Assembly (NCBI GenBank): GCA_012270865.1
Contig: JAAXHL010000096.1
Coordinates: forward strand, 26,769-90,768
DNA: 64,000 bases
Source: Candidatus Poribacteria bacterium
GTDB taxonomy: Bacteria; Poribacteria; WGA-4E; WGA-3G
Reading direction: 5' to 3'
This document shows positions 1 through 64,000 of the stretch, in pieces. Below the pieces are notes generated by a model. It saw only the letters and a list, made by a program, of their open reading frames with translations, did no database searches and had not been told where the DNA came from. The position numbers and the translations under genes are program-made. Position 1 is the first letter of the stretch. The number at the start of each line of letters is the position of its first letter.

Positions 1-161
1 TCGCTCCTACAAGAAGAGGCAGGTGGGTCTGGGAATCAATGCGTAAAATAGACATTTCTGACCCATAATTTCAAGTATGACAAAGGATTACAGCAAAAGA
101 CGGTTACTTAGAATATAAGGAGATAGGCGGTTTTTTCGGTTTCGTGCCTAATTTTTTTCCG

Positions 162-1445
162 ATGAAGATTACCGAGATTGAAGCGATTCCGTTGCGTGTG
201 CCTTATGAGGAACGGATTCGTAAACAATACTACCACTTTGCGATGACCGAGTTGGTCACGGTCTATAAATTTCATACTGATACCGGTCTCATCGGTCTCG
301 GAGAGAACCCTGGGCTGCCTTTCGATCAGGAGGTTTTGGACTCCTATCTTGGCACGAATCCGTTTGATCACGTTATGGGTGAGGGACGTTTTAATCTTGA
401 CATGGCGTGCTACGACCTGATGGGGAAGCATCTCGGTTTACCGGCGTGGAAACTAATGGGACAACAGGTTCGGCAGTGGGTTGCGATGGGGTGGTGGATG
501 CCGTGTATGTCTCCTGAAGATACCATCATTGAGGTTCAGACTGCAGTTAAACGTGGGTATCGGGGTCTTAAGTGCAAGGCGCGGGCGTTCTATGATGTCG
601 TTGAGCAGTCGAAAGCAATTCAGACGGTAGCACCTCCGGACTTTCGTGTGGAGTTTGACTTTAACGGCTCGTTAATCAATGTTGAGAAGGCACTGCCTAT
701 CTTGCGGGAACTGGAGAAGATTCCTGTTGTGAAAGGTCTTGAGGAGCCGATTTTTGCGTACGATGTGGAGGGGTGGCGACGGTTGCATCAGGAGATTCGG
801 ATTCCGTTTTATCTGCACGGTGTCGGTGTTATCCGAGAGGGTGCATCGCGTCAACCTTCGGGTCCTTGGATTGGGTTACGAGCAGGCGATTTCGACGGTG
901 CGCTGTGTAGCCATGAAAGTGTCAAGAGTGCGTTGGCATCGGGTTGGGCTTTTGCTGCCGCGAACACACCGATTCTGTTACAGTATGTCGGTACGGGTCT
1001 CACAGCAGCGTTTGCGTGTCATCTGGGAGCCGTGATGCCGACTGCCACGCTGCCGGGTGTCACTGCGAGTCATGCATATCAGGACGACTTGATTGTTACA
1101 TCGCACAAAGTCCAGCGCGGATTTATGCAGGTGCCGGAGGGTCCCGGTTTAGGTGTCGTGTTGGATGAAGATGCTGTGGAAAAATACAGCCAGACACCTG
1201 AACCGGAATGGGATCGACATATCTCTGTTGTCACTTTGCCGGGTGGTATAAAGCACTACTACCGAAACTTGCAACAGGCGGAACGCCTTATGAAACAGGG
1301 TGTGGACGAATCATACACTCCCGATGTGCGTCTTGACGAATGGGAAGATGATGGTAGTGAAGCGTTTGATACGTTATTCAAGCAGCTCCAGGAGAATGAT
1401 TGGCCTGTTTGGGAGGGTGAGTCACCGGATTTCCACTATTTTTAA
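162..1445 (+). CDS. Mandelate racemase/muconate lactonizing enzyme (enolase superfamily) protein
   Basis: Translation MKITEIEAIPLRVPYEERIRKQYYHFA...; enolase-superfamily barrel motifs (KCKAR, EFDFNGS, EEPI). ATG at 162 preferred over the track start at 144. Confidence 0.85.
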   Translation: MKITEIEAIPLRVPYEERIRKQYYHFAMTELVTVYKFHTDTGLIGLGENPGLPFDQEVLDSYLGTNPFDHVMGEGRFNLDMACYDLMGKHLGLPAWKLMGQQVRQWVAMGWWMPCMSPEDTIIEVQTAVKRGYRGLKCKARAFYDVVEQSKAIQTVAPPDFRVEFDFNGSLINVEKALPILRELEKIPVVKGLEEPIFAYDVEGWRRLHQEIRIPFYLHGVGVIREGASRQPSGPWIGLRAGDFDGALCSHESVKSALASGWAFAAANTPILLQYVGTGLTAAFACHLGAVMPTATLPGVTASHAYQDDLIVTSHKVQRGFMQVPEGPGLGVVLDEDAVEKYSQTPEPEWDRHISVVTLPGGIKHYYRNLQQAERLMKQGVDESYTPDVRLDEWEDDGSEAFDTLFKQLQENDWPVWEGESPDFHYF

Positions 1446-1721
1446 CGCAAGTTTCTATAGACATAACACACCTACGGGGTGAAGAAAGTGTCGGAAAAAC
1501 CGTGTTACAATACGCAGAAATACCCAAGCAAAAACATCAAAATCTGTTGGTAGCAACTTGGGTTAAACAGTTGGGGTGTTCATAATTTTAGTTTGTAGTC
1601 GCGCAATTCATTGCGCTTTTGAGAAGTAAGAACGGGCGATGAATCGCCCTACTACGAACCTGATTTTTATCCCGAATATTTTGAATAACTACCGAGTTTG
1701 CATGAATGAGGAGCAAATGCG

Positions 1722-2531
1722 ATGATGACCCCTGAACAGCGGTATCTATTTGATGTGACTGGATATCTTCACTTAAAGAATGTTATGAGTGAAGAAGAAC
1801 TGAAAGCGGCGCAAGCGGCAGCGAATGAATATATCAGGACACCTACCGAAGAACTTCCACCGGGATTTGATTCGAGTAATAAGAACCTACCGAACGGGTT
1901 TGCGTTTGCGAAACCTTTAGAAGCACTCACGATGCACCGATCGACATGGCCCATCATCAAAGAATTGACACGGGATAAACCGCAACTGTTTCGCGGTACG
2001 ATGATTGCGGATCGGGCGGGTGTATCGGAGTCTGCGGAAGGACTCCGTTTGCACTGTGCGCGCGAAGACTTTGGGTGGCACTGCAACCGTTATGAGGTCC
2101 GGGATGGTCGTATCTTTTGTGATGATTTTGTTGTTTTTCCGTATCTGTACGACGTGCATCCGGGAGATGGTGGATTGCTTGTCGTCCCCGGTACACACAA
2201 AACCGTTTTTGATCGGCCGGAACATCTTTTCAATAATGGAAAGATTGAAGATGCTGATGATATTCCAGAAGGGGTTGTTAATATCACACCGAAGGCAGGG
2301 GATTTTGTGATTATCTCTGAACTCTTGACGCACGGTGCGTTGCCTTGGAGACCGAAGGATCGGTATCGTTGTATATTGACCTTACGCTACAGACCGCAAC
2401 ATCGTGGCGAGAGTCGGGTATCGGAAGAGGTGAGGGGACGACTTTCGCCGGAGACGTTGGAGCTCATTTCTCGCGCAGACCATTACCATACGAAAGAGAT
2501 CGTTAAAAAGGACGTTATCACGTTGACGTAA
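1722..2531 (+). CDS. Phytanoyl-CoA dioxygenase (PhyH) family protein
   Basis: N-terminal FDVTGYLHLKNVMSEEEL, central GDGGLLVVPGTHK motif, C-terminal LTHGALPW...R. Confidence 0.85.
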   Translation: MMTPEQRYLFDVTGYLHLKNVMSEEELKAAQAAANEYIRTPTEELPPGFDSSNKNLPNGFAFAKPLEALTMHRSTWPIIKELTRDKPQLFRGTMIADRAGVSESAEGLRLHCAREDFGWHCNRYEVRDGRIFCDDFVVFPYLYDVHPGDGGLLVVPGTHKTVFDRPEHLFNNGKIEDADDIPEGVVNITPKAGDFVIISELLTHGALPWRPKDRYRCILTLRYRPQHRGESRVSEEVRGRLSPETLELISRADHYHTKEIVKKDVITLT

Positions 2532-2637
2532 TCGGGGTTACAAACCTTTCCTACATAATCGGGGTTACAAACCCCTCCTACACAATCGGGGTTACAAACC
2601 CCTCCTACACAATCGGGGTTACAAACCCCTCCTACAC
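2530..2637 (+). repeat. Four tandem copies of a 27-nt REP-like hairpin unit (AATC-GGGGTT-ACA-AACCCC-TCCTAC-AC)
   Basis: Unit starts at 2530, 2557, 2584 and 2611; first copy degenerate. Fills the gap between two convergent CDS stops. Confidence 0.95.
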
Positions 2638-2639
2638 GG

Positions 2640-3515
2640 TTAATGAACCGGTCTGACTGCTGGTGCGCCGTGCTGTTCACACCACGCTGCGAGGGGGCTT
2701 TCACTGCCACTGGGAATAAATTCTTTCGTTTTCGTGAAGGGTTCACCGACTAAATACTGCTCAAGTGGCGTGAGTTTATCTAACAACGTCTGTTCCTGTG
2801 TCCGATAGTCCATCGGCATCAACCACCTGTAACCGTAGCCGACCATAATACCTTTGCGGATCTGGTCGGTTAGATTTGCGGCTCCTGCATGAAAAGTCCG
2901 GTTTTCAAATAGTAGGCAATCGCCGGGTTGTAAGCTCGGTTCAAGTGCACCTTCTGGGTCTGCTTGTCCTTTTGGGATGGTAACCCGTTCGAGGAGGTGG
3001 TTGCTACCGGGTGTGACAAGCGTTGCGCCGGAATTGGGTTCACTTAGGTCGGTGAAGTAATAGGCACATTTTAGTAAGATGCGTGGGACCTTGTTGCCGT
3101 GTGTTGTCGTTGCCATGGCGTAGTCGCGGTGCCAACCCGGTCTGCGAGTGGTATCGGGTGTGCCCGGTGGGTCTGGGTGTTTGTATATCAGGTGTGAGGT
3201 CATCAGTTGCAAGTGCGCGCCGAGTAACTGGACAACAACCGGTAGGATGGTCTTTTGCGTGAGCAGCGGGATGAAGGCATCGTCAATGGAGACGGTATTT
3301 CGGAAACTGTCGTATAATCCGTCGAAATTTTGTTGACGGTTCTCGCGTCGGTCGCTTGCTATGAGCCGATCACTTGCCTCAATGAGTTCGTCAATGGTAT
3401 CTGCGTCCAATACATTGCGGACGATGAGATAGCCGTTGTCGTCAAAGTGGCGGATTTCGTCATCGGAGAGTGGGTGCCAGTCGAGGTCGATTGTTGCTTC
3501 GTTTGTGTGTGCCAT
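2640..3515 (-). CDS. Phytanoyl-CoA dioxygenase (PhyH) family protein
   Basis: MAHTNEATIDLDWHPLSDDEIRHFDDNGYLIVRNVL; HxD in GWHRDYAM; distal H in ENRTFHAGAANLT. Confidence 0.9.
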   Translation of the reverse strand: MAHTNEATIDLDWHPLSDDEIRHFDDNGYLIVRNVLDADTIDELIEASDRLIASDRRENRQQNFDGLYDSFRNTVSIDDAFIPLLTQKTILPVVVQLLGAHLQLMTSHLIYKHPDPPGTPDTTRRPGWHRDYAMATTTHGNKVPRILLKCAYYFTDLSEPNSGATLVTPGSNHLLERVTIPKGQADPEGALEPSLQPGDCLLFENRTFHAGAANLTDQIRKGIMVGYGYRWLMPMDYRTQEQTLLDKLTPLEQYLVGEPFTKTKEFIPSGSESPLAAWCEQHGAPAVRPVH

Positions 3516-3554
3516 TATTTTGCTCCATGTTTCGTAAAGAAGATTTACGACTCT

Positions 3555-4139
3555 TCAGGATTGAGGATTAATTAACTTACTGAAATGGATAGAAAACATT
3601 CGTGAAATTTTCAGAAAAACCTCGGGACGGTCATGCAATTTCTCCGTGTAATAAAAATTTTCTGTGCTTCGCTTGCTGGGGTCGTTAAGACGGACAACAC
3701 TTACAAATCGGTACTGATACCCCTCAAGGAATTCTTCATATTCCCAAAACGACTTCCCTATGCACCTACAGTAGTCGACAAAGCAGTATGCTCCTTTTAA
3801 TTGTTGGACAACTTCTGTTCTTGTTTTATTTCCACCCTTAGTTTCGAGGCAGATAATCCACTTTCTTTGACTTTCATCATTGGCTATAATCACAAAATCA
3901 GCCCGTTTACGTTCACCTTTTGAGCCGTTAAAGATAGTAAGAGGGTTCTTGAAGTCTTCCGCTCTGATAACAATAGAGTCAGGAGGCAAGCCTTTTATCT
4001 CTACCGTTGTGCGAGCTTGCGAATCCGTTAATTCAACGGAAAGTCTATTGTGTCTTTGTTGTAACCTAACTTGGGCGCGACGGACGAGCATTTCTTGTAA
4101 TATTTGTATATCATTCACGAAATTTATTCTGCCCCCCAC
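3555..4139 (-). CDS. Hypothetical protein, putative PD-(D/E)xK nuclease-like fold
   Basis: RADFVIIANDESQRKWIICLETKGGNKT fits a D-(x)n-ExK pattern; overlaps the 3' end of the upstream ATPase gene. Confidence 0.6.
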   Translation of the reverse strand: MGGRINFVNDIQILQEMLVRRAQVRLQQRHNRLSVELTDSQARTTVEIKGLPPDSIVIRAEDFKNPLTIFNGSKGERKRADFVIIANDESQRKWIICLETKGGNKTRTEVVQQLKGAYCFVDYCRCIGKSFWEYEEFLEGYQYRFVSVVRLNDPSKRSTENFYYTEKLHDRPEVFLKISRMFSIHFSKLINPQS

Positions 4140-5323
4140 ACAATATCGTCCTGAATCCTGTTCATGTCATCAATCGTTTTGTCGAAACTGGAGACCCCAA
4201 TACCTAGCTCAGGATGGATTTTAGCTGGAACAAGTGTGTGTCCTCTTCTCCGTTTCTTTTGTCCCTCCTCTAAATCCAATAGTGCTTTTTCCGCTATATA
4301 TACTTTAACCTGATCAACATTAATTAACTCATCTTCCTGATAGCCGTTTTCTTCGGCAATTCTTTTTAGGTACGGTTTGTCGTGGTTGAGCATGATAAGT
4401 GTATTCAATTCTTTAATAATGTAGTCACTGTGGGTGGTTATGAAGACTTTAACACCGATATTTACAAGTCTGGCAAAGAGCCTGGCGATGCGGCGTTGGT
4501 TTTCTGGATGGAGGCTTAGTTCGGGTTCGTCTACCATGAGCAGATCACCTTTCTCGGCAGCACAATGGAGGTAAAAACTGAGATCTAAGAGGGCGCGTGC
4601 AGAGCTTGAGCTTTCAACCATCGTCAGTTTTGAACGTGTCCCTTTGGGGGTATAATAGAGTTGGTCGTTCTGTGTAATCACATATTTGCCCCCTACAATG
4701 TCTGCAAAATCTTCTAAGATTTCTGGATGTTCTTTAGCGATGAAACTTTTGCTTTTCGCGACATCTTGAAGTTGCCCCATAAAATCAACATCGGATTCTA
4801 TTGGTGAAGGGTATCTCTGGTAGCCTTTAGACAACAGTTGGTGTGGATCAATACCCTTGTCTGCACCTGCCATTTCTTTAAGCAGTCGGTTTCGGGCAAA
4901 GTTAAGTTCTTTACGGAAAGTAGCAACTCCGGTGCGTTCAGTTGAACAAATAAAAGGTTTGGGTAAGGAGCCAGAGGAAATATCCTCTGTCACGAGATGA
5001 AATTCGCTGTTCTGAAATGAGTCTTCAGGTGCTGCAAAAATTTTATCCAATTGCTCTGTATATTTCTTACACGCTTCTGTGAGCATATCATCGGTTGTTT
5101 GAGACAATTCAATCTTAACTTGTTCTGTAAGTGCCTGTTGGATTTGTGCGTCGCTAATTGGGACACGGATAAATTGATGCCAAGACTTTAAGAAGCCGTA
5201 CAAGGCATAAGCAGCATAGGTCTTGCCGGTGTTGTTTTCGCCACAAATAAGCGTCAAATCACTCAGCGAAAATTCTGCCTGCTTTAGGATTCCGATGTTT
5301 TTTAGGCGTACTGTCAGACTCAT
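4124..5323 (-). CDS. AAA/ABC-type (OLD/RecF-like) ATPase
   Basis: Walker A GENNTGKT; Walker B and D-loop LLMVDEPELSLHPENQRRIARLFARL; H-switch FITTHSDY. No TOPRIM tail apparent. Confidence 0.85.
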   Translation of the reverse strand: MSLTVRLKNIGILKQAEFSLSDLTLICGENNTGKTYAAYALYGFLKSWHQFIRVPISDAQIQQALTEQVKIELSQTTDDMLTEACKKYTEQLDKIFAAPEDSFQNSEFHLVTEDISSGSLPKPFICSTERTGVATFRKELNFARNRLLKEMAGADKGIDPHQLLSKGYQRYPSPIESDVDFMGQLQDVAKSKSFIAKEHPEILEDFADIVGGKYVITQNDQLYYTPKGTRSKLTMVESSSSARALLDLSFYLHCAAEKGDLLMVDEPELSLHPENQRRIARLFARLVNIGVKVFITTHSDYIIKELNTLIMLNHDKPYLKRIAEENGYQEDELINVDQVKVYIAEKALLDLEEGQKKRRRGHTLVPAKIHPELGIGVSSFDKTIDDMNRIQDDIVWGAE

Positions 5324-5341
5324 ATTGATGCCTCTGGTATG

Positions 5342-7450
5342 TTATTGAAGCATCTCTACAAATGCTTCGACATCTGTTGTGGGGGCTTGGCAGGTGTAGT
5401 TTTCGCAGATGTACGCTGTTGCGGTGTTGTCGATTTGGGGTTTGTCAACGAGGAGCGGTAACGTCTGTCCGTCTGCGGATTCGCTTGCGGCGACGATTTT
5501 GTTGGGTTGGTAGATGCTGTGCAACGCGGTCAACATCGCTTCTGTCTTTGCATCGCCTTTTTTCCCGACAATGGCGATCTCTTTGGGTGTAGACAGCAGA
5601 AACGCTAATTCGCAGAGCAGTTGCCCAGAACCTGAAGGCATCGCTTCCATCTGATGGAAGTAGAGTTTTAAGGTTTCTACGGCTTTGTCGTGGAATTCGG
5701 GGTTGTCGAGGTGTTTGGCGAGACGTAACAGACTGTGGATCGCCATAGAAGCACCGGAAGGTGTGGCACCGTCGTAGGCGGATTTGGATTGGACAATCAA
5801 GGTTTCGTGCGCTTTGCCGGTGAAGAAGAAACCGTCACCTGCGTCGTCTCCGAATTGGTTAATCATGATGCGTGCGAGGCATTCTGCTTCGGTGAGCCAG
5901 CGCGGTTCAAAACTGGCTTCGTAGAGTGCGATGAGTCCGGCGATGAAGTAGGAATAGTCCTCAAGATAGGCGTTGAGATGGCTTTTGCCGGCACGGTAGG
6001 TGCGTAAAAGGAGACCGTTGTCTTGGGATAGCGTGGTCAGGACGAATTCGGCGGACTTTTCGCACGCCTCGAGGTATTCGGGTTTCCCGGTTAATTGGTA
6101 TCCCATCGCCATGCCTCGGATCATGATGCCGTTCCAACTGGTGAGAATTTTGTCGTCGAGTCCGGGTTTAATCCGTTTCTCTCTCTCTTTGAAGAGTTTC
6201 TGCTTGCTGTCCGCGAGGAGCGTTTCCAGTTCTCCGAGATCCATTTGCAGCTTTCGGGCAAAGATGTCGGGTGGCGTTTGGACGTGGAGGATGTTTTCGC
6301 CTTCAAAGTTGCCTTGTGGCGTGATGTCGTAGTATTCACAGAAGATTTCGGCGTTTTCTTCGCCGATGATGTCTTCGACATCGTTGGGTTCCCAGACGAA
6401 GAATTTGCCTTCTACGCCTTCGCTGTCGGCATCTTGTGTGGAGTAGAAACCGCCGTTTTCTGCGTCGTACATTTCTCGGAGCACGTAGTCGAGGGTCTCG
6501 ATGGCTATGTGGCGGTAGAACGGTTTCTGGGTGGCTTGGTATGCCTCGAAATAGGCGACGACGAGTTGGGCGTTGTCGTAGAGCATCTTCTCAAAGTGTG
6601 GGACAAGCCAGTGTGCATCGGTGGAGTAGCGGTGGAAACCGCCGCCGAGTTGGTCGTACATACCGCCGCGCGCCATTTTTTTTAAGGTGAGTTCCACCAT
6701 CTCTAAGGCGTTCGGGTTGCCGCTGTGGTGCCAATATCGGAGGAGGAAAGGGAGTCCCATGCTGGGCGGAAATTTGGGTGCGGTGCCGAATCCGCCGTAT
6801 TGCGAATCGAATTGGGAACGGTAGTGATGGAAAGCGTTGGTCATCAGTTCTTCGGTGAGTTCGTGTTCGTGCGGATCGACGACGTTGCTTATCCGATTGA
6901 GCTGCGCTGTGAATTGATCAGCCTGTTCTAAAACCTGTGCCTTTTTATCATTGAATGCCTCTGCTACGGCTTCCATCACCTTCGGGAATCCGGGTCTGCC
7001 GTATCGGTCGGTGGGTGGATAATAGGTGCCACCGTAGAAGGGTTTGAGGTCCGGTGTGAGAAAAACGGTCATGGGCCATCCGCCTTGGCGGGTCATCATT
7101 TGGACAGCACTCATGTAGATTTCATCTAAATCGGGACGTTCTTCTCTGTCGACTTTGATGTTGATGAAAAGTTGGTTCATGATGGCTGCGATGTCTTCGT
7201 CTTCAAAGGATTCGCGTTCCATGACGTGGCACCAGTGGCATGCGGAGTAACCTATACTGAGAAGGATAGGTTTCTGCTCTTGTTTGGCGCGTGTCAAAGC
7301 TTCTTCACCCCAGGGATACCAGTCGACGGGGTTGTGTGCGTGTTGGAGTAGATACGGACTTGTTTCGTGGATGAGTCGGTTGGTGTGTTTGGGTGTATCA
7401 TCGTGCATTCGTGTGTTCTCCAATGTGTCGAATTTTAATTCAGAAGGCAT
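5342..7450 (-). CDS. Thioredoxin domain-containing protein, YyaL/SPATA20 (DUF255) family
   Basis: [29 protein letters not shown]...[20 protein letters not shown] signature. Confidence 0.95.
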
Positions 7451-7466
7451 TCGCGCGCTTAAAATG

Positions 7467-7495
7467 AAGGGCGGGTAGTATGCACGCCCGCCCTT
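7467..7495. repeat. Palindromic hairpin AAGGGCGGG-N11-CCCGCCCTT in the yyaL/tRNA intergenic gap
   Basis: 9-bp perfect arms; minus-strand foot is GTAAGGGCGGG, possibly a REP relative or a terminator hairpin. Confidence 0.7.
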
Positions 7496-7508
7496 ACAAG
7501 TGAAGAGG

Positions 7509-7620
7509 CACCGCTAAAGGGATTCGAACCCCGGTTTGATGTTTCAATCTCGCAATCGAGTTTCTTATAGGTTTAAGGGTGGCTGAAAACCACCTATCCT
7601 AACCCCTAGACGATAGCGGC
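7509..7620 (-). tRNA. tRNA-Glu (anticodon TTC) with a 44-nt variable region
   Basis: Acceptor GCCGCTA/TAGCGGT; anticodon arm GGTGG-TTTTCAG-CCACC; T arm GGGG-TTCGAAT-CCCT; D arm GTCTAGGGGTTAGGAT. Confidence 0.8.
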
Positions 7621-7641
7621 TTATTGATAATTGCAGAAAAA

Positions 7642-7712
7642 CTGCCCGGGAAGGACTCGAACCTTCACTACATGGTCCAGAGCCATGCGTCCTACCATTA
7701 GACGACCGGGCA
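7642..7712 (-). tRNA. tRNA-Gln (anticodon CTG)
   Basis: TGCCCGGTCGTCTAATGGTAGGACGCATGGCTCTGGACCATGTAGTGAAGGTTCGAGTCCTTCCCGGGCAG; full cloverleaf. Confidence 0.95.
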
Positions 7713-7743
7713 TTGACATGCGTCCGTAGGCATGTTGTATTTA

Positions 7744-7772
7744 AGTATACCTTAATAATTTGCGTTTGTCAA
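7744..7772 (-). promoter_or_regulatory. Sigma70-type promoter for the tRNA genes (TTGACA-N17-TATACT)
   Basis: -35 at 7767-7772 and -10 at 7744-7749 on the minus strand, spacer 17. Confidence 0.75.
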
Positions 7773-7795
7773 TTTTTCCGTAAATCACGGCAGGG

Positions 7796-9286
7796 TTATT
7801 GCATCGGTATGACAGAGACTGAGATATTTGAGAATGTATAGAAGATATTCAGGAACCCGATGAAAATTGTGGGAATCACAAATGTGCTCAACAATGCGAA
7901 GGTGCCGGTGGAGAAGGAGACGCGATCGGTATCCTCGTCTGCGTCTTCAAAATACATTGCTTTGAAGATACGGGCATAATAGTAGAGGGAGACCACGCTG
8001 TTTAGTAAGCCGACGAGTGCAAGCCAGTAATACCCCTGTTCGAGGACTGCGGTGAAGAGTAGCCACTTTCCGAAGAAGCCAGCGAACGGTGGAATTCCCG
8101 TCAGAGAAGCGAGGAAGATGACCATTGCGATGGCGATTAATGGTGCGCGTGAGCCGAGTCCACGATACCCGTCAATTGTTTCACTTCCCATCTCGTTTGC
8201 GACGAGGACGACGACATAGAATGCGCCTAAGTTCATAAAGAGGTAGACGATGAGATAGAAAAGGATTGCACCGATACCTTCGGAGGTTCGCAAAACACCG
8301 CCCATCAAAAGGTATCCGCCGTGTGCGATGCTTGAGTATGCTAATAAACGTTTGACGTTCTGTTGTGGAAGTGCTGCGAGATTCCCGACGGTCATTGTCA
8401 ATGCGGAGACGATTGCTAACATGAGGGGCCAGTCAACAGATTCCATCAGTCCAGTGGAGCCGAACCCTGTATAGAAAAACCGGATAAATAGTGCAAATCC
8501 GGCAGATTTTGAGGCCACGGATAAGAAAGCGGTTATCGGGATGGGTGCGCCTTCGTAAACGTCAGGGGACCACATGTGAAAGGGGACGGAGGCTATTTTG
8601 TAACCGATGCCTGCGAGGACAAAGGTTAGCGCGATTAAGACGGCGAGGGGTGCTACCTCCCCTGAGGCGAGGAGTTCGGTGAGCCGTCCGCCGATTTGTG
8701 TCAGGTCGCCAGTCCCTGCCATTCCGAAGAGGAGCGAGAGCCCGAACAGCATTGTTCCAGATGCGACTGCGCCGTAGGTGATGTATTTGAATGCGGCTTC
8801 ACTTGATCGCGGGCTATGCGTCAAGAACCCAGCGAGAATATAGGAGGTAAGGCTTACTGTCTCCAATGCGATAAAAATCATCAACAGATTCGTTGACGAA
8901 GCCATGAGAAACATGCCGAGGGTGATGGCTAATAGGAGTGCGTAGTATTCGCCTTTTAAACGCGCGTCAAGTTCCTCAGAACGGAGTGAAAAGAGGATTG
9001 TAGCGGCGGTTGCGAGGAGTAGCAGTACCTTGAAGAATGTCGAAAATACATCCAGTTGGATCATTCCCAAAAAGAGGGAGATGGGTTCTTCTTTACCGAA
9101 GGAAAAATGTATGAAAAGGACGGCGGCAAGTGTACAGAGACACCCGACGAGCGCGAGATGCGCGACCGCGACACTCTCCCTGTTTTTTACAACGAGGTCA
9201 AGAATGATAACGGCAACGGCAAAAATTACGAGTAAGATTTCTGGGCTGAAATATAGGAGACTGTCAATATTGCTTAAAGGTTGCAT
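7796..9286 (-). CDS. nuoN: NADH-quinone oxidoreductase subunit N
   Basis: Membrane antiporter-like subunit; SFPFHMWSPDVYEGAP-type motif (ASVPFHMWSPDVYEGAPIPITAF); operon position. Confidence 0.95.
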   Translation of the reverse strand: MQPLSNIDSLLYFSPEILLVIFAVAVIILDLVVKNRESVAVAHLALVGCLCTLAAVLFIHFSFGKEEPISLFLGMIQLDVFSTFFKVLLLLATAATILFSLRSEELDARLKGEYYALLLAITLGMFLMASSTNLLMIFIALETVSLTSYILAGFLTHSPRSSEAAFKYITYGAVASGTMLFGLSLLFGMAGTGDLTQIGGRLTELLASGEVAPLAVLIALTFVLAGIGYKIASVPFHMWSPDVYEGAPIPITAFLSVASKSAGFALFIRFFYTGFGSTGLMESVDWPLMLAIVSALTMTVGNLAALPQQNVKRLLAYSSIAHGGYLLMGGVLRTSEGIGAILFYLIVYLFMNLGAFYVVVLVANEMGSETIDGYRGLGSRAPLIAIAMVIFLASLTGIPPFAGFFGKWLLFTAVLEQGYYWLALVGLLNSVVSLYYYARIFKAMYFEDADEDTDRVSFSTGTFALLSTFVIPTIFIGFLNIFYTFSNISVSVIPMQ

Positions 9287-9301
9287 ACTTTCTTAGACCT
9301 C

Positions 9302-10831
9302 CTATATCGCATGCAGGACGCTTAAGAGATTGGTCACCGATTCTCTGAACATATCAATCGCGAGGTTGGGCCAGACACCGAGTAAAACGGTTAAAATTGC
9401 GAGTGGTACCAGTGTCAGGATTTCACGTCCATTGATTTCTGGGAGGTCCTCATATTTCGGATTGAGGTTTCCTAAGAAGACTCTTTGCAATGTCCAGAGG
9501 AAGTATGCAGCACCGACGACAATACCGATTGTGGACAAAATGGTCAACCATTTGAAATTCTGGTAGGCACCGAGTAATGAGAGTGCTTCTCCGACAAATC
9601 CGCTCAAGCCGGGTAGTCCCAGAGAAGCCATGAACGCGAGCGTGGTAATACCGGTGTAGACAGGCATTCTGGTGCCGAGACCACCGAAACCGTTGATTTC
9701 GCGGTGGTGTGCTCTGTCGTAGAGGACACCGACGAGGAGGAAGAGCATTGCGCTGATGACACCGTGGTTAAACATCTGGAGGATCGCTCCGGTGATGCCT
9801 GTGTCATTTCGTGCTGCGAGTCCGAGGATAACGAACCCCATGTGTCCGATACTGGAGTAGGCGACCAACTTCTTAAAGTCGGTTTGTGCGAGTGCGCAGA
9901 AGGAACCGTAGACGATATTGATGAATCCGAGCAGTGCGAGGCTGTTGCCCCAGAAACCGATTCCGTTGGTAAAATGGTCTAAACCTTGTGGAAACATCGC
10001 CATGTTCACGCGAACCAGTCCGTAAGTTCCCATTTTTAGGAGGATACCCGCGAGGATAACACTGATGGCTGTGGGTGCTTCGACGTGTGCATCGGGGAGC
10101 CAGGTGTGGAACGGGAAGATCGGTACTTTAACAGCGAACCCGATAAAGAAACCGAGGAATACCCACATTTGGAAACGTGGATCGGCGAGTGCATGTCCTT
10201 CTGTAGATGCTAAGGTGATGAGTGTCGGAATATCGAACGTTCGTAAACCTTCTACCACCCCGTTAACGATATTACTGTTGAGATAGACGGCTATCATCGC
10301 GATGAGCATTAGTACACTGCCGAAAAGGGTATAGAGGAAGAACTTAATGGCAGCGTATTCGCGGCGGGGGCCACCCCAGATACCGATCAGGAAATACATC
10401 GGTAGTAGGGTCAGTTCAAAGAAGACGTAGAATAGGAAAAGGTCTAACGCAGCGAAGAAACCGAGCATCCCTGTCTCAAGTAGCAGGAACAGTGCCATAT
10501 ACGCCTTGATACCCTTTTCGATGTTGCGCCACGATGCGATAACGCAGATCGGACCTAAGAGCGCCGTAAGGAGCAGCAGCGTCACGCTGAGTCCATCAAT
10601 GCCGATGTGATATTGGATATTGAATGCATCAATCCAATCAACAGGACCGTGGACGTACTGCGTGCCAGCGGTTGATCGGTCGTAGGAAATGAATAAGTAC
10701 ACTGCGAGTGCGAGTGGAATGAGTGTAAAAATGAGCGTAACGCGTTTAACCAGTTCCTCCGATTCGCGCGGTAGCAATAAAACAACAATCATTCCCAGCA
10801 ACGGGATAAAAATCATTAGCGACAATAACAT
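9302..10831 (-). CDS. nuoM: NADH-quinone oxidoreductase subunit M
   Basis: KVPIFPFHTWLPDAHVEAPTAISVILAGILLKMGTYG motif. Confidence 0.95.
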   Translation of the reverse strand: MLLSLMIFIPLLGMIVVLLLPRESEELVKRVTLIFTLIPLALAVYLFISYDRSTAGTQYVHGPVDWIDAFNIQYHIGIDGLSVTLLLLTALLGPICVIASWRNIEKGIKAYMALFLLLETGMLGFFAALDLFLFYVFFELTLLPMYFLIGIWGGPRREYAAIKFFLYTLFGSVLMLIAMIAVYLNSNIVNGVVEGLRTFDIPTLITLASTEGHALADPRFQMWVFLGFFIGFAVKVPIFPFHTWLPDAHVEAPTAISVILAGILLKMGTYGLVRVNMAMFPQGLDHFTNGIGFWGNSLALLGFINIVYGSFCALAQTDFKKLVAYSSIGHMGFVILGLAARNDTGITGAILQMFNHGVISAMLFLLVGVLYDRAHHREINGFGGLGTRMPVYTGITTLAFMASLGLPGLSGFVGEALSLLGAYQNFKWLTILSTIGIVVGAAYFLWTLQRVFLGNLNPKYEDLPEINGREILTLVPLAILTVLLGVWPNLAIDMFRESVTNLLSVLHAI

Positions 10832-10946
10832 TTTTTAATTATACCTTGCGGAGTAATGAAGTGGCTTTTGTGTTTGATATGTGTTCCTCATATCCGCCCT
10901 CCACTTCGTTACGGGCTACGTGTTTGTGCTATAGAAACCCCAATAT

Positions 10947-13151
<2,205 letters not shown>

Positions 13152-13317
13152 ATTTTTTATTAGTTATCAGTTGTCAGTTGTCAGTTGTCAGTTAATAGGT
13201 TTCTGATGCCCTAACAACCTTTTGTACCCATCGTTACTCAAATGAAGTGGAGAGGTTACAAGAAGATGTTGATGAATCACAGGTCTCCAGACTGAAGACT
13301 GATAACCGAAAACTGTT

Positions 13318-13635
13318 TTATCCTTTCAAAGTATCCACTTCGTTTGGACGTATACTCCCGAATTCGCGGTAGATTGCGAGAATGATTGCTAAAAAAACAG
13401 CGGCTTCGGCTGCAGCGAGCACGATCCCAAAAATAGCGATAATCTGTCCGCTGAGGAGGCTATCGATGTCCTCTGGTGTCATAAAACGCGAGAACGCGGC
13501 GAAGTTTAGGTTACAGGAATTAAGGATAAGTTCAATACCCATCAAAATACTGATGGCGTTCCGACGCGTCAAGACAGCGAAGATACCGAGCGTAAACAAA
13601 ATCGCGCTGATCACAAGATAGTGTTGTAAGGTCAT
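13318..13635 (-). CDS. nuoK: NADH-quinone oxidoreductase subunit K
   Basis: Small 3-TM subunit; GIELILNSCNLNF motif; operon position. Confidence 0.95.
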   Translation of the reverse strand: MTLQHYLVISAILFTLGIFAVLTRRNAISILMGIELILNSCNLNFAAFSRFMTPEDIDSLLSGQIIAIFGIVLAAAEAAVFLAIILAIYREFGSIRPNEVDTLKG

Positions 13636-13638
13636 TTT

Positions 13639-14172
13639 TTAGTCCCTGACCTCCTTTCGAGAAATCAGGGCGGCTCCGATTAAGGCGACTAACAGTAGCA
13701 CGGAGACGACCTCAAACGGCAAGAGAAAGGGTCCTTTGAGAATGAGTTCACCGATCCGCTCTGTGGTTGGTGCCAGTGCTGTGCCGTCGTCAATGCGGTT
13801 TTTCCAAACGGGTGTATTGGCGATGACGGTCAAGAGTAGCATAAAGAGTGCTAAGGCGACAATGCCACCGAGTAGAAGCTGCCCGCGCTCAATATGGCTT
13901 TTAATATGGCGGGGGATCTCAAAGTGTCCACTTGTCATCATGACTCCGAACAGGATGAGGACGAGGATACCACCGACGTAGACGATGACTTGCGTTGCTG
14001 CGAGGAAATCTGCTTGTAAAAAGACGTAGAGTCCTGCGACACCGAAAAGTGTTACCATAAGCGAGAAGGCTGCATGGACGATGTTTCGCACGGTGACGAC
14101 AAGGAGTGCCGAGGCGACTGTCATAAGTGCGAAGCCATAAAAAATAAAGGTTTTAAGTGTAAATTCTTCCAT
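13639..14172 (-). CDS. nuoJ: NADH-quinone oxidoreductase subunit J
   Basis: NIVHAAFSLMVTLFGVAGLYVFLQADFLAATQVIVYVGGILVLILF motif. Confidence 0.95.
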   Translation of the reverse strand: MEEFTLKTFIFYGFALMTVASALLVVTVRNIVHAAFSLMVTLFGVAGLYVFLQADFLAATQVIVYVGGILVLILFGVMMTSGHFEIPRHIKSHIERGQLLLGGIVALALFMLLLTVIANTPVWKNRIDDGTALAPTTERIGELILKGPFLLPFEVVSVLLLVALIGAALISRKEVRD

Positions 14173-14173
14173 A

Positions 14174-14341
14174 TTTTTTAATTTACCTTGCGGTTACAGG
14201 ACGGTGGTTTGGCGTATGGCGTTCCTTTCGTAAGTCCGCTTTCCACTTCGTTTCAAGTTTTTTAATTTACCTTGCGGTTATAGGACGGTGGTTTGGCGTA
14301 TGGCGTTCCTTTCGTAAGTCCGCTTTCCACTTCGTTTCAAG
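14174..14341 (-). repeat. 84-bp tandem duplication (two copies) of a CCGCAAGG-type intergenic element upstream of nuoJ
   Basis: 14174-14257 and 14258-14341 are nearly identical (ttacagg vs ttatagg). Confidence 0.95.
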
Positions 14342-14411
14342 CTACGGGTCCGGTGCTAATATTTCTAATTTACCTTATGCTACAAAGAACACAGGAGACC
14401 AACAGCATATC

Positions 14412-15125
14412 CTACAAAGCGGTATTTGTTTCTTCTGTCTTATTGTACATCTCCTGCTTGTCGAAGCTGAAGATGAGTTCTGACCGATCGAATTTAGAAT
14501 ACTCAATTCCTTCAAGGGTGTCCTTCATTGTGAGGCACTCTGTCGGGCAGACTTCGGTGCAAAGTCCACAATACATGCAGAGGGACATATCGATATCAAA
14601 CTTGTCAAGATAAAAGACGACGGGGTTTCGGGTGACGATTCGCGATATTTCGTCGCCTGAGACGGTCTGAATTCGGCTCTCGTCGCCTGATGCTTCAAGA
14701 CGGTCTATGACCTCCTGCTCCCCTTGGCGAGAGGTTGTATTTGTGACGGTTATTGACTCTTCCGATCTTATTTTTTTGTCGTCGCCTTCAATGATACCGA
14801 TGATTTCGCGTCCGTCTTTGAGGTGAATGACGTTCATGCTATCCCAGAGTTGTTCACCTTTCGGGAGTTTAGTGGCATCAATCATAATACAATCGACGGG
14901 ACAGATCATTTCGCACTTTTTACATCCGATACAATCTTCAGTACGGTTATAGAGCTGCCCGCGATACCCTTTCGGAATTTCTCGGACGTTCTGTTTCTTT
15001 TCGTAATCGTGTTCATAAGGGTATTGATGCGTGACGTTCGGTTCAAAGAACTGCCTAATTGTTACGCGCATACCGACGAGTACGGTGTAAACGCCTCTGT
15101 AGATGTTTCGTATGTATTTCTCCAT
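14412..15125 (-). CDS. nuoI: NADH-quinone oxidoreductase subunit I with an expanded inter-cluster region
   Basis: Two 4Fe-4S motifs, CIGCKKCEMICP and CMYCGLCTEVCP, with first cysteines 118 residues apart. Confidence 0.92.
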   Translation of the reverse strand: MEKYIRNIYRGVYTVLVGMRVTIRQFFEPNVTHQYPYEHDYEKKQNVREIPKGYRGQLYNRTEDCIGCKKCEMICPVDCIMIDATKLPKGEQLWDSMNVIHLKDGREIIGIIEGDDKKIRSEESITVTNTTSRQGEQEVIDRLEASGDESRIQTVSGDEISRIVTRNPVVFYLDKFDIDMSLCMYCGLCTEVCPTECLTMKDTLEGIEYSKFDRSELIFSFDKQEMYNKTEETNTAL

Positions 15126-15155
15126 TTATATATTTCCTCCAACAGTCAGTCAGCC

Positions 15156-16427
15156 CTAACTCGGTTGTGGTGCTGGCTTTTGTGCCATCACGCGTCCGGC
15201 GATTGTATACGCGACGATGAGTCCGGTATAGATAATTGCACAGCTGATTCCTATGCTCCATACGCTATCGTGCTCAAAAATGAGACCCCAGATGCCTGTG
15301 CCTAAGATGTTGAAGAAGGCGATCGGGATGAAGTATTTCCAGCAGAGATTCATGAGTTGATCTACTCGTAGGCGTGGCAGCGTCCATCGCAGCCACATCA
15401 TTAGGAAAACGAGTGCCAGGGTTTTGATAACGAAGCCGGGCATCCCGCCGAGGATGTCGTATCCGGGTAAGGCACCTTCCCACCCCCCAAGGAAGAGTGT
15501 CACACCGATTGCACTGACGGCGAACATATTCGCGTATTCAGCGATAAAGAAGAGTGCGAACCGCATTCCGCTATATTCGGTATGGAAGCCTGCGACGATT
15601 TCGGACTCGGCTTCGGGCAAATCAAAGGGTGTCCGGTTTACCTCAGCAATAGCGGATATGAAGAAGATAAAGAATGCGATAAAGGTAAACGGTGTTCGGA
15701 AGATGAGCCAACTGAAAACGCCGTTGGATTGACTACTTACAATATCTGTCATGCTCAAACTTCCCACGAGCATAACGACTGTGAGGATAGAGAGCCCGAG
15801 CGGGATTTCATAACTGACGATTTGGGCGGCGGAGCGTAAAGACCCTAAGAGCGACCATTTGCTGTTTGATGACCAGCCTGCCATAATCACACCCATCACG
15901 ATCACAGAGGAGATCGCCATGATATAGAAGATGCCGATGTTGAAGTCGCCAGGAATAGGGATTCCATCACCAAATGGAATGGCGGCGAAAACAGCGAAAG
16001 AGCAGGCGAAGATGATGTACGGGGCAAGAAGAAACAGGAGTTTGTCGCCTTGCGGCGGAATAAAGTCTTCTTTGAAAATGAGTTTTATACCGTCGGCTAA
16101 GGTCTGAAGTGTCCCCCACGGGCCAACACGCATGGGCCCTGTCCGATTTTGAAACCGGGCGGCGACTTTTCGTTCTGCAAGCACCAACACCAAAGGGAGT
16201 AGTGGAACAACCGCAACGAAAATGCCTGCGAAAGCAAACATAACGAGGACTGTACCTAATTCTACAGGAAAGTGAGCAGCGACTGCTTCTGGCAGTCTCG
16301 GCATTAAAACGTTCTGTATGAATTCCTCTGCCCAATTGAGTTTCTCTTGTAGGTTTATGTTGGGGAAGAACCCTTCAGATACATTGAAATCTGACAAACC
16401 TGCGAACATTGCCCTAAAGTCCGACAT
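15156..16427 (-). CDS. nuoH: NADH-quinone oxidoreductase subunit H
   Basis: RTGPMRVGPWGTLQTLADGIKLIFKED and EVNRTPFDLPEAESE motifs. Confidence 0.95.
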   Translation of the reverse strand: MSDFRAMFAGLSDFNVSEGFFPNINLQEKLNWAEEFIQNVLMPRLPEAVAAHFPVELGTVLVMFAFAGIFVAVVPLLPLVLVLAERKVAARFQNRTGPMRVGPWGTLQTLADGIKLIFKEDFIPPQGDKLLFLLAPYIIFACSFAVFAAIPFGDGIPIPGDFNIGIFYIMAISSVIVMGVIMAGWSSNSKWSLLGSLRSAAQIVSYEIPLGLSILTVVMLVGSLSMTDIVSSQSNGVFSWLIFRTPFTFIAFFIFFISAIAEVNRTPFDLPEAESEIVAGFHTEYSGMRFALFFIAEYANMFAVSAIGVTLFLGGWEGALPGYDILGGMPGFVIKTLALVFLMMWLRWTLPRLRVDQLMNLCWKYFIPIAFFNILGTGIWGLIFEHDSVWSIGISCAIIYTGLIVAYTIAGRVMAQKPAPQPS

Positions 16428-16471
16428 CTAATCTCCTTATCCGATTCGATTAACTCCATTGTTAGGCGTAT

Positions 16472-17677
16472 TTACCTGTCAACCTCTCCCATCACGATAT
16501 CGATACTGCCGATAATGGCGATAATATCTGCGACCATCAAGCCGTGGCTGAGTTCTTGTAGTGCGCTCAAAGCACTGAAGCAGGGGGAGCGTCCTTTGAC
16601 GCGCACCGGCTTCGGTGTTCCGTCGCTGACGATATAGAATCCGAGTTCACCGCGGGGTGCTTCGCTGCGGAAATAGATTTCACCTGGTGGTGGACGGACG
16701 GCTTTTAAATCTGCCATGACAGGGCCATCGGGGAGTCCTTCTGCCAAAATCTGTCGAACGATCCTAACGGACTGTTTCATTTCATCCATGCGTATTTTGT
16801 AGCGGCTCCAGCAGTCGCCGACCACTGCGCCGAGTTCTGGTACATCAACAGCGACGGGGACATCGTATTCAAATCTGTCATAGATGGAGTAAGGTTCGTC
16901 TCGGCGGAGGTCCCAATCCACACCGGAACCACGGAGGTTGGGGCCGGTTGCGCCGTAACTGAGTGCCATCTCTGCTGACATCACAGCGACCTCAGTCGTG
17001 CGTTCTGCGAAGATACTGTTTTTTGTTAGGAGTTCGTTGTACTCGTCAATCATCGGTTCAAAATAGTCTAAAAACTGCTCTATCTCGTCAAGATAGTTCT
17101 GTTCGGCAATGGAACCGGGTTCCATTGGAATGATTTCGGAGACCCCGCCGATTCGGATGTAGTTATAGGTGAGGCGTGCGCCGCAAACTTTTTCAAAAAG
17201 GAGGAGTAGGCGTTCACGGTCGCGAAAGGCGTAGAGGAACGGCGTAAATGCGCCGATGTCCATTCCATAGGTTCCGAAAGAGAGGAGATGGCTTGCGATA
17301 CGGTTTAGTTCGCAGATAAGCACTCGTAAGTATTCGGCTCGTTCTGGTATCTCAAATTTTTTGCTTTCGTCTGCTGCCATTAATTTCTCGACGGCGAGGC
17401 AGAATCCCCAATTTTGGTTCATCGCCGCGACGTAGTCCATCCGGTCAGTGAACGGTATGATTTGGGGGTAAGAGAGGTTCTCCGAGTGTTTCTCAAAACA
17501 GCGATGCAGGTAACCGATGTGTGGGATTGCTTCACGGACGACCTCACCATCCAATCTCAATTCTAAGCGTAGCACACCGTGTGTGCTTGGGTGCTGAGGT
17601 CCCATGTTCACGACCATTTCATCGGCGAACGGTTTTAGTTCTATGATTTTGCTTTCGGTTTGTTGTGTGTTTTCCAT
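16472..17677 (-). CDS. nuoD: NADH-quinone oxidoreductase subunit D
   Basis: VNMGPQHPSTHGVLRLELRLDGE motif. Confidence 0.95.
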   Translation of the reverse strand: MENTQQTESKIIELKPFADEMVVNMGPQHPSTHGVLRLELRLDGEVVREAIPHIGYLHRCFEKHSENLSYPQIIPFTDRMDYVAAMNQNWGFCLAVEKLMAADESKKFEIPERAEYLRVLICELNRIASHLLSFGTYGMDIGAFTPFLYAFRDRERLLLLFEKVCGARLTYNYIRIGGVSEIIPMEPGSIAEQNYLDEIEQFLDYFEPMIDEYNELLTKNSIFAERTTEVAVMSAEMALSYGATGPNLRGSGVDWDLRRDEPYSIYDRFEYDVPVAVDVPELGAVVGDCWSRYKIRMDEMKQSVRIVRQILAEGLPDGPVMADLKAVRPPPGEIYFRSEAPRGELGFYIVSDGTPKPVRVKGRSPCFSALSALQELSHGLMVADIIAIIGSIDIVMGEVDR

Positions 17678-17821
17678 AATGTCGGTTCTGCAACGTTTTT
17701 CTGACTTACGCGTTTCCTTCTATTTTTACGCTTCGCCACTATATATGATACCATTTTTGCGGTGTAATGTCAAATCTCAACGCTGTTTTCTCGGTGAGAG
17801 ACTGTGCCGTATTTCTACGGA

Positions 17822-17848
17822 AAAATGTTACACCTGGTGTAACATTTT
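17822..17848. promoter_or_regulatory. 27-bp palindrome AAAATGTTACACC-T-GGTGTAACATTTT in the nuoC-nuoD gap
   Basis: Perfect 13-bp arms around one central base; a related GTGTAACATTTT occurs at about 17938-17949. Confidence 0.8.
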
Positions 17849-17986
17849 ATGTTTAGTGTTTGTGGCTACAAACCAACGTGCTGCCTGAATTCTGAGGCGT
17901 TTTATTATTCTGAGGTTTCCTCGAAAAAAACCGAAAAGTGTAACATTTTCGGTCGCGTGCAACACCAGACGAAACGAAAATATCTG

Positions 17987-18472
17987 CTAATACGGAACTC
18001 GCATACCGCGGTAAATTTCTGGCTCCTTATAATCTTTACGTAGCGGGTATCCATCCCAATCGTCGGGCAGTAGGATCCGGCGGAGGTCGTTGTGTCCTTC
18101 AAAGAATACCCCGTAGAGGTCATAAGCTTCCCGTTCATGCCAGTCTGCTGTTTTCCAGATATGCGAGACGCTCGGCAGGTGTGGGTCGGTTTTTGGGACT
18201 GTTGCTTTCAGCACTACACTATGTCGGTGTTTCATCGCATAGAGGTGGTAAACGACAGCAAAATCTTCGTCCTTTGCATTTAAATCTACGCCGCTGAGAC
18301 ACATCAAGGAATCGAACGCCAATGTATCGGTTTCGGCGAGGTATTGACATACCTCAGCGATTGCTGCGGGAGCGATCTGTATGCTTGGGTCTCCAGCCGT
18401 TTCGTTGTCGAATGCGAGAACGGTTTCACCGAACTGGGCGGTTAGTGCTTCATAGATTTCTTCGGGTTTCAC
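17987..18472 (-). CDS. nuoC: NADH-quinone oxidoreductase subunit C
   Basis: WHEREAYDLYGVFFEGHNDLRRILLPDDWDGYPLRKDY motif. Confidence 0.95.
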   Translation of the reverse strand: MKPEEIYEALTAQFGETVLAFDNETAGDPSIQIAPAAIAEVCQYLAETDTLAFDSLMCLSGVDLNAKDEDFAVVYHLYAMKHRHSVVLKATVPKTDPHLPSVSHIWKTADWHEREAYDLYGVFFEGHNDLRRILLPDDWDGYPLRKDYKEPEIYRGMRVPY

Positions 18473-18490
18473 GTAATTTTAATCTCCATG

Positions 18491-18643
18491 ATCGCGACTA
18501 CAAGTCGCTCCTACAAATCAAGAATCGCAACTACAAGTCGCTCCTACAAATCAAGAATCGCGACCGCAAGTCGCTCCTACTATTAGATCGCGACTACAAG
18601 TCGCTCCTACAAATCAAGAATCGCAACTACAAGTCGCTCCTAC
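18491..18643 (+). repeat. Five tandem REP-like hairpins (ATC-GCGACT-ACA-AGTCGC-TCCTAC and variants) between nuoC and nuoB
   Basis: Copies near 18491, 18524, 18557, 18587 and 18620, spacing 30-33 nt. Confidence 0.95.
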
Positions 18644-18645
18644 CT

Positions 18646-19251
18646 TTAGGTGGTTTTTTCAGGGTTATCGTCTTTCTCAGTTGGTGTTTCTGCTTCAGCC
18701 GTAGGTTCTGTGCCCTCAATTTCATACCATTCTGTTTTGTCGAAGAGTCTTTTCAAGAATGGAACGTTTTCGCGTTTGGCGACGGTCTGCGTTTTAATTT
18801 TTTCTTGTAATTTGAGGAGTCCTTCAATAAGTGCTTCTGGACGTGGTGGGCATCCGGGTACGTAGACATCGACGGGTATAATTCGGTCAACGCCTTTGAG
18901 GACGTGGTATCCGTGTTGCCAGTAGGGTCCGCCGCTTGTTGCGCAGCTGCCCATAGAGATGACGTATTTCGGTTCTGGCATCTGTTCATAGAGGCGTCGA
19001 ATGCGTGTTGCCATCTTGAGTGTGACAGTTCCTGAGATTACCATAAGGTCGGACTGTCGTGGTGTTGCGCGAGGCACGCCTGCTCCGAATCGGTCGAGGT
19101 CGTAATTAGAGGCTGCGGTTGCCATAAACTCGATGGCACAGCATGCGAGTCCGAAGGTCATCGGCCAGAGTGCTGAAGAACGTGCCCAGTTGGCGACAGC
19201 GTCAACCGAGGTGACGATTACGTTTTTATCGAGTTTTTCATTAATTATCAT
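18646..19251 (-). CDS. nuoB: NADH-quinone oxidoreductase subunit B
   Basis: [16 protein letters not shown]...[38 protein letters not shown]; start [10 protein letters not shown] chosen, so it slightly overlaps nuoA. Confidence 0.95.
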
Positions 19252-19651
19252 AGCTTTCTTCCCTCCGGAGGGATTGGACTTCAAGCTGGGTGGATCGTAT
19301 CCATTCAAGGTCGCCTTTTGCCCAGACGTAAGCAAGCCCGACTAACAGGATCGCGATAAAGACGAGCATTTCCAAGAATGCGAAGAGACCGAAATCCCGA
19401 AAAACGACTGCCCATGGGAACAGGAAGACGACTTCCACATCGAAGATCAGGAAGATGAGCGCGATGACATAGAAGCGGGTGTTAAACTTGATACGCGTAT
19501 CGCCGATCGGGTCTTCACCGCATTCATAGGGGATGTACTTTTCGCCTGAGAATAATTTGGTGTGTAGGAGACGAGAGACCGTGAGATTTAGAACGACAAA
19601 TAGACAGCCGACAATCAAGAAGATTAGGACGTTTGCGAAGTTAAAAAGCAT
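19241..19651 (-). CDS. nuoA: NADH-quinone oxidoreductase subunit A
   Basis: [43 protein letters not shown] motif. Confidence 0.95.
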
Positions 19652-19718
19652 TCTGGGTTATCCTTGAGAACTGCGGTGTTGCGAAAATTTTCGTGTGTAT
19701 CCGATTTCGTTGGTTAAA

Positions 19719-19747
19719 ATTATATATCATTTTATGCTGATTTGCAA
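19719..19747 (-). promoter_or_regulatory. Candidate sigma70 promoter of the nuo operon (TTGCAA-N17-TATAAT)
   Basis: -35 at 19742-19747, -10 at 19719-19724 (minus strand), spacer 17. Confidence 0.65.
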
Positions 19748-19983
19748 GTAAAATTTTAGCCATTAGGCATCAGTCGTCAGTTATCAGTTTTATGATCATA
19801 TTGCTCCTATTAGAACGTCAATTGGTTGTTTTGACCTTTGCCCAGACTGTGCTAAGCAACTGTGGTTGCGGAGAAACCGATAGCGTATTGGGATCGAACC
19901 AGTCCCAACCTGCGTTGTCATTACGGTGTTTGCTCGAACCCAAGTGCGCGAGCAGTGTCTCAGTGCAAGCATGATTTTCATTT

Positions 19984-20781
19984 CTACGGGTTTGATGAAT
20001 TTGTTTTCGGTTCCACAGTTATGGTGATTTCATTTGATACGAGCGGTGCTTTTCCACGTCGAGATTTGACAGGTAGATAAATATCCTTGACGACATCTTT
20101 GTGTCTTTCTGTGATAAACTTAATCTGTTCCTGATAGTAGTTGACTGCGTCCTGCTTTGCGGCGGCTTGAAGACTTGGATCGCTCTGAATACGCGCCATA
20201 TCTTTTCTGAGTTCAAGTACTTCGGGGTGCTCTTGGGTTATAGATTCGTTGTATACCTCCAAGTCAATAGCGAGGGTTAGGGTGTAAGTGCCTGGCTGTA
20301 ACTGGAAGTATTTCTGTATATCTTTCATTGAGAGTTCCTGATTTTCGGATGCTTTGAGTTGAAACCCTTGGATGCATCGGACAGTCTTTCCGTCGTTGCC
20401 GACGACGTATTTTTCTGGGTTTCCTTGTGTAATCGGAATTTGCGGTTCAAGGGTTTGTCCGTTCGCGTCTGTCACGGTTATTTGTGAGAATGCGCCTCTC
20501 GTTGCAACGCTGACAAACGGGACGAGCAGGTCGAATTTTCCGTTCTGAACGTTGAGATTCAGCGGGATAGCTTCGTTTGCTGCGTAGTTTGTTTTCGGCG
20601 TTGAAATTTGGAGTACAGCGAGTGCTTGCGGTGTTTCCGTTTCTGCAGTTGATGCGGTTTCGTCAGTCTGTGTTTGCGTTCCGGTTGTCTGCAAGCCACC
20701 GAGACATCCGGTAAGGGTAACAATTACGATAAGGTAGCAAAACGGAAGGGTTTTCAGGTTTCCAATGTTGCGAAATATCAT
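19984..20781 (-). CDS. Hypothetical lipoprotein
   Basis: Signal peptide and lipobox FCYLIVIVTLTGCLGG. Confidence 0.75.
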   Translation of the reverse strand: MIFRNIGNLKTLPFCYLIVIVTLTGCLGGLQTTGTQTQTDETASTAETETPQALAVLQISTPKTNYAANEAIPLNLNVQNGKFDLLVPFVSVATRGAFSQITVTDANGQTLEPQIPITQGNPEKYVVGNDGKTVRCIQGFQLKASENQELSMKDIQKYFQLQPGTYTLTLAIDLEVYNESITQEHPEVLELRKDMARIQSDPSLQAAAKQDAVNYYQEQIKFITERHKDVVKDIYLPVKSRRGKAPLVSNEITITVEPKTNSSNP

Positions 20782-20806
20782 TTATCGCTCCTTGTGTGTT
20801 ATATTG

Positions 20807-21886
20807 CTATAGTGTGATGCCTAATCCTGCTTGGTCGGTTACTTCGATGAATCCGTTGACGATTTTTTCTGGTGGTTCAGTGAGTTTTGCGCGCCACTCG
20901 ACTTCTCCCCATGCGTATTCGAGGATCGCGAAATTCGGTACACTCGCCATACATTGTACACTGGCGGCGGTTGCGACGGGTCCGCTCGGATTGTGAGGCG
21001 TTACCATGACGTTTCGTGCTGCGGCAAGCGTTGCGATTTTCTTCAATCCCGAAATTCCGCCGACATGTTTGACATCCGGTAAGATATAGTCAACGTGTGT
21101 TTCGGTTAGCAATCTATCAAACTCGGTGAGGGTTCGTAGCCGTTCACCTGTTGCGATTGGTATCCCGATAGAGCGACTGATATGTGCGAAGGCATCAAGG
21201 TTGTTTAATGATACTGCGTCCTCGATCCAAAAGAGGTGTAAGTCCTCCAATTCTTTGGCGACTTGGATGATAATGCCGGGGTTAAAACGGCTGTGGCAAT
21301 CCACCATGAGGTCAATTTCTCCACCGATTGCGGTGCGAATTGTGCGGATACGATCGATACCGCGACAGATGGCAGGCGTTAGGCTTCCCTGCGAAATGTT
21401 AGAGACAGAGACATCGTCGAAGGGTGCGCATTTTATGGCGGTGAATCCTTCGGCGACGGCGCGTTCTGCGTTGTTAGCAAACCCTGACGGGCTGCGATCT
21501 ACAGTGGCGCGGTTGATATTGGCGTAGAGGCGTACCTTTTCTCGACACTTGCCGCCTAACAGTTGATAGCTCGGGACGTTTAATGTCTTGCCGATTATAT
21601 CCCACATTGCCTGCTCAATTCCGCTGCATGCGGTATGATAGGTGTGGCTTTCGGTGTCGCGATAGAAGCGTTGTCGAAACGATTCGAGTTGGAACGGGTT
21701 CCGTCCGATGAGCATCGGTTTGAGGGTGTCGATGGTATGTCGAACGCGGTTATCATCTCTGCCGTGAGATGCCTCTCCGATACCGGTTATCCCGTTGTCT
21801 GCGTGTACTTTGACGAAGACCCAATTCCCGCGATGGTTTACTTGAACGACTTCGGTTTGTATGTCGGTAATTTTTAGTGTTTGCAT
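20807..21886 (-). CDS. Mandelate racemase/muconate lactonizing enzyme family protein
   Basis: GIGEASHGRDDNRVRHTIDTL...DLMVDCHSRF...FWIEDAVSLNN...PHNPSGPVATAASVQ. Confidence 0.92.
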   Translation of the reverse strand: MQTLKITDIQTEVVQVNHRGNWVFVKVHADNGITGIGEASHGRDDNRVRHTIDTLKPMLIGRNPFQLESFRQRFYRDTESHTYHTACSGIEQAMWDIIGKTLNVPSYQLLGGKCREKVRLYANINRATVDRSPSGFANNAERAVAEGFTAIKCAPFDDVSVSNISQGSLTPAICRGIDRIRTIRTAIGGEIDLMVDCHSRFNPGIIIQVAKELEDLHLFWIEDAVSLNNLDAFAHISRSIGIPIATGERLRTLTEFDRLLTETHVDYILPDVKHVGGISGLKKIATLAAARNVMVTPHNPSGPVATAASVQCMASVPNFAILEYAWGEVEWRAKLTEPPEKIVNGFIEVTDQAGLGITL

Positions 21887-21942
21887 GGTGTTTGCGTTGA
21901 TGGTGTGGCGAGGTCGTTATTACCGCCGCGCCACACGAAATT

Positions 21943-22614
21943 CTACGAGGCAGCTGCCCATTTCACACCTTGCGTAAGGAATTTCTGCATACCTGCGCGT
22001 TCAAAAGTGCCTGGTCCGTGGCCTAAGGTGGTGAAAAAAACGCGGCCGGAGCCGTAGGGTTTTACCCATGCCATCGGGTGTGCTTTGCCGAACCATTCAG
22101 CGGATGCCAAGACGTGGATGTGCGGGTCGTGTGCGGAGATATAAATCTCATCTTCGACATCAAAATCTTCAATGCCTTGGGTTGTTGGGTGCTCGTTGTC
22201 CTCAATATGGACAGTGAATGTTGAACCGGGAGGGTGCCAATTGGCAGCGCCGCCGATAAGGTCCATGGCGCGCCCCCCGATCCACCATGCTGTTCCGTGG
22301 ATACCGATCAATCCCTTTCCTTCGCTGACGAATTGGAATAACCCGTCTTCTTCAGCGGTTGCTAAATCGGACACGCGTGCGACGGATCCGTCTTCTTTGC
22401 GTTCGGTTCGCGTGAAGCCTGTGCCAAAGACACATGCATCATAAGTATTCAATTCCGATGATGCTAAGATCCCTTTATCATCGGTTAGTGTTGCTGAAAT
22501 GTCGGGGTCTTCGGACAGAAAATCGTGGATGATATCTGCGCTTGCGTTGAAACGGTGGTTTTCACCTGATAGTACAAGGACTTTCGACATGAGAGTCTCC
22601 TTTGGAAACGGCAC
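21943..22614 (-). CDS. ThuA domain-containing protein
   Basis: KVLVLSGENHRFNASADIIHDFL...GIHGTAWWIGG...GRVFFTTLGHGPGTFE; probable start MSKVLV. Confidence 0.88.
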   Translation of the reverse strand: MPFPKETLMSKVLVLSGENHRFNASADIIHDFLSEDPDISATLTDDKGILASSELNTYDACVFGTGFTRTERKEDGSVARVSDLATAEEDGLFQFVSEGKGLIGIHGTAWWIGGRAMDLIGGAANWHPPGSTFTVHIEDNEHPTTQGIEDFDVEDEIYISAHDPHIHVLASAEWFGKAHPMAWVKPYGSGRVFFTTLGHGPGTFERAGMQKFLTQGVKWAAAS

Positions 22615-22729
22615 TTCAACCGTCGTTCACGATGAGAAATTGGACGTAAGAATTGCATTCTGTGGCAATAGTTTAATGCAGAATCAAAATTGTGTCAAAC
22701 CAATTTTTGAAGATGGATCGAAGATTATT

Positions 22730-22758
22730 TTGACATTAATGTGGCATCGTGATACAAT
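22730..22758 (+). promoter_or_regulatory. Sigma70-type promoter (TTGACA-N17-TACAAT)
   Basis: -35 at 22730-22735, -10 at 22753-22758, upstream of the CDS at 22789. Confidence 0.7.
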
Positions 22759-22788
22759 AAATTAATACTTTTAGAGAAAGCGAGTTGG

Positions 22789-23340
22789 TTGGAAGAGATG
22801 AAAAAGAGTGGTATCACGTTAACCCTTGTGCAGATTTTGACAGGTGGTATCCTTGGATGGGTAGGCGGTTGGGTCTGTCTGCTTATATTTGAGGGTTTCA
22901 TTTGGGGTGTGCTGATCGGCAGTCGCATTAATCACGGTTTCTGGGTAGGTCTGTTCCTGCTCATTGCGATGGGTGTGACGTACGGTGTTATCGTTGTGGG
23001 TGCGAGCGTAGGCATGCGTTTTGTGAGTCAGAAATTCGGTGTAGATGTGCCGTTAAAACGGCTCTGTTCGGGTGCGTTTTTGGGGCCGCCTGCTGTTGTA
23101 GGTTTGTTTGCGCTGCTGAACGTGCCGTGGGAGATATTTGGTAAACCGAACCTGATTCTGGCGTTCCTGATCCCGGTGTTAAAGTTGCTTGCCTATATTG
23201 TTTCGTTACCGATGCGGGGATGGGTATCCCTCGGCTTACCTGTCGAAGTTTGGTATATTCTTGCTATCCCGATTGGTGCGATATTGGGGTATAGGATAGC
23301 GGCAGTTGAAGATACCGGTGCGCATGTGGAACAGACATAG
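22789..23340 (+). CDS. Hypothetical multi-pass membrane protein
   Basis: Several hydrophobic helices; MKKSGITLTLVQILTGGILGWVGG; consensus-like promoter upstream. Confidence 0.65.
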   Translation: MEEMKKSGITLTLVQILTGGILGWVGGWVCLLIFEGFIWGVLIGSRINHGFWVGLFLLIAMGVTYGVIVVGASVGMRFVSQKFGVDVPLKRLCSGAFLGPPAVVGLFALLNVPWEIFGKPNLILAFLIPVLKLLAYIVSLPMRGWVSLGLPVEVWYILAIPIGAILGYRIAAVEDTGAHVEQT

Positions 23341-23411
23341 ATTATGTGAAAGGTTTTTGATGAACGGCTGCGAACATTTCAGCGTGCATACTGGAGGTTT
23401 TACGCATCAAT

Positions 23412-24815
23412 ATGCAATATGATGATAAACCGAAGGACGAATGTGGTGTCTTTGGTATCTTTGGTCATCCAAGAGCGGTAGAGTTGACCTATTTGGGTTT
23501 ACGTGCGCTTCAACATCGGGGACAAGAGAGCAGTGGCATTGTTGCCTCGGATGGCGAGAGACTGACGTATCACCACGGTATGGGGCTTGTTCATTCTGTA
23601 TTTACTGATGATGTGTTGGCGGGGTTAAATGGTCATATAGCGATTGGTCACAACCGGTACTCAACGGCGGGGTCAAGCACGCTTGAGAATGCGCAGCCGC
23701 TGGTGAGGAACTACAAGCAGGGGCCTCTTGCGCTTGGTCACAACGGTAACCTTGTCAATGCGGTACAAGTGCGGAACCATCTGGAAAATGCGGGTTCTAT
23801 CTTCAGTACAAGTTTGGATACGGAAGTGATTTTCCATTTGATTGCGCATTCTCGGAACCAGGCTTTAGAACATAGGATTCTTGACGCGCTTCGGAGTGTT
23901 CAGGGTGCGTACTCGTTTGTCTGTATGGATACGAACACGCTGATGGGTGCTCGCGATGCTTACGGGTTCCGTCCGTTATGGATTGGTCGTCTCGGCGATG
24001 CATACGTGTTGTCTTCTGAGACTTGTGCCTTCGATGTGGTTGAAGCGGAGCCGATCCGTGAGGTATATCCGGGGGAGTTGGTCTTTATACGTTCTGTGCA
24101 TCGCGGTTTGGAGTCGTTGCGTTTTCATAAGCGAGAGTCAGAGTTATCGCAATGCATTTTTGAGTATATTTATCTTGCGCGTCCGGATAGCATAATGTTC
24201 GGTGAGAGCGTAAATAACACGCGTCGCGGGTTTGGTAGGCAGTTGGCGCGCGAGCACCCTGTCAAAGCAGATGTCGTTATTCCTGTTCCTGATTCGGCGA
24301 CGATTGCTGCCCTTGGATACGCTGAGGAGTCTGGTATCCCGTTCGATTTAGGGTTATCTCGGAACACTTTCGTCGGTCGGTCTTTTATGAATCCTGCGCA
24401 GGATATCCGTGAGTTGATGGTTAAAGTGAAGTTGAACCCGGTGCGTGACGTGTTGAGTGGCAAGCGGGTTATACTCGTAGATGATTCGATTATGCGGGGT
24501 ACAAATAGTCGAAAATTGGTGAAGATCGTTCGGGAAGGGGGTGCGACGGCGGTGCATCTCCGTATTGCTTCTCCTCCGAACAAGTTCCCTTGTTTTTACG
24601 GTGTAGACACACCGACGCGTGGCGAGTTGATTGCGAGTTCACACACCGTTGAGGATATACGAAAGTACATCCGTGCCGATAGTCTCGGTTATCTGAGTAT
24701 TGAAGGCTTACTAAAGTCGGTGAAGTCGCCTCGCGATTTTTGCACGACCTGTTTCGATGGGGAGTATCCGATTCCGCTTGTGGAGGAGGTTTCGGAGCAG
24801 CTCCCTTTAATTTGA
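23412..24815 (+). CDS. purF: Amidophosphoribosyltransferase
   Basis: DECGVFGIFGHPRAVELTYLGLRALQHRGQESSGI; PRPP loop VILVDDSIMRGTNSRKLV. Confidence 0.97.
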   Translation: MQYDDKPKDECGVFGIFGHPRAVELTYLGLRALQHRGQESSGIVASDGERLTYHHGMGLVHSVFTDDVLAGLNGHIAIGHNRYSTAGSSTLENAQPLVRNYKQGPLALGHNGNLVNAVQVRNHLENAGSIFSTSLDTEVIFHLIAHSRNQALEHRILDALRSVQGAYSFVCMDTNTLMGARDAYGFRPLWIGRLGDAYVLSSETCAFDVVEAEPIREVYPGELVFIRSVHRGLESLRFHKRESELSQCIFEYIYLARPDSIMFGESVNNTRRGFGRQLAREHPVKADVVIPVPDSATIAALGYAEESGIPFDLGLSRNTFVGRSFMNPAQDIRELMVKVKLNPVRDVLSGKRVILVDDSIMRGTNSRKLVKIVREGGATAVHLRIASPPNKFPCFYGVDTPTRGELIASSHTVEDIRKYIRADSLGYLSIEGLLKSVKSPRDFCTTCFDGEYPIPLVEEVSEQLPLI

Positions 24816-24871
24816 TTGCCAGTGTTGTATCTTAGTGTCTGTTTGGAACCTACGAGGAAATTTTTATCCTG

Positions 24872-25189
24872 ATGTTCACGCCGAATAAAAAAAATAGGAA
24901 CCAGAAAAAACCGAATCCGATAGGGACACCCCAAGGACAGAATACGCTTATCTCTCTGCTGATTTGTGCGATCTTGGGCATGGTTCTGAGTAGAGTTCTC
25001 CCTTCTGTCATTGGAAAGTTACAACCTGATATGGATGCGGTTGTCGCGCAAGAGATAGGACTGTACATTGCCTTGGGTGTTAGTGGCGTTGTTTTGGTTG
25101 TGAGTCTTCTCAGACCGCCGAAAAAAAATGTTTCACCGCTTCGTAAATTACTTTTAAAGGAACAAGAAAAATCAGATGGAAACCGATGA
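24872..25189 (+). CDS. Small hypothetical membrane protein
   Basis: Two hydrophobic segments; lies between purF and purM on the same strand. Confidence 0.55.
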   Translation: MFTPNKKNRNQKKPNPIGTPQGQNTLISLLICAILGMVLSRVLPSVIGKLQPDMDAVVAQEIGLYIALGVSGVVLVVSLLRPPKKNVSPLRKLLLKEQEKSDGNR

Positions 25190-26219
25190 AAAGCAGTTGA
25201 CGTACGCAGATGCGGGTGTCTCGTTTGAGGCGGAATCTGAGTCGATTTCGAGGCTTAAAAGCCTTGTTAAAACGACGTATCGTCCTGAAGTGCTCAGCGA
25301 TGTTGGGAGTTTTGGAGGACTCTTCGCCCTGCAAACCTATCGGGAACCGGTTCTGGTATCCAGTACGGATAGTGTCGGTACAAAATTGAAGGTTGCGTTT
25401 AAGGTCGGACGGCACGATAGTGTCGGTTTTGATATTGTCGCCCATTGTGGTAACGATATTGTTGTGCAGGGTGCGGAACCACTTTTCTTTTTAGATTACA
25501 TCGGCATTAACAAAGTAGAACCCGCGGTGATTGAAGGTATTGTGTCAGGTCTTTCCGAAGGTTGCCGTGAGATCGGTTGTGCTTTAATCGGTGGTGAGAT
25601 CGCGGAGATGCCGGATCTTTATGCGCCGGGGGAGTACGACTTAGTGGGGACGATTGTCGGTGCTGTTGAGAGAGACGATGTAATTACGGGAAGTGAGATT
25701 ACGCCAGGGGATTACCTCGTTGGATTAGGTGCTGTGGGTTTACATACCAACGGATTTTCACTTGCCCGTCGGATCCTATTTGATAGGTGCGGTTATGATG
25801 TTGATGTCTATCTCCGTGAACTCTCTGCGACGGTCGGGGAGGCACTCCTTGTAACCCATAGGAGTTACGTAAAATCTATTTTGGAACTTCGCAAAGTTTG
25901 CGAGATAAAGGGGATTGCGCATATCACTGGCGGTGGTTTGCCCGCGAATGTGCTGCGGATTCTGCCGGACGGATGCGTAGCCGACATTCGGAAGGGGACG
26001 TGGGATATTCCGCCGATTTTTCCGTTTTTGCAAGCGAGTGGGAATGTTGAAGAGGTGGAGATGTATAGGGTCTTCAATATGGGGATCGGGATGGTCGTTG
26101 TCCTTGCGCCTGATGCTGTTGATGCTGCCTTAGCATCACTCAATGCCTCTGGTGAATCTACTTTCCACATCGGTGAAGTTGTCTTGGGCGACAAGGGGGT
26201 GCAGGGTGTCGGATCCTAA
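25176..26219 (+). CDS. purM: Phosphoribosylformylglycinamidine cyclo-ligase
   Basis: LTYADAGVSFEAESESISRLK...STDSVGTKLKVAF...HITGGGLPANVLRILPDG. Confidence 0.97.
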   Translation: METDEKQLTYADAGVSFEAESESISRLKSLVKTTYRPEVLSDVGSFGGLFALQTYREPVLVSSTDSVGTKLKVAFKVGRHDSVGFDIVAHCGNDIVVQGAEPLFFLDYIGINKVEPAVIEGIVSGLSEGCREIGCALIGGEIAEMPDLYAPGEYDLVGTIVGAVERDDVITGSEITPGDYLVGLGAVGLHTNGFSLARRILFDRCGYDVDVYLRELSATVGEALLVTHRSYVKSILELRKVCEIKGIAHITGGGLPANVLRILPDGCVADIRKGTWDIPPIFPFLQASGNVEEVEMYRVFNMGIGMVVVLAPDAVDAALASLNASGESTFHIGEVVLGDKGVQGVGS

Positions 26220-26967
26220 TACAGATACACGAACGCCACTTCCTTTTTTAGATGAAGCTGCTCAGCAAGAATTGGCTGTTTTGCTCGATGAGACACATCC
26301 GCAGATTGTTGTGGCGGCGATTCAAAGTGCGGAGGATGATGACGCTGCGCTTTTTTTTGTTATCTGTACGCAGTTGAAAGGTGAACCTATTGGAGATGCG
26401 ATCGCTACGGATATTGGAAAAATTTTCGCTATGCTACCTTTTGATAGACAGGTGAGTGTTGGTGAAAAGGTAACTACGACAGAGATTGTTGATGCCGAAC
26501 GCGCAACGCAAGTCTGGGACGAACAGCTTGCTAAGATTAAGGAGACACATCAGAACACAACCTTCTTGGGTGAAGGTGCGGCGAATCTTGCTAAGTTATT
26601 ATCGTATATGGATATAACGGAACAGGATCGCTTGTTGGAAGCGTTGGCAGTGAGGCGACCGAGGATAGTTGGGAACGTTTCTGATAGGTTGTTTACCTTT
26701 GAAGACCTGAGTGCTTTAGGGGATGACGCGATTAAGACGATCCTGCAAGTGTTAGATAAACCGACGATGGCACTTGCTCTGCACAATGCACCGACTGCGA
26801 TACGGGATCGGTTTTTTGAAAATATGTCAGCATCACAGTCGGAAGCTATTGAAGCAGAATCTGAACAATTGACCTTTGAACAGACACAACTTGCGGAAAC
26901 TGCCCGTCAATCTATCATCAGTTTAGTGCGTAATTTTGCGGCGAAAGGTTTGCTAAAAATGGAGTGA
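26206..26967 (+). CDS. FliG-like protein (middle and C-terminal domain homology), non-flagellar context
   Basis: ETHPQIVVAAIQ (cf. EHPQ) and LFTFEDLSALGDDAIKTILQVLDKPTMALALHNAPTAIRDRFFENMSASQ (cf. FliG-C). GTG start overlaps the purM stop by 14 bp. Confidence 0.75.
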   Translation: MSDPNTDTRTPLPFLDEAAQQELAVLLDETHPQIVVAAIQSAEDDDAALFFVICTQLKGEPIGDAIATDIGKIFAMLPFDRQVSVGEKVTTTEIVDAERATQVWDEQLAKIKETHQNTTFLGEGAANLAKLLSYMDITEQDRLLEALAVRRPRIVGNVSDRLFTFEDLSALGDDAIKTILQVLDKPTMALALHNAPTAIRDRFFENMSASQSEAIEAESEQLTFEQTQLAETARQSIISLVRNFAAKGLLKME

Positions 26968-26970
26968 GGT

Positions 26971-27186
26971 GTCGCGAGTACGGCTCGTGGGAATCGCGAG
27001 TACGGCTCGTGGGAATCGCGAGCACAGCTCGCTCCTACAATTTAACTTCGGTTCTCAAGAATCGCGAGCACAGCTCGCTCCTACAATTTAATTTTGGTTC
27101 TCAAGTTAGGAATCGCGAGCACAGCTCGCTCCTACAATTTAATTTTGGTTCTCAAGTTAGGAATCGCGAGCACAGCTCGCTCCTAC
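26971..27186 (+). repeat. Array of REP-like hairpins (AATC-GCGAGC-ACA-GCTCGC-TCCTAC), four full copies plus two degenerate GCGAGTACGGCTCGT units
   Basis: Copies near 26971, 26994, 27014, 27061, 27111 and 27161; located between convergent CDS stops. Confidence 0.95.
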
Positions 27187-27195
27187 TGTTTTGTT

Positions 27196-28149
27196 TTAAC
27201 TATCCTTGAGTTTGAACTCATAGGGAATTTGAACATTCTCAAGGCTGATGGGTTTACCACCTTTCGTCGCTGGACGGAAGGTTGTTTTTTTGAGTGCTCC
27301 AATGGCTGCCTCTTCGAGTCCAAATCCGAGGCTTGTTACCGGGACAATATCCTTCGGGATCCCTTTTTCATCGATGGTTGCTGCCAGAATAACGGTGCCT
27401 TCCTTCTCTGCTTTTTTTGCAGTGTCTGGGTACTTCGGTTCTACCCTAATTTTGTAGGTAGGTATCTCAATGCCCTTTTCAGCGGTGATCTCAATGTTCC
27501 CCATTCCGAGATCGCTGTCCGGTAAAGGCGTGTCGAGTTTCTCAAGCATTGTTGGTGGTGCTTCCCGCTTGAGTTCAAAGGCTGGTGCTGTCGTTTCGGG
27601 TTCGATTGTAGTTGACGGTTGAACAAAATTACGATCAACGTTTATGACTGCGGGTCCCTCATTAATGTCAGGTTCTACAAGGTCAACACCTGTATCTGTG
27701 CCGTCGGGGATTGTGAACACATCCTTTGATGGCAGTTCGGTGTTCGTTCTTACTGGCTGTCTGAAGACGGGTTTCTGCTCCTGCTGTTTGCTTTCAAATT
27801 TCAGTGCTTCTCGCCGTCTGAATCGGCGTTTGGTTTTCGCTTCTTCTCTTATCATAGAGACATCAAATGTTTCTCTTTCCTGCTCGATCTGATCAACGAT
27901 GACAAAAAAGCCGATGAAAATGGCAATAAGAGCATGAAACACCATTGCGACTGTGAACGCTGCGGAGCTGCGTCCGATGTGCTTCTGCGTGATCGGATGC
28001 TTCAGTAAGTTCGCTTGTGCCGTGGAAATGCTGCTCTGCTGGTTGGAATCGAGGGCAACCTTCTTTAGTGCGACGAAACGTTTCGGTTTTTTACGTTCTG
28101 CGCGACGTTGTCGCATACCGCTGAGTATGCCGGAAGTTCTGCTACTCAT
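27196..28149 (-). CDS. TonB family energy transducer
   Basis: N-terminal TM plus C-terminal PKYPDTAKKAEKEGTVILAATIDEKGIPKDIVPV...ALKKTTFRPATKGGKPI. Confidence 0.92.
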   Translation of the reverse strand: MSSRTSGILSGMRQRRAERKKPKRFVALKKVALDSNQQSSISTAQANLLKHPITQKHIGRSSAAFTVAMVFHALIAIFIGFFVIVDQIEQERETFDVSMIREEAKTKRRFRRREALKFESKQQEQKPVFRQPVRTNTELPSKDVFTIPDGTDTGVDLVEPDINEGPAVINVDRNFVQPSTTIEPETTAPAFELKREAPPTMLEKLDTPLPDSDLGMGNIEITAEKGIEIPTYKIRVEPKYPDTAKKAEKEGTVILAATIDEKGIPKDIVPVTSLGFGLEEAAIGALKKTTFRPATKGGKPISLENVQIPYEFKLKDS

Positions 28150-28266
28150 TCGCTTTTCCTCCTATGAAGAGAAGACGGATAGTCTCGGTCTTTGGACATC
28201 TATGTTGCGGCAATGACTGAAACTGATGTGGCTAAAAGTGCTTTGAAAATTATTCGTAAGTACCTA

Positions 28267-28300
28267 TATTAAACGCCAAGTACCGCTAAGGCGTTTAATA
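28267..28300. promoter_or_regulatory. 11-bp inverted repeat TATTAAACGCC-N12-GGCGTTTAATA in the tonB leader
   Basis: Perfect arms; lies between the promoter at 28353-28381 and the start codon at 28149. Confidence 0.7.
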
Positions 28301-28352
28301 AGACTCACAGAATATAGTAAGAATACCGCTATTTTATCATAAATATGTTCTA

Positions 28353-28381
28353 ATTATAACATACTTTTATTTTTTTGTCAA
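28353..28381 (-). promoter_or_regulatory. Perfect-consensus sigma70 promoter TTGACA-N17-TATAAT for the tonB-like gene
   Basis: -35 at 28376-28381, -10 at 28353-28358 (minus strand). Confidence 0.85.
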
Positions 28382-28555
28382 TTTTTTTGGTTTTTGTGCG
28401 TCAAAACTTTACACACCGTCAAAAAAAATGTTCGGGATGGAACTCCGCCTTTTATGGAGGATTCCGTTAATGATCTAAAAGAATGGTGCAACCGCTTTTA
28501 CCGAAGTATACAAAAAACTGTCTAAAATGTCAAGCAATAGGTCATCAGAAAAAGA

Positions 28556-29488
28556 TTACGGTGAATCAAACGCCTCCAGTACAGGTTTTGCGATCCAACA
28601 GTCCGGTGGTGTCAAACCGAAAATGTATGCGACTGTTGCTGCTGTATCGTAGATGTTCACGAATTTATTCAGTTCTTTTGCGGGTAGGATTCCAGGTCCC
28701 TTGATAATCCATGGAATCTCGACTTCTGCCATGGTTGCTCCGCCGTGGCCTTTACCAACACCGCCATGATCAGAAGTAACGATTATGATGGTTTTCTCCA
28801 ACATGCCCGCCTCTTTGAGTCCATTGATGGTCTTCCCTATAAGTCTATCTGCTTCTTCAACAGATTGATGATACTCAGTTGAATCATATCCGTACTGATG
28901 TCCAGCACCATCGGTGTGGTCAAGATGGATAAAGGTAAGTGTAGGTTGCTTTTCCTTGAAATACTTGATAGCTTGTTGAGTCGTGTTGACTGGGCCTTCG
29001 GTATCTTCAATTACATCAAAAGCCTTACGTTCCAACAATACTCCAATCCCTCCCCAATCGTGGAAACAAGCGATGACTGCTTCTGGTTGATGTTGGCGTA
29101 GGACCCCGAAGATGGTCGGGAAGATCCCCTCTGGACCTACCGCTGTCGGTTCAAGTGCGTATTTATCCGGTCTCCAAGCATTCGATGTAATACCCGTTTG
29201 TTCGGGGCCCGCTGCCATTATCAATGAGGACCAATTTGGACTACTGGAAGTTGGCATGACGGCTCGTGCATGCATCGTATGTGCCCCGTTAATTATGAGA
29301 CCATCTATAATTGGTGTCTTCGCCTTTTGAATACCATCAGGACTCATCCCATCACATCCGATAATTACGACATGCTCCACCCCTGGTACCTGTGATGATG
29401 CGTCTTGGACGAAAGAAAAACATGCCCAACACACAAATATAACTGCACTCCAAAAAGTGAACTTCTTTTTTATGAATAGGTATCTCAT
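28556..29488 (-). CDS. Alkaline phosphatase/phosphodiesterase family protein, secreted
   Basis: VVIIGCDGMSPDGIQKAKTPIIDGLI...FIHLDHTDGAGHQYG...IIIVTSDHGGVGKGHGG. Confidence 0.9.
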   Translation of the reverse strand: MRYLFIKKKFTFWSAVIFVCWACFSFVQDASSQVPGVEHVVIIGCDGMSPDGIQKAKTPIIDGLIINGAHTMHARAVMPTSSSPNWSSLIMAAGPEQTGITSNAWRPDKYALEPTAVGPEGIFPTIFGVLRQHQPEAVIACFHDWGGIGVLLERKAFDVIEDTEGPVNTTQQAIKYFKEKQPTLTFIHLDHTDGAGHQYGYDSTEYHQSVEEADRLIGKTINGLKEAGMLEKTIIIVTSDHGGVGKGHGGATMAEVEIPWIIKGPGILPAKELNKFVNIYDTAATVAYIFGLTPPDCWIAKPVLEAFDSP

Positions 29489-29520
29489 GATAGTTCCCCT
29501 CCATAATTACTATTTGTTAG

Positions 29521-29641
29521 AGGACTTACGCAATTTTGACGATAGGACACTGTCTGAACAGATGAGCTGACAAAAAACGCACACGGTTCCTTGACACAAC
29601 CTAACAGGTTATGCTACAAAAGAGCGATCTGCGTAAGTCCT
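29521..29641. mobile_element. MITE-like element with perfect 12-bp terminal inverted repeats (AGGACTTACGCA...TGCGTAAGTCCT)
   Basis: TIRs at 29521-29532 and 29630-29641; 121 bp, noncoding. Confidence 0.75.
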
Positions 29642-29671
29642 ATGTTATTTGAATTATCGGACTCGATTGAC

Positions 29672-31951
29672 TTAAGGATTCCACCAATAGGTCATCTTCG
29701 CGACGACGGTTGAATCAAGTAAGACGGCTTTTGTGGTGCCGTCGGTATCGTAGGTCTGGTTGAAAACGAAATAGAAGTCGCTTCCTGGACGATAGATGTA
29801 ATTGATCAGGAAGTTGGTAGACACCACGTCAGTTTCAGCGTTCCACTGTGCGAAGAGCTTTGCAAAGAGTCCTGTAGTAAAGGAGTAGTCTAACCTCCCT
29901 CTGAAGAGGTTGACGTAGACAGGTCGGGGCTGTCCATCGGTAAAATACGTTGTCGGTAGGTCTACTATTTGGTTAAATTGGTACTCTGCGCTTACGCTTA
30001 TATGCCCGTTGGGTTTGAGGGTGGTTTGTAGGTATACCCTACGCACATCGCCTTGATAGAAATCTGCCATGCCGCCGCCGATGCTTGTACTGATCGGGCG
30101 GTTATCACTGCTGGAGGCACGGAAACCGAAAGCGTTAGAATAATAGCCGCCTGTTGGGACCTCTATGCCGTCCCGAAACTTGAAAACTTCGTCTAATTGC
30201 TCAAAGCTGCGTCTGACGTTAAAAAAGATGGAATCTCCGGAACTCAATTCAAACCAGTTGGTGTAGGAGATGTCCCATTCTTCTAATTCGTTGTCGTGAT
30301 TGAGGATATAGTCTGCCTCTGGTCCTGTCCAAATTTGTCGAATTCCGAATTTTTGTGGCCTCGGTACCCAACGGGTCTCCCCGCGAATGTGTCGGATACC
30401 TGTGCGTCTGACGTATCCGAGGGCAGGGTTAAAACCGTCTCCAATGTCTGTGTACGAACCCTCTACACGAAAGTACCTGCTTCTCCAGTTGGAGCCGATG
30501 TACCATGCGTTATTTTGTCCAGTCCATGCGTTACTTTCTCCAGTTGCGTCTGGTTCAAATGTTCGGGACCACAAGCCTCGTACGTCGAGACTGTCATTGG
30601 GCCGGTATTCAAAATCGAGGCCGCCTGCGCGATTGTAGTTTCCAATTTCGTCTTTATTGACAGCGATCATCCCGATACGGGACCCCGAAGCGATGTCTTT
30701 TGTAATTCGTACGACAGAATAATTGGTACGTGGAATGTCAATTGGGTCGTCTTTAGTATCATCTTGAAACTTATCTGTCAAGACATTGAGGAATCCTACG
30801 CCGTAAGAACCGATTTTGCCGCTTGTTTTTCCGCCAAAGATAATGGGGATTGCGTTTCCTTCAGCGAGTCCGATGCGTCGGCTATAGAAGAGGAGCATCG
30901 GCGGGGGTCTGCGGAAGCTGGTTCGGGGTACGCCGAAGTCGAAAAGCCCGGCACCCTCTAAAAAGAAGGGACGTTTTTCGGGGAAGAAGAGGCTAAATCG
31001 GGTAAGATTTACCTGCTCCTCATCTGCTTCGACCTGTGCGAAGTCGGTGTTAAAGGTAGCGTCGGCGGTCAGATTTGATGTGATGCCGTATTTTGCGTCA
31101 AAGCCGAGTTTGAATTCACGGGTTGTTTCGAGTACAGCGTCGTCGTTGCTGACTTGTGCGATTCCGGGCAGAACGTAGGGTAGGATTTCTAAGTTCCGAG
31201 AGGGTGTGATTCCTTCGAGTCCGATGAGGCTTCCGACGTTTGCTGTCCGGTATTTTGCTCTGCCGCCGTAGGAGGCGGGGACGGGCATCCATATCCCTTC
31301 TTCTTGATGGCGTGCGATCTCTCGCCCGGCATTGATCCCCCATGTCATTGGATCATTTTTTTCAAATCGGAGTTGACTAAACGGGATGCTGAGTTCAGCG
31401 GTCCAGTAGGTATCGTTGATTTTGGACTTGCATTCGACAACGGCATCCCAGTCGGTATTCATTGTATCGCCGCTGTTGGTGATGGCTCTGTCTTGTATTG
31501 CCCCGAGTGGATTGAGCCGGAAGAAGAAGCCGCTCCGTTTATCGTTATATGTATCAAGTAAGAGAAAAACGTTGTCGTTTTCGTGTAGGTCTCGGGCATC
31601 GCGTCGCATCTCATTCGCGATGAGTTTAGACATATCCGAATCGTAACAGGTGAACCCGAAGTAGATATTCTCATCGTCGTAGAGGATCCGAAACTCCGTT
31701 GTTTCGGTAATGTTCTCGCCTTCGTTTGGTTCCACTTGTGTGAACGTGTTCATCGGTTGGGCATGTTGCCAATCTGCTTCTGTTAAATCGCCGTCAATCT
31801 CGATGCTCTGATATGTGCGGTATGCCTTAATTTGTTTGGTGTCTGCATCGGCATAAATATTGACAACGATGGCGTTCAACAGCGCGATGAAGAAGATGGA
31901 GATGACGATTTTTTGGAATTTGGGTAGAGAAGATAATATAGGTCTGCTCAA
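29672..31951 (-). CDS. DUF5916 domain-containing outer-membrane-type protein with N-terminal carbohydrate-binding-like domain
   Basis: IDGDLTEADWQHAQPMNTFTQVEPNEGENITETTEFRILYDDENIYFGFTCYDSD...LFFPEKRPFFLEGAGLFDFG. Confidence 0.88.
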   Translation of the reverse strand: MSRPILSSLPKFQKIVISIFFIALLNAIVVNIYADADTKQIKAYRTYQSIEIDGDLTEADWQHAQPMNTFTQVEPNEGENITETTEFRILYDDENIYFGFTCYDSDMSKLIANEMRRDARDLHENDNVFLLLDTYNDKRSGFFFRLNPLGAIQDRAITNSGDTMNTDWDAVVECKSKINDTYWTAELSIPFSQLRFEKNDPMTWGINAGREIARHQEEGIWMPVPASYGGRAKYRTANVGSLIGLEGITPSRNLEILPYVLPGIAQVSNDDAVLETTREFKLGFDAKYGITSNLTADATFNTDFAQVEADEEQVNLTRFSLFFPEKRPFFLEGAGLFDFGVPRTSFRRPPPMLLFYSRRIGLAEGNAIPIIFGGKTSGKIGSYGVGFLNVLTDKFQDDTKDDPIDIPRTNYSVVRITKDIASGSRIGMIAVNKDEIGNYNRAGGLDFEYRPNDSLDVRGLWSRTFEPDATGESNAWTGQNNAWYIGSNWRSRYFRVEGSYTDIGDGFNPALGYVRRTGIRHIRGETRWVPRPQKFGIRQIWTGPEADYILNHDNELEEWDISYTNWFELSSGDSIFFNVRRSFEQLDEVFKFRDGIEVPTGGYYSNAFGFRASSSDNRPISTSIGGGMADFYQGDVRRVYLQTTLKPNGHISVSAEYQFNQIVDLPTTYFTDGQPRPVYVNLFRGRLDYSFTTGLFAKLFAQWNAETDVVSTNFLINYIYRPGSDFYFVFNQTYDTDGTTKAVLLDSTVVAKMTYWWNP

Positions 31952-32078
31952 GAACGTTGCCTCCTTTTTGCGGAAAAGAGTCTATTCTTTATAAAGACGA
32001 AAAAGGAGGCGGATTGGACTATATAAATTTCACGGTATTATAGTAGCGTCTGTAATTATTTGCACACGCAGTGGGAAC

Positions 32079-32118
32079 CGTAGGGTGTTCTTGCTTGGGT
32101 GTTTCTTCAAGGTTACCC
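32079..32118 (-). repeat. Dispersed element GGGTAACCTTGAAGAAACACCCAAGCAAGAACACCCTACG
   Basis: Shares GAAACACCCAAGCAA(A/G)AAC..CCCTACG with 56729-56767. Confidence 0.7.
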
Positions 32119-32152
32119 AACCCCTACGGACTTATTTTCGGGTTTTCCTATA

Positions 32153-34360
32153 TTAGAATTCCAACACCATTGCTACGAATGGGATAATCGGCAATTGGGA
32201 GATGGGTTCTTCTTTCGTGAAATTTGGGCTATAGCGTACTTCGAGTATATTGTTTCGGTTATAGAGGTTCCAAACCTCAAGTGCGAATCCTAATTTCCAG
32301 TCTTGGTTGTCTGAGCCGCCGAATAATTGGAAGTAGAGACTCAAATCCAATCGATGATACGGCGTTGTGCGCGTCCATTCTCCATAGAGGGGTTGCCATT
32401 TCATCTCTTTCGTCCGGAAGTTTGTGAAGATCGTGCGCCCTATTAATGGGGCGTAGAGTACACCGCTCTGGTATTGCCACTTTGCGTTTATGTCTAACGC
32501 TTTAATGAGTGGAATTGCGTCGAGCAATTCTGGTGGTGCGCTGTAACTCGTCGCGATTGTTAGTACATGCGGACTGTTGTAGACATAGAACCGATGGAAT
32601 TTTTCAGAGATGTCCCGCCGTTTGGAGATGGTGTATGCGTAGGCTACCCATCCGTTAAAAGTTTTAGAAAATTGGTATTCTAAAGAGGCTTCAAATCCAC
32701 GTACAAATCCTGTCTGCCCGTTCTGATACTGTTTTTCATCTCTGTTATATGTAATGAGGTCCTGAAGAGTTTTATAGTAGGCTGCGAGATTGAGCTCTGC
32801 GTTGAAGGGTAGCGTTTTTTTCAATTCCAGGACGTAATGCGTTGCGCGGCTCGTTTCGAGGTCTGGATTTGGTGTTACACCGAGGACAGTCTGATCGAAG
32901 CGCGGGGTCTGTGTGTAGCGTCCATAGCTGAAGTAGAGGGTTGTTTCTGCGGGGAGGTCGAGGCGAAGTTGTCCGCGTGGTTGCCATGAGAGGCTATCTG
33001 TAAGATTAAAGTAACTCGCTCGGATTCCGAAGGTCCCGAAAAGCCCCAAGTGTTTAGAGGATAGAAAGTTATGTTGAGATTGGAGATACCCTTCTAAACC
33101 GTGGAGGTTTCGGGTTTTTGTAACATTGAGTGTTGTAAAGTTCTGGCGGATCCTGAACTCATAATTTGGGTCACCCTCTTCAGGTCGCCGTGCGCCGTGG
33201 CTGATAACCGTTGAAGGATTGTTTGATAGCAAGTATCCGAATTCCAGATCGGTTTTTTCTGATGGCAACGTGTAAGTAAAATCGTTCCGAAGCGCGTAGG
33301 TGGACGATGCTGTGCGGTAGTAGTAGTCTTCACCGAAGGCTATTTCGTTTGCAGCAAATGAACGGGTTAATGATAAGATTGACCGGAATCGCGGCAGGAG
33401 TTGGGAGTAGAAATGGATGCCTTGGACATCAAACGGGTTTTCAGAGTTTAAAGGTCCTTGGAGATCGCTATCATGAACCTCTTGTGAACCGAGTTTTAAT
33501 TTAAATGCGTCGTACGCGGTAACTGCGTTAAGGACGAGTCCATGATTATTGTTGAGGTTGTAGACACCTTTTAATTCGTAGCTCCAAAAGCGTGGGACCT
33601 GCCGTACCAGGTCTTCGACCTCTACTAAACGTGATGCCAATTCAAAGAGTGGTTCGAGGTAGCTAAGTCTGCCAAAAGCGTACCAATACCCTTGTCCGGC
33701 TAAGGCTTTGTTTAAATAGTCAGCGTCGTTCCACACCGGTGTTTCGTTGATTTTATCGTTCTCTGGGTCTGTTAGGTTTTCAGTTTGGTTGCTAAAGTCA
33801 AAAGTGCCATTGAGGAAGGCTTCGGAATAGATGAAGCTGGGTTTTATTGTTCCATCGAACTGTCCTAAAGATTCTCTGTTTTTTGGAACTGAATGGATGT
33901 CGATGACGGCTTGTGCGTCTGCGCCGAATTCGGTCCCGAAACCGCCTGGGTAGACATCAACTTGTCCAATAACTTCGGAGCTGACGACTGAGACGATGCC
34001 GAGGAGATGATACGGGTATCCTAACGGGAGTCGGTCAAAGTAATAGAGATTGTCTTCGGGTGCGCCGCCGCGTACAGAAAGGACACCGAAGAAATCGTTT
34101 ATGGTTGCGACACTTGGGAGTCGTGCGATTCCTCGAAGTGGATCGCCTGCGCTGCCTGGCGTTCTTTTGAGTAATTCACCGTCTAAAGTCTGTCTCATTT
34201 TTTTTTCTTTCCGCTTGCCCTCAACTGTTACCGGATTCATTGTAATGACAGAGTCCTCGGCTTCACCCTCTGCGACTTCTGATGTAGCGGTGTCCTCGGC
34301 TTCAGCAACAGCAGTAAACGGCACTAAGCAACAGATTAGATAGATCAATATTTTTTTCAA
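32153..34360 (-). CDS. TonB-dependent receptor
   Basis: Plug LSVRGGAPEDNLYYFDRLPLGYPYHLLG; beta-strand-rich C-terminus. Confidence 0.88.
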   Translation of the reverse strand: MKKILIYLICCLVPFTAVAEAEDTATSEVAEGEAEDSVITMNPVTVEGKRKEKKMRQTLDGELLKRTPGSAGDPLRGIARLPSVATINDFFGVLSVRGGAPEDNLYYFDRLPLGYPYHLLGIVSVVSSEVIGQVDVYPGGFGTEFGADAQAVIDIHSVPKNRESLGQFDGTIKPSFIYSEAFLNGTFDFSNQTENLTDPENDKINETPVWNDADYLNKALAGQGYWYAFGRLSYLEPLFELASRLVEVEDLVRQVPRFWSYELKGVYNLNNNHGLVLNAVTAYDAFKLKLGSQEVHDSDLQGPLNSENPFDVQGIHFYSQLLPRFRSILSLTRSFAANEIAFGEDYYYRTASSTYALRNDFTYTLPSEKTDLEFGYLLSNNPSTVISHGARRPEEGDPNYEFRIRQNFTTLNVTKTRNLHGLEGYLQSQHNFLSSKHLGLFGTFGIRASYFNLTDSLSWQPRGQLRLDLPAETTLYFSYGRYTQTPRFDQTVLGVTPNPDLETSRATHYVLELKKTLPFNAELNLAAYYKTLQDLITYNRDEKQYQNGQTGFVRGFEASLEYQFSKTFNGWVAYAYTISKRRDISEKFHRFYVYNSPHVLTIATSYSAPPELLDAIPLIKALDINAKWQYQSGVLYAPLIGRTIFTNFRTKEMKWQPLYGEWTRTTPYHRLDLSLYFQLFGGSDNQDWKLGFALEVWNLYNRNNILEVRYSPNFTKEEPISQLPIIPFVAMVLEF

Positions 34361-34385
34361 CGTTTTGTCTCCATAGCAGTTGTGA

Positions 34386-34490
34386 GCGGGGTTACAAACC
34401 CCGCCTGCATTGACGGTGTTTTATGGCGGGATTACAAACCCAGCCTGCATTGACGGTGTTTTTATGGTAGGATTACAAACCCAGCCTGCA
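34386..34490 (+). repeat. Three tandem hairpin units (GGGGTT-ACA-AACCCC-GCCTGCATTGACGGTGTTTTATGG), later copies degenerate
   Basis: Copies near 34386, 34426 and 34468 between two receptor genes. Confidence 0.9.
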
Positions 34491-34535
34491 TGACATTTGT
34501 AAACAGGGTAGTGCTATTTATAGCGGAAAATCGGG

Positions 34536-36758
34536 TTAAAATTCCGCTGTAATCCCAAGATAAGGGAGGATCGGCAACTGATTGATGTCATTCCGTGTTT
34601 CACAATCCTCGCTATAATTGAAATCCAGTAGGTTCTGTCTGTTGTAAGTATTTAAGAGTTCAAGGAAAATGCCGAGATTCCATGCGTTAAATTGGAAGGT
34701 TTTACTGACGCGAAGATCAAGTCTGTGGTATGCTGGTAGCCGTCCAGAATTTGTTTCGGCGTATATAGGAATATAGATAAGTTCGCCGTTACGGGGGTCG
34801 AAACCGATTGTTGCGCCGACGCAAGGTGTATATGGGTTTCCGGTTCGGTATTGCCATTTTGCGCCGAATTCCCATGTTGGGGTTAGGTTATAGCTTGCGG
34901 CGAATGTGGCGACGTGTGTCTGGTCAAACGAATAATAACGATAGGGTTCTCCGGCGCGGTCGCGACGTTTAGAGAGTGCGTAAGCGTAGGAGACCCATCC
35001 AAAAAACCGATCGTCGTTCTGGTGCCTGAGAAAAATTTCGGTGCCTTGTGCGTATCCGACACCTTGATTGAGGTAAGCGGTTTCATCGTCAACGGTTGCT
35101 ATACCTGAGAGGTCTTTATAGTAGGCTGCCATTTTGATTTCTGTATCTTCTGAGAGTTGTCGTTTGAGTTCGAGGATATAGTGGCTTGCGCTGCTTGATT
35201 TGAGTGCCGGATTCCCGATGGTCGGGGAGAGGAGTGCTGGGATGGGAGTCTGGTTGTAAACCCCGTAGGCGAATTGGAGTTCGGATTCGTTTGGGAGTTC
35301 GACGAGTAGGCTGCCGCGCGGTTGAATAGAGAGTTCGTCGGTACGGTTGAAATAGTCGAAACGCATGCCGAACACAGCGGATAAAAAGGGTAGCACGGTA
35401 TATCTATCTTGTAGGTAGCCTTCGATGCGTTGTCCGCGGACGTATTCATCTAATACAATTTTTTCCTCGAATCGGATGTCAAAGTCGATCTCACCTTCGT
35501 CTGGGATGCGTGTGAATGTGCCGTTAACCTCTCCCGGTTCAAGTCCAAGGATTAACCCGGTTTCTAAGCGGTGTTTTGCGTTTAGTTCGTAGGTGATGTC
35601 TTCGCGGAGCGTGTAGCTCGGGGCGTTGATATTAAGAGATATCTGGGGACCGAAATTGACATCGAATAGGAAGTTGGAGCGTGTGAGTGATAAAAAGGAG
35701 GTGAGTCGTTCTGTAAGGAAGGAGCGGAGGTGGATGCCTGCGCCTTCAAAACCGCTATCAAAACTGGTATTGCCTCTGAAGTCTTGGTCAACATTTTCGC
35801 CTTCTAATGTGAGTGCGAACTGGTCGCCGGAGGCGAATAGGTTGAAAAAGAGTTGATGTTTTTCGTTTAGATCGTATCCTGCTTTAATTTGGTAATCCCA
35901 AAAACGTGGGAAAGAATCGATTGAGACGGCATTAAATGTGAGGGTTCCGATGAATAGGTCGATGTAGCTTCTCCGTCCTGCGGCGTACCAGAACCCGTTT
36001 TCGCCGATTTTGCCTTGGAGGAGTCCTTCTGAATAAAGGAAGTTGAGATTAAACTTCCCGCGTAAATCCTCTGGACTATCGTTCTGTGAATAGATGTCAA
36101 TAACGGCTTGAGAATCGACACCGTATTCGGCACCGTATCCGCCGGCGTAGACATCAATACGATCGATAATTTCGGAACTCAACGACGAAACGATGCCCCC
36201 GAAATGGTAGGGGTAACCGACGGGTACTCGGTCAAAGTAGTAGAGATTATCCTCGTCGGAGCCGCCACGGATGTAGAGTGCGCCGCTAAAATCGTTTGCG
36301 ACACCGATGCCGGGAATGGCTGGGAGTGCGCGAAGTGCGTCGCCAGCAGTGCCGGGGAGGCGTGCGATTTCTCGTGCTTGAATACTTTTTTTACTGACGG
36401 TCTTAGGTTCACGTTTATCGGTTACGGTTACACCTTCGAGCCGATACTGCCCTGTTCTGATATAGATTTCGGTCTCTTTTGCTGCCCCCGATGCGACGAT
36501 AACGACGGTTCGTTGTATGAATTCTGTCTCAGGCACGGTGGTTACTAAGGTGTAAGTGCCGTCAGGGATGTTGCTGAATACGAACTTGCCGTTTTCATCG
36601 GTTTTTTGACGGGTATCTGTTTGGAGGATTTTAACATCTATGCCTGCCAACGGTTCTTTTGTACTTTGATTATAGACGGTGCCTTCGATTGTCCCCGTTT
36701 GTGCAAGTGCTATTGCTGGAACGAGTAAAACCGCCAGCAGGCAAAAGAAACTTTTCAT
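34536..36758 (-). CDS. TonB-dependent receptor with carboxypeptidase-like regulatory domain
   Basis: GTIEGTVYNQSTKEPLAGIDVKILQTDTRQKTDENGKFVFSNIPDGTYTL; plug LYIRGGSDEDNLYYFDRVPVGYPYHFGG. Confidence 0.92.
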   Translation of the reverse strand: MKSFFCLLAVLLVPAIALAQTGTIEGTVYNQSTKEPLAGIDVKILQTDTRQKTDENGKFVFSNIPDGTYTLVTTVPETEFIQRTVVIVASGAAKETEIYIRTGQYRLEGVTVTDKREPKTVSKKSIQAREIARLPGTAGDALRALPAIPGIGVANDFSGALYIRGGSDEDNLYYFDRVPVGYPYHFGGIVSSLSSEIIDRIDVYAGGYGAEYGVDSQAVIDIYSQNDSPEDLRGKFNLNFLYSEGLLQGKIGENGFWYAAGRRSYIDLFIGTLTFNAVSIDSFPRFWDYQIKAGYDLNEKHQLFFNLFASGDQFALTLEGENVDQDFRGNTSFDSGFEGAGIHLRSFLTERLTSFLSLTRSNFLFDVNFGPQISLNINAPSYTLREDITYELNAKHRLETGLILGLEPGEVNGTFTRIPDEGEIDFDIRFEEKIVLDEYVRGQRIEGYLQDRYTVLPFLSAVFGMRFDYFNRTDELSIQPRGSLLVELPNESELQFAYGVYNQTPIPALLSPTIGNPALKSSSASHYILELKRQLSEDTEIKMAAYYKDLSGIATVDDETAYLNQGVGYAQGTEIFLRHQNDDRFFGWVSYAYALSKRRDRAGEPYRYYSFDQTHVATFAASYNLTPTWEFGAKWQYRTGNPYTPCVGATIGFDPRNGELIYIPIYAETNSGRLPAYHRLDLRVSKTFQFNAWNLGIFLELLNTYNRQNLLDFNYSEDCETRNDINQLPILPYLGITAEF

Positions 36759-36949
36759 GATTATTCTGGAACCCCTGTTCTCGGTGTATCGAAAAATTGT
36801 ATGTGATTGTGTGTACTAAAAGTATACAATTTTCTTTTGTAGATTGCCAAAAAAAATGGAGTTGCTTCGTTTTTTTGGACGAGGGATATTTTGGTCGGTT
36901 TTCTGGCGGGTTAAGGGTGGACAACGTTGCCCACCCGTTGTGTACTGTG

Positions 36950-37810
36950 TTAGCGTGCGACGGCTTCGGAACCGAGGTGTTCCTGAATCCATGCCCGGAG
37001 TGGGACATCTTTTTCACCCGGAGAGGTATAACCGTGTCCGCCTGTGCTTTTACCCATGATCTGCTGACGGATTGGGTCGGCGTGTTCCATGAAGTGTTCT
37101 ACGGTCATATCGTCGCGAGGTTGGAGCCAACGATAGCTATAGCCGTAGAAGAGTACTTTCCGAACGATGTCAGAGGTATTGCGTCCTGCTGCGTGCCAGA
37201 GCCTGCGATCGAAAAAGACAGCGGTTCCGGGTTTTGCGAACACCGGTGTAGCGTTCTCAGGGTCGACGGTGCTATCTTCGGGCATCTCTATCTTATTGAA
37301 TTGATGGCTGCCCGGTATGACGGAGAAGTTGCCGCGTCCGGGAACGGATGTGTCTGTCAGAAAATAGGCGACTTTCAGCGATATGCGTGGTCGCGGGTTG
37401 CCTTCCAATTCGATGTTGAGTCTTCCACTGTCTTGGTGCCATCCGAGTCGTTTCGGTTTATCGTGTTCTTCAGGTGGCAGCGGTGGCATGAAAATAAAAT
37501 GTGAGTGGTAGAGTTTGATGTTCCACCCGAGGATCCCCCACACTTTCGGGAAGGTTGTGTGCCAATCGAGGAGTTCGATGAAGCTTTCGTCTCTACCGAC
37601 GAAATCGAGAAGGTTGAAACGTGCGTCGGGCGGGAGTTCGTCTTTACCCAAGTGTTCTGCTCCGACGCGATCGACGGCGGCAATCAATTTCTCGACCATC
37701 TCTTGTGGGATCGCGTCTTCGACGACAAAGAAACCATTTTCTTCAAATTGCTTTTCTTCTGTTTCGGTTAAACAGTGTTCTAAACATAGCGGGTTCATAT
37801 TTCCCCCCAA
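36950..37810 (-). CDS. Phytanoyl-CoA dioxygenase (PhyH) family protein
   Basis: TEEKQFEENGFFVVEDAIPQEMVEKL; HxD in GWHQDSGRL; FFDRRLWHAAGRN. Confidence 0.9.
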   Translation of the reverse strand: MGGNMNPLCLEHCLTETEEKQFEENGFFVVEDAIPQEMVEKLIAAVDRVGAEHLGKDELPPDARFNLLDFVGRDESFIELLDWHTTFPKVWGILGWNIKLYHSHFIFMPPLPPEEHDKPKRLGWHQDSGRLNIELEGNPRPRISLKVAYFLTDTSVPGRGNFSVIPGSHQFNKIEMPEDSTVDPENATPVFAKPGTAVFFDRRLWHAAGRNTSDIVRKVLFYGYSYRWLQPRDDMTVEHFMEHADPIRQQIMGKSTGGHGYTSPGEKDVPLRAWIQEHLGSEAVAR

Positions 37811-37887
37811 AGGCTGTTGTAATTTGCGAAAAGTTTACACTGAATTGAAAATCTCGTCAACGCGAAAATATATCTAACCAGAAGTTT

Positions 37888-38907
37888 TCAGTTATCTGAT
37901 AGGAGTGGCAGAAAGTTTTCGGAATCTACTTGTTTTGCTCGTTGGACGGCGCGCCATTTCCGCCAAAAGTTCACACTGGCACTAAAGAGGAAACCGACAC
38001 CAATAATAGCGACGATCGTTCCGCTCAACACGAGTTCGGGTTCTCGGATAACACTGTAGGTTGCGCCCCCAATGAGTATGCTCGCGATCAATGTGTCTTT
38101 GAGGCTGTTCTTTTGTGCCCGCTTTTGCAGGAGGTGTAGGTTAGCGAGTTTTTTCTGTTTTACATAGCCAACAAGCGGTTCTATGGGAACATGTACCGAT
38201 TCAGTTTGCTGGGGTGGTATCTCTCGGACGCATCGGAATCCGATGTTTCTTGCCTTGTAGTCTGGTGGTGCGTGTAGACGGTTAGCGCATCGGAAATAGC
38301 GTTCTGCTGTCCCTTCGCGTGCTTCCAACCATGAACCGCCACGTAGTGCCTTATGTTTTTCATCGGTTGACTGCTGAGATGCCTTATGCTCTGGATCAGG
38401 ATATGGCTGATACCAATCGGCTGTCCATTCCCATACATTTCCCGCGGTTTCACCGATGCCGTAAGGACTTGCTGTGGTAGGACGGGTGCCGACGGGTGTG
38501 AGGTGCGTTGTCAATACCTGCGCGGTTTCTGTGGATTCGGGTTCTTCAGGAGCGAAGGTGTTCCCCCAAGGATAAATTCGTCCATCGGGGCCGCGTGCGG
38601 ATTTTTCCCATTCTGCTTCCGTCGGTAGCCGCTTGCCTGCCCATTGTGCATAAGCGTTACTATCGTGCCAACTGACCTGGACAACGGGGAGGTCGGCATC
38701 TTCATCAGCGAATGTACCGTTTTTCCAGTGTGTTGGTGGTGGATGTTTCGTTGCCTGTACGAAGGCGGCGTATTCGGCGTTTGTTACGGGATACTGTTCG
38801 ATGGCATACGCTTTGAGAAAGCGGACGTGCATCGGTGCTTCGTCGAGCTTGGCGTGTTCTGCACTCACTAAAGCGGTGCCGTAGAACGGTTCGATGTCGG
38901 TACCCAT
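37888..38907 (-). CDS. Formylglycine-generating enzyme-like (SUMF1/FGE-sulfatase domain) protein with C-terminal TM helices
   Basis: YPVTNAEYAAFV...VSWHDSNAYAQWAGKRLPTEAEWEKSARG...GETAGNVWEWTADWY...RGGSWLEAREGTAERYFRCANR. Confidence 0.88.
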   Translation of the reverse strand: MGTDIEPFYGTALVSAEHAKLDEAPMHVRFLKAYAIEQYPVTNAEYAAFVQATKHPPPTHWKNGTFADEDADLPVVQVSWHDSNAYAQWAGKRLPTEAEWEKSARGPDGRIYPWGNTFAPEEPESTETAQVLTTHLTPVGTRPTTASPYGIGETAGNVWEWTADWYQPYPDPEHKASQQSTDEKHKALRGGSWLEAREGTAERYFRCANRLHAPPDYKARNIGFRCVREIPPQQTESVHVPIEPLVGYVKQKKLANLHLLQKRAQKNSLKDTLIASILIGGATYSVIREPELVLSGTIVAIIGVGFLFSASVNFWRKWRAVQRAKQVDSENFLPLLSDN

Positions 38908-38936
38908 GATAAACGCGCCCTGCGGAATAATAACGG

Positions 38937-39060
38937 TTCTTTTAATTTTCCTTGCGGTTCGGTCAGGCTGGTTTAGATATTGGCGAGCCTTTCCATATAT
39001 CCGCCCTCCATTTCATTTCTTTTAACTTTCCTTGCGGTTCGGTCAGGCTGGTTTAGATAT
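38937..39060 (-). repeat. 80-bp period tandem repeat of a CCGCAAGG-type intergenic element (second copy truncated)
   Basis: ttcttttaa(t/c)tttccttgcggttcggtcaggctggtttagatat at 38937 and 39017. Confidence 0.9.
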
Positions 39061-39062
39061 AG

Positions 39063-39196
39063 CAGAACTTACGCAAATTGAGAAAATATTGGACATTTAG
39101 ACGCAAAAAGTAGGAATTAACCCCCTAAATCCCCAACCCCCCATATCCCCCCTTATCAGGGGGGTAGGGGACTTTAAGACGGAGTGCGTAAGTCCC
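39063..39196. mobile_element. MITE-like element with ACTTACGCA...TGCGTAAGT termini flanked by ATATAG direct repeats
   Basis: Left end at 39063-39075, right end at 39185-39196; candidate TSD ATATAG at 39057-39062 and 39197-39202. Confidence 0.7.
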
Positions 39197-39209
39197 ATAT
39201 AGTATTACT

Positions 39210-40019
39210 TCATTCAAAATTCCACGCGCTTGTAGCATACTTGGTTTTAACGAGGGTTTCTGCCTGTTTCCGCTCTGCGGATAGCAATTTTCCTGATTTA
39301 AACGCAATTCCGAGGTCGAATGTTTCAGATATTGCTTGGATGAGCGCGCTTCGGGTTATAGAACGTCCGTCTGTATTAATAGCGGTCGATTTTTCACGTA
39401 GCATCTGCTGGGTATCCGGGTTCTTTGAGACGCGTGTGAGGATTTCGGGAGGCGGTATATCCAAGGAGATATAGCCTTGAAACATGATTCCGTGTCGGTT
39501 CCGTCTGACAGAGACACCTGCCAATTTCTTGTTATTGTCCGACATTATGTCGTGTTCAGCGGGATTTGTGAGACATATATTAGCCTCCGCCTGGTAGGTG
39601 CGGTTTCTAACCGTACCGGCAGCGTCGGCGCATACGGCATAGCATTGTGCAGGGATACTGAGTTTCTGGAACGCTTTGGTGAGCGATTGACCGATCCGTT
39701 GGTATGCGTTGGCGACACTGATCTCTCCGTCACTTCGTGGGAGAATAAGGGTATAGGTCAGTTCCCACCCGTGTACGACTGTGCCGCCGCCGGTCATCCG
39801 TTTAACGAGTTCGATGCCGTCTGCGCGGCACGCATCTATGTCCACCTCTGCGGCGATGTTTTGGAAGTAGCCGAAACTGAATGCGGGTTGCGTCCAACCG
39901 TAGAAACGGAGCGTCGGGTTCGGCTGTTCCGTCTGCGCGAGCAGGATTGCCTCGTCAATTGCCATATTCATCGCGGCGTTATTTTTTTGCATGTTCAGGC
40001 GTCTACCGATGGTTTCCAT
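39210..40019 (-). CDS. Lipoate-protein ligase A / biotin-lipoate A/B ligase family protein
   Basis: MNMAIDEAILLAQTEQPNPTLRFYGWTQPAFSFGYFQ...VKRMTGGGTVVHGWELTYTL; start chosen at TAATG overlap with the upstream CDS. Confidence 0.88.
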   Translation of the reverse strand: METIGRRLNMQKNNAAMNMAIDEAILLAQTEQPNPTLRFYGWTQPAFSFGYFQNIAAEVDIDACRADGIELVKRMTGGGTVVHGWELTYTLILPRSDGEISVANAYQRIGQSLTKAFQKLSIPAQCYAVCADAAGTVRNRTYQAEANICLTNPAEHDIMSDNNKKLAGVSVRRNRHGIMFQGYISLDIPPPEILTRVSKNPDTQQMLREKSTAINTDGRSITRSALIQAISETFDLGIAFKSGKLLSAERKQAETLVKTKYATSAWNFE

Positions 40020-40651
40020 TAGGATAGTGGAACACGGCACACTGCTGTGGTGTGTGCGTCGCAATACCAGAAATATCCGTCCCAGTATGTCATTCCGTGT
40101 GGTTCGGGGTGCGGTTCTGGTATCTCGATTCTGTTGAGATGTTTACCGTCTTCTGGGTCAAGATGGAAGATGGCGCGATGGTTGGTCTCGACACACCAGA
40201 GGTCGTCGCCGACCCATGCGATGCCGTGCGGTCGGTCGCCTGGGGCAGGGAGCGTATGGATGACCTTGAAACCGTCTTCGACATCTACCTGATAGATAGT
40301 GGCGGAGGGTGGTACTGCCAGCCAGAGTTTGTTATCTCGCCATTCTAAACCGTGTGCGCCTGTCTGTCCTGCGCCGGGTGTCTCGTAAGAAGCGAGTGTT
40401 TCGCCAGTTTCTGGGTCGGTTGATAAAATTTCGCAACTGTAGGTGGACGCGAGCCAGAGCGTGTCGCCTGTGTCTGTGATACCGCTGCCTTTATCGGAAC
40501 CGGTTGCGAGCGTCTTTTTTATATCGCCGTCGTAGGAGACGAGGTGTACTTCGTTGGTCTGCTGGTCGAGGATCCAGAGTCCGTCTTCTGTGGCTTGCAT
40601 TCCGTTGGGTTGTGGACCTGGGGCATCAAAAATTTTTTCGATTGTGGGCAT
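40019..40651 (-). CDS. SMP-30/NHL-like beta-propeller (glutamine cyclotransferase-like) protein
   Basis: Repeated GLW/LWLA blades: ATEDGLWILDQQTNEVHLVSYDG...DTLWLASTYSCEILS...DDLWCVETNHRAIFHLDPE. Confidence 0.7.
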   Translation of the reverse strand: MPTIEKIFDAPGPQPNGMQATEDGLWILDQQTNEVHLVSYDGDIKKTLATGSDKGSGITDTGDTLWLASTYSCEILSTDPETGETLASYETPGAGQTGAHGLEWRDNKLWLAVPPSATIYQVDVEDGFKVIHTLPAPGDRPHGIAWVGDDLWCVETNHRAIFHLDPEDGKHLNRIEIPEPHPEPHGMTYWDGYFWYCDAHTTAVCRVPLS

Positions 40652-40690
40652 GGGGAACCTCCGTACAAACTATAAATTATTTGAGATTTC

Positions 40691-40720
40691 ATTGTACCCC
40701 AGTGTTGAAAGGATTGTCAA
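40691..40720 (-). promoter_or_regulatory. Candidate promoter TTGACA-N18-TACAAT for the CDS starting at 40651
   Basis: -35 at 40715-40720, -10 at 40691-40696 (minus strand). Confidence 0.55.
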
Positions 40721-40742
40721 GTTTTTTTAATCTGGTTTTGCA

Positions 40743-40771
40743 TTGCAGCCCATGCAGGATCGTGGTATAAT
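40743..40771 (+). promoter_or_regulatory. Sigma70-type promoter TTGCAG-N17-TATAAT for the TA operon
   Basis: -35 at 40743-40748, -10 at 40766-40771; Shine-Dalgarno AAGGAG near 40811. Confidence 0.7.
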
Positions 40772-40821
40772 TTCTTTAGAACCTCTTGTAATACAACACG
40801 GATTGCGTAAGGAGACACATA

Positions 40822-41091
40822 ATGGAAACAATCACATACACTCAGGTTCAGCAGCTCGTCGAAAAACTCCCAGAAACCAAGTTACCGCTTGCGTATCATT
40901 TTTTGCTTGAGTTGGCGGAGAAAGATGTAGACCCTCAATCGCCTCAAGCAGATTTCCTGCGTCTTTCACCAGAAGAACGTCATCAACTTCTATCGGAACA
41001 AGCCGAGCAGATGAAAGCACATTATGAAGAGACTGCTGATGAACGTACCGAATGGCAGGCGGGAGATTTTATTGATGAACGTAAGGCGTAG
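40822..41091 (+). CDS. Putative antitoxin (partner of the MazF-like toxin)
   Basis: Small acidic 89-aa ORF immediately upstream of and overlapping the toxin ORF. Confidence 0.7.
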   Translation: METITYTQVQQLVEKLPETKLPLAYHFLLELAEKDVDPQSPQADFLRLSPEERHQLLSEQAEQMKAHYEETADERTEWQAGDFIDERKA

Positions 41092-41419
41092 GGAAATTTG
41101 GTTAGTTAACCTGGATCCTACACTCGGCGCGGAGATCCGAAAAACACGTCCTGTTGTTGTCATGAATTCAGATGCGATAGGCACGCTCCCTATTCGGCTT
41201 GTCGCACCCATAACGGAATGGAAAGATTACTTTGCAGGAAACATTTGGCATGTAAAGTTAGAACCAAATGCCATGAACGGACTGACAAAGCCTTCGGTAG
41301 TTGATACGCTGCAACTGCGCGGTATTGATACACTAAGGTTTGTCAGGAAATTGGGCGAGGTGTCGCCTCAAATGATGAGAACTATTGTTATAGCAATCGC
41401 ATCAGTGATTCAATACTGA
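41075..41419 (+). CDS. MazF/PemK-family endoribonuclease toxin
   Basis: RRREIWLVNLDPTLGAEIRKTRPVVVMNSDAI...LPIRLVAPIT...LTKPSVVDTLQLRGID. Confidence 0.92.
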   Translation: MNVRRREIWLVNLDPTLGAEIRKTRPVVVMNSDAIGTLPIRLVAPITEWKDYFAGNIWHVKLEPNAMNGLTKPSVVDTLQLRGIDTLRFVRKLGEVSPQMMRTIVIAIASVIQY

Positions 41420-41577
41420 TTTGTGTTAGCAACACTTAAGTCAGTAATTCGTAGTCAATGATTCTCACTTTATAACATTGAGCCAGGGGGCAAGTGCTGG
41501 AGAAAGTTGCCCATCAATCCAAAACTTCATAAGGTCCTGTGAAATTTTACAGCAAAGGATGGACATAGAGGGATTGA

Positions 41578-41627
41578 GTAGAGTACTGAGAGGATACGCT
41601 TCTGTAATCCTCCCCTCGGCACTCTAC
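41578..41627. other. Imperfect stem-loop (GTAGAGT...ACTCTAC with inner GAGGAT/ATCCTC)
   Basis: Nested complementary segments in an otherwise noncoding intergenic region. Confidence 0.5.
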
Positions 41628-41880
41628 CAAATCTCTTTTTGAATTCTGGGGACTGAAATCATGACGTATGAATATAATTATATAAATAGATTTCAGTTTG
41701 AATTCTGTACGTATGACTAAAATCATAATGGCGTATGGACTACAATTAGATTTAAGTCATATTGAAGTAATTATACATAAATTAGTCCAGTTTTGCAAGA
41801 AAAAATGCGGTTTTTGTATAAAAAAACTTATTTTTTTGATTTTTTTCGCAAAAAATGCGCTTTGAAAGGAAAATATGCGT

Positions 41881-44800
41881 TTATGGGAGTGTGTAGAGAC
41901 CGCGCCGGATCCTCACAATTTCACCTGTTTCTACAAGATGGGTGAGTTCGTTTTTAATGGCACCGGGATTTCCTTGGATGGATTCAAGGATTTCAGACGT
42001 TGTTTTTTCACCATTGGAGAGCAGGTCGAAAATCTGAGCGTGAAATGGGACCCGATCGAGTTTACGACCTCGTAGGCGCATCAGGATACGGTTTGCTTGC
42101 GCCTTAGAAACACCGAGCAAATATTCGACGCGTTTTCGCTTCCAAGATGCGTCCATGTTAGCGTATTCTGCTTCGTGCTCCTCGCGTATGCGAATGGTTG
42201 TTGGAAGTTCATCTAACCCACCGGCGATTTCAAAGTCTTCCCAATCGAACAATTGTGTCTCTGGTGCCTCGGTAACAGAAGGTATCGGTAAAGTTGTATT
42301 GAGAACGAGCGTTTTATCTGATGCCTTATCGAATCCGACAATACGGACAATCTGTGCCAAAGTGCCGATGGCGTTCTGTTGGTAGAGTTCTTGTATCCGT
42401 TCATCTTCAAATTGATAAGGGTTCATCGTCAGGTTATAGTTTAGCGGTTCTGCTTGGTTTCCAAAGAGTATTTTCGCTTGTTCCCAGATGAATTTCGGTG
42501 GCCAATAAGGCGTTCCAACGATCCAGACGACATCGGCTGCTTCAAAGATAGGTCGTAGAGCGTTGATGCGTTTGTCGTAAGCGTCGGTGGTTTCAAAAAT
42601 GGATCGCAAATCCTCATAGTGCGCTGGTTTGCTTTTGATGAGATCGTGGTAGTTAATAATTCTATCAAAAACGTTTTTCAACATCTGCACTGTGCTTGTG
42701 CTTGAGATAATGACATGGTTTCGCTCCGGATGCTGTTTCACCTCTTGATGGATACCTCGGAAAAAGCGGCTGGCAATTTCGGAAAGTCCAAAGGTATCCC
42801 AATTGACTTCATAGTTTGTGATTGCATAGGCGATATGCGGTGCGCCTCGTAGTTGAAAAGACTTATTCCGCGAAAGGGGTGTCTCCTGCGATTCAACTCG
42901 CTTGGCGGAAACAGTCTCTTCAGGAAAGAGGTTTTTGAAAGCCTCTTCTGAAAATGCTGGGGATATGAACACGAGGTCTTGAATTTTTTCGTGTATTTTT
43001 GGCGGTAACCAGAACCGCAAAATCCCATCATCGACGAACATCGGAGCATCTATATCGCGGGTATAATAGGCGAAAAAAGTTTTCAACTGATGCCATAATG
43101 TCCAGGTCGGGTCGCGATACATGTTCGGAATCTTTGCTATGTTTTCAGGGGTTGATATATTCAACAGGCCAGCTTGTATAGCCCTATCAATATCCATTTT
43201 GGTGCTGTTGCCATTTTTGTCTGTACAATTTATCTGACACATCTGTTGAACGATGCTATCTTCTAATCCTTCAAACGCCTGAACGACAGTGCGAATGCGT
43301 TTAGCGATGTCGCCGTGTTGGCTGTCAGCGATCCGCACGGCGTTTAGCATTGTTTTTGCGAATTGTCCCAACACTTCACTGCTCCAATTAATGAGCCAAC
43401 TTTCAAGGATTGGGATTGATAGATGATGCTCAGAAAAGAGTTTAGCGAGTTGTGATTCAGCGTCATTTATGATACAGATTCGATTGGGAAGGATCAATGC
43501 GTCAACAAATGCGGCGTGCCGCCGATCGAGAAAGAGGTTGGGTATCTCCGATAGAATGACCTGCTTCTCTTTGAGTGTCCTGAATTGAGAAAGGTATCCG
43601 TAGGTTTGGCATGTGTCGTAAGCGAAACAAGTTGGGCAGATACTTTCGTTGGGATTGCCGCCCTTCTGCTCTAATGCGTCGCATCTTTCGGCATCTTCGC
43701 AGATGTTCCCAAGTGCAAAGGGGTTCTGCCTCCGTTGCGCAATTGGTATCTGCTTGACCTGTTCCCATCGGTAGTTTCTCGGTTTCCATTGCCCGACGGT
43801 GATTCCCTGACGCTGATAATACTGCTGTGTGTCGTCTGGGTTATAAGGGGTATTAGCATTGACCCATATAGGGGTGGACTTGAGAAATGCGGTTTCAATT
43901 TCACGTCTTTTTTCAGTGTTTATCAGCCCTGTAACAAGCCCAAGGATGCGTTCTTCGGCTGCTGAGAGGGACTCCTCATCTATTGCCTGAATGCGTTCTG
44001 TTTTATCAAGGACAGGTTTCGGACGTTTGATTGCGATAGGAGAGATTTCACCGCGTTGCACTGCTGGGATCTTTTCATTTCCAACGTGATCTGTTTCTAA
44101 CGATTCTACGACAGCGAAATCGTCCCAGTTCTGTGTATCCACAATTGTTTCATTTCTCGTGTCTATTTCTGGTGTTGGAGCGGGTTCATGTAGCGACTCT
44201 CGCAAAATATCGAGAAACGCGAACAGTACATCTTTAGAAATAATGGGTGGGTCTAATAGGCTGCCCTTAAGAATTTGGTATCGTGCATCCCATCGGCTGT
44301 AGTTTTTATCCCCGGTAATCCTAACATACACATCGCGATTGATGGCGCGATGTGTGTCAGGTAGATACTTGTGAACATACTCGGTTGCGTTTGTCGTGTT
44401 TGGGTGAATGTAGTCTGGTATTCGACACGAGAATCGCAAACCTCCAGCCTTGAGTAGGGTGAGTAGTGGATTCATAACAGCGTTGACGAGTGCGTCCACA
44501 CATGCGATGACGGCATCTGGTGCGTCTCGGATTGCCCTATATGTGAATTCGATGTCATGCCAGTTCGCTCCGTTTTGTGCGGATGGCGCTCCTGTATAGA
44601 CTTGGATGCCCCATGACGCGAACCATCTTCTTGATTCCCAGTCAAGTGTGGTTTGTCGTCTTAGGAAACGGCTGCCGCCACAATACGCTGGGCCCCGGTC
44701 AAAAGGTGCTGGTCCAATCGGCATAAAGGAAATGTTTGCCTGTTCAAGATTATGCAAAAATAGCGGATATTGATGTGCGCAATAAACGATATAGCGGTAA

Positions 44801-44919
44801 GGGTGTTCACCGTGCAGCGTAGGTGAGACGATTGTCTCCTGTTGTTGGAGGTACCTTCGTCGCCGTTCATGGCACTGTTGGATAATATCTTTTACGAATT
44901 CCATAACGGAAACCTCCAT
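41881..44919 (-). CDS. Large (1012 aa) uncharacterised protein: N-terminal region, Cys cluster, helicase-like remnant, C-terminal winged-HTH-like region
   Basis: Cys cluster GNICEDAERCDALEQKGGNPNESICPTCFAYDTCQTYGYLSQ; C-terminus TTSEILESIQGNPGAIKNELTHLVETGEIVRIRRGLYTLP; no P-loop seen. Confidence 0.7.
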   Translation of the reverse strand: MEVSVMEFVKDIIQQCHERRRRYLQQQETIVSPTLHGEHPYRYIVYCAHQYPLFLHNLEQANISFMPIGPAPFDRGPAYCGGSRFLRRQTTLDWESRRWFASWGIQVYTGAPSAQNGANWHDIEFTYRAIRDAPDAVIACVDALVNAVMNPLLTLLKAGGLRFSCRIPDYIHPNTTNATEYVHKYLPDTHRAINRDVYVRITGDKNYSRWDARYQILKGSLLDPPIISKDVLFAFLDILRESLHEPAPTPEIDTRNETIVDTQNWDDFAVVESLETDHVGNEKIPAVQRGEISPIAIKRPKPVLDKTERIQAIDEESLSAAEERILGLVTGLINTEKRREIETAFLKSTPIWVNANTPYNPDDTQQYYQRQGITVGQWKPRNYRWEQVKQIPIAQRRQNPFALGNICEDAERCDALEQKGGNPNESICPTCFAYDTCQTYGYLSQFRTLKEKQVILSEIPNLFLDRRHAAFVDALILPNRICIINDAESQLAKLFSEHHLSIPILESWLINWSSEVLGQFAKTMLNAVRIADSQHGDIAKRIRTVVQAFEGLEDSIVQQMCQINCTDKNGNSTKMDIDRAIQAGLLNISTPENIAKIPNMYRDPTWTLWHQLKTFFAYYTRDIDAPMFVDDGILRFWLPPKIHEKIQDLVFISPAFSEEAFKNLFPEETVSAKRVESQETPLSRNKSFQLRGAPHIAYAITNYEVNWDTFGLSEIASRFFRGIHQEVKQHPERNHVIISSTSTVQMLKNVFDRIINYHDLIKSKPAHYEDLRSIFETTDAYDKRINALRPIFEAADVVWIVGTPYWPPKFIWEQAKILFGNQAEPLNYNLTMNPYQFEDERIQELYQQNAIGTLAQIVRIVGFDKASDKTLVLNTTLPIPSVTEAPETQLFDWEDFEIAGGLDELPTTIRIREEHEAEYANMDASWKRKRVEYLLGVSKAQANRILMRLRGRKLDRVPFHAQIFDLLSNGEKTTSEILESIQGNPGAIKNELTHLVETGEIVRIRRGLYTLP

Positions 44920-45141
44920 AGGAAATGGACAGTATCAAGTTTTCACGTCTCTTCAGAACGACTTGGAAGGGTCGTGTGAAAATGGCGAACTTAAGCCATA
45001 TTTGAGAGGGTCTCGTTCGCTTCATCGTCTCGGATTCGTTGTTCCAGATGGAGCGAGCGGGTGCCTTCACACCACAGAAGTCATTATACTACAAATTTAG
45101 AAAATTGTCAAATACATCGTGTTGGGTGTCTCAATATTGGT

Positions 45142-45170
45142 TTGCAAGCTGCTCCAAAAAGTGGTATAAT
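45142..45170 (+). promoter_or_regulatory. Sigma70-type promoter TTGCAA-N17-TATAAT for argG
   Basis: -35 at 45142-45147, -10 at 45165-45170. Confidence 0.75.
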
Positions 45171-45206
45171 TCCACCATAATTAAATACAATACTTGGAGA
45201 CTACTT

Positions 45207-46445
45207 GTGAATATTGATACATTAAAAGGGAAAACGGTTGGTGCTGCTGTTTCGGGTGGCTTGGATAGCTGCACGATTACGAAGTGGTTGGTCGATAACG
45301 GGGTCAACGTGGTCTGTTTTACGGCGGACCTGGGTCAACCTGATGAACGGGACGTTTCCGAAATCCGGGAGCGGATGCTGGCGTGTGGTGCCGAAGCGTC
45401 TGTTATTGTAGATGCGAAGGACGCGCTTGCGGAAGATGGTATCCGTCTTATCCAGTGTCAAGCGATGTATGAAGGTGGTTATTGGAATACGACAGGGATT
45501 GCGCGGCACGTTACGGTGAAGGCACTTCTGCCAGAGATGGAGAAACGCGGTATCTCTATTTTGACGCATGGTGCGACGGGCAGAGGCAATGATCAGGTAC
45601 GTTTTCAACTTGCTACGAATATGCTGAATCCGCATTTCTCAGTCTATGCGCCGTGGCGGGATCCTGAGTTTCTCAAAGTGTTTGGCGGTAGAAAAGAGAT
45701 GATAGACTTCTGCGAAACGCATAACCTACCGATTACTGCGACGCACGAGAAGCCGTACTCAACGGATGCGAACCTGCTTGGACTTACGCATGAAGCCGGA
45801 CACCTTGAATCGCTGAAAACGCCGGCAGGTTTTATTAATCCGGGTATGGGAGTCCATCCGAAAGACGCGCCTGATGAGGTGGAGCACTTTACGGTTACCT
45901 TTGCGCGTGGAACGCCGGTTGAAATCAACGGCAGCCCTGTTACAGCACTTCAGAGTCTGCAGGAGGCGAACCGTATCGGTGGCCGGAACGGTATCGGTAT
46001 CGGTATTCACACCGTTGAAAATCGGTTTGTGGGCATTAAGAGCCGCGGAGTTTATGAATCTCCGGGGATGGAACTGCTTGGAAAGTGTTACGAGTATCTG
46101 CTGCAACTGATTTTGGACAGACGTGCGCGTCGCCATTTTGATGGTGCGGCACCCGTCATCGCTGAACAGATTTATCAAGGCTATTGGTTCGATGCTGCGA
46201 CACAGGCGTTGCTGTCCTCAATCCAACCGTTAACCGACTTGGCGAGTGGTACGATTACTGTGGCACTTTATAAGGGAAACGTTGCGTTCTATGCTGCGGG
46301 TGGTGCCCCGCATTCGCTCTACTCCGAGGAGACCGCGTCTATGGAGGCGATCGGTGATTTTGATCATACGGATTCGGAGGGATTTTTGGGGGTGCTTGGC
46401 GTAGGTGCGCGTGCTTCGGCTGTCGCTGGACAGACGCAGGAATAG
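45207..46445 (+). CDS. argG: Argininosuccinate synthase
   Basis: VNIDTLKGKTVGAAVSGGLDSCTITKWL...LTHGATGRGNDQVRF...EKPYSTDANLLGLTHEAGHLE; GTG start inferred. Confidence 0.96.
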   Translation: MNIDTLKGKTVGAAVSGGLDSCTITKWLVDNGVNVVCFTADLGQPDERDVSEIRERMLACGAEASVIVDAKDALAEDGIRLIQCQAMYEGGYWNTTGIARHVTVKALLPEMEKRGISILTHGATGRGNDQVRFQLATNMLNPHFSVYAPWRDPEFLKVFGGRKEMIDFCETHNLPITATHEKPYSTDANLLGLTHEAGHLESLKTPAGFINPGMGVHPKDAPDEVEHFTVTFARGTPVEINGSPVTALQSLQEANRIGGRNGIGIGIHTVENRFVGIKSRGVYESPGMELLGKCYEYLLQLILDRRARRHFDGAAPVIAEQIYQGYWFDAATQALLSSIQPLTDLASGTITVALYKGNVAFYAAGGAPHSLYSEETASMEAIGDFDHTDSEGFLGVLGVGARASAVAGQTQE

Positions 46446-46449
46446 AAGT

Positions 46450-47442
46450 TTAAGGCACTTCAAGTTTTGCGAATACTTGTCCGATGATACTTTCAGCGTC
46501 TTGTCCGTCTGCTTCTGCTTCGTAGCTAATGATGACGCGATGCCTGAGTACGTCCATGCCGACGGCGTGGATGTCTTCTGGGGTGACGTAGCCGCGTTCG
46601 GAGAGGAACGCTCTCGCCCTCGCTGCGAAAGCGAGAAAGATGGTGGCGCGCGGTGATGCGCCGTATTCAATAAGTGTGCTGAGTCCGTCCAATTGATACG
46701 CTTCCGGTGTCCGCGTCGCACACACTAAATCGACAATATAATTCTCCAACTGTTCTGCCATATAGATGTTTCGGACGACTTCTCGGAATCGGATAATATC
46801 ATCGGGTGAGATCACTGGCTGGATGTCTGGGATTTCTTCGGTTGTCATCCGTCGGAGGATTTGTAATTCCTCTGCGTGTGATGGGTAGTCAACTTTAATC
46901 TTGAGCATAAACCTATCTACTTGTGCTTCGGGTAGCGGATAGGTGCCTTCATGCTCGATTGGGTTTTGGGTTGCTAAGACGAGGAACGGATCATCAAGTG
47001 GGTATGTGGTGCCGCCGATTGTGACCTGCCGTTCTTGCATGGCTTCGAGGAGTGCGCTTTGGACTTTGGCGGGTGCGCGGTTGATTTCGTCGGCGAGGAT
47101 GACGTTGGCGAAAATCGGTCCCTTTTTGGTGTAAAAATCGCCCTTCTGTTGGTCGTAGATGAGCGTGCCGATGAGGTCCGCTGGGAGTAGGTCGGGTGTG
47201 AACTGAAGACGGTTGAAGGATGCGTCGATCGTCTGTGCGAGTGCGCTTACAGCGGTTGTTTTCGCGAGTCCGGGTACGCCTTCGAGTAGGATGTGCCCGT
47301 TGCAGAGCAATCCGATAATCAGTCCTTCTAATAATGCTTTCTGACCGACGATCACTTTGCCTGTTTCTGTGAGTATTTGCTGTACTAACCCGCTATCTGC
47401 CTGGATGCGGGCGTTCATTGCGTCTAAATCGTAGTTTTGCAA
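46450..47442 (-). CDS. MoxR-family AAA ATPase
   Basis: GLLCNGHILLEGVPGLAKTTAVSALAQTI...VILADEINRAPAKVQSALLEAMQERQVTIGG. Confidence 0.95.
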   Translation of the reverse strand: MQNYDLDAMNARIQADSGLVQQILTETGKVIVGQKALLEGLIIGLLCNGHILLEGVPGLAKTTAVSALAQTIDASFNRLQFTPDLLPADLIGTLIYDQQKGDFYTKKGPIFANVILADEINRAPAKVQSALLEAMQERQVTIGGTTYPLDDPFLVLATQNPIEHEGTYPLPEAQVDRFMLKIKVDYPSHAEELQILRRMTTEEIPDIQPVISPDDIIRFREVVRNIYMAEQLENYIVDLVCATRTPEAYQLDGLSTLIEYGASPRATIFLAFAARARAFLSERGYVTPEDIHAVGMDVLRHRVIISYEAEADGQDAESIIGQVFAKLEVP

Positions 47443-47448
47443 TTTTAA

Positions 47449-47621
47449 TTTACCTTGCGGAAAAACAGCGTGATTTTGGGTGCTTGACGTGCTTTCCTTA
47501 AATCTGCCTGCGCCTGCTTCGCAGTGAGAATGCAGGCTACCGTTTTGGTATTATCAAGTATACAATCCTGTTCTAATTTACCTTGTCGAAGAACAGCGTG
47601 ATTTTGGGTGGCTGACTGCTA
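47449..47621 (-). repeat. Two partial copies of a CCGCAAGG-type intergenic element around a REP-like hairpin
   Basis: TTTTAATTTACCTTGCGGAAAAACAGCGTGATTTTGGGTG and TTCTAATTTACCTTGTCGAAGAACAGCGTGATTTTGGGTG; hairpin GCCTGC...GCAGGC at about 47506-47537. Confidence 0.8.
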
Positions 47622-48980
47622 TCATGTAAAAAAAGGTTGTGTTTCGCCTTCTTGGAAGGATTGCTCAAGCCACGGATCCTTCGTTTTTTGTCTGAATTCG
47701 ATGACTTTTCGGCGCATTTCGTTGGCTATGTCTTGTAATTCTGGTGCGTCAATGAGGTTCTTGGATTCCGCTGCGTCGTTCTGGATATCAAATAACGATT
47801 CACGGCTCTGATGTAAAAAATCATTTCGCTGGCGTTCACCGAGTTGCTGGACGTTGTCGTTCCGGACCGCTGTCCACGAAATTGAGCGGAACAGGTCGCT
47901 CGGTAGTGGTGTTTCGAGTTGATACGCGAGATTACGGACGTATTTATAGCGTCTGCCGCGTAGCACGCGATAGGGGTAGTAGTTTGTTACCTCGTGGAAG
48001 CAGTGAGAGAAATAGGTTTCCTCCCATTCACCGTTTCCGGGATGCGCGGTATCGTCTTCAAGAATAGAGAGGATTGATCTGCCCGGCAGTGCGTCATCGC
48101 CGTCTGGATGCGCGACCCCGCACCAGTCTAACATCGTCGGGCAGAAATCTACCCAATTGACGAGTGCTTGGTTGTGGAATCCGCGTTTCTGTTGTGTCGG
48201 ACTGGAGATAAGGAGTGGACAGTGGTGTCCGCTGTCGAAGCTTGATGCTTTCGCACCGGGGAACGGCATGGCGTGATCGGTTGTAACGAAGACGAGGGTT
48301 TCATCTGCGCGTCCAGAAGCGTCAAGAGCGTTTAAGACTGCGCCTACGACGGCATCCCATCGTGAGACGCTTTCGTAATAGTCAGCGAGGTCTTCACGGA
48401 CTGCTGGTACGTCTGGCAGGAAATTCGGCACGATGATTTCATCGGGTGCATAAGAGCCGGGTTGAATGCCTGCTGGGGTTTGGTCGTTTCCGAAGCCTCT
48501 GCCTGCGCGGTGCGGATGCGTACTACCGATATGGAGATAGAAAGGTGTGTCTGTGTTCTCGTTGAGGAATTGTGTGACCTTTGTTGCCATATCCGCTGGA
48601 CTTCGAGCGTTGACGCTCGGCTCAAAATCGAAGGGGTAGACGGTGTCTGGGGCGACGTGTTTTTTTCCGATGCACGCCGTAGCGAATCCGTTTGCCTTTA
48701 GGATTTTTGGTACGGATTGCATGTATTCGTGTGTCCGAAATCCGTGTATTCCGTGGCAGTGTCCGTATTGTCCGTGTGTATGGCTGTGTTGTCCGGTAAG
48801 GATGCATGCGCGGCTCACGGCGCACGATGGACTTGTGCAGAAGGCATGGTCGAACACGACCCCGCGTTCTGCAAAGGCATCAATATTCGGTGTTCGGATG
48901 ACATCGTTTCCGTAGCATTTTGCGATACGACTCCAATCGTCAGCGATGACGAACATTACGTTTTTATAGGAATTGTTCAT
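47622..48980 (-). CDS. Sulfatase family protein
   Basis: NVMFVIADDWSRIAKCYGNDVIRTPNIDAFAERGVVFDHAFCTSPSCAVSRACILTGQ; VTTDHAMPFPGAK. Confidence 0.93.
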   Translation of the reverse strand: MNNSYKNVMFVIADDWSRIAKCYGNDVIRTPNIDAFAERGVVFDHAFCTSPSCAVSRACILTGQHSHTHGQYGHCHGIHGFRTHEYMQSVPKILKANGFATACIGKKHVAPDTVYPFDFEPSVNARSPADMATKVTQFLNENTDTPFYLHIGSTHPHRAGRGFGNDQTPAGIQPGSYAPDEIIVPNFLPDVPAVREDLADYYESVSRWDAVVGAVLNALDASGRADETLVFVTTDHAMPFPGAKASSFDSGHHCPLLISSPTQQKRGFHNQALVNWVDFCPTMLDWCGVAHPDGDDALPGRSILSILEDDTAHPGNGEWEETYFSHCFHEVTNYYPYRVLRGRRYKYVRNLAYQLETPLPSDLFRSISWTAVRNDNVQQLGERQRNDFLHQSRESLFDIQNDAAESKNLIDAPELQDIANEMRRKVIEFRQKTKDPWLEQSFQEGETQPFFT

Positions 48981-49003
48981 AGTTTTCCTTATTTAGGGCA
49001 CAA

Positions 49004-49570
49004 TTATTCAAAGAGTTGAGAGACTCGACAGGTAAACCCCGGCACGACATCCTCACCTGTGAGTGTGTCTTCATAAGTAAGCAGCGCGATGTCGTTTTCG
49101 GAACGATAGACCGTCACCGTTTTGGAACGGGGATCCAGAACCCAGACAAGGCGCGTTCCGGCGTTCAGATAGGCAAACGCTTTGTCTACAATACGCCACT
49201 GAATGTCTGTCGGTGAAACGACCTCAATTGCTAAATCGGGCGGTATTGGGAAACCTGTGTTTTCGTCTCCATCCAACCGCGGCGTTGACACAAACACCAC
49301 ATCTGGTTTCAGTCCCCGTTCACCGACTTGAAAAGTTGCCTCTACATGGACCTCCCCCAACCGATTCTTGTCTACATGCCGATCCAAATACCGGATGACT
49401 TTAACACTAACCTTGCTATGTATTCTCGTTGGTGGCGACATCGGCACTAATTCTCCTTTAACGTATTCGTATCCGTCTACATCGTTCTCAAGAAATTCTG
49501 CCAACGTCATGGAAACCTGTTCTGGTGAGCGAATACCTTGCGCGATTTCGTGAAGTTCCTGTTGTGTCAT
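49004..49570 (-). CDS. Uma2 family (DUF820) putative endonuclease
   Basis: EYVKGELVPMSPPTRIHSKV...LKPDVVFVSTPRL...PDLAIEVVSPTD. Confidence 0.93.
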   Translation of the reverse strand: MTQQELHEIAQGIRSPEQVSMTLAEFLENDVDGYEYVKGELVPMSPPTRIHSKVSVKVIRYLDRHVDKNRLGEVHVEATFQVGERGLKPDVVFVSTPRLDGDENTGFPIPPDLAIEVVSPTDIQWRIVDKAFAYLNAGTRLVWVLDPRSKTVTVYRSENDIALLTYEDTLTGEDVVPGFTCRVSQLFE

Positions 49571-49609
49571 ACTTTTCGTTCCTCCGTGACTGCGTGCTCT
49601 GTGAGGTCT

Positions 49610-49638
49610 ATTGTACCATCTAACGTTGCGTTTGTCAA
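49610..49638 (-). promoter_or_regulatory. Promoter TTGACA-N17-TACAAT for the Uma2 gene
   Basis: -35 at 49633-49638, -10 at 49610-49615 (minus strand). Confidence 0.7.
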
Positions 49639-49675
49639 GGAGCCTTACGAGGTTATGGGTTGTGGTCGTTTTTTG

Positions 49676-52066
49676 CTACACCAAGCCGCCTCGCTTTCTT
49701 AGGAACCATTCAAATCCGAGCAGTGCGATGACGGCTCCAAAGATGAGCGGTATATCCCAGATATCGACATCGGTTATTTTTGAGGTTGCGCTTTCGACGA
49801 GCGGTATCTGGTTGACGAGTTGGTCTGCTTCAGCCGTTGCGTAATACTTCCCGCCACTTCCTTCAGCGAGCGTTTTGAGGAGTGCGACGTTAAGTTCGGC
49901 GTTGCTGAATTCGGCGTAAGATGTTTTCACCTCGAAGAGTGTCTGTTGCTCGCCGAGGTTCTCGCCGTCAAGGGTTCCGGCTGCAGTGACGGTGTATTCG
50001 CCGTATCGGTTCGGTATAAAACGCGCGGTGTAGAGACCGTCTTCGCCGAGGACCTGCTCAAGTCTTAATTCTTTGCGTTTTCCTGCCTCGTCAATGACGA
50101 TGGCTCGGATTTTGGCGTTGTTGGTCAATTGGAACTGTTGATCTGTTGCTGTAACCTCAATCACGACGGGTTCTTTGAGCGTGTAGGCTGTTTTTGCGAT
50201 GTCGAGTTGGATGTGTTCTTTCGGTGCAGTTGTCAGCCATCTTGCGACCTGTCGCCAGAATCGTTCATGGCTATCGTCTTCGAGGCGTTTTTTGAGCGTT
50301 TGCCATCGCCAGGAAGTGTGTGGTGTGAAAACCATTACGCGTCCGGCGTTGTAATTGTGGATTGCGATGAGGATCCGGTTTCCGAATTCGTTGCGATCTG
50401 TCGGATGTTCCGCCAAAACGAGTGCGCCCGCCTTGGCACGTTTGACTTTGCTATAACCTACGAGCGGGACCATATCCGTCCAATGTTTCAGGTTATCCAC
50501 AGGGTTGTCAGCGAGTGCCATCAAATTTTCGACCTTTCCCTCTGGTGTCAGTTGCAATTTATATCCTCTGTTTTGGGAAGGGCGTGAACCTTGGGTTAAT
50601 CTGGTGCGTCGTGTCGGTAACGGAGCGGGTGGCGATCCGAGTTCCAATTCTATCGGTAAGCACTGTGCGATTGATGTGTTGATGTAGGATTTAGCGAGTT
50701 CGTGGTTCCCCAAGGAACTTGAACCGCCTAACATAAGTAATCCGCCGCCTCGTGTGCGTACAAATTCGAGTGTATTCTCGAGCTGCGCCGCTGTAAATTC
50801 GGCTGCGTCCACATTGCCGAAGATGATAGCATCGAAATCGAAAAGTGTATCTTTATCGTCTGGATAAAAATTAAAGTCGTTTGTAGTTCCAGTTCGTGTG
50901 CCCATGTAGTGTCGTCCTGTACTACTGGTGCTTGTCAAAACTCGGTCGGTTAATTGGATGTTCGGGTCTTTTTTTAGTGCGCGTTTTATATGGGCGAATT
51001 CGGCGCGAGGTCTGCCGTCCACAAACAGGATTTTCACGCGTTTGGTAGGTGCGACCTTCAACAGAAACGTCTTTGTGTTGTTCTGTGGTACTGCTTCCGT
51101 TTCGCCTAACGCTGCGTGTACCTCGAATTTTTGGGTGCCTGCTTGGCGAGGCGTGAATTTCAGTGCGACGCGTTGTGTTTTTATGTCAGGCGTTGTATCC
51201 GTTCCGCCGAATTGAGGTATCCAAGAGTCGCCTTCATCCATGTCAACGGATTCAGTTTTCAGGATTCGTCCGTTACTGGTGAGTTGGAGGTTAACTTTTT
51301 TTCCGTTGAACCCTTTCCGTTTTATAGTTGCCCATATTTCAACGGGGAAGTCTTCTTCTGATGTGCGCGGTACATCGAGTTTGACGATTTCAAGGTCTGG
51401 CGTTCCTGCTTCTGAACCGACCCCGACAGTGTGGATCGGGAGTTTTCGTTCTCGCATTTGCAGTGCGAATTTGGTCGTGTCGGTACCACTTCTGTCTACG
51501 CCGTCTGTTAGGAGGACGGCACCGGAGAGTGGGATGCCTTGGAGATCGTCAAGTGCTTCGTTTAAAGCGTGCGGGATGTCAGTGCTTTCGCCTTCTGCGC
51601 TGGTTAATACTACGTCTGGGATGCGTTTTGCTGTGGTGTCAAATGCGAAGAGTCGTACCTTGAATTTTGCGTTTAGTTGTTCGAGGAGACCCTCTCCGTC
51701 AGCAAAAAGTAGGTTGTTGACCTGCTGCAGCCGTGTCTCTGAACCATCCGTGTCGGTAACCTGCATACTCTTGGACTGGTCAACCATTACCAACAAGTAG
51801 GAATCATCCGGGTTTGTTTGGTAGATTGTTAGAAAGGGTTTGAGTAGACAGAAGGCGAGGAGACAGAGTACGACGGCACGGAGGAAAATTAGAAAGCCGC
51901 GGAATCCGCGTCGGATGCGTCCTTGTGTGGTGCGATATGACCATATCGCTGCGGCAATAAGTACGACAAGTAGAACGGCAATTAGGAGTCCTGGCAGGGG
52001 TACCCCGAATGAGAAATTTCCTTCTCGAAAAACGTCAATAGGGTACTTCATTATTTTTTCAAACAT
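49676..52066 (-). CDS. Membrane VWA / glutamine-amidotransferase-like domain protein
   Basis: Two N-terminal TMs; MIDAS-like MVDQSKSMQVTD; GAVLLTDGVDRSG; GGGLLMLGGSSSLG. Confidence 0.8.
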   Translation of the reverse strand: MFEKIMKYPIDVFREGNFSFGVPLPGLLIAVLLVVLIAAAIWSYRTTQGRIRRGFRGFLIFLRAVVLCLLAFCLLKPFLTIYQTNPDDSYLLVMVDQSKSMQVTDTDGSETRLQQVNNLLFADGEGLLEQLNAKFKVRLFAFDTTAKRIPDVVLTSAEGESTDIPHALNEALDDLQGIPLSGAVLLTDGVDRSGTDTTKFALQMRERKLPIHTVGVGSEAGTPDLEIVKLDVPRTSEEDFPVEIWATIKRKGFNGKKVNLQLTSNGRILKTESVDMDEGDSWIPQFGGTDTTPDIKTQRVALKFTPRQAGTQKFEVHAALGETEAVPQNNTKTFLLKVAPTKRVKILFVDGRPRAEFAHIKRALKKDPNIQLTDRVLTSTSSTGRHYMGTRTGTTNDFNFYPDDKDTLFDFDAIIFGNVDAAEFTAAQLENTLEFVRTRGGGLLMLGGSSSLGNHELAKSYINTSIAQCLPIELELGSPPAPLPTRRTRLTQGSRPSQNRGYKLQLTPEGKVENLMALADNPVDNLKHWTDMVPLVGYSKVKRAKAGALVLAEHPTDRNEFGNRILIAIHNYNAGRVMVFTPHTSWRWQTLKKRLEDDSHERFWRQVARWLTTAPKEHIQLDIAKTAYTLKEPVVIEVTATDQQFQLTNNAKIRAIVIDEAGKRKELRLEQVLGEDGLYTARFIPNRYGEYTVTAAGTLDGENLGEQQTLFEVKTSYAEFSNAELNVALLKTLAEGSGGKYYATAEADQLVNQIPLVESATSKITDVDIWDIPLIFGAVIALLGFEWFLRKRGGLV

Positions 52067-52150
52067 TTTTAATTTTTGGCCTCCTAGGCTGCGCTCCACT
52101 ACGTTCCCGCGCAGGTTTCCTTTTAGTTGCTGCCAGCTATTCTGAAATTT

Positions 52151-53134
52151 TTACACAGGGATATTGATGTGCTGCCCTGTGTGCGCGGATTCGTGTAATG
52201 CGTCAATGGTACGCATGTTTCCGAGTGCGTCTGTTAAAGGTAGACGGGTTGGTTCGCCTGTTTCCATTGCATGACAGAGGTTCAGAATTTCAGCAGCATA
52301 GGGATTCACACCTGTAACTGTAAAGGTCTCACCGTTCAGGGTGAAGTGTGCCTCACCGTCTGAGTTGCCCCACGCGCTCTGAACAAAAAGCGTGCCTTCT
52401 GTGCCTGTGACTTCGTAAGATTCGCGCCAGGTCCACCCGAAACTGCAGTCGAATTGTCCGGTAACACCCTCGCCGAAATCTAAAGTTCCGATGAGGGTTT
52501 CCCAGACGTTGTTGATCTGTTCAAATTTACCTGTTGCCCAAGCTGATTGTGGTTCTCGTCCGATGAGATAACGGATGATGTTAATGCAGTAGCAGCCTAA
52601 ATCCATGACGGCACCCCCGCCGAGGTCGCCTCTTAATCGCCAGTTCTGCCGGTCTGTGAGTCCGGTCGAGAAGGTGGATCGTGCGTAGCGGACTTCTCCG
52701 ATTCCGCCTTCCTCAACTTTCTGTTTCACGGCGAGTGTCAACGGGTGATGTCGATACATGAACGCTTCCATCAGTAAGATGTTGGCGCGTTCTGTGACTT
52801 GGATCATCTGTTCGAGCTGCGTGGTGGTAACAGTAATCGGTTTCTCGACGAGTATGGCTTTGACACCACAGCGGACTGCCTCCAACACATTTTTGAGATG
52901 GCTTGAGGGCCAGGTAGCGACCACTAAGACCTCGGGTTGCTGTTTTTCGAGCATCTGTCGGAGGTCATTATAGGTGTTTTCCACGTTGAATTCGGTGGCG
53001 AAACGTGCGAGCGATTCAAATTTCTCGTCGCATGCGCCGACGATTTCGATCTCTGGTAGATTGCGCCATGCGTTGCCGTGTGCGTGAGAGATGCCGCCGC
53101 ACCCGACAATCGCTACGCGGTATTTTTTTGTCAT
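52151..53134 (-). CDS. Gfo/Idh/MocA family oxidoreductase
   Basis: YRVAIVGCGGISHAHGNAW...ILVEKPITVTTTQ. Confidence 0.93.
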   Translation of the reverse strand: MTKKYRVAIVGCGGISHAHGNAWRNLPEIEIVGACDEKFESLARFATEFNVENTYNDLRQMLEKQQPEVLVVATWPSSHLKNVLEAVRCGVKAILVEKPITVTTTQLEQMIQVTERANILLMEAFMYRHHPLTLAVKQKVEEGGIGEVRYARSTFSTGLTDRQNWRLRGDLGGGAVMDLGCYCINIIRYLIGREPQSAWATGKFEQINNVWETLIGTLDFGEGVTGQFDCSFGWTWRESYEVTGTEGTLFVQSAWGNSDGEAHFTLNGETFTVTGVNPYAAEILNLCHAMETGEPTRLPLTDALGNMRTIDALHESAHTGQHINIPV

Positions 53135-53154
53135 GATTTTAGTTATATGCGTTT

Positions 53155-53222
53155 GGGGTTACAAACCTCTCCTACAATGGGTTAATGGATTCTATGAGTT
53201 CGGGGTTACAAACCCCTCCTAC
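53155..53222 (+). repeat. Two REP-like hairpin copies (GGGGTT-ACA-AACC(C/T)C-TCCTAC-AATGGGTTA)
   Basis: Copies at about 53155-53175 and 53202-53222 between two oxidoreductase genes. Confidence 0.9.
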
Positions 53223-53233
53223 AATGGGTTATA

Positions 53234-54205
53234 TCATAGCGAGGCGATCTCTACGGGTCTGTTTTCTTCTGCAGAGAGGTTTGCCGCGAGCGATATTGCG
53301 AGCGTTTTGACGGCATCGCTATAGGGACTCAAAATCTGAGAACCGTCGCCGCTACGGACTGCCTCTACAAAGACTTGATCAATCGTCGGTCCGGGTTCTG
53401 TCTTGTCTACCCATTCGCCGTTTTCGTGTACCGAGACTTTTGATGGATTCCAATTCAATAGTTCTCGTTCATATAGGATATCTAAGACGTTTGCGTTTGA
53501 CCAGCCGCCTCCGTAAGCCCAAGCTGCTGTGAGTGAACCGACGGCACCGCTGCTGAATTGGAGGCTAACGCTGTTGCTGTCTGGACAATCGATCTCTTTC
53601 AAGACGCGATTCGCTTGCATGGCGTAAACCGATTCCACTTCGCCAACGAGGTTACGCATCATATCGATTGTGTGTGTCGCTTGTTCGACCAACTGACCGC
53701 CAGATTTGTTCATTTGTCGTAGCCACGCGTCTGGATTACCGATACCGGTGCCGCACCAATACTTACCGACGACCATATTAATTGTTTTATCTTTCAGGAT
53801 ATCTTGTGTAATCCGGGTTGAACCGAGGTAACGAAGTTGGTAACCGACGCAGGTTATCAGTCCGGCTTTTGTGACGGCTGCTTCGATTTCACGAGCGATG
53901 TCTATATTGATTGCGACCGGTTTCTCAACGAGAAAGGGTAAACCGCGTGCGACAACGTCGAGTTCGGGTTGCCCGTGTACAAAAACTGGGAGGCTCAGAT
54001 AGATTGCATCTAAGTCGTCGCGTTCGAGTAGGTCTTGGTGAGCGGTGTAAGGGTCGGCGTTATGTCGTTCCGCCGCGTTTTGAGCGCGTGCTGCGTCAAT
54101 ATCGCATATACCGACGATGCGGGCACCTTCGATTCCGGCTAATTGGTTCATGTGCCCACTTGCATTACCACCAGCCCCGATAAATCCTATTTTAACTTCT
54201 TTCAT
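53234..54205 (-). CDS. Gfo/Idh/MocA family oxidoreductase
   Basis: MKEVKIGFIGAGGNASGHMNQLAGI...PFLVEKPVAINID; start moved to M at 54205. Confidence 0.93.
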   Translation of the reverse strand: MKEVKIGFIGAGGNASGHMNQLAGIEGARIVGICDIDAARAQNAAERHNADPYTAHQDLLERDDLDAIYLSLPVFVHGQPELDVVARGLPFLVEKPVAINIDIAREIEAAVTKAGLITCVGYQLRYLGSTRITQDILKDKTINMVVGKYWCGTGIGNPDAWLRQMNKSGGQLVEQATHTIDMMRNLVGEVESVYAMQANRVLKEIDCPDSNSVSLQFSSGAVGSLTAAWAYGGGWSNANVLDILYERELLNWNPSKVSVHENGEWVDKTEPGPTIDQVFVEAVRSGDGSQILSPYSDAVKTLAISLAANLSAEENRPVEIASL

Positions 54206-54259
54206 TTCTACCTCAATTCTTTGGGTGGACGCAATTTTTTGCGTATTACCTTCGGTAAA

Positions 54260-54280
54260 CGGGGTTACAAACCCCGACTG
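54260..54280 (+). repeat. Single REP-like hairpin GGGGTT-ACA-AACCCC-GACTGC
   Basis: Same stem and loop as the arrays at 2530 and 53155. Confidence 0.8.
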
Positions 54281-54350
54281 CAAAATGGTTTGGGTAAGTC
54301 CCGTGCTATTATGGATTTGGACAAAGTTGTTGTTGAAAAGTCTGTGCAAT

Positions 54351-55565
54351 TTAGCGTGCTTTAAAATTAACGTGTAGTGCTTTTTCGATGTCTTCGCGTG
54401 GATGGACACCAAATTGCGCTTCAAAATTTTGGTCGAATGCCGCCTCTTCGGCAGGGTCTGCTTGAAGAGGGAGTTCAACCGGTTGTCGGTTCGTCTGGAT
54501 GGATCGATGTGCGGCGATCACCATTTCCTGATCGGCTCTGCCCATCTCTCCTGTCCATAAGGGTTGTGTATCCTCTCGTACGGCGCGTGCGATACCGTCA
54601 AGCATTGTCGCCAATGAGATGCCATTTTCTGCTATAGTCGTCCCCTGATAAGGATTTACCCATTCAACGGTGCCTCCTAAGGATGCTGGCAGTTCTACAA
54701 AGATACGTCGCAGTGTTTTGTCGGTATTGTATTCTCTCTGAAATTCATAAGTTTGCGCTCTTCCAGCGTTTAACGTGAGATCCTCGTCTGTGCAGACGTT
54801 GACAGTCTCGCCGCCGGTGGCACTCTGGTTTCCGTTGGTGATGATTGTGCCGCGCTCACCGCAGGTCTCGAAACCGACGAGTTTATTCCGTCCGAGGCAT
54901 CCATTCTTATTTCCGACCATTGCGATGCCGAGGCCATCGTTATCGAAATCTACGGCGTAAAACTCAAGATTTTCCCGATTGAAATCTCGTTTAGCCCGGT
55001 CAACGTAAGCGGTGACAGGCATCGTATGTCCGATGCTGCTGACGGATTTCGGGTTGGCATCCATTCGGCACCGGATTGCGGCGAGTCCGTGATAGCCGGT
55101 TGTGGAGAAGAGTCGATAACATTTGTGGATGTTCCCTATTACGCCTTCCTTGATGAGTTTGCAGACAAACTGCTCCACAGGGACAAACGGGAAGTTTTCG
55201 GATGTCTGGAGTTTCACGTTATTTTCGGCGGCATCGGCGATCATCATATCCATCAGACCGAGTGTCGGTGCGAGTCCTGTCTCCACATTGTGTGGGATAC
55301 CGCGTCGGGAGAGGTAACACGAGACGATATGATGTAGTTGGGCAGGTACGACGACATCACAGACATCTGGTGCGGTTTCATCGACCATTTTTCGGACATC
55401 GGTGTAGGCTTTAGTGCCGAGTTTCGCTGCGCCTGCCTCTGCAGATTCTGGGTGTGCGTCACACACCGCGACGACTTGAAAGGTGTCTTTTAGTGTCGCT
55501 GCGGTTGAGAGATGTGCTGCGCCGCGTCTGCCGTGGCCAATTAACGCATATTTTAGACGTGACAT
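54351..55565 (-). CDS. Gfo/Idh/MocA family oxidoreductase
   Basis: KYALIGHGRRGAAHLSTAATLKDTFQVVAVCDAHPESA. Confidence 0.9.
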   Translation of the reverse strand: MSRLKYALIGHGRRGAAHLSTAATLKDTFQVVAVCDAHPESAEAGAAKLGTKAYTDVRKMVDETAPDVCDVVVPAQLHHIVSCYLSRRGIPHNVETGLAPTLGLMDMMIADAAENNVKLQTSENFPFVPVEQFVCKLIKEGVIGNIHKCYRLFSTTGYHGLAAIRCRMDANPKSVSSIGHTMPVTAYVDRAKRDFNRENLEFYAVDFDNDGLGIAMVGNKNGCLGRNKLVGFETCGERGTIITNGNQSATGGETVNVCTDEDLTLNAGRAQTYEFQREYNTDKTLRRIFVELPASLGGTVEWVNPYQGTTIAENGISLATMLDGIARAVREDTQPLWTGEMGRADQEMVIAAHRSIQTNRQPVELPLQADPAEEAAFDQNFEAQFGVHPREDIEKALHVNFKAR

Positions 55566-55614
55566 TTCAGTCCTCCAACTCCAGATCGTACCGTTGTTCT
55601 ATGTGGCTGAAGCA

Positions 55615-56562
55615 TTAGTTAACACATTGATAGCCGGTTGCTTCGAGACTTGCTCGGATTTTGTCTACTTCGGCTGTGGACAGTTGCCGGAGCGGTCGTC
55701 GCATCGTCATTGATGGGAATCTACCCATTAGCCATCGTGCGCATTTCATTCGCTGGTGTGCGTCGCTGCTGGGTTCGCCGAAGTTGTAGACAATCCGTGC
55801 GAGTGCGTCTACTTGGCTGCGCGCTTTACGTGCGCCGATGAGATCGTCATTGAGCGCAGCGTGCACGACATCGACCATCAGTTCCGGTACAAATCCCGCA
55901 AATCCGATGAGTGCGCCGTCACTGCCTTCGAGGAGCGAAGCGAGCAGGTATTCATCGTGGCAGGTCAAGACAGGGACATCTGGTGCGGCTTCTTTGAGTT
56001 GTTCGTAATCCCATCGCCAGCGCGCCATGTCGCGGGTGCCCATTTTGATACAGACGACTTGTGGGATTTTGACCATCTCCAACATCTCTTCGAGACTATA
56101 GCCTGCTTTTGTCCATGCGGGATATTGGTGGACGATGATCGGTATATCTGCGCCCTCGGCGACATCTTGAAAGAAACCGACTGCGGTTTCCGGTGTTCTG
56201 CCGAAGCGTAACCAGTGATGCGCGGGCATTAATAGGATAGCATCTGCGCCGGCTTCCTTCGCTGCGAGTGCGTCGTCAATTGCGGGGAGGCTCCCCTCTG
56301 CGCTCACACCTGAGACGACTTTGACCCGGTCACCGACGGCTTCGGCGGTAATCCGCGTTACGTGTTGTCTTTCATGGAGCCGGAGGGACATGATTTCGCC
56401 GGTGTGCCCGTTACAGACGACCCCTTTTATGTCCGGAACACTCGCGAGTTCCTGCATGTATTGGCGCAATCCATCTTCGTCAATGGATTCATCTTCATGA
56501 AACGGGCAGAGCGTTGCGGGAAATACACCTGCCCATGGGTGGTGTTGCCAATCGAGTTTCAT
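55615..56562 (-). CDS. Dihydrodipicolinate synthase/N-acetylneuraminate lyase family protein
   Basis: WAGVFPATLCPFHEDESIDEDGLRQYMQEL...GVVCNGHTGEIMSL...VVCIKMGTRDM. Confidence 0.92.
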   Translation of the reverse strand: MKLDWQHHPWAGVFPATLCPFHEDESIDEDGLRQYMQELASVPDIKGVVCNGHTGEIMSLRLHERQHVTRITAEAVGDRVKVVSGVSAEGSLPAIDDALAAKEAGADAILLMPAHHWLRFGRTPETAVGFFQDVAEGADIPIIVHQYPAWTKAGYSLEEMLEMVKIPQVVCIKMGTRDMARWRWDYEQLKEAAPDVPVLTCHDEYLLASLLEGSDGALIGFAGFVPELMVDVVHAALNDDLIGARKARSQVDALARIVYNFGEPSSDAHQRMKCARWLMGRFPSMTMRRPLRQLSTAEVDKIRASLEATGYQCVN

Positions 56563-56728
56563 ATTTTTATTGCTATCGGCTATTGGCTATTGACTATCGA
56601 AGTTCAGTAAAGAGAGGTTTATTTTTTTTAATAACCTCTTACCGACAACTGATAACTGATAACTATCTCCTGACTGTTTTTTATTTAGAGTGGATTTCAG
56701 AATTAATGAAACACTCCACAGTGGGCGA

Positions 56729-56767
56729 GGGAACCTTTAGGGAAACACCCAAGCAAAAACCCCTACG
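56729..56767 (+). repeat. Dispersed element GGAACCTTTAGGGAAACACCCAAGCAAAAACCCCTACG
   Basis: Near-identical core to the minus-strand copy at 32079-32118; weaker copy at 1517-1537. Confidence 0.7.
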
Positions 56768-56855
56768 AGGGTGGTCTCCGCAATCACTGAAATGTCTCTT
56801 TAATTATTGATTTTACTATACATTCGGTACGATTTTCTGATTTAATTCTATTTTA

Positions 56856-56881
56856 ACTTGATTTTGCAAGTAAAATCAAGT
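56856..56881. promoter_or_regulatory. Inverted repeat ACTTGATTTT-GCAAGT-AAAATCAAGT upstream of ccmE
   Basis: Perfect 10-bp arms with 6-nt loop. Confidence 0.7.
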
Positions 56882-56949
56882 ATTATTTTAAATAGGAGAA
56901 TTCAGTCTGCTGGTACGGTTAAAAATCATGCCTACGGATGCGTATTTCA

Positions 56950-57414
56950 ATGGAGGATGTGCAAGTGAAAAAACAGAACAGGTTCAAAATCGTCGCTGCG
57001 AGTGTCATGTTGCTGGGCGGTATGGTGTTTTTGGTTGTCGCGATGACGCGAAGTACGAGTATGCGGTATTTTACGCCAGCCTCGCTTGTGACAGATGGCA
57101 GCAGTGTAGATAAGCAACAGATCCAAGTTGATGGTCTCATCGCAGAGGGGAGTTCAAAATGGGATGCTGCTAATTTCGTGCTAACGTTTGCTATCCGCGA
57201 CCGCGAGACCGATGCGACGGTCAATGTGATCTATAAAGATCAGCTTAAACCGGATAATTTTACGGATGGCGGTAGCGTTTTCGTTGAAGGCGAGTACGAT
57301 GCATCGCAGAACCTTGTTGTGGCGACGAAACTCATGACGAAGTGTGCCTCGAAATACGATGGTGCAGAGAGTGCTGTGCCGACAGATGAGACTTCTTATA
57401 ACTCTTCAGAGTGA
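56950..57414 (+). CDS. ccmE: Cytochrome c maturation heme chaperone CcmE, CxxxY variant
   Basis: N-terminal TM; IQVDGLIAEGSS...VNVIYKDQLKPDNFTDGGSVFVEGEYD...ATKLMTKCASKYDG. Confidence 0.88.
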   Translation: MEDVQVKKQNRFKIVAASVMLLGGMVFLVVAMTRSTSMRYFTPASLVTDGSSVDKQQIQVDGLIAEGSSKWDAANFVLTFAIRDRETDATVNVIYKDQLKPDNFTDGGSVFVEGEYDASQNLVVATKLMTKCASKYDGAESAVPTDETSYNSSE

Positions 57415-57476
57415 GAAGGACCAGCAACACTTAGTATTATGTTCAAAGATATCTTTTTAAGGAGGCACAGCAACGC

Positions 57477-59495
57477 ATGACTGCGGAAATCGGACAAGCC
57501 GCGATATTCCTTTCTGTGCTTTCGTGTTTGTGGGCGATTGCGTTCCTTAGCGTTGGGTTACGGATGCGAAATCCGAATGCGATCCAGAGCGGTAGGAACG
57601 CTGTTATTGCGACCTTCATTCTTATCAGTATTTCGACGGGTGCGTTGGTTTACGGTTTTCTGACAGATGACTTTTCAATGCGCTATGTTGTTGAGGTATC
57701 AAGTGCAGCGCAGCCGTTATTTTATAAGATTACTGCCCTCTGGGGTCGGATGTCCGGTTCTCTCCTTTTCTGGCTCTGGATTCTGACGGTTGTGGGTGCT
57801 ATTGTTGTTTGGCAGCGTCGCCAGCGCGACGAAGAGACGCAGGATACCTTAGCAGATCATGCCCTGATTCCTATCGTTGTTGTCCAGCTCTTCTTCACGA
57901 TTCTTGTCACAGGTTTAATTGAAGGGATTTATAACCCACTTGCTCGGTTTCCAAATGGGCAGGTAGCCGCTGACGGACAAGGTATGAATCCGCTTCTGCA
58001 GACACCCCTCATGGCGATTCATCCGCCGACCTTATATATCGGATGGATCAGTTTGACTGTGCCGTTTGCGTTTGCAGTCGGTGCGCTGACATCGGGTAGA
58101 GTCGGAAGTGAATGGATACTGCGCTCCCGGCGGTGGACGCTTTTCTCTTGGATTATTTTGACCCTCGGTATCGCGCTTGGCGGTAATTGGGCATATCGTG
58201 AACTTGGATGGGGTGGTTATTGGGCATGGGACCCCGTTGAGAACGCATCATTTATGCCGTGGCTCTTGGGTACTGCGTATCTACATTCGGTGATGATCCA
58301 AGAGAAGCGGAACATGCTTAAATTGTGGAACATCCTCCTTATTACACTTGCGTTCCAATTCACGTTATTAGGGACTTTTATTACACGTAGCGGCATTATC
58401 ACATCGGTGCATGCGTTTGCGCAATCTGATATTGGTGCGTATTTCCTGAGTTTCATTTTTGCTTCAACTGCTGGTGTTATTGGACTTATCGTTTATCGTT
58501 GGAAACGTCTTAAGAGTGCGAATCAGCTGGAATCACTTCTCTCGCGTGAGAGTGCGTTTATTCTGAACAACTGGCTTCTCGTTGGTTTAACTCTGATTAT
58601 TCTCTGGGGGACGTTGTGGCCGGTTATCTCCGAAGCAATTAACGGCGAAAAGTCCTCTGTTCCTGAAGCGTTTTTCAATAAAGTCGTTATTATTCCAGGC
58701 ATATTGCTTCTATTTTTGACGGGTGCTGGGCCGATTATCTCGTGGCGGAAAATTACGGCGAATAATTTCCGACGTTTGTTTGTGTTTCCGCTTCTGATGG
58801 GTTTAGCTGGCGGTGCTTTGACTTGGGGATTCCTTGCCTTGATTGGATATGCTTTCCCATTGTACTCGGTGCTGTGTAGTTTTGCGGCTATCTTTGTGCT
58901 TGTCGCTATTTCTGCGGAATTTTATCGAGGTGCGAAACTCCGCTCCAAACGGCAGGAGACTTCTTTTCTCAACGGTTTGAACCTTTTGATTCAGCGGAAC
59001 AAACGGCGGTATGGCGGATACATTATCCATATCGGCATCGTTATCCTTTATGTAGGGATTATGGGGTCAAAGGGTTATTTTCAGCTTGAATCGAGAAGTA
59101 TGACGCTCGGAGAATCGGTGGATGTTGGTCAATATCAACTGACAATGCGGGACTCGTTTCAGAAGGATTATGCGAACTATCGCCGAACTTCTGTTGTTTT
59201 TGATGTCGCCAAGGATGGGAAACAGATAGGTAGCATGGAACCGGCGCGTCATTTTTACTATAGGGTAGGGCAAGGCGAACCGGATACAATTGAATCTGCT
59301 ATCCGACATTTCGGGTTAAATGACCTCTATATTGCTCTCGGCAATATTCCACCGAATATCAAAACTGGCGGCGTTGTGAATGTACAGGTGTACCACAACC
59401 CTCTCGTCGGTGTTGTCTGGCTCGGGATTGCTGTGATGGTGTTGGGCGGCATCGTTGCGATAGCCGAGAAATCTGAGCGTAGTCGAGATTCTTGA
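57477..59495 (+). CDS. ccmF: Cytochrome c maturation heme lyase subunit CcmF
   Basis: ELGWGGYWAWDPVENASFMPWLLGTAYLHSVMIQEKR (WWD-type domain), multi-TM. Confidence 0.95.
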   Translation: MTAEIGQAAIFLSVLSCLWAIAFLSVGLRMRNPNAIQSGRNAVIATFILISISTGALVYGFLTDDFSMRYVVEVSSAAQPLFYKITALWGRMSGSLLFWLWILTVVGAIVVWQRRQRDEETQDTLADHALIPIVVVQLFFTILVTGLIEGIYNPLARFPNGQVAADGQGMNPLLQTPLMAIHPPTLYIGWISLTVPFAFAVGALTSGRVGSEWILRSRRWTLFSWIILTLGIALGGNWAYRELGWGGYWAWDPVENASFMPWLLGTAYLHSVMIQEKRNMLKLWNILLITLAFQFTLLGTFITRSGIITSVHAFAQSDIGAYFLSFIFASTAGVIGLIVYRWKRLKSANQLESLLSRESAFILNNWLLVGLTLIILWGTLWPVISEAINGEKSSVPEAFFNKVVIIPGILLLFLTGAGPIISWRKITANNFRRLFVFPLLMGLAGGALTWGFLALIGYAFPLYSVLCSFAAIFVLVAISAEFYRGAKLRSKRQETSFLNGLNLLIQRNKRRYGGYIIHIGIVILYVGIMGSKGYFQLESRSMTLGESVDVGQYQLTMRDSFQKDYANYRRTSVVFDVAKDGKQIGSMEPARHFYYRVGQGEPDTIESAIRHFGLNDLYIALGNIPPNIKTGGVVNVQVYHNPLVGVVWLGIAVMVLGGIVAIAEKSERSRDS

Positions 59496-59518
59496 TACGA
59501 TAGGTGAGGGTTGGAACT

Positions 59519-60088
59519 ATGAAACCTCAAAGATTTTTGAAAAGTGCCTTGTCTAACAAAGTTGTAATCCGTAAATTTGTTTGCCTTATTCTGCTTTTGG
59601 TGGCTTGTAGTTTTATTATTATTGGTCAGGCGCAGACAGAAACGGATCCGAAGGGCATAGAAGATCCTGCATTTGCGTCCGATTTAGAGGAGCTGCTAAC
59701 GACGGTCTACTGTTACTGCGGTTGTACACGGGAAACCATCAAAGTTTGCGTGTGCAACACAGCAGTCGCAATTGAGGCCTCCTTTAAAGATGAACTCGCT
59801 AACGGTAAAAGTGTTGATCAGATTCGCACGGCGTATCTTGACAAGTATGGACCCGAGTTCTATGCGGTTATGCCAGCAGAGGGTATTAACTTACTCGCCT
59901 ATATTATGCCAGCAGTTATACTTGTCCTCATCGGTGGTGTCGTTTTCGTCGTGCTACAGCGGTCAAGCCGTTCAATGCAGGGAGCGTTAGGAACATCGGA
60001 GTCAGACGACGGATCGGAATCACAGGTTTCTGATGATACTGTGAAACAGGTTGAGGCTGAATTGGAAAGATACAAGCGGGGAAACTAA
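59519..60088 (+). CDS. CcmH-like cytochrome c biogenesis protein with atypical Cys-rich motif
   Basis: Signal plus YCYCGCTRETIKVCVCNTAVAIEASFKDELANGKSVDQIRTAYLDKYGPEFYAVMP; TM after. ATG at 59519 (MKPQRF). Confidence 0.8.
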   Translation: MKPQRFLKSALSNKVVIRKFVCLILLLVACSFIIIGQAQTETDPKGIEDPAFASDLEELLTTVYCYCGCTRETIKVCVCNTAVAIEASFKDELANGKSVDQIRTAYLDKYGPEFYAVMPAEGINLLAYIMPAVILVLIGGVVFVVLQRSSRSMQGALGTSESDDGSESQVSDDTVKQVEAELERYKRGN

Positions 60089-60149
60089 ACACGGCAAGTT
60101 TTTCGTGCGGGATAGATTGATGTCTGTGCTTTATTAAGGTGTGTTCAAT

Positions 60150-60497
60150 ATGTCTTTTCTTGTGCTTTTATGGATGATAATTCTTGGCGTTGCTCTCCTT
60201 GTGTATCTGGGTGTTCCAATTTTTTTACAAACGGGTTCGCAACCTGTGGCGACTTCAGAAGATATTATTGCGGAACGACAGCGGACACTCTCTCAAGAGC
60301 GTGAGCGTAGTTACGCTGCATTGGCGGACCTTGACGAGGATTATGAAACCGGAAAGCTTTCGGAAGCCGATTATCAAGAGTTGCGTGCTGATCTTTTGCA
60401 AGAGACAGCGCAAATTATAGTGCAGCTCGAAAGTGAATCGCAATCTGATGTAGAAGCAGAGATTGAGAGATTTAAACAGCAACAACGTGGAACATAA
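60150..60497 (+). CDS. CcmI-like small membrane protein
   Basis: N-terminal TM plus RSYAALADLDEDYETGKLSEADYQELRADLLQETAQ. Confidence 0.7.
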   Translation: MSFLVLLWMIILGVALLVYLGVPIFLQTGSQPVATSEDIIAERQRTLSQERERSYAALADLDEDYETGKLSEADYQELRADLLQETAQIIVQLESESQSDVEAEIERFKQQQRGT

Positions 60498-60498
60498 C

Positions 60499-61824
60499 AT
60501 GCATACGCGCAAATTTTCATTCAGTCTTTTGAGGGGCAACTCGCAATATTGCTATTTCACCGAATGGTGTATGTGCAGTTTGTTGGGAATTGCCCTGATT
60601 TTTTTCTCGCTTCCGACTGCTTCTGCCCAAACGACGAAATCTGGCAATATCATAGGTGCGGTTGTTGACAGGAAACTTGAGAAGCCGCTTGTCTCGCATC
60701 CAATAACTTTGACGATTCATGGGACCGAGGGTACTGAAACCGAGCAGGCATTGACGGATGAAACCGGCAATTATCGTTTTGAAGGTCTACCGCTTGATCC
60801 GACGGTTCATTACACTGTTTCGACTGTTTATGAAGACACGGATTATAGTGAGGCGGACGTAGTTTTGTCGACTTGGTCGCCGAATGTAACGATTGACTTC
60901 AATATCGGTGCGTTTACGGATGACACGGCACAAATTCGGATTAAGACGCATACCTTTATCGTTGGCCCACCGCCTGAAGATCACGCTCCGGATGGTGCTG
61001 TTACAATTCTTGAAGCGGTTGGCGTTGAGAACCGGAGTGACCTACCTTTTCAAATAGCACGTGGTGCGGAGACAGTCGGGTTATATTTGACGCTTCCGAA
61101 AGGGACTGAGGGGTTTCAAACGCGTTCATCCGCTGCACTCACAATGCATCCTGGCACCGATGAGGTTATCCTTAAAACGCCGCTACCGCCTGGGGAGTCG
61201 CAGTTGGGTTATGCTTATATCTTTCACGTTGAGAGAGACGAGTTGAATTTATCACGCCGTTTGGATTTTGATACGGCACAATTCGTGTTTTTTATTCCTG
61301 CTGGTATCGGTTTAGTCCCAAATGCCAAATTTTTTGGGACCCCGAGCCGCGAACAAATTCATAACGATGTTTATCTTATTTATCAGAGTAATTCGGAGCG
61401 TATTTTCGAGTCGGGTACAACGATTGATTTATCATTTAGTGTCCATAAGGGTTCGACGGGTGGACCTGTTCCGGGACAGGGTTCTAACCTCGGGCAGTTG
61501 ATTCTTATTGCTGTTACGGCGGCATTGACTGGCGGATTTTTCGTTGCGGCACTTTTCAAACTCCGTGCCGCCAACAGTAGCGCGGCATCTGATACCGATG
61601 ATACTTCAACATCACCAGAACCATCAGACGCGGGGTGGCTTCGTAAACTGAACCCCGACGATCTTGAACATGCCCGCGTCGCAAGGCTTGAATTTATTAC
61701 ACATCTTGATGATAAGTACGAGAGGCAAGAGATTTCGGAGCGCGTTTATAAACGGTTGCGCCGAGAACAGACGGAACGCCTCACCACACTCTTAGAACAA
61801 CAGAAAAGGGGAAACAATGCATAG
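60499..61824 (+). CDS. Hypothetical secreted/membrane protein with carboxypeptidase-regulatory-like (CarboxypepD_reg) domain
   Basis: GAVVDRKLEKPLVSHPITLTIHGTEGTETEQALTDETGNYRFEGLPLDPTVHY; C-terminal TM. Confidence 0.75.
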   Translation: MHTRKFSFSLLRGNSQYCYFTEWCMCSLLGIALIFFSLPTASAQTTKSGNIIGAVVDRKLEKPLVSHPITLTIHGTEGTETEQALTDETGNYRFEGLPLDPTVHYTVSTVYEDTDYSEADVVLSTWSPNVTIDFNIGAFTDDTAQIRIKTHTFIVGPPPEDHAPDGAVTILEAVGVENRSDLPFQIARGAETVGLYLTLPKGTEGFQTRSSAALTMHPGTDEVILKTPLPPGESQLGYAYIFHVERDELNLSRRLDFDTAQFVFFIPAGIGLVPNAKFFGTPSREQIHNDVYLIYQSNSERIFESGTTIDLSFSVHKGSTGGPVPGQGSNLGQLILIAVTAALTGGFFVAALFKLRAANSSAASDTDDTSTSPEPSDAGWLRKLNPDDLEHARVARLEFITHLDDKYERQEISERVYKRLRREQTERLTTLLEQQKRGNNA

Positions 61825-62212
61825 CAAACACCGCATCGCTGATTTGATAATTATGTTAGGTCATGTAGATGAGAACGTTCGGGACACCGCGAAAGCAGAA
61901 TTGATTGCGATAGGTGAACCCGCGATTCCACAACTCATCGATGTCCTCACGCAAGAGTGTTGGCATATAGCCGGGTATGGTGCTGAGTTCTACACCCATA
62001 TAGAAGAGTCTGCGATTCCAGTTTATATGGAACAGATGGCGAATAACGCTTCGGAGGTTTTGGCGGAAATCGGAGAGTCCACCGTCCCGAAACTGACGGC
62101 GGAACTCACGAGAGCCGAGCGCGAGTTTTCGGAGTGGTTTTATAAGTACTTGCGTCCGGAGCAGACGGACCGTCTTATCACAATGTTGGCGTATGTTAAG
62201 AAAGGCGAATAG
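61817..62212 (+). CDS. HEAT-repeat protein (short)
   Basis: RIADLIIMLGHVDENVRDTAKAELIAIGEPAIPQLIDVL. Confidence 0.8.
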   Translation: MHSKHRIADLIIMLGHVDENVRDTAKAELIAIGEPAIPQLIDVLTQECWHIAGYGAEFYTHIEESAIPVYMEQMANNASEVLAEIGESTVPKLTAELTRAEREFSEWFYKYLRPEQTDRLITMLAYVKKGE

Positions 62213-62830
62213 ATGGACAACGAAAGCGTTATAGCCGACTTAATCTATGATTTGTCGGAGTTTGATGACGATATCCGTGAGGCTGCGCGGGAGGAATTGA
62301 TTGCTATCGGTGAACCTGCGATTCCGCAACTTGTTGAGGCACTTGCAGATAATCTTGGAGATGTGGTTGAACAAGCCACTGATGTCTTGGCAGCCATAGG
62401 TGAACCGGCGATACCTGCTCTTATTGATGAGATGGCGATCGCTGAGAGGTACTATGCCTTGGCTCTTGGTGATACGCTTAGCCGTATAGGTGAACCGGCG
62501 GTACCGGTTTTGGTTGAAGCGTTATCTGACAAACTTAATGAAGATTTTCGGGAGTATGCGATTCGCGCGCTCAATCTGATGGGGGTTGCAGCAATTCGTG
62601 CGCTGCCTGCGCTTATTGAGGCATTGACCGATCCGTCGGATGAGGTTCGGTCTTATGCTGCCTATACATTTTCTAAAATGGAGGGTGCGGCAGCGGATGC
62701 GGTGCCTGCACTTATCAAGGCACTTGACGATGAATCGGAAGAGGTCCGAAATCATGCAGTTTTTGCCTTAGGCAAGATTGGAACCTCGGAAGCGAAACAG
62801 GCACTTGAAACGTTTAACCAATCAATGTGA
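62213..62830 (+). CDS. HEAT-repeat (PBS lyase-like) protein
   Basis: Multiple repeats: AREELIAIGEPAIPQLVEAL, AAIGEPAIPALIDEM, SRIGEPAVPVLVEAL, ALPALIEALTDPSDEVRSYAAYTF. Confidence 0.9.
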   Translation: MDNESVIADLIYDLSEFDDDIREAAREELIAIGEPAIPQLVEALADNLGDVVEQATDVLAAIGEPAIPALIDEMAIAERYYALALGDTLSRIGEPAVPVLVEALSDKLNEDFREYAIRALNLMGVAAIRALPALIEALTDPSDEVRSYAAYTFSKMEGAAADAVPALIKALDDESEEVRNHAVFALGKIGTSEAKQALETFNQSM

Positions 62831-62856
62831 CGAATTTGTGAAATTTTAAATAAAAC

Positions 62857-62885
62857 TTGAAAATGAACTGCGAATATGGTATAAT
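62857..62885 (+). promoter_or_regulatory. Sigma70-type promoter TTGAAA-N17-TATAAT
   Basis: -35 at 62857-62862, -10 at 62880-62885; AAGGAG at 63001 precedes the ATG at 63012. Confidence 0.75.
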
Positions 62886-63011
62886 TAAGAAAAGTAGAAT
62901 CTGCGAATTATGAATGAAAAAATCATAGAAACCTCGTTAGAAAAGCGGGAATTACGAAAGAAAAGTAGCCTATAATTATATGGATTTGCTTACGACCCGA
63001 AAGGAGCCAAG

Positions 63012-64000
63012 ATGGCAAAATACGATTTTGTAATCGCTGTAGGAGGGGCACCAGGTCAAGGTATTGACACCGTTGGCAAGAGCATGAGCCAAATCTGTGC
63101 TCGGCATGGTCTCCATGTTTATACCTATAGTGCTTACCAGTCCCTTATCCGCGGCGGTCATACCTTCCTTACCGTCAGAATCAGTTCCGAACCGGTTGCC
63201 AACCACGGCGATAAGATAGACATGATTATTGCGATGGATCGGAACAGCGTAGAAACCCACCTTCAGAATGTCGCACCCGGCGGCGCACTTATTTACAACA
63301 GTGATGATGTTAAAGCGGCACCTGAGCGCGATGACATCCAACTCTGTCCTATCTCCTATAGAGAGTTGTCCAATAACACCGATAGACCTAAGAAGATGCT
63401 GAACATCTGTATGTTTGGTGTTGCTCTGAAGATGGTTGGTGGCGACTTACAGGTACTTGAAGACATCATTAACCTTACATTCTCACGTAAAGGACAGGAG
63501 TTGGTGGATGCGAATATTGGCGTAGCGCGCGCGGGCTACAATCATGCCTCAGAACATTTCACAGCTTTTGAAATGCAGTTTGAGAAGCAGGAACCTGCGC
63601 TTGCGTTCATTGATGGGAATTCGGCAATGGCGATGGGTGGTGCAGCGGCGGGTGTCAAATTTTATGCAGCGTATCCGATGAGTCCATCGACGGGTGTCCT
63701 TCACTGGATGGCAGCGAATGCGCGAGACCTCGGTATTCTGGTGCGCCAATGTGAAGACGAAATTAGCGTTGTGAATATGGTTATCGGTGCAGCGCATGCG
63801 GGTAGTCGAGCGATGTGTGCCACGTCAGGTGGTGGTTTCGCTCTGATGTCAGAAGCCATCGGCAGTGCTGGAATGATGGAAATTCCGATTGTTGTTATTA
63901 ATGTTCAGCGTGGGGGTCCTTCGACAGGTCTACCTACGAAAACGGAGCAGGGAGATTTATGGCAGCTGCTCGGTGCGAGCCAAGGTGATTTTCCGAAAAT
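63012..64000 (+). CDS. 2-oxoacid:acceptor (ferredoxin) oxidoreductase alpha subunit, truncated by the window end
   Basis: MAKYDFVIAVGGAPGQGIDTVGKSMSQICARHGLHVYTYSAYQSLIRGGHTFLTVRIS...AGVKFYAAYPMSPSTGVLHW...VVINVQRGGPSTGLPTKTEQGDL. Not in the ORF track because it is open at the window edge. Confidence 0.93.
   Translation, partial: MAKYDFVIAVGGAPGQGIDTVGKSMSQICARHGLHVYTYSAYQSLIRGGHTFLTVRISSEPVANHGDKIDMIIAMDRNSVETHLQNVAPGGALIYNSDDVKAAPERDDIQLCPISYRELSNNTDRPKKMLNICMFGVALKMVGGDLQVLEDIINLTFSRKGQELVDANIGVARAGYNHASEHFTAFEMQFEKQEPALAFIDGNSAMAMGGAAAGVKFYAAYPMSPSTGVLHWMAANARDLGILVRQCEDEISVVNMVIGAAHAGSRAMCATSGGGFALMSEAIGSAGMMEIPIVVINVQRGGPSTGLPTKTEQGDLWQLLGASQGDFPK

Follow-up and report, generated by a model that had tools for sequence, protein, structure and literature searches.

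Photosynthetic complex I (NDH-1) lacks an NADH module, and in its subunit NdhI the electron donor docks on the hairpin that joins both 4Fe-4S motifs, with the small, SH3-like subunit NdhS beside it. In T. elongatus, ferredoxin is held by Lys86, Lys89 and Lys91 of NdhI together with lysines of NdhH (PMC7021789); the long NdhI hairpin and NdhH form the ferredoxin pocket, while NdhV braces the opposite side (PMC6992706). NdhS is located 25 A from ferredoxin and makes no contact with it (PMC7021789). Numbering of the solved NdhI from Cys63 of its first motif places the three lysines in the inter-motif linker, at the hairpin tip. It is to this end of the Fe-S chain that NuoG delivers electrons in complete complex I.

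The 11-subunit complex I-like enzymes encoded by nuoABCDHIJKLMN, for example in Desulfitobacterium, contain no nuoEFG; their direct donor is an open question, and a role as docking platform has been proposed (PMC11238625). In canonical NuoI/Nqo9/TYKY (TIGR01971), the distance from motif to motif is about 39-51 residues, and in cyanobacterial and plant NdhI it is 40. While the 11-subunit type of complex I is known, the domain that we describe here, inserted in its NuoI in the sponge-associated Poribacteria, appears to be new; no description of a barrel domain inserted in NuoI was found in the open-access literature, outside of which most subscription journals lie.

Complex I genes and the NuoI variant

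The window, by which we mean the whole stretch of 64,000 nucleotides of Poribacteria DNA analysed here, contains an operon for the 11 subunits NuoABCDHIJKLMN (Table 1), hereafter referred to as w-type. It resembles the 11-subunit enzymes in gene content and order and, like NDH-1, has no NADH module. The absence of nuoEFG had been stated in the initial annotation and holds for this operon, but the picture was incomplete, as a second operon with nuoEFG is present in the same genome (G000). This complete 14-subunit complex I (c-type) is encoded by nuoABCD, EFG and HJKLMN on L128 (G000:C99), and its short-linker nuoI stands alone on a third contig, after guaB (L116:10347-10895, G000:C37). The coexistence of a complete complex I and the barrel in NuoI set the Poribacteria w-type apart from 11-subunit enzymes such as that of Desulfitobacterium. 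One NuoG-type match per genome was found in families f1-f4, except for G030 with none. Because the window's genome has its one NuoG copy in the complete operon, the complex of the window is without a NuoG of its own. NuoB, NuoD and NuoI of the w-type have kept their cluster and quinone-site motifs.

Table 1. Positions of the complex I genes, the parts of NuoI and a further redox gene in the window.
Feature	Position	Strand	Remarks
nuoN	7796..9286	minus	window operon
nuoM	9302..10831	minus	window operon
nuoL	10947..13151	minus	window operon
nuoK	13318..13635	minus	window operon
nuoJ	13639..14172	minus	window operon
nuoI of the 11-subunit (w-type) complex I	14412..15125	minus	237 aa, barrel insert present
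Second 4Fe-4S motif CMYCGLCTEVCP	14544..14579	minus	NuoI residues 183-194
Insert, probable small LSm/SH3-like beta-barrel, in the hairpin between the 4Fe-4S motifs	14610..14846	minus	NuoI residues 94-172, 79 residues
Extra loop (approximate), strands 3-4	14670..14732	minus	residues ~132-152; pLDDT 45-47; from alignments and AlphaFold2
First 4Fe-4S motif CIGCKKCEMICP	14898..14933	minus	NuoI residues 65-76
nuoH	15156..16427	minus	window operon
nuoD, quinone-type	16472..17677	minus	GPQHPSTHG and DRMDY retained; without CxxC nickel motifs
nuoC	17987..18472	minus	window operon
nuoB	18646..19224	minus	N2 cluster cysteines retained (CC, GSC, GCPP)
nuoA	19241..19651	minus	operon order kept in L122 and L124
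2-oxoacid:acceptor (ferredoxin) oxidoreductase, alpha subunit	63012..64000, runs off the window	plus	TIGR03710, E 1.7e-116, residues 5-329

Two further features of the operon were observed. The predicted NuoL contains His/Asp/Glu-rich stretches that are unusual for this subunit, for example HAMHAHGHDDEHAHEHSEDAETGH and a second, His-rich one near HDTHAGDGHHGHGPAH. The gap between nuoC and nuoB (approximately 18480-18640) holds a repeated DNA unit, seen as YKSLLQIKNRN/D repeats in a plus-strand open reading frame (18322-18810).

The window nuoI is situated between nuoH and nuoJ. Its product shares with canonical NuoI the N-terminal region with its helix, both CxxCxxCxxxCP motifs and the conserved residues that flank them. 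The motifs (CIGCKKCEMICP from residue 65 and CMYCGLCTEVCP from residue 183) are, however, 118 residues apart; in the other NuoI of this genome, a count along the sequence gives 48. The 75-80 extra residues noted in the initial annotation and placed at 14610-14849 correspond to an insert of 79 residues at 14610-14846; relative to canonical NuoI, the motifs are separated by 67-79 additional residues. The protein scored below the family cut-off of TIGR01971 (E 3.5e-24, 84.7 bits against 113.05), with the match split in two. As the c-type NuoI also falls just under this cut-off (110 against 113.05), the cut-off alone is weak evidence, and judging from its sequence the window protein is a variant NuoI and not a non-member, despite its long linker and low score.

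The insert segment had no aligned counterpart in the NuoI, NdhI or TYKY chains among the PDB matches listed, searches of Pfam and PDB with its sequence gave no family above cut-off, and an insert profile found no further copies of the barrel in the genome. An artefact, frameshift or intein was ruled out, since the insert is in register across many independent assemblies.

Predicted fold of the insert

In the AlphaFold2 model of the whole NuoI, the insert forms five strands (residues 98-102, 107-112, 124-131, 153-156 and 160-164), the last two joined by a helical turn (157-159). The pLDDT of this block is mostly 65-77, drops below 50 in the loop 134-147, and is 59 for the whole chain. A compact homologue of 66 residues from family f2 (L026) was modelled at a pLDDT of 75.8, likewise with five strands and the same turn between strands 4 and 5. 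Disorder of the insert is ruled out by these models, except for the loop at residues 134-147 in f1.

A Foldseek search against PDB returned YgdR and other DUF903 proteins, Hfq and SmAP (TM 0.6-0.74, E 0.004-0.04), and the best 50 PDB matches were almost entirely proteins of the LSm fold; LSm proteins were already matched at the insert when the whole chain was searched. The DUF903 lipoproteins such as YgdR, which are not known to bind RNA, ranked above Hfq. The predicted strands and the turn between strands 4 and 5 are shared with YgdI/YgdR and Hfq/SmAP, although here the domain is inserted in a redox subunit rather than being a lipoprotein or RNA chaperone.

At the level of sequence, the relationship to LSm proteins is only suggestive. 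Pfam LSM (PF01423), the Pfam family matched by most members, was hit by eight of the 52 insert members, with a best E of 0.002 that does not pass the cut-off. One member gave weak, near full-length matches to YgdI/YgdR (E 0.011) and Lepto_7_Nterm (E 0.005-0.011 for the pair), and profile comparison with hhalign reached probabilities of 9% for YgdR and 0.9% for E. coli Hfq, which are not significant. The barrel of family f7 weakly matched the second half of the putative heme-binding domain TIGR02603 (positions 61-106, E 0.0034, 17.4 bits against a cut-off of 68), but the insert has no heme motif. We are highly confident that the insert is a domain and that it sits at the tip of the NuoI hairpin, which separates the motifs of clusters N6a and N6b. 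That this domain folds as an LSm/SH3-like barrel, the resemblance suggested by the initial annotation, is likely from the predicted strands and the structural matches.

Distribution and conservation

Altogether, 85 Poribacteria genomes were searched and NuoI was read from 114 loci. The insert occurred in all w-type NuoI read from the four families of the order (f1-f4), and is shared by the close relatives of the window's genome; it was also found in all those read from families f7 and f8. The motif spacing ranged from 99 to 118, with a short form of 99 being the commonest in f2 and f4. These compact barrels are missing about 19 residues that are present between strands 3 and 4 in f1 and in L024/G037 of f4. 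Dozens of independent assemblies carry the insert with the conserved motif LWDSMNVVHLKD..EI.G.IEGD, at NuoI identities of 58-94%. The c-type NuoI had no insert in the cases read. The barrel is a simple sequence marker by which the two coexisting types of complex I can be told apart. No w-type NuoB was found in f6, f9 and f10, while two f1 drafts (G006, G077) showed no w-type NuoI and one NuoB match only, which may represent assembly gaps. The barrel is present in the 11-subunit complex I of most Poribacteria carrying that complex.

Family f5 is the exception. Its genomes also have both types of complex I and its w-type operon is likewise without nuoEFG, but its w-type NuoI has a spacing of 51 and no barrel. 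The gene lies outside the operon, adjoining thiC-like genes, and most of the operon is found together elsewhere (L107/L117 of G038, L105/L121 of G048). A tree built from ten other subunits groups f5 in a single clade close to f7/f8, with weak support (91, from a short search and with long branches). The barrel state changes at most twice on this tree, and f5 may have lost the barrel or never have gained it.

A scan of genome contigs for the insert gave named matches that were all Poribacteria, and a search of plasmids gave one partial match. The NCBIfam NuoI models listed span short-linker NuoI as one stretch; together with the listed PDB NuoI chains, which have no counterpart of the insert, they argue, as indirect evidence, against a common occurrence of the insert outside of Poribacteria.

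The insert is under purifying selection, yet it is the fastest-evolving part of NuoI. Within f1, dN of the insert was 0.06-0.17 at a dS of about 0.4 to more than 2 (dN/dS about 0.1), compared to a dN of 0.00-0.12 in the flanking parts, and its identity was 75-89% against 82-100% for the remaining NuoI. The barrel alignment contains a near-invariant strand, WDSMN..HLKD, and an invariant core of K, G and G. The hairpin between the clusters of a very conserved respiratory subunit is evidently able to tolerate a whole folded domain.

Functional interpretation

By analogy with NDH-1, the Poribacteria barrel takes the place of the ferredoxin-binding tip of the NdhI hairpin. Because this tip is the ferredoxin site in NDH-1 and the NuoG end in complete complex I, the barrel would stand where the donor must come. 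We posit that the barrel may help to build the port through which electrons enter the w-type complex, as the ferredoxin dock on the NdhI hairpin suggests. Its task would be the docking or gating of a soluble donor. A ferredoxin reduced by 2-oxoacid:ferredoxin oxidoreductases is the most plausible candidate, and its electrons would pass via N6a, N6b and N2 to quinone. Being in the place of NuoG, the barrel could moreover prevent the other complex's NADH module from binding.

A barrel that acts as donor docking or gating module of a complex I without NADH module is in our opinion the best explanation overall, and one on which we are evenly divided. Donor docking may also be its main role, to which we would by analogy give not quite even credence. 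More tentatively, the barrel might make up an undescribed entry port at which a dedicated donor is recruited and the NADH module shut out, with the two complexes drawing on different electron pools. As part of this same reading, and just as tentatively, such a port might be a convergent equivalent, in fused form, of what the NdhS/NdhV/NdhO apparatus does. The two systems differ in that the barrel of NDH-1 is a separate subunit and its hairpin short and basic, whereas the barrel of Poribacteria forms part of the hairpin itself, has a mostly acidic character and finds LSm-type proteins rather than NdhS as structural matches. Being conserved in one lineage and located where the Fe-S chain meets its donor, the domain provides a concrete handle on the donor question of 11-subunit complex I (PMC11238625).

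A ferredoxin as donor is plausible because genes of the 2-oxoacid:ferredoxin oxidoreductase type are found in all 85 genomes of the phylum (PF01558, 2-oxoacid oxidoreductase family), because one of them lies in the window (Table 1), where it is a possible source of reduced ferredoxin, and because a polyferredoxin is encoded at L142:1060-1527. The latter is an acidic protein of 155 residues with four 4Fe-4S motifs and a net charge of -16, and its gene adjoins a guanylate kinase-like gene. A motif scan of the window found no ferredoxin gene, and hence none next to the operon.

That the insert could form a docking site for an alternative donor had been suggested in the initial annotation. Its position at the tip of the ferredoxin-binding NdhI hairpin favours this (PMC7021789, PMC6992706), while the mostly acidic barrel and the barrel-less f5 speak against it. 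The net charge of the insert is mostly -1 to -8 in f1 (0 or +1 in L075/L076) and +1 to +3 in f3, which does not fit a basic ferredoxin pocket on the NuoI hairpin. Together with f5, the acidity argues against the barrel being a simple ferredoxin magnet. Since f5 has a complex without nuoEFG and without the barrel, such a complex can do without the barrel, and this counts against donor docking, as does the moderate pLDDT (59 over the entire chain, 76 in the domain) against the explanation as a whole. Furthermore, NdhS beside the ferredoxin site does not touch ferredoxin, so that proximity of a barrel to the site does not imply donor binding.

The acidity of both the barrel and the polyferredoxin, the lack of a nearby donor gene in the window, the barrel-less f5 and the 25 A between NdhS and ferredoxin make support or insulation a serious rival. 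The barrel would then be a structural cap that fills the space of NuoG, stabilises the hairpin, shields N6a and blocks misdocking of the NADH module, with the donor binding elsewhere on NuoI or NuoD. Insulation would be useful in cells that have two complexes and one NuoG gene, and the subunits next to the NdhI hairpin, NdhS and NdhV, serve as supports. An insert can act as a brace, as in the NuoG of E. coli: its loop of 94 residues, together with extensions at the termini, makes the interface of NuoEFG with the core three times as large (PMC8357420). The faster evolution of the barrel is likewise what would be expected of a spacer, yet the near-invariance of its WDSMN..HLKD strand goes beyond the needs of a plain one, and f5 has both complexes to keep apart and a w-type NuoI without barrel. 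We consider this explanation possible, but somewhat improbable.

The same rapid evolution, the surface exposure of the hairpin in NdhI, the varying spacing among families (99-118) and the barrel-less f5 would also fit a lineage-specific and nearly neutral domain gain, placed in an exposed loop and serving no particular function. This is unlikely in view of the retention of the insert in the four families of the order and two further ones, its low dN/dS and invariant core, and the at most two changes of barrel state on the subunit tree. Binding of RNA or another small ligand by an LSm-like barrel that regulates the complex is very improbable: the RNA binders Hfq and SmAP are among the closest folds, but the barrel is tethered at both ends inside NuoI whereas LSm rings require oligomers, no match to an RNA-binding LSm family passes its cut-off, and the probability in the Hfq profile comparison is below 1%.

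With regard to the donor that the barrel may dock or gate, an orphan NuoE-NuoF fusion (L129:5958-7589) was considered as donor module and set aside, as it adjoins formate dehydrogenase genes in two genomes. In three genomes (L144:120-2819, L148:5024-7777, L149:2730-5450), the gene for the formate dehydrogenase alpha subunit is interrupted at an identical position (IDNCSRA*HAPT) by an in-frame TGA. The position is the usual selenocysteine site of the enzyme, and a NuoE-NuoF-type fusion adjoins the gene in L148 and L149.
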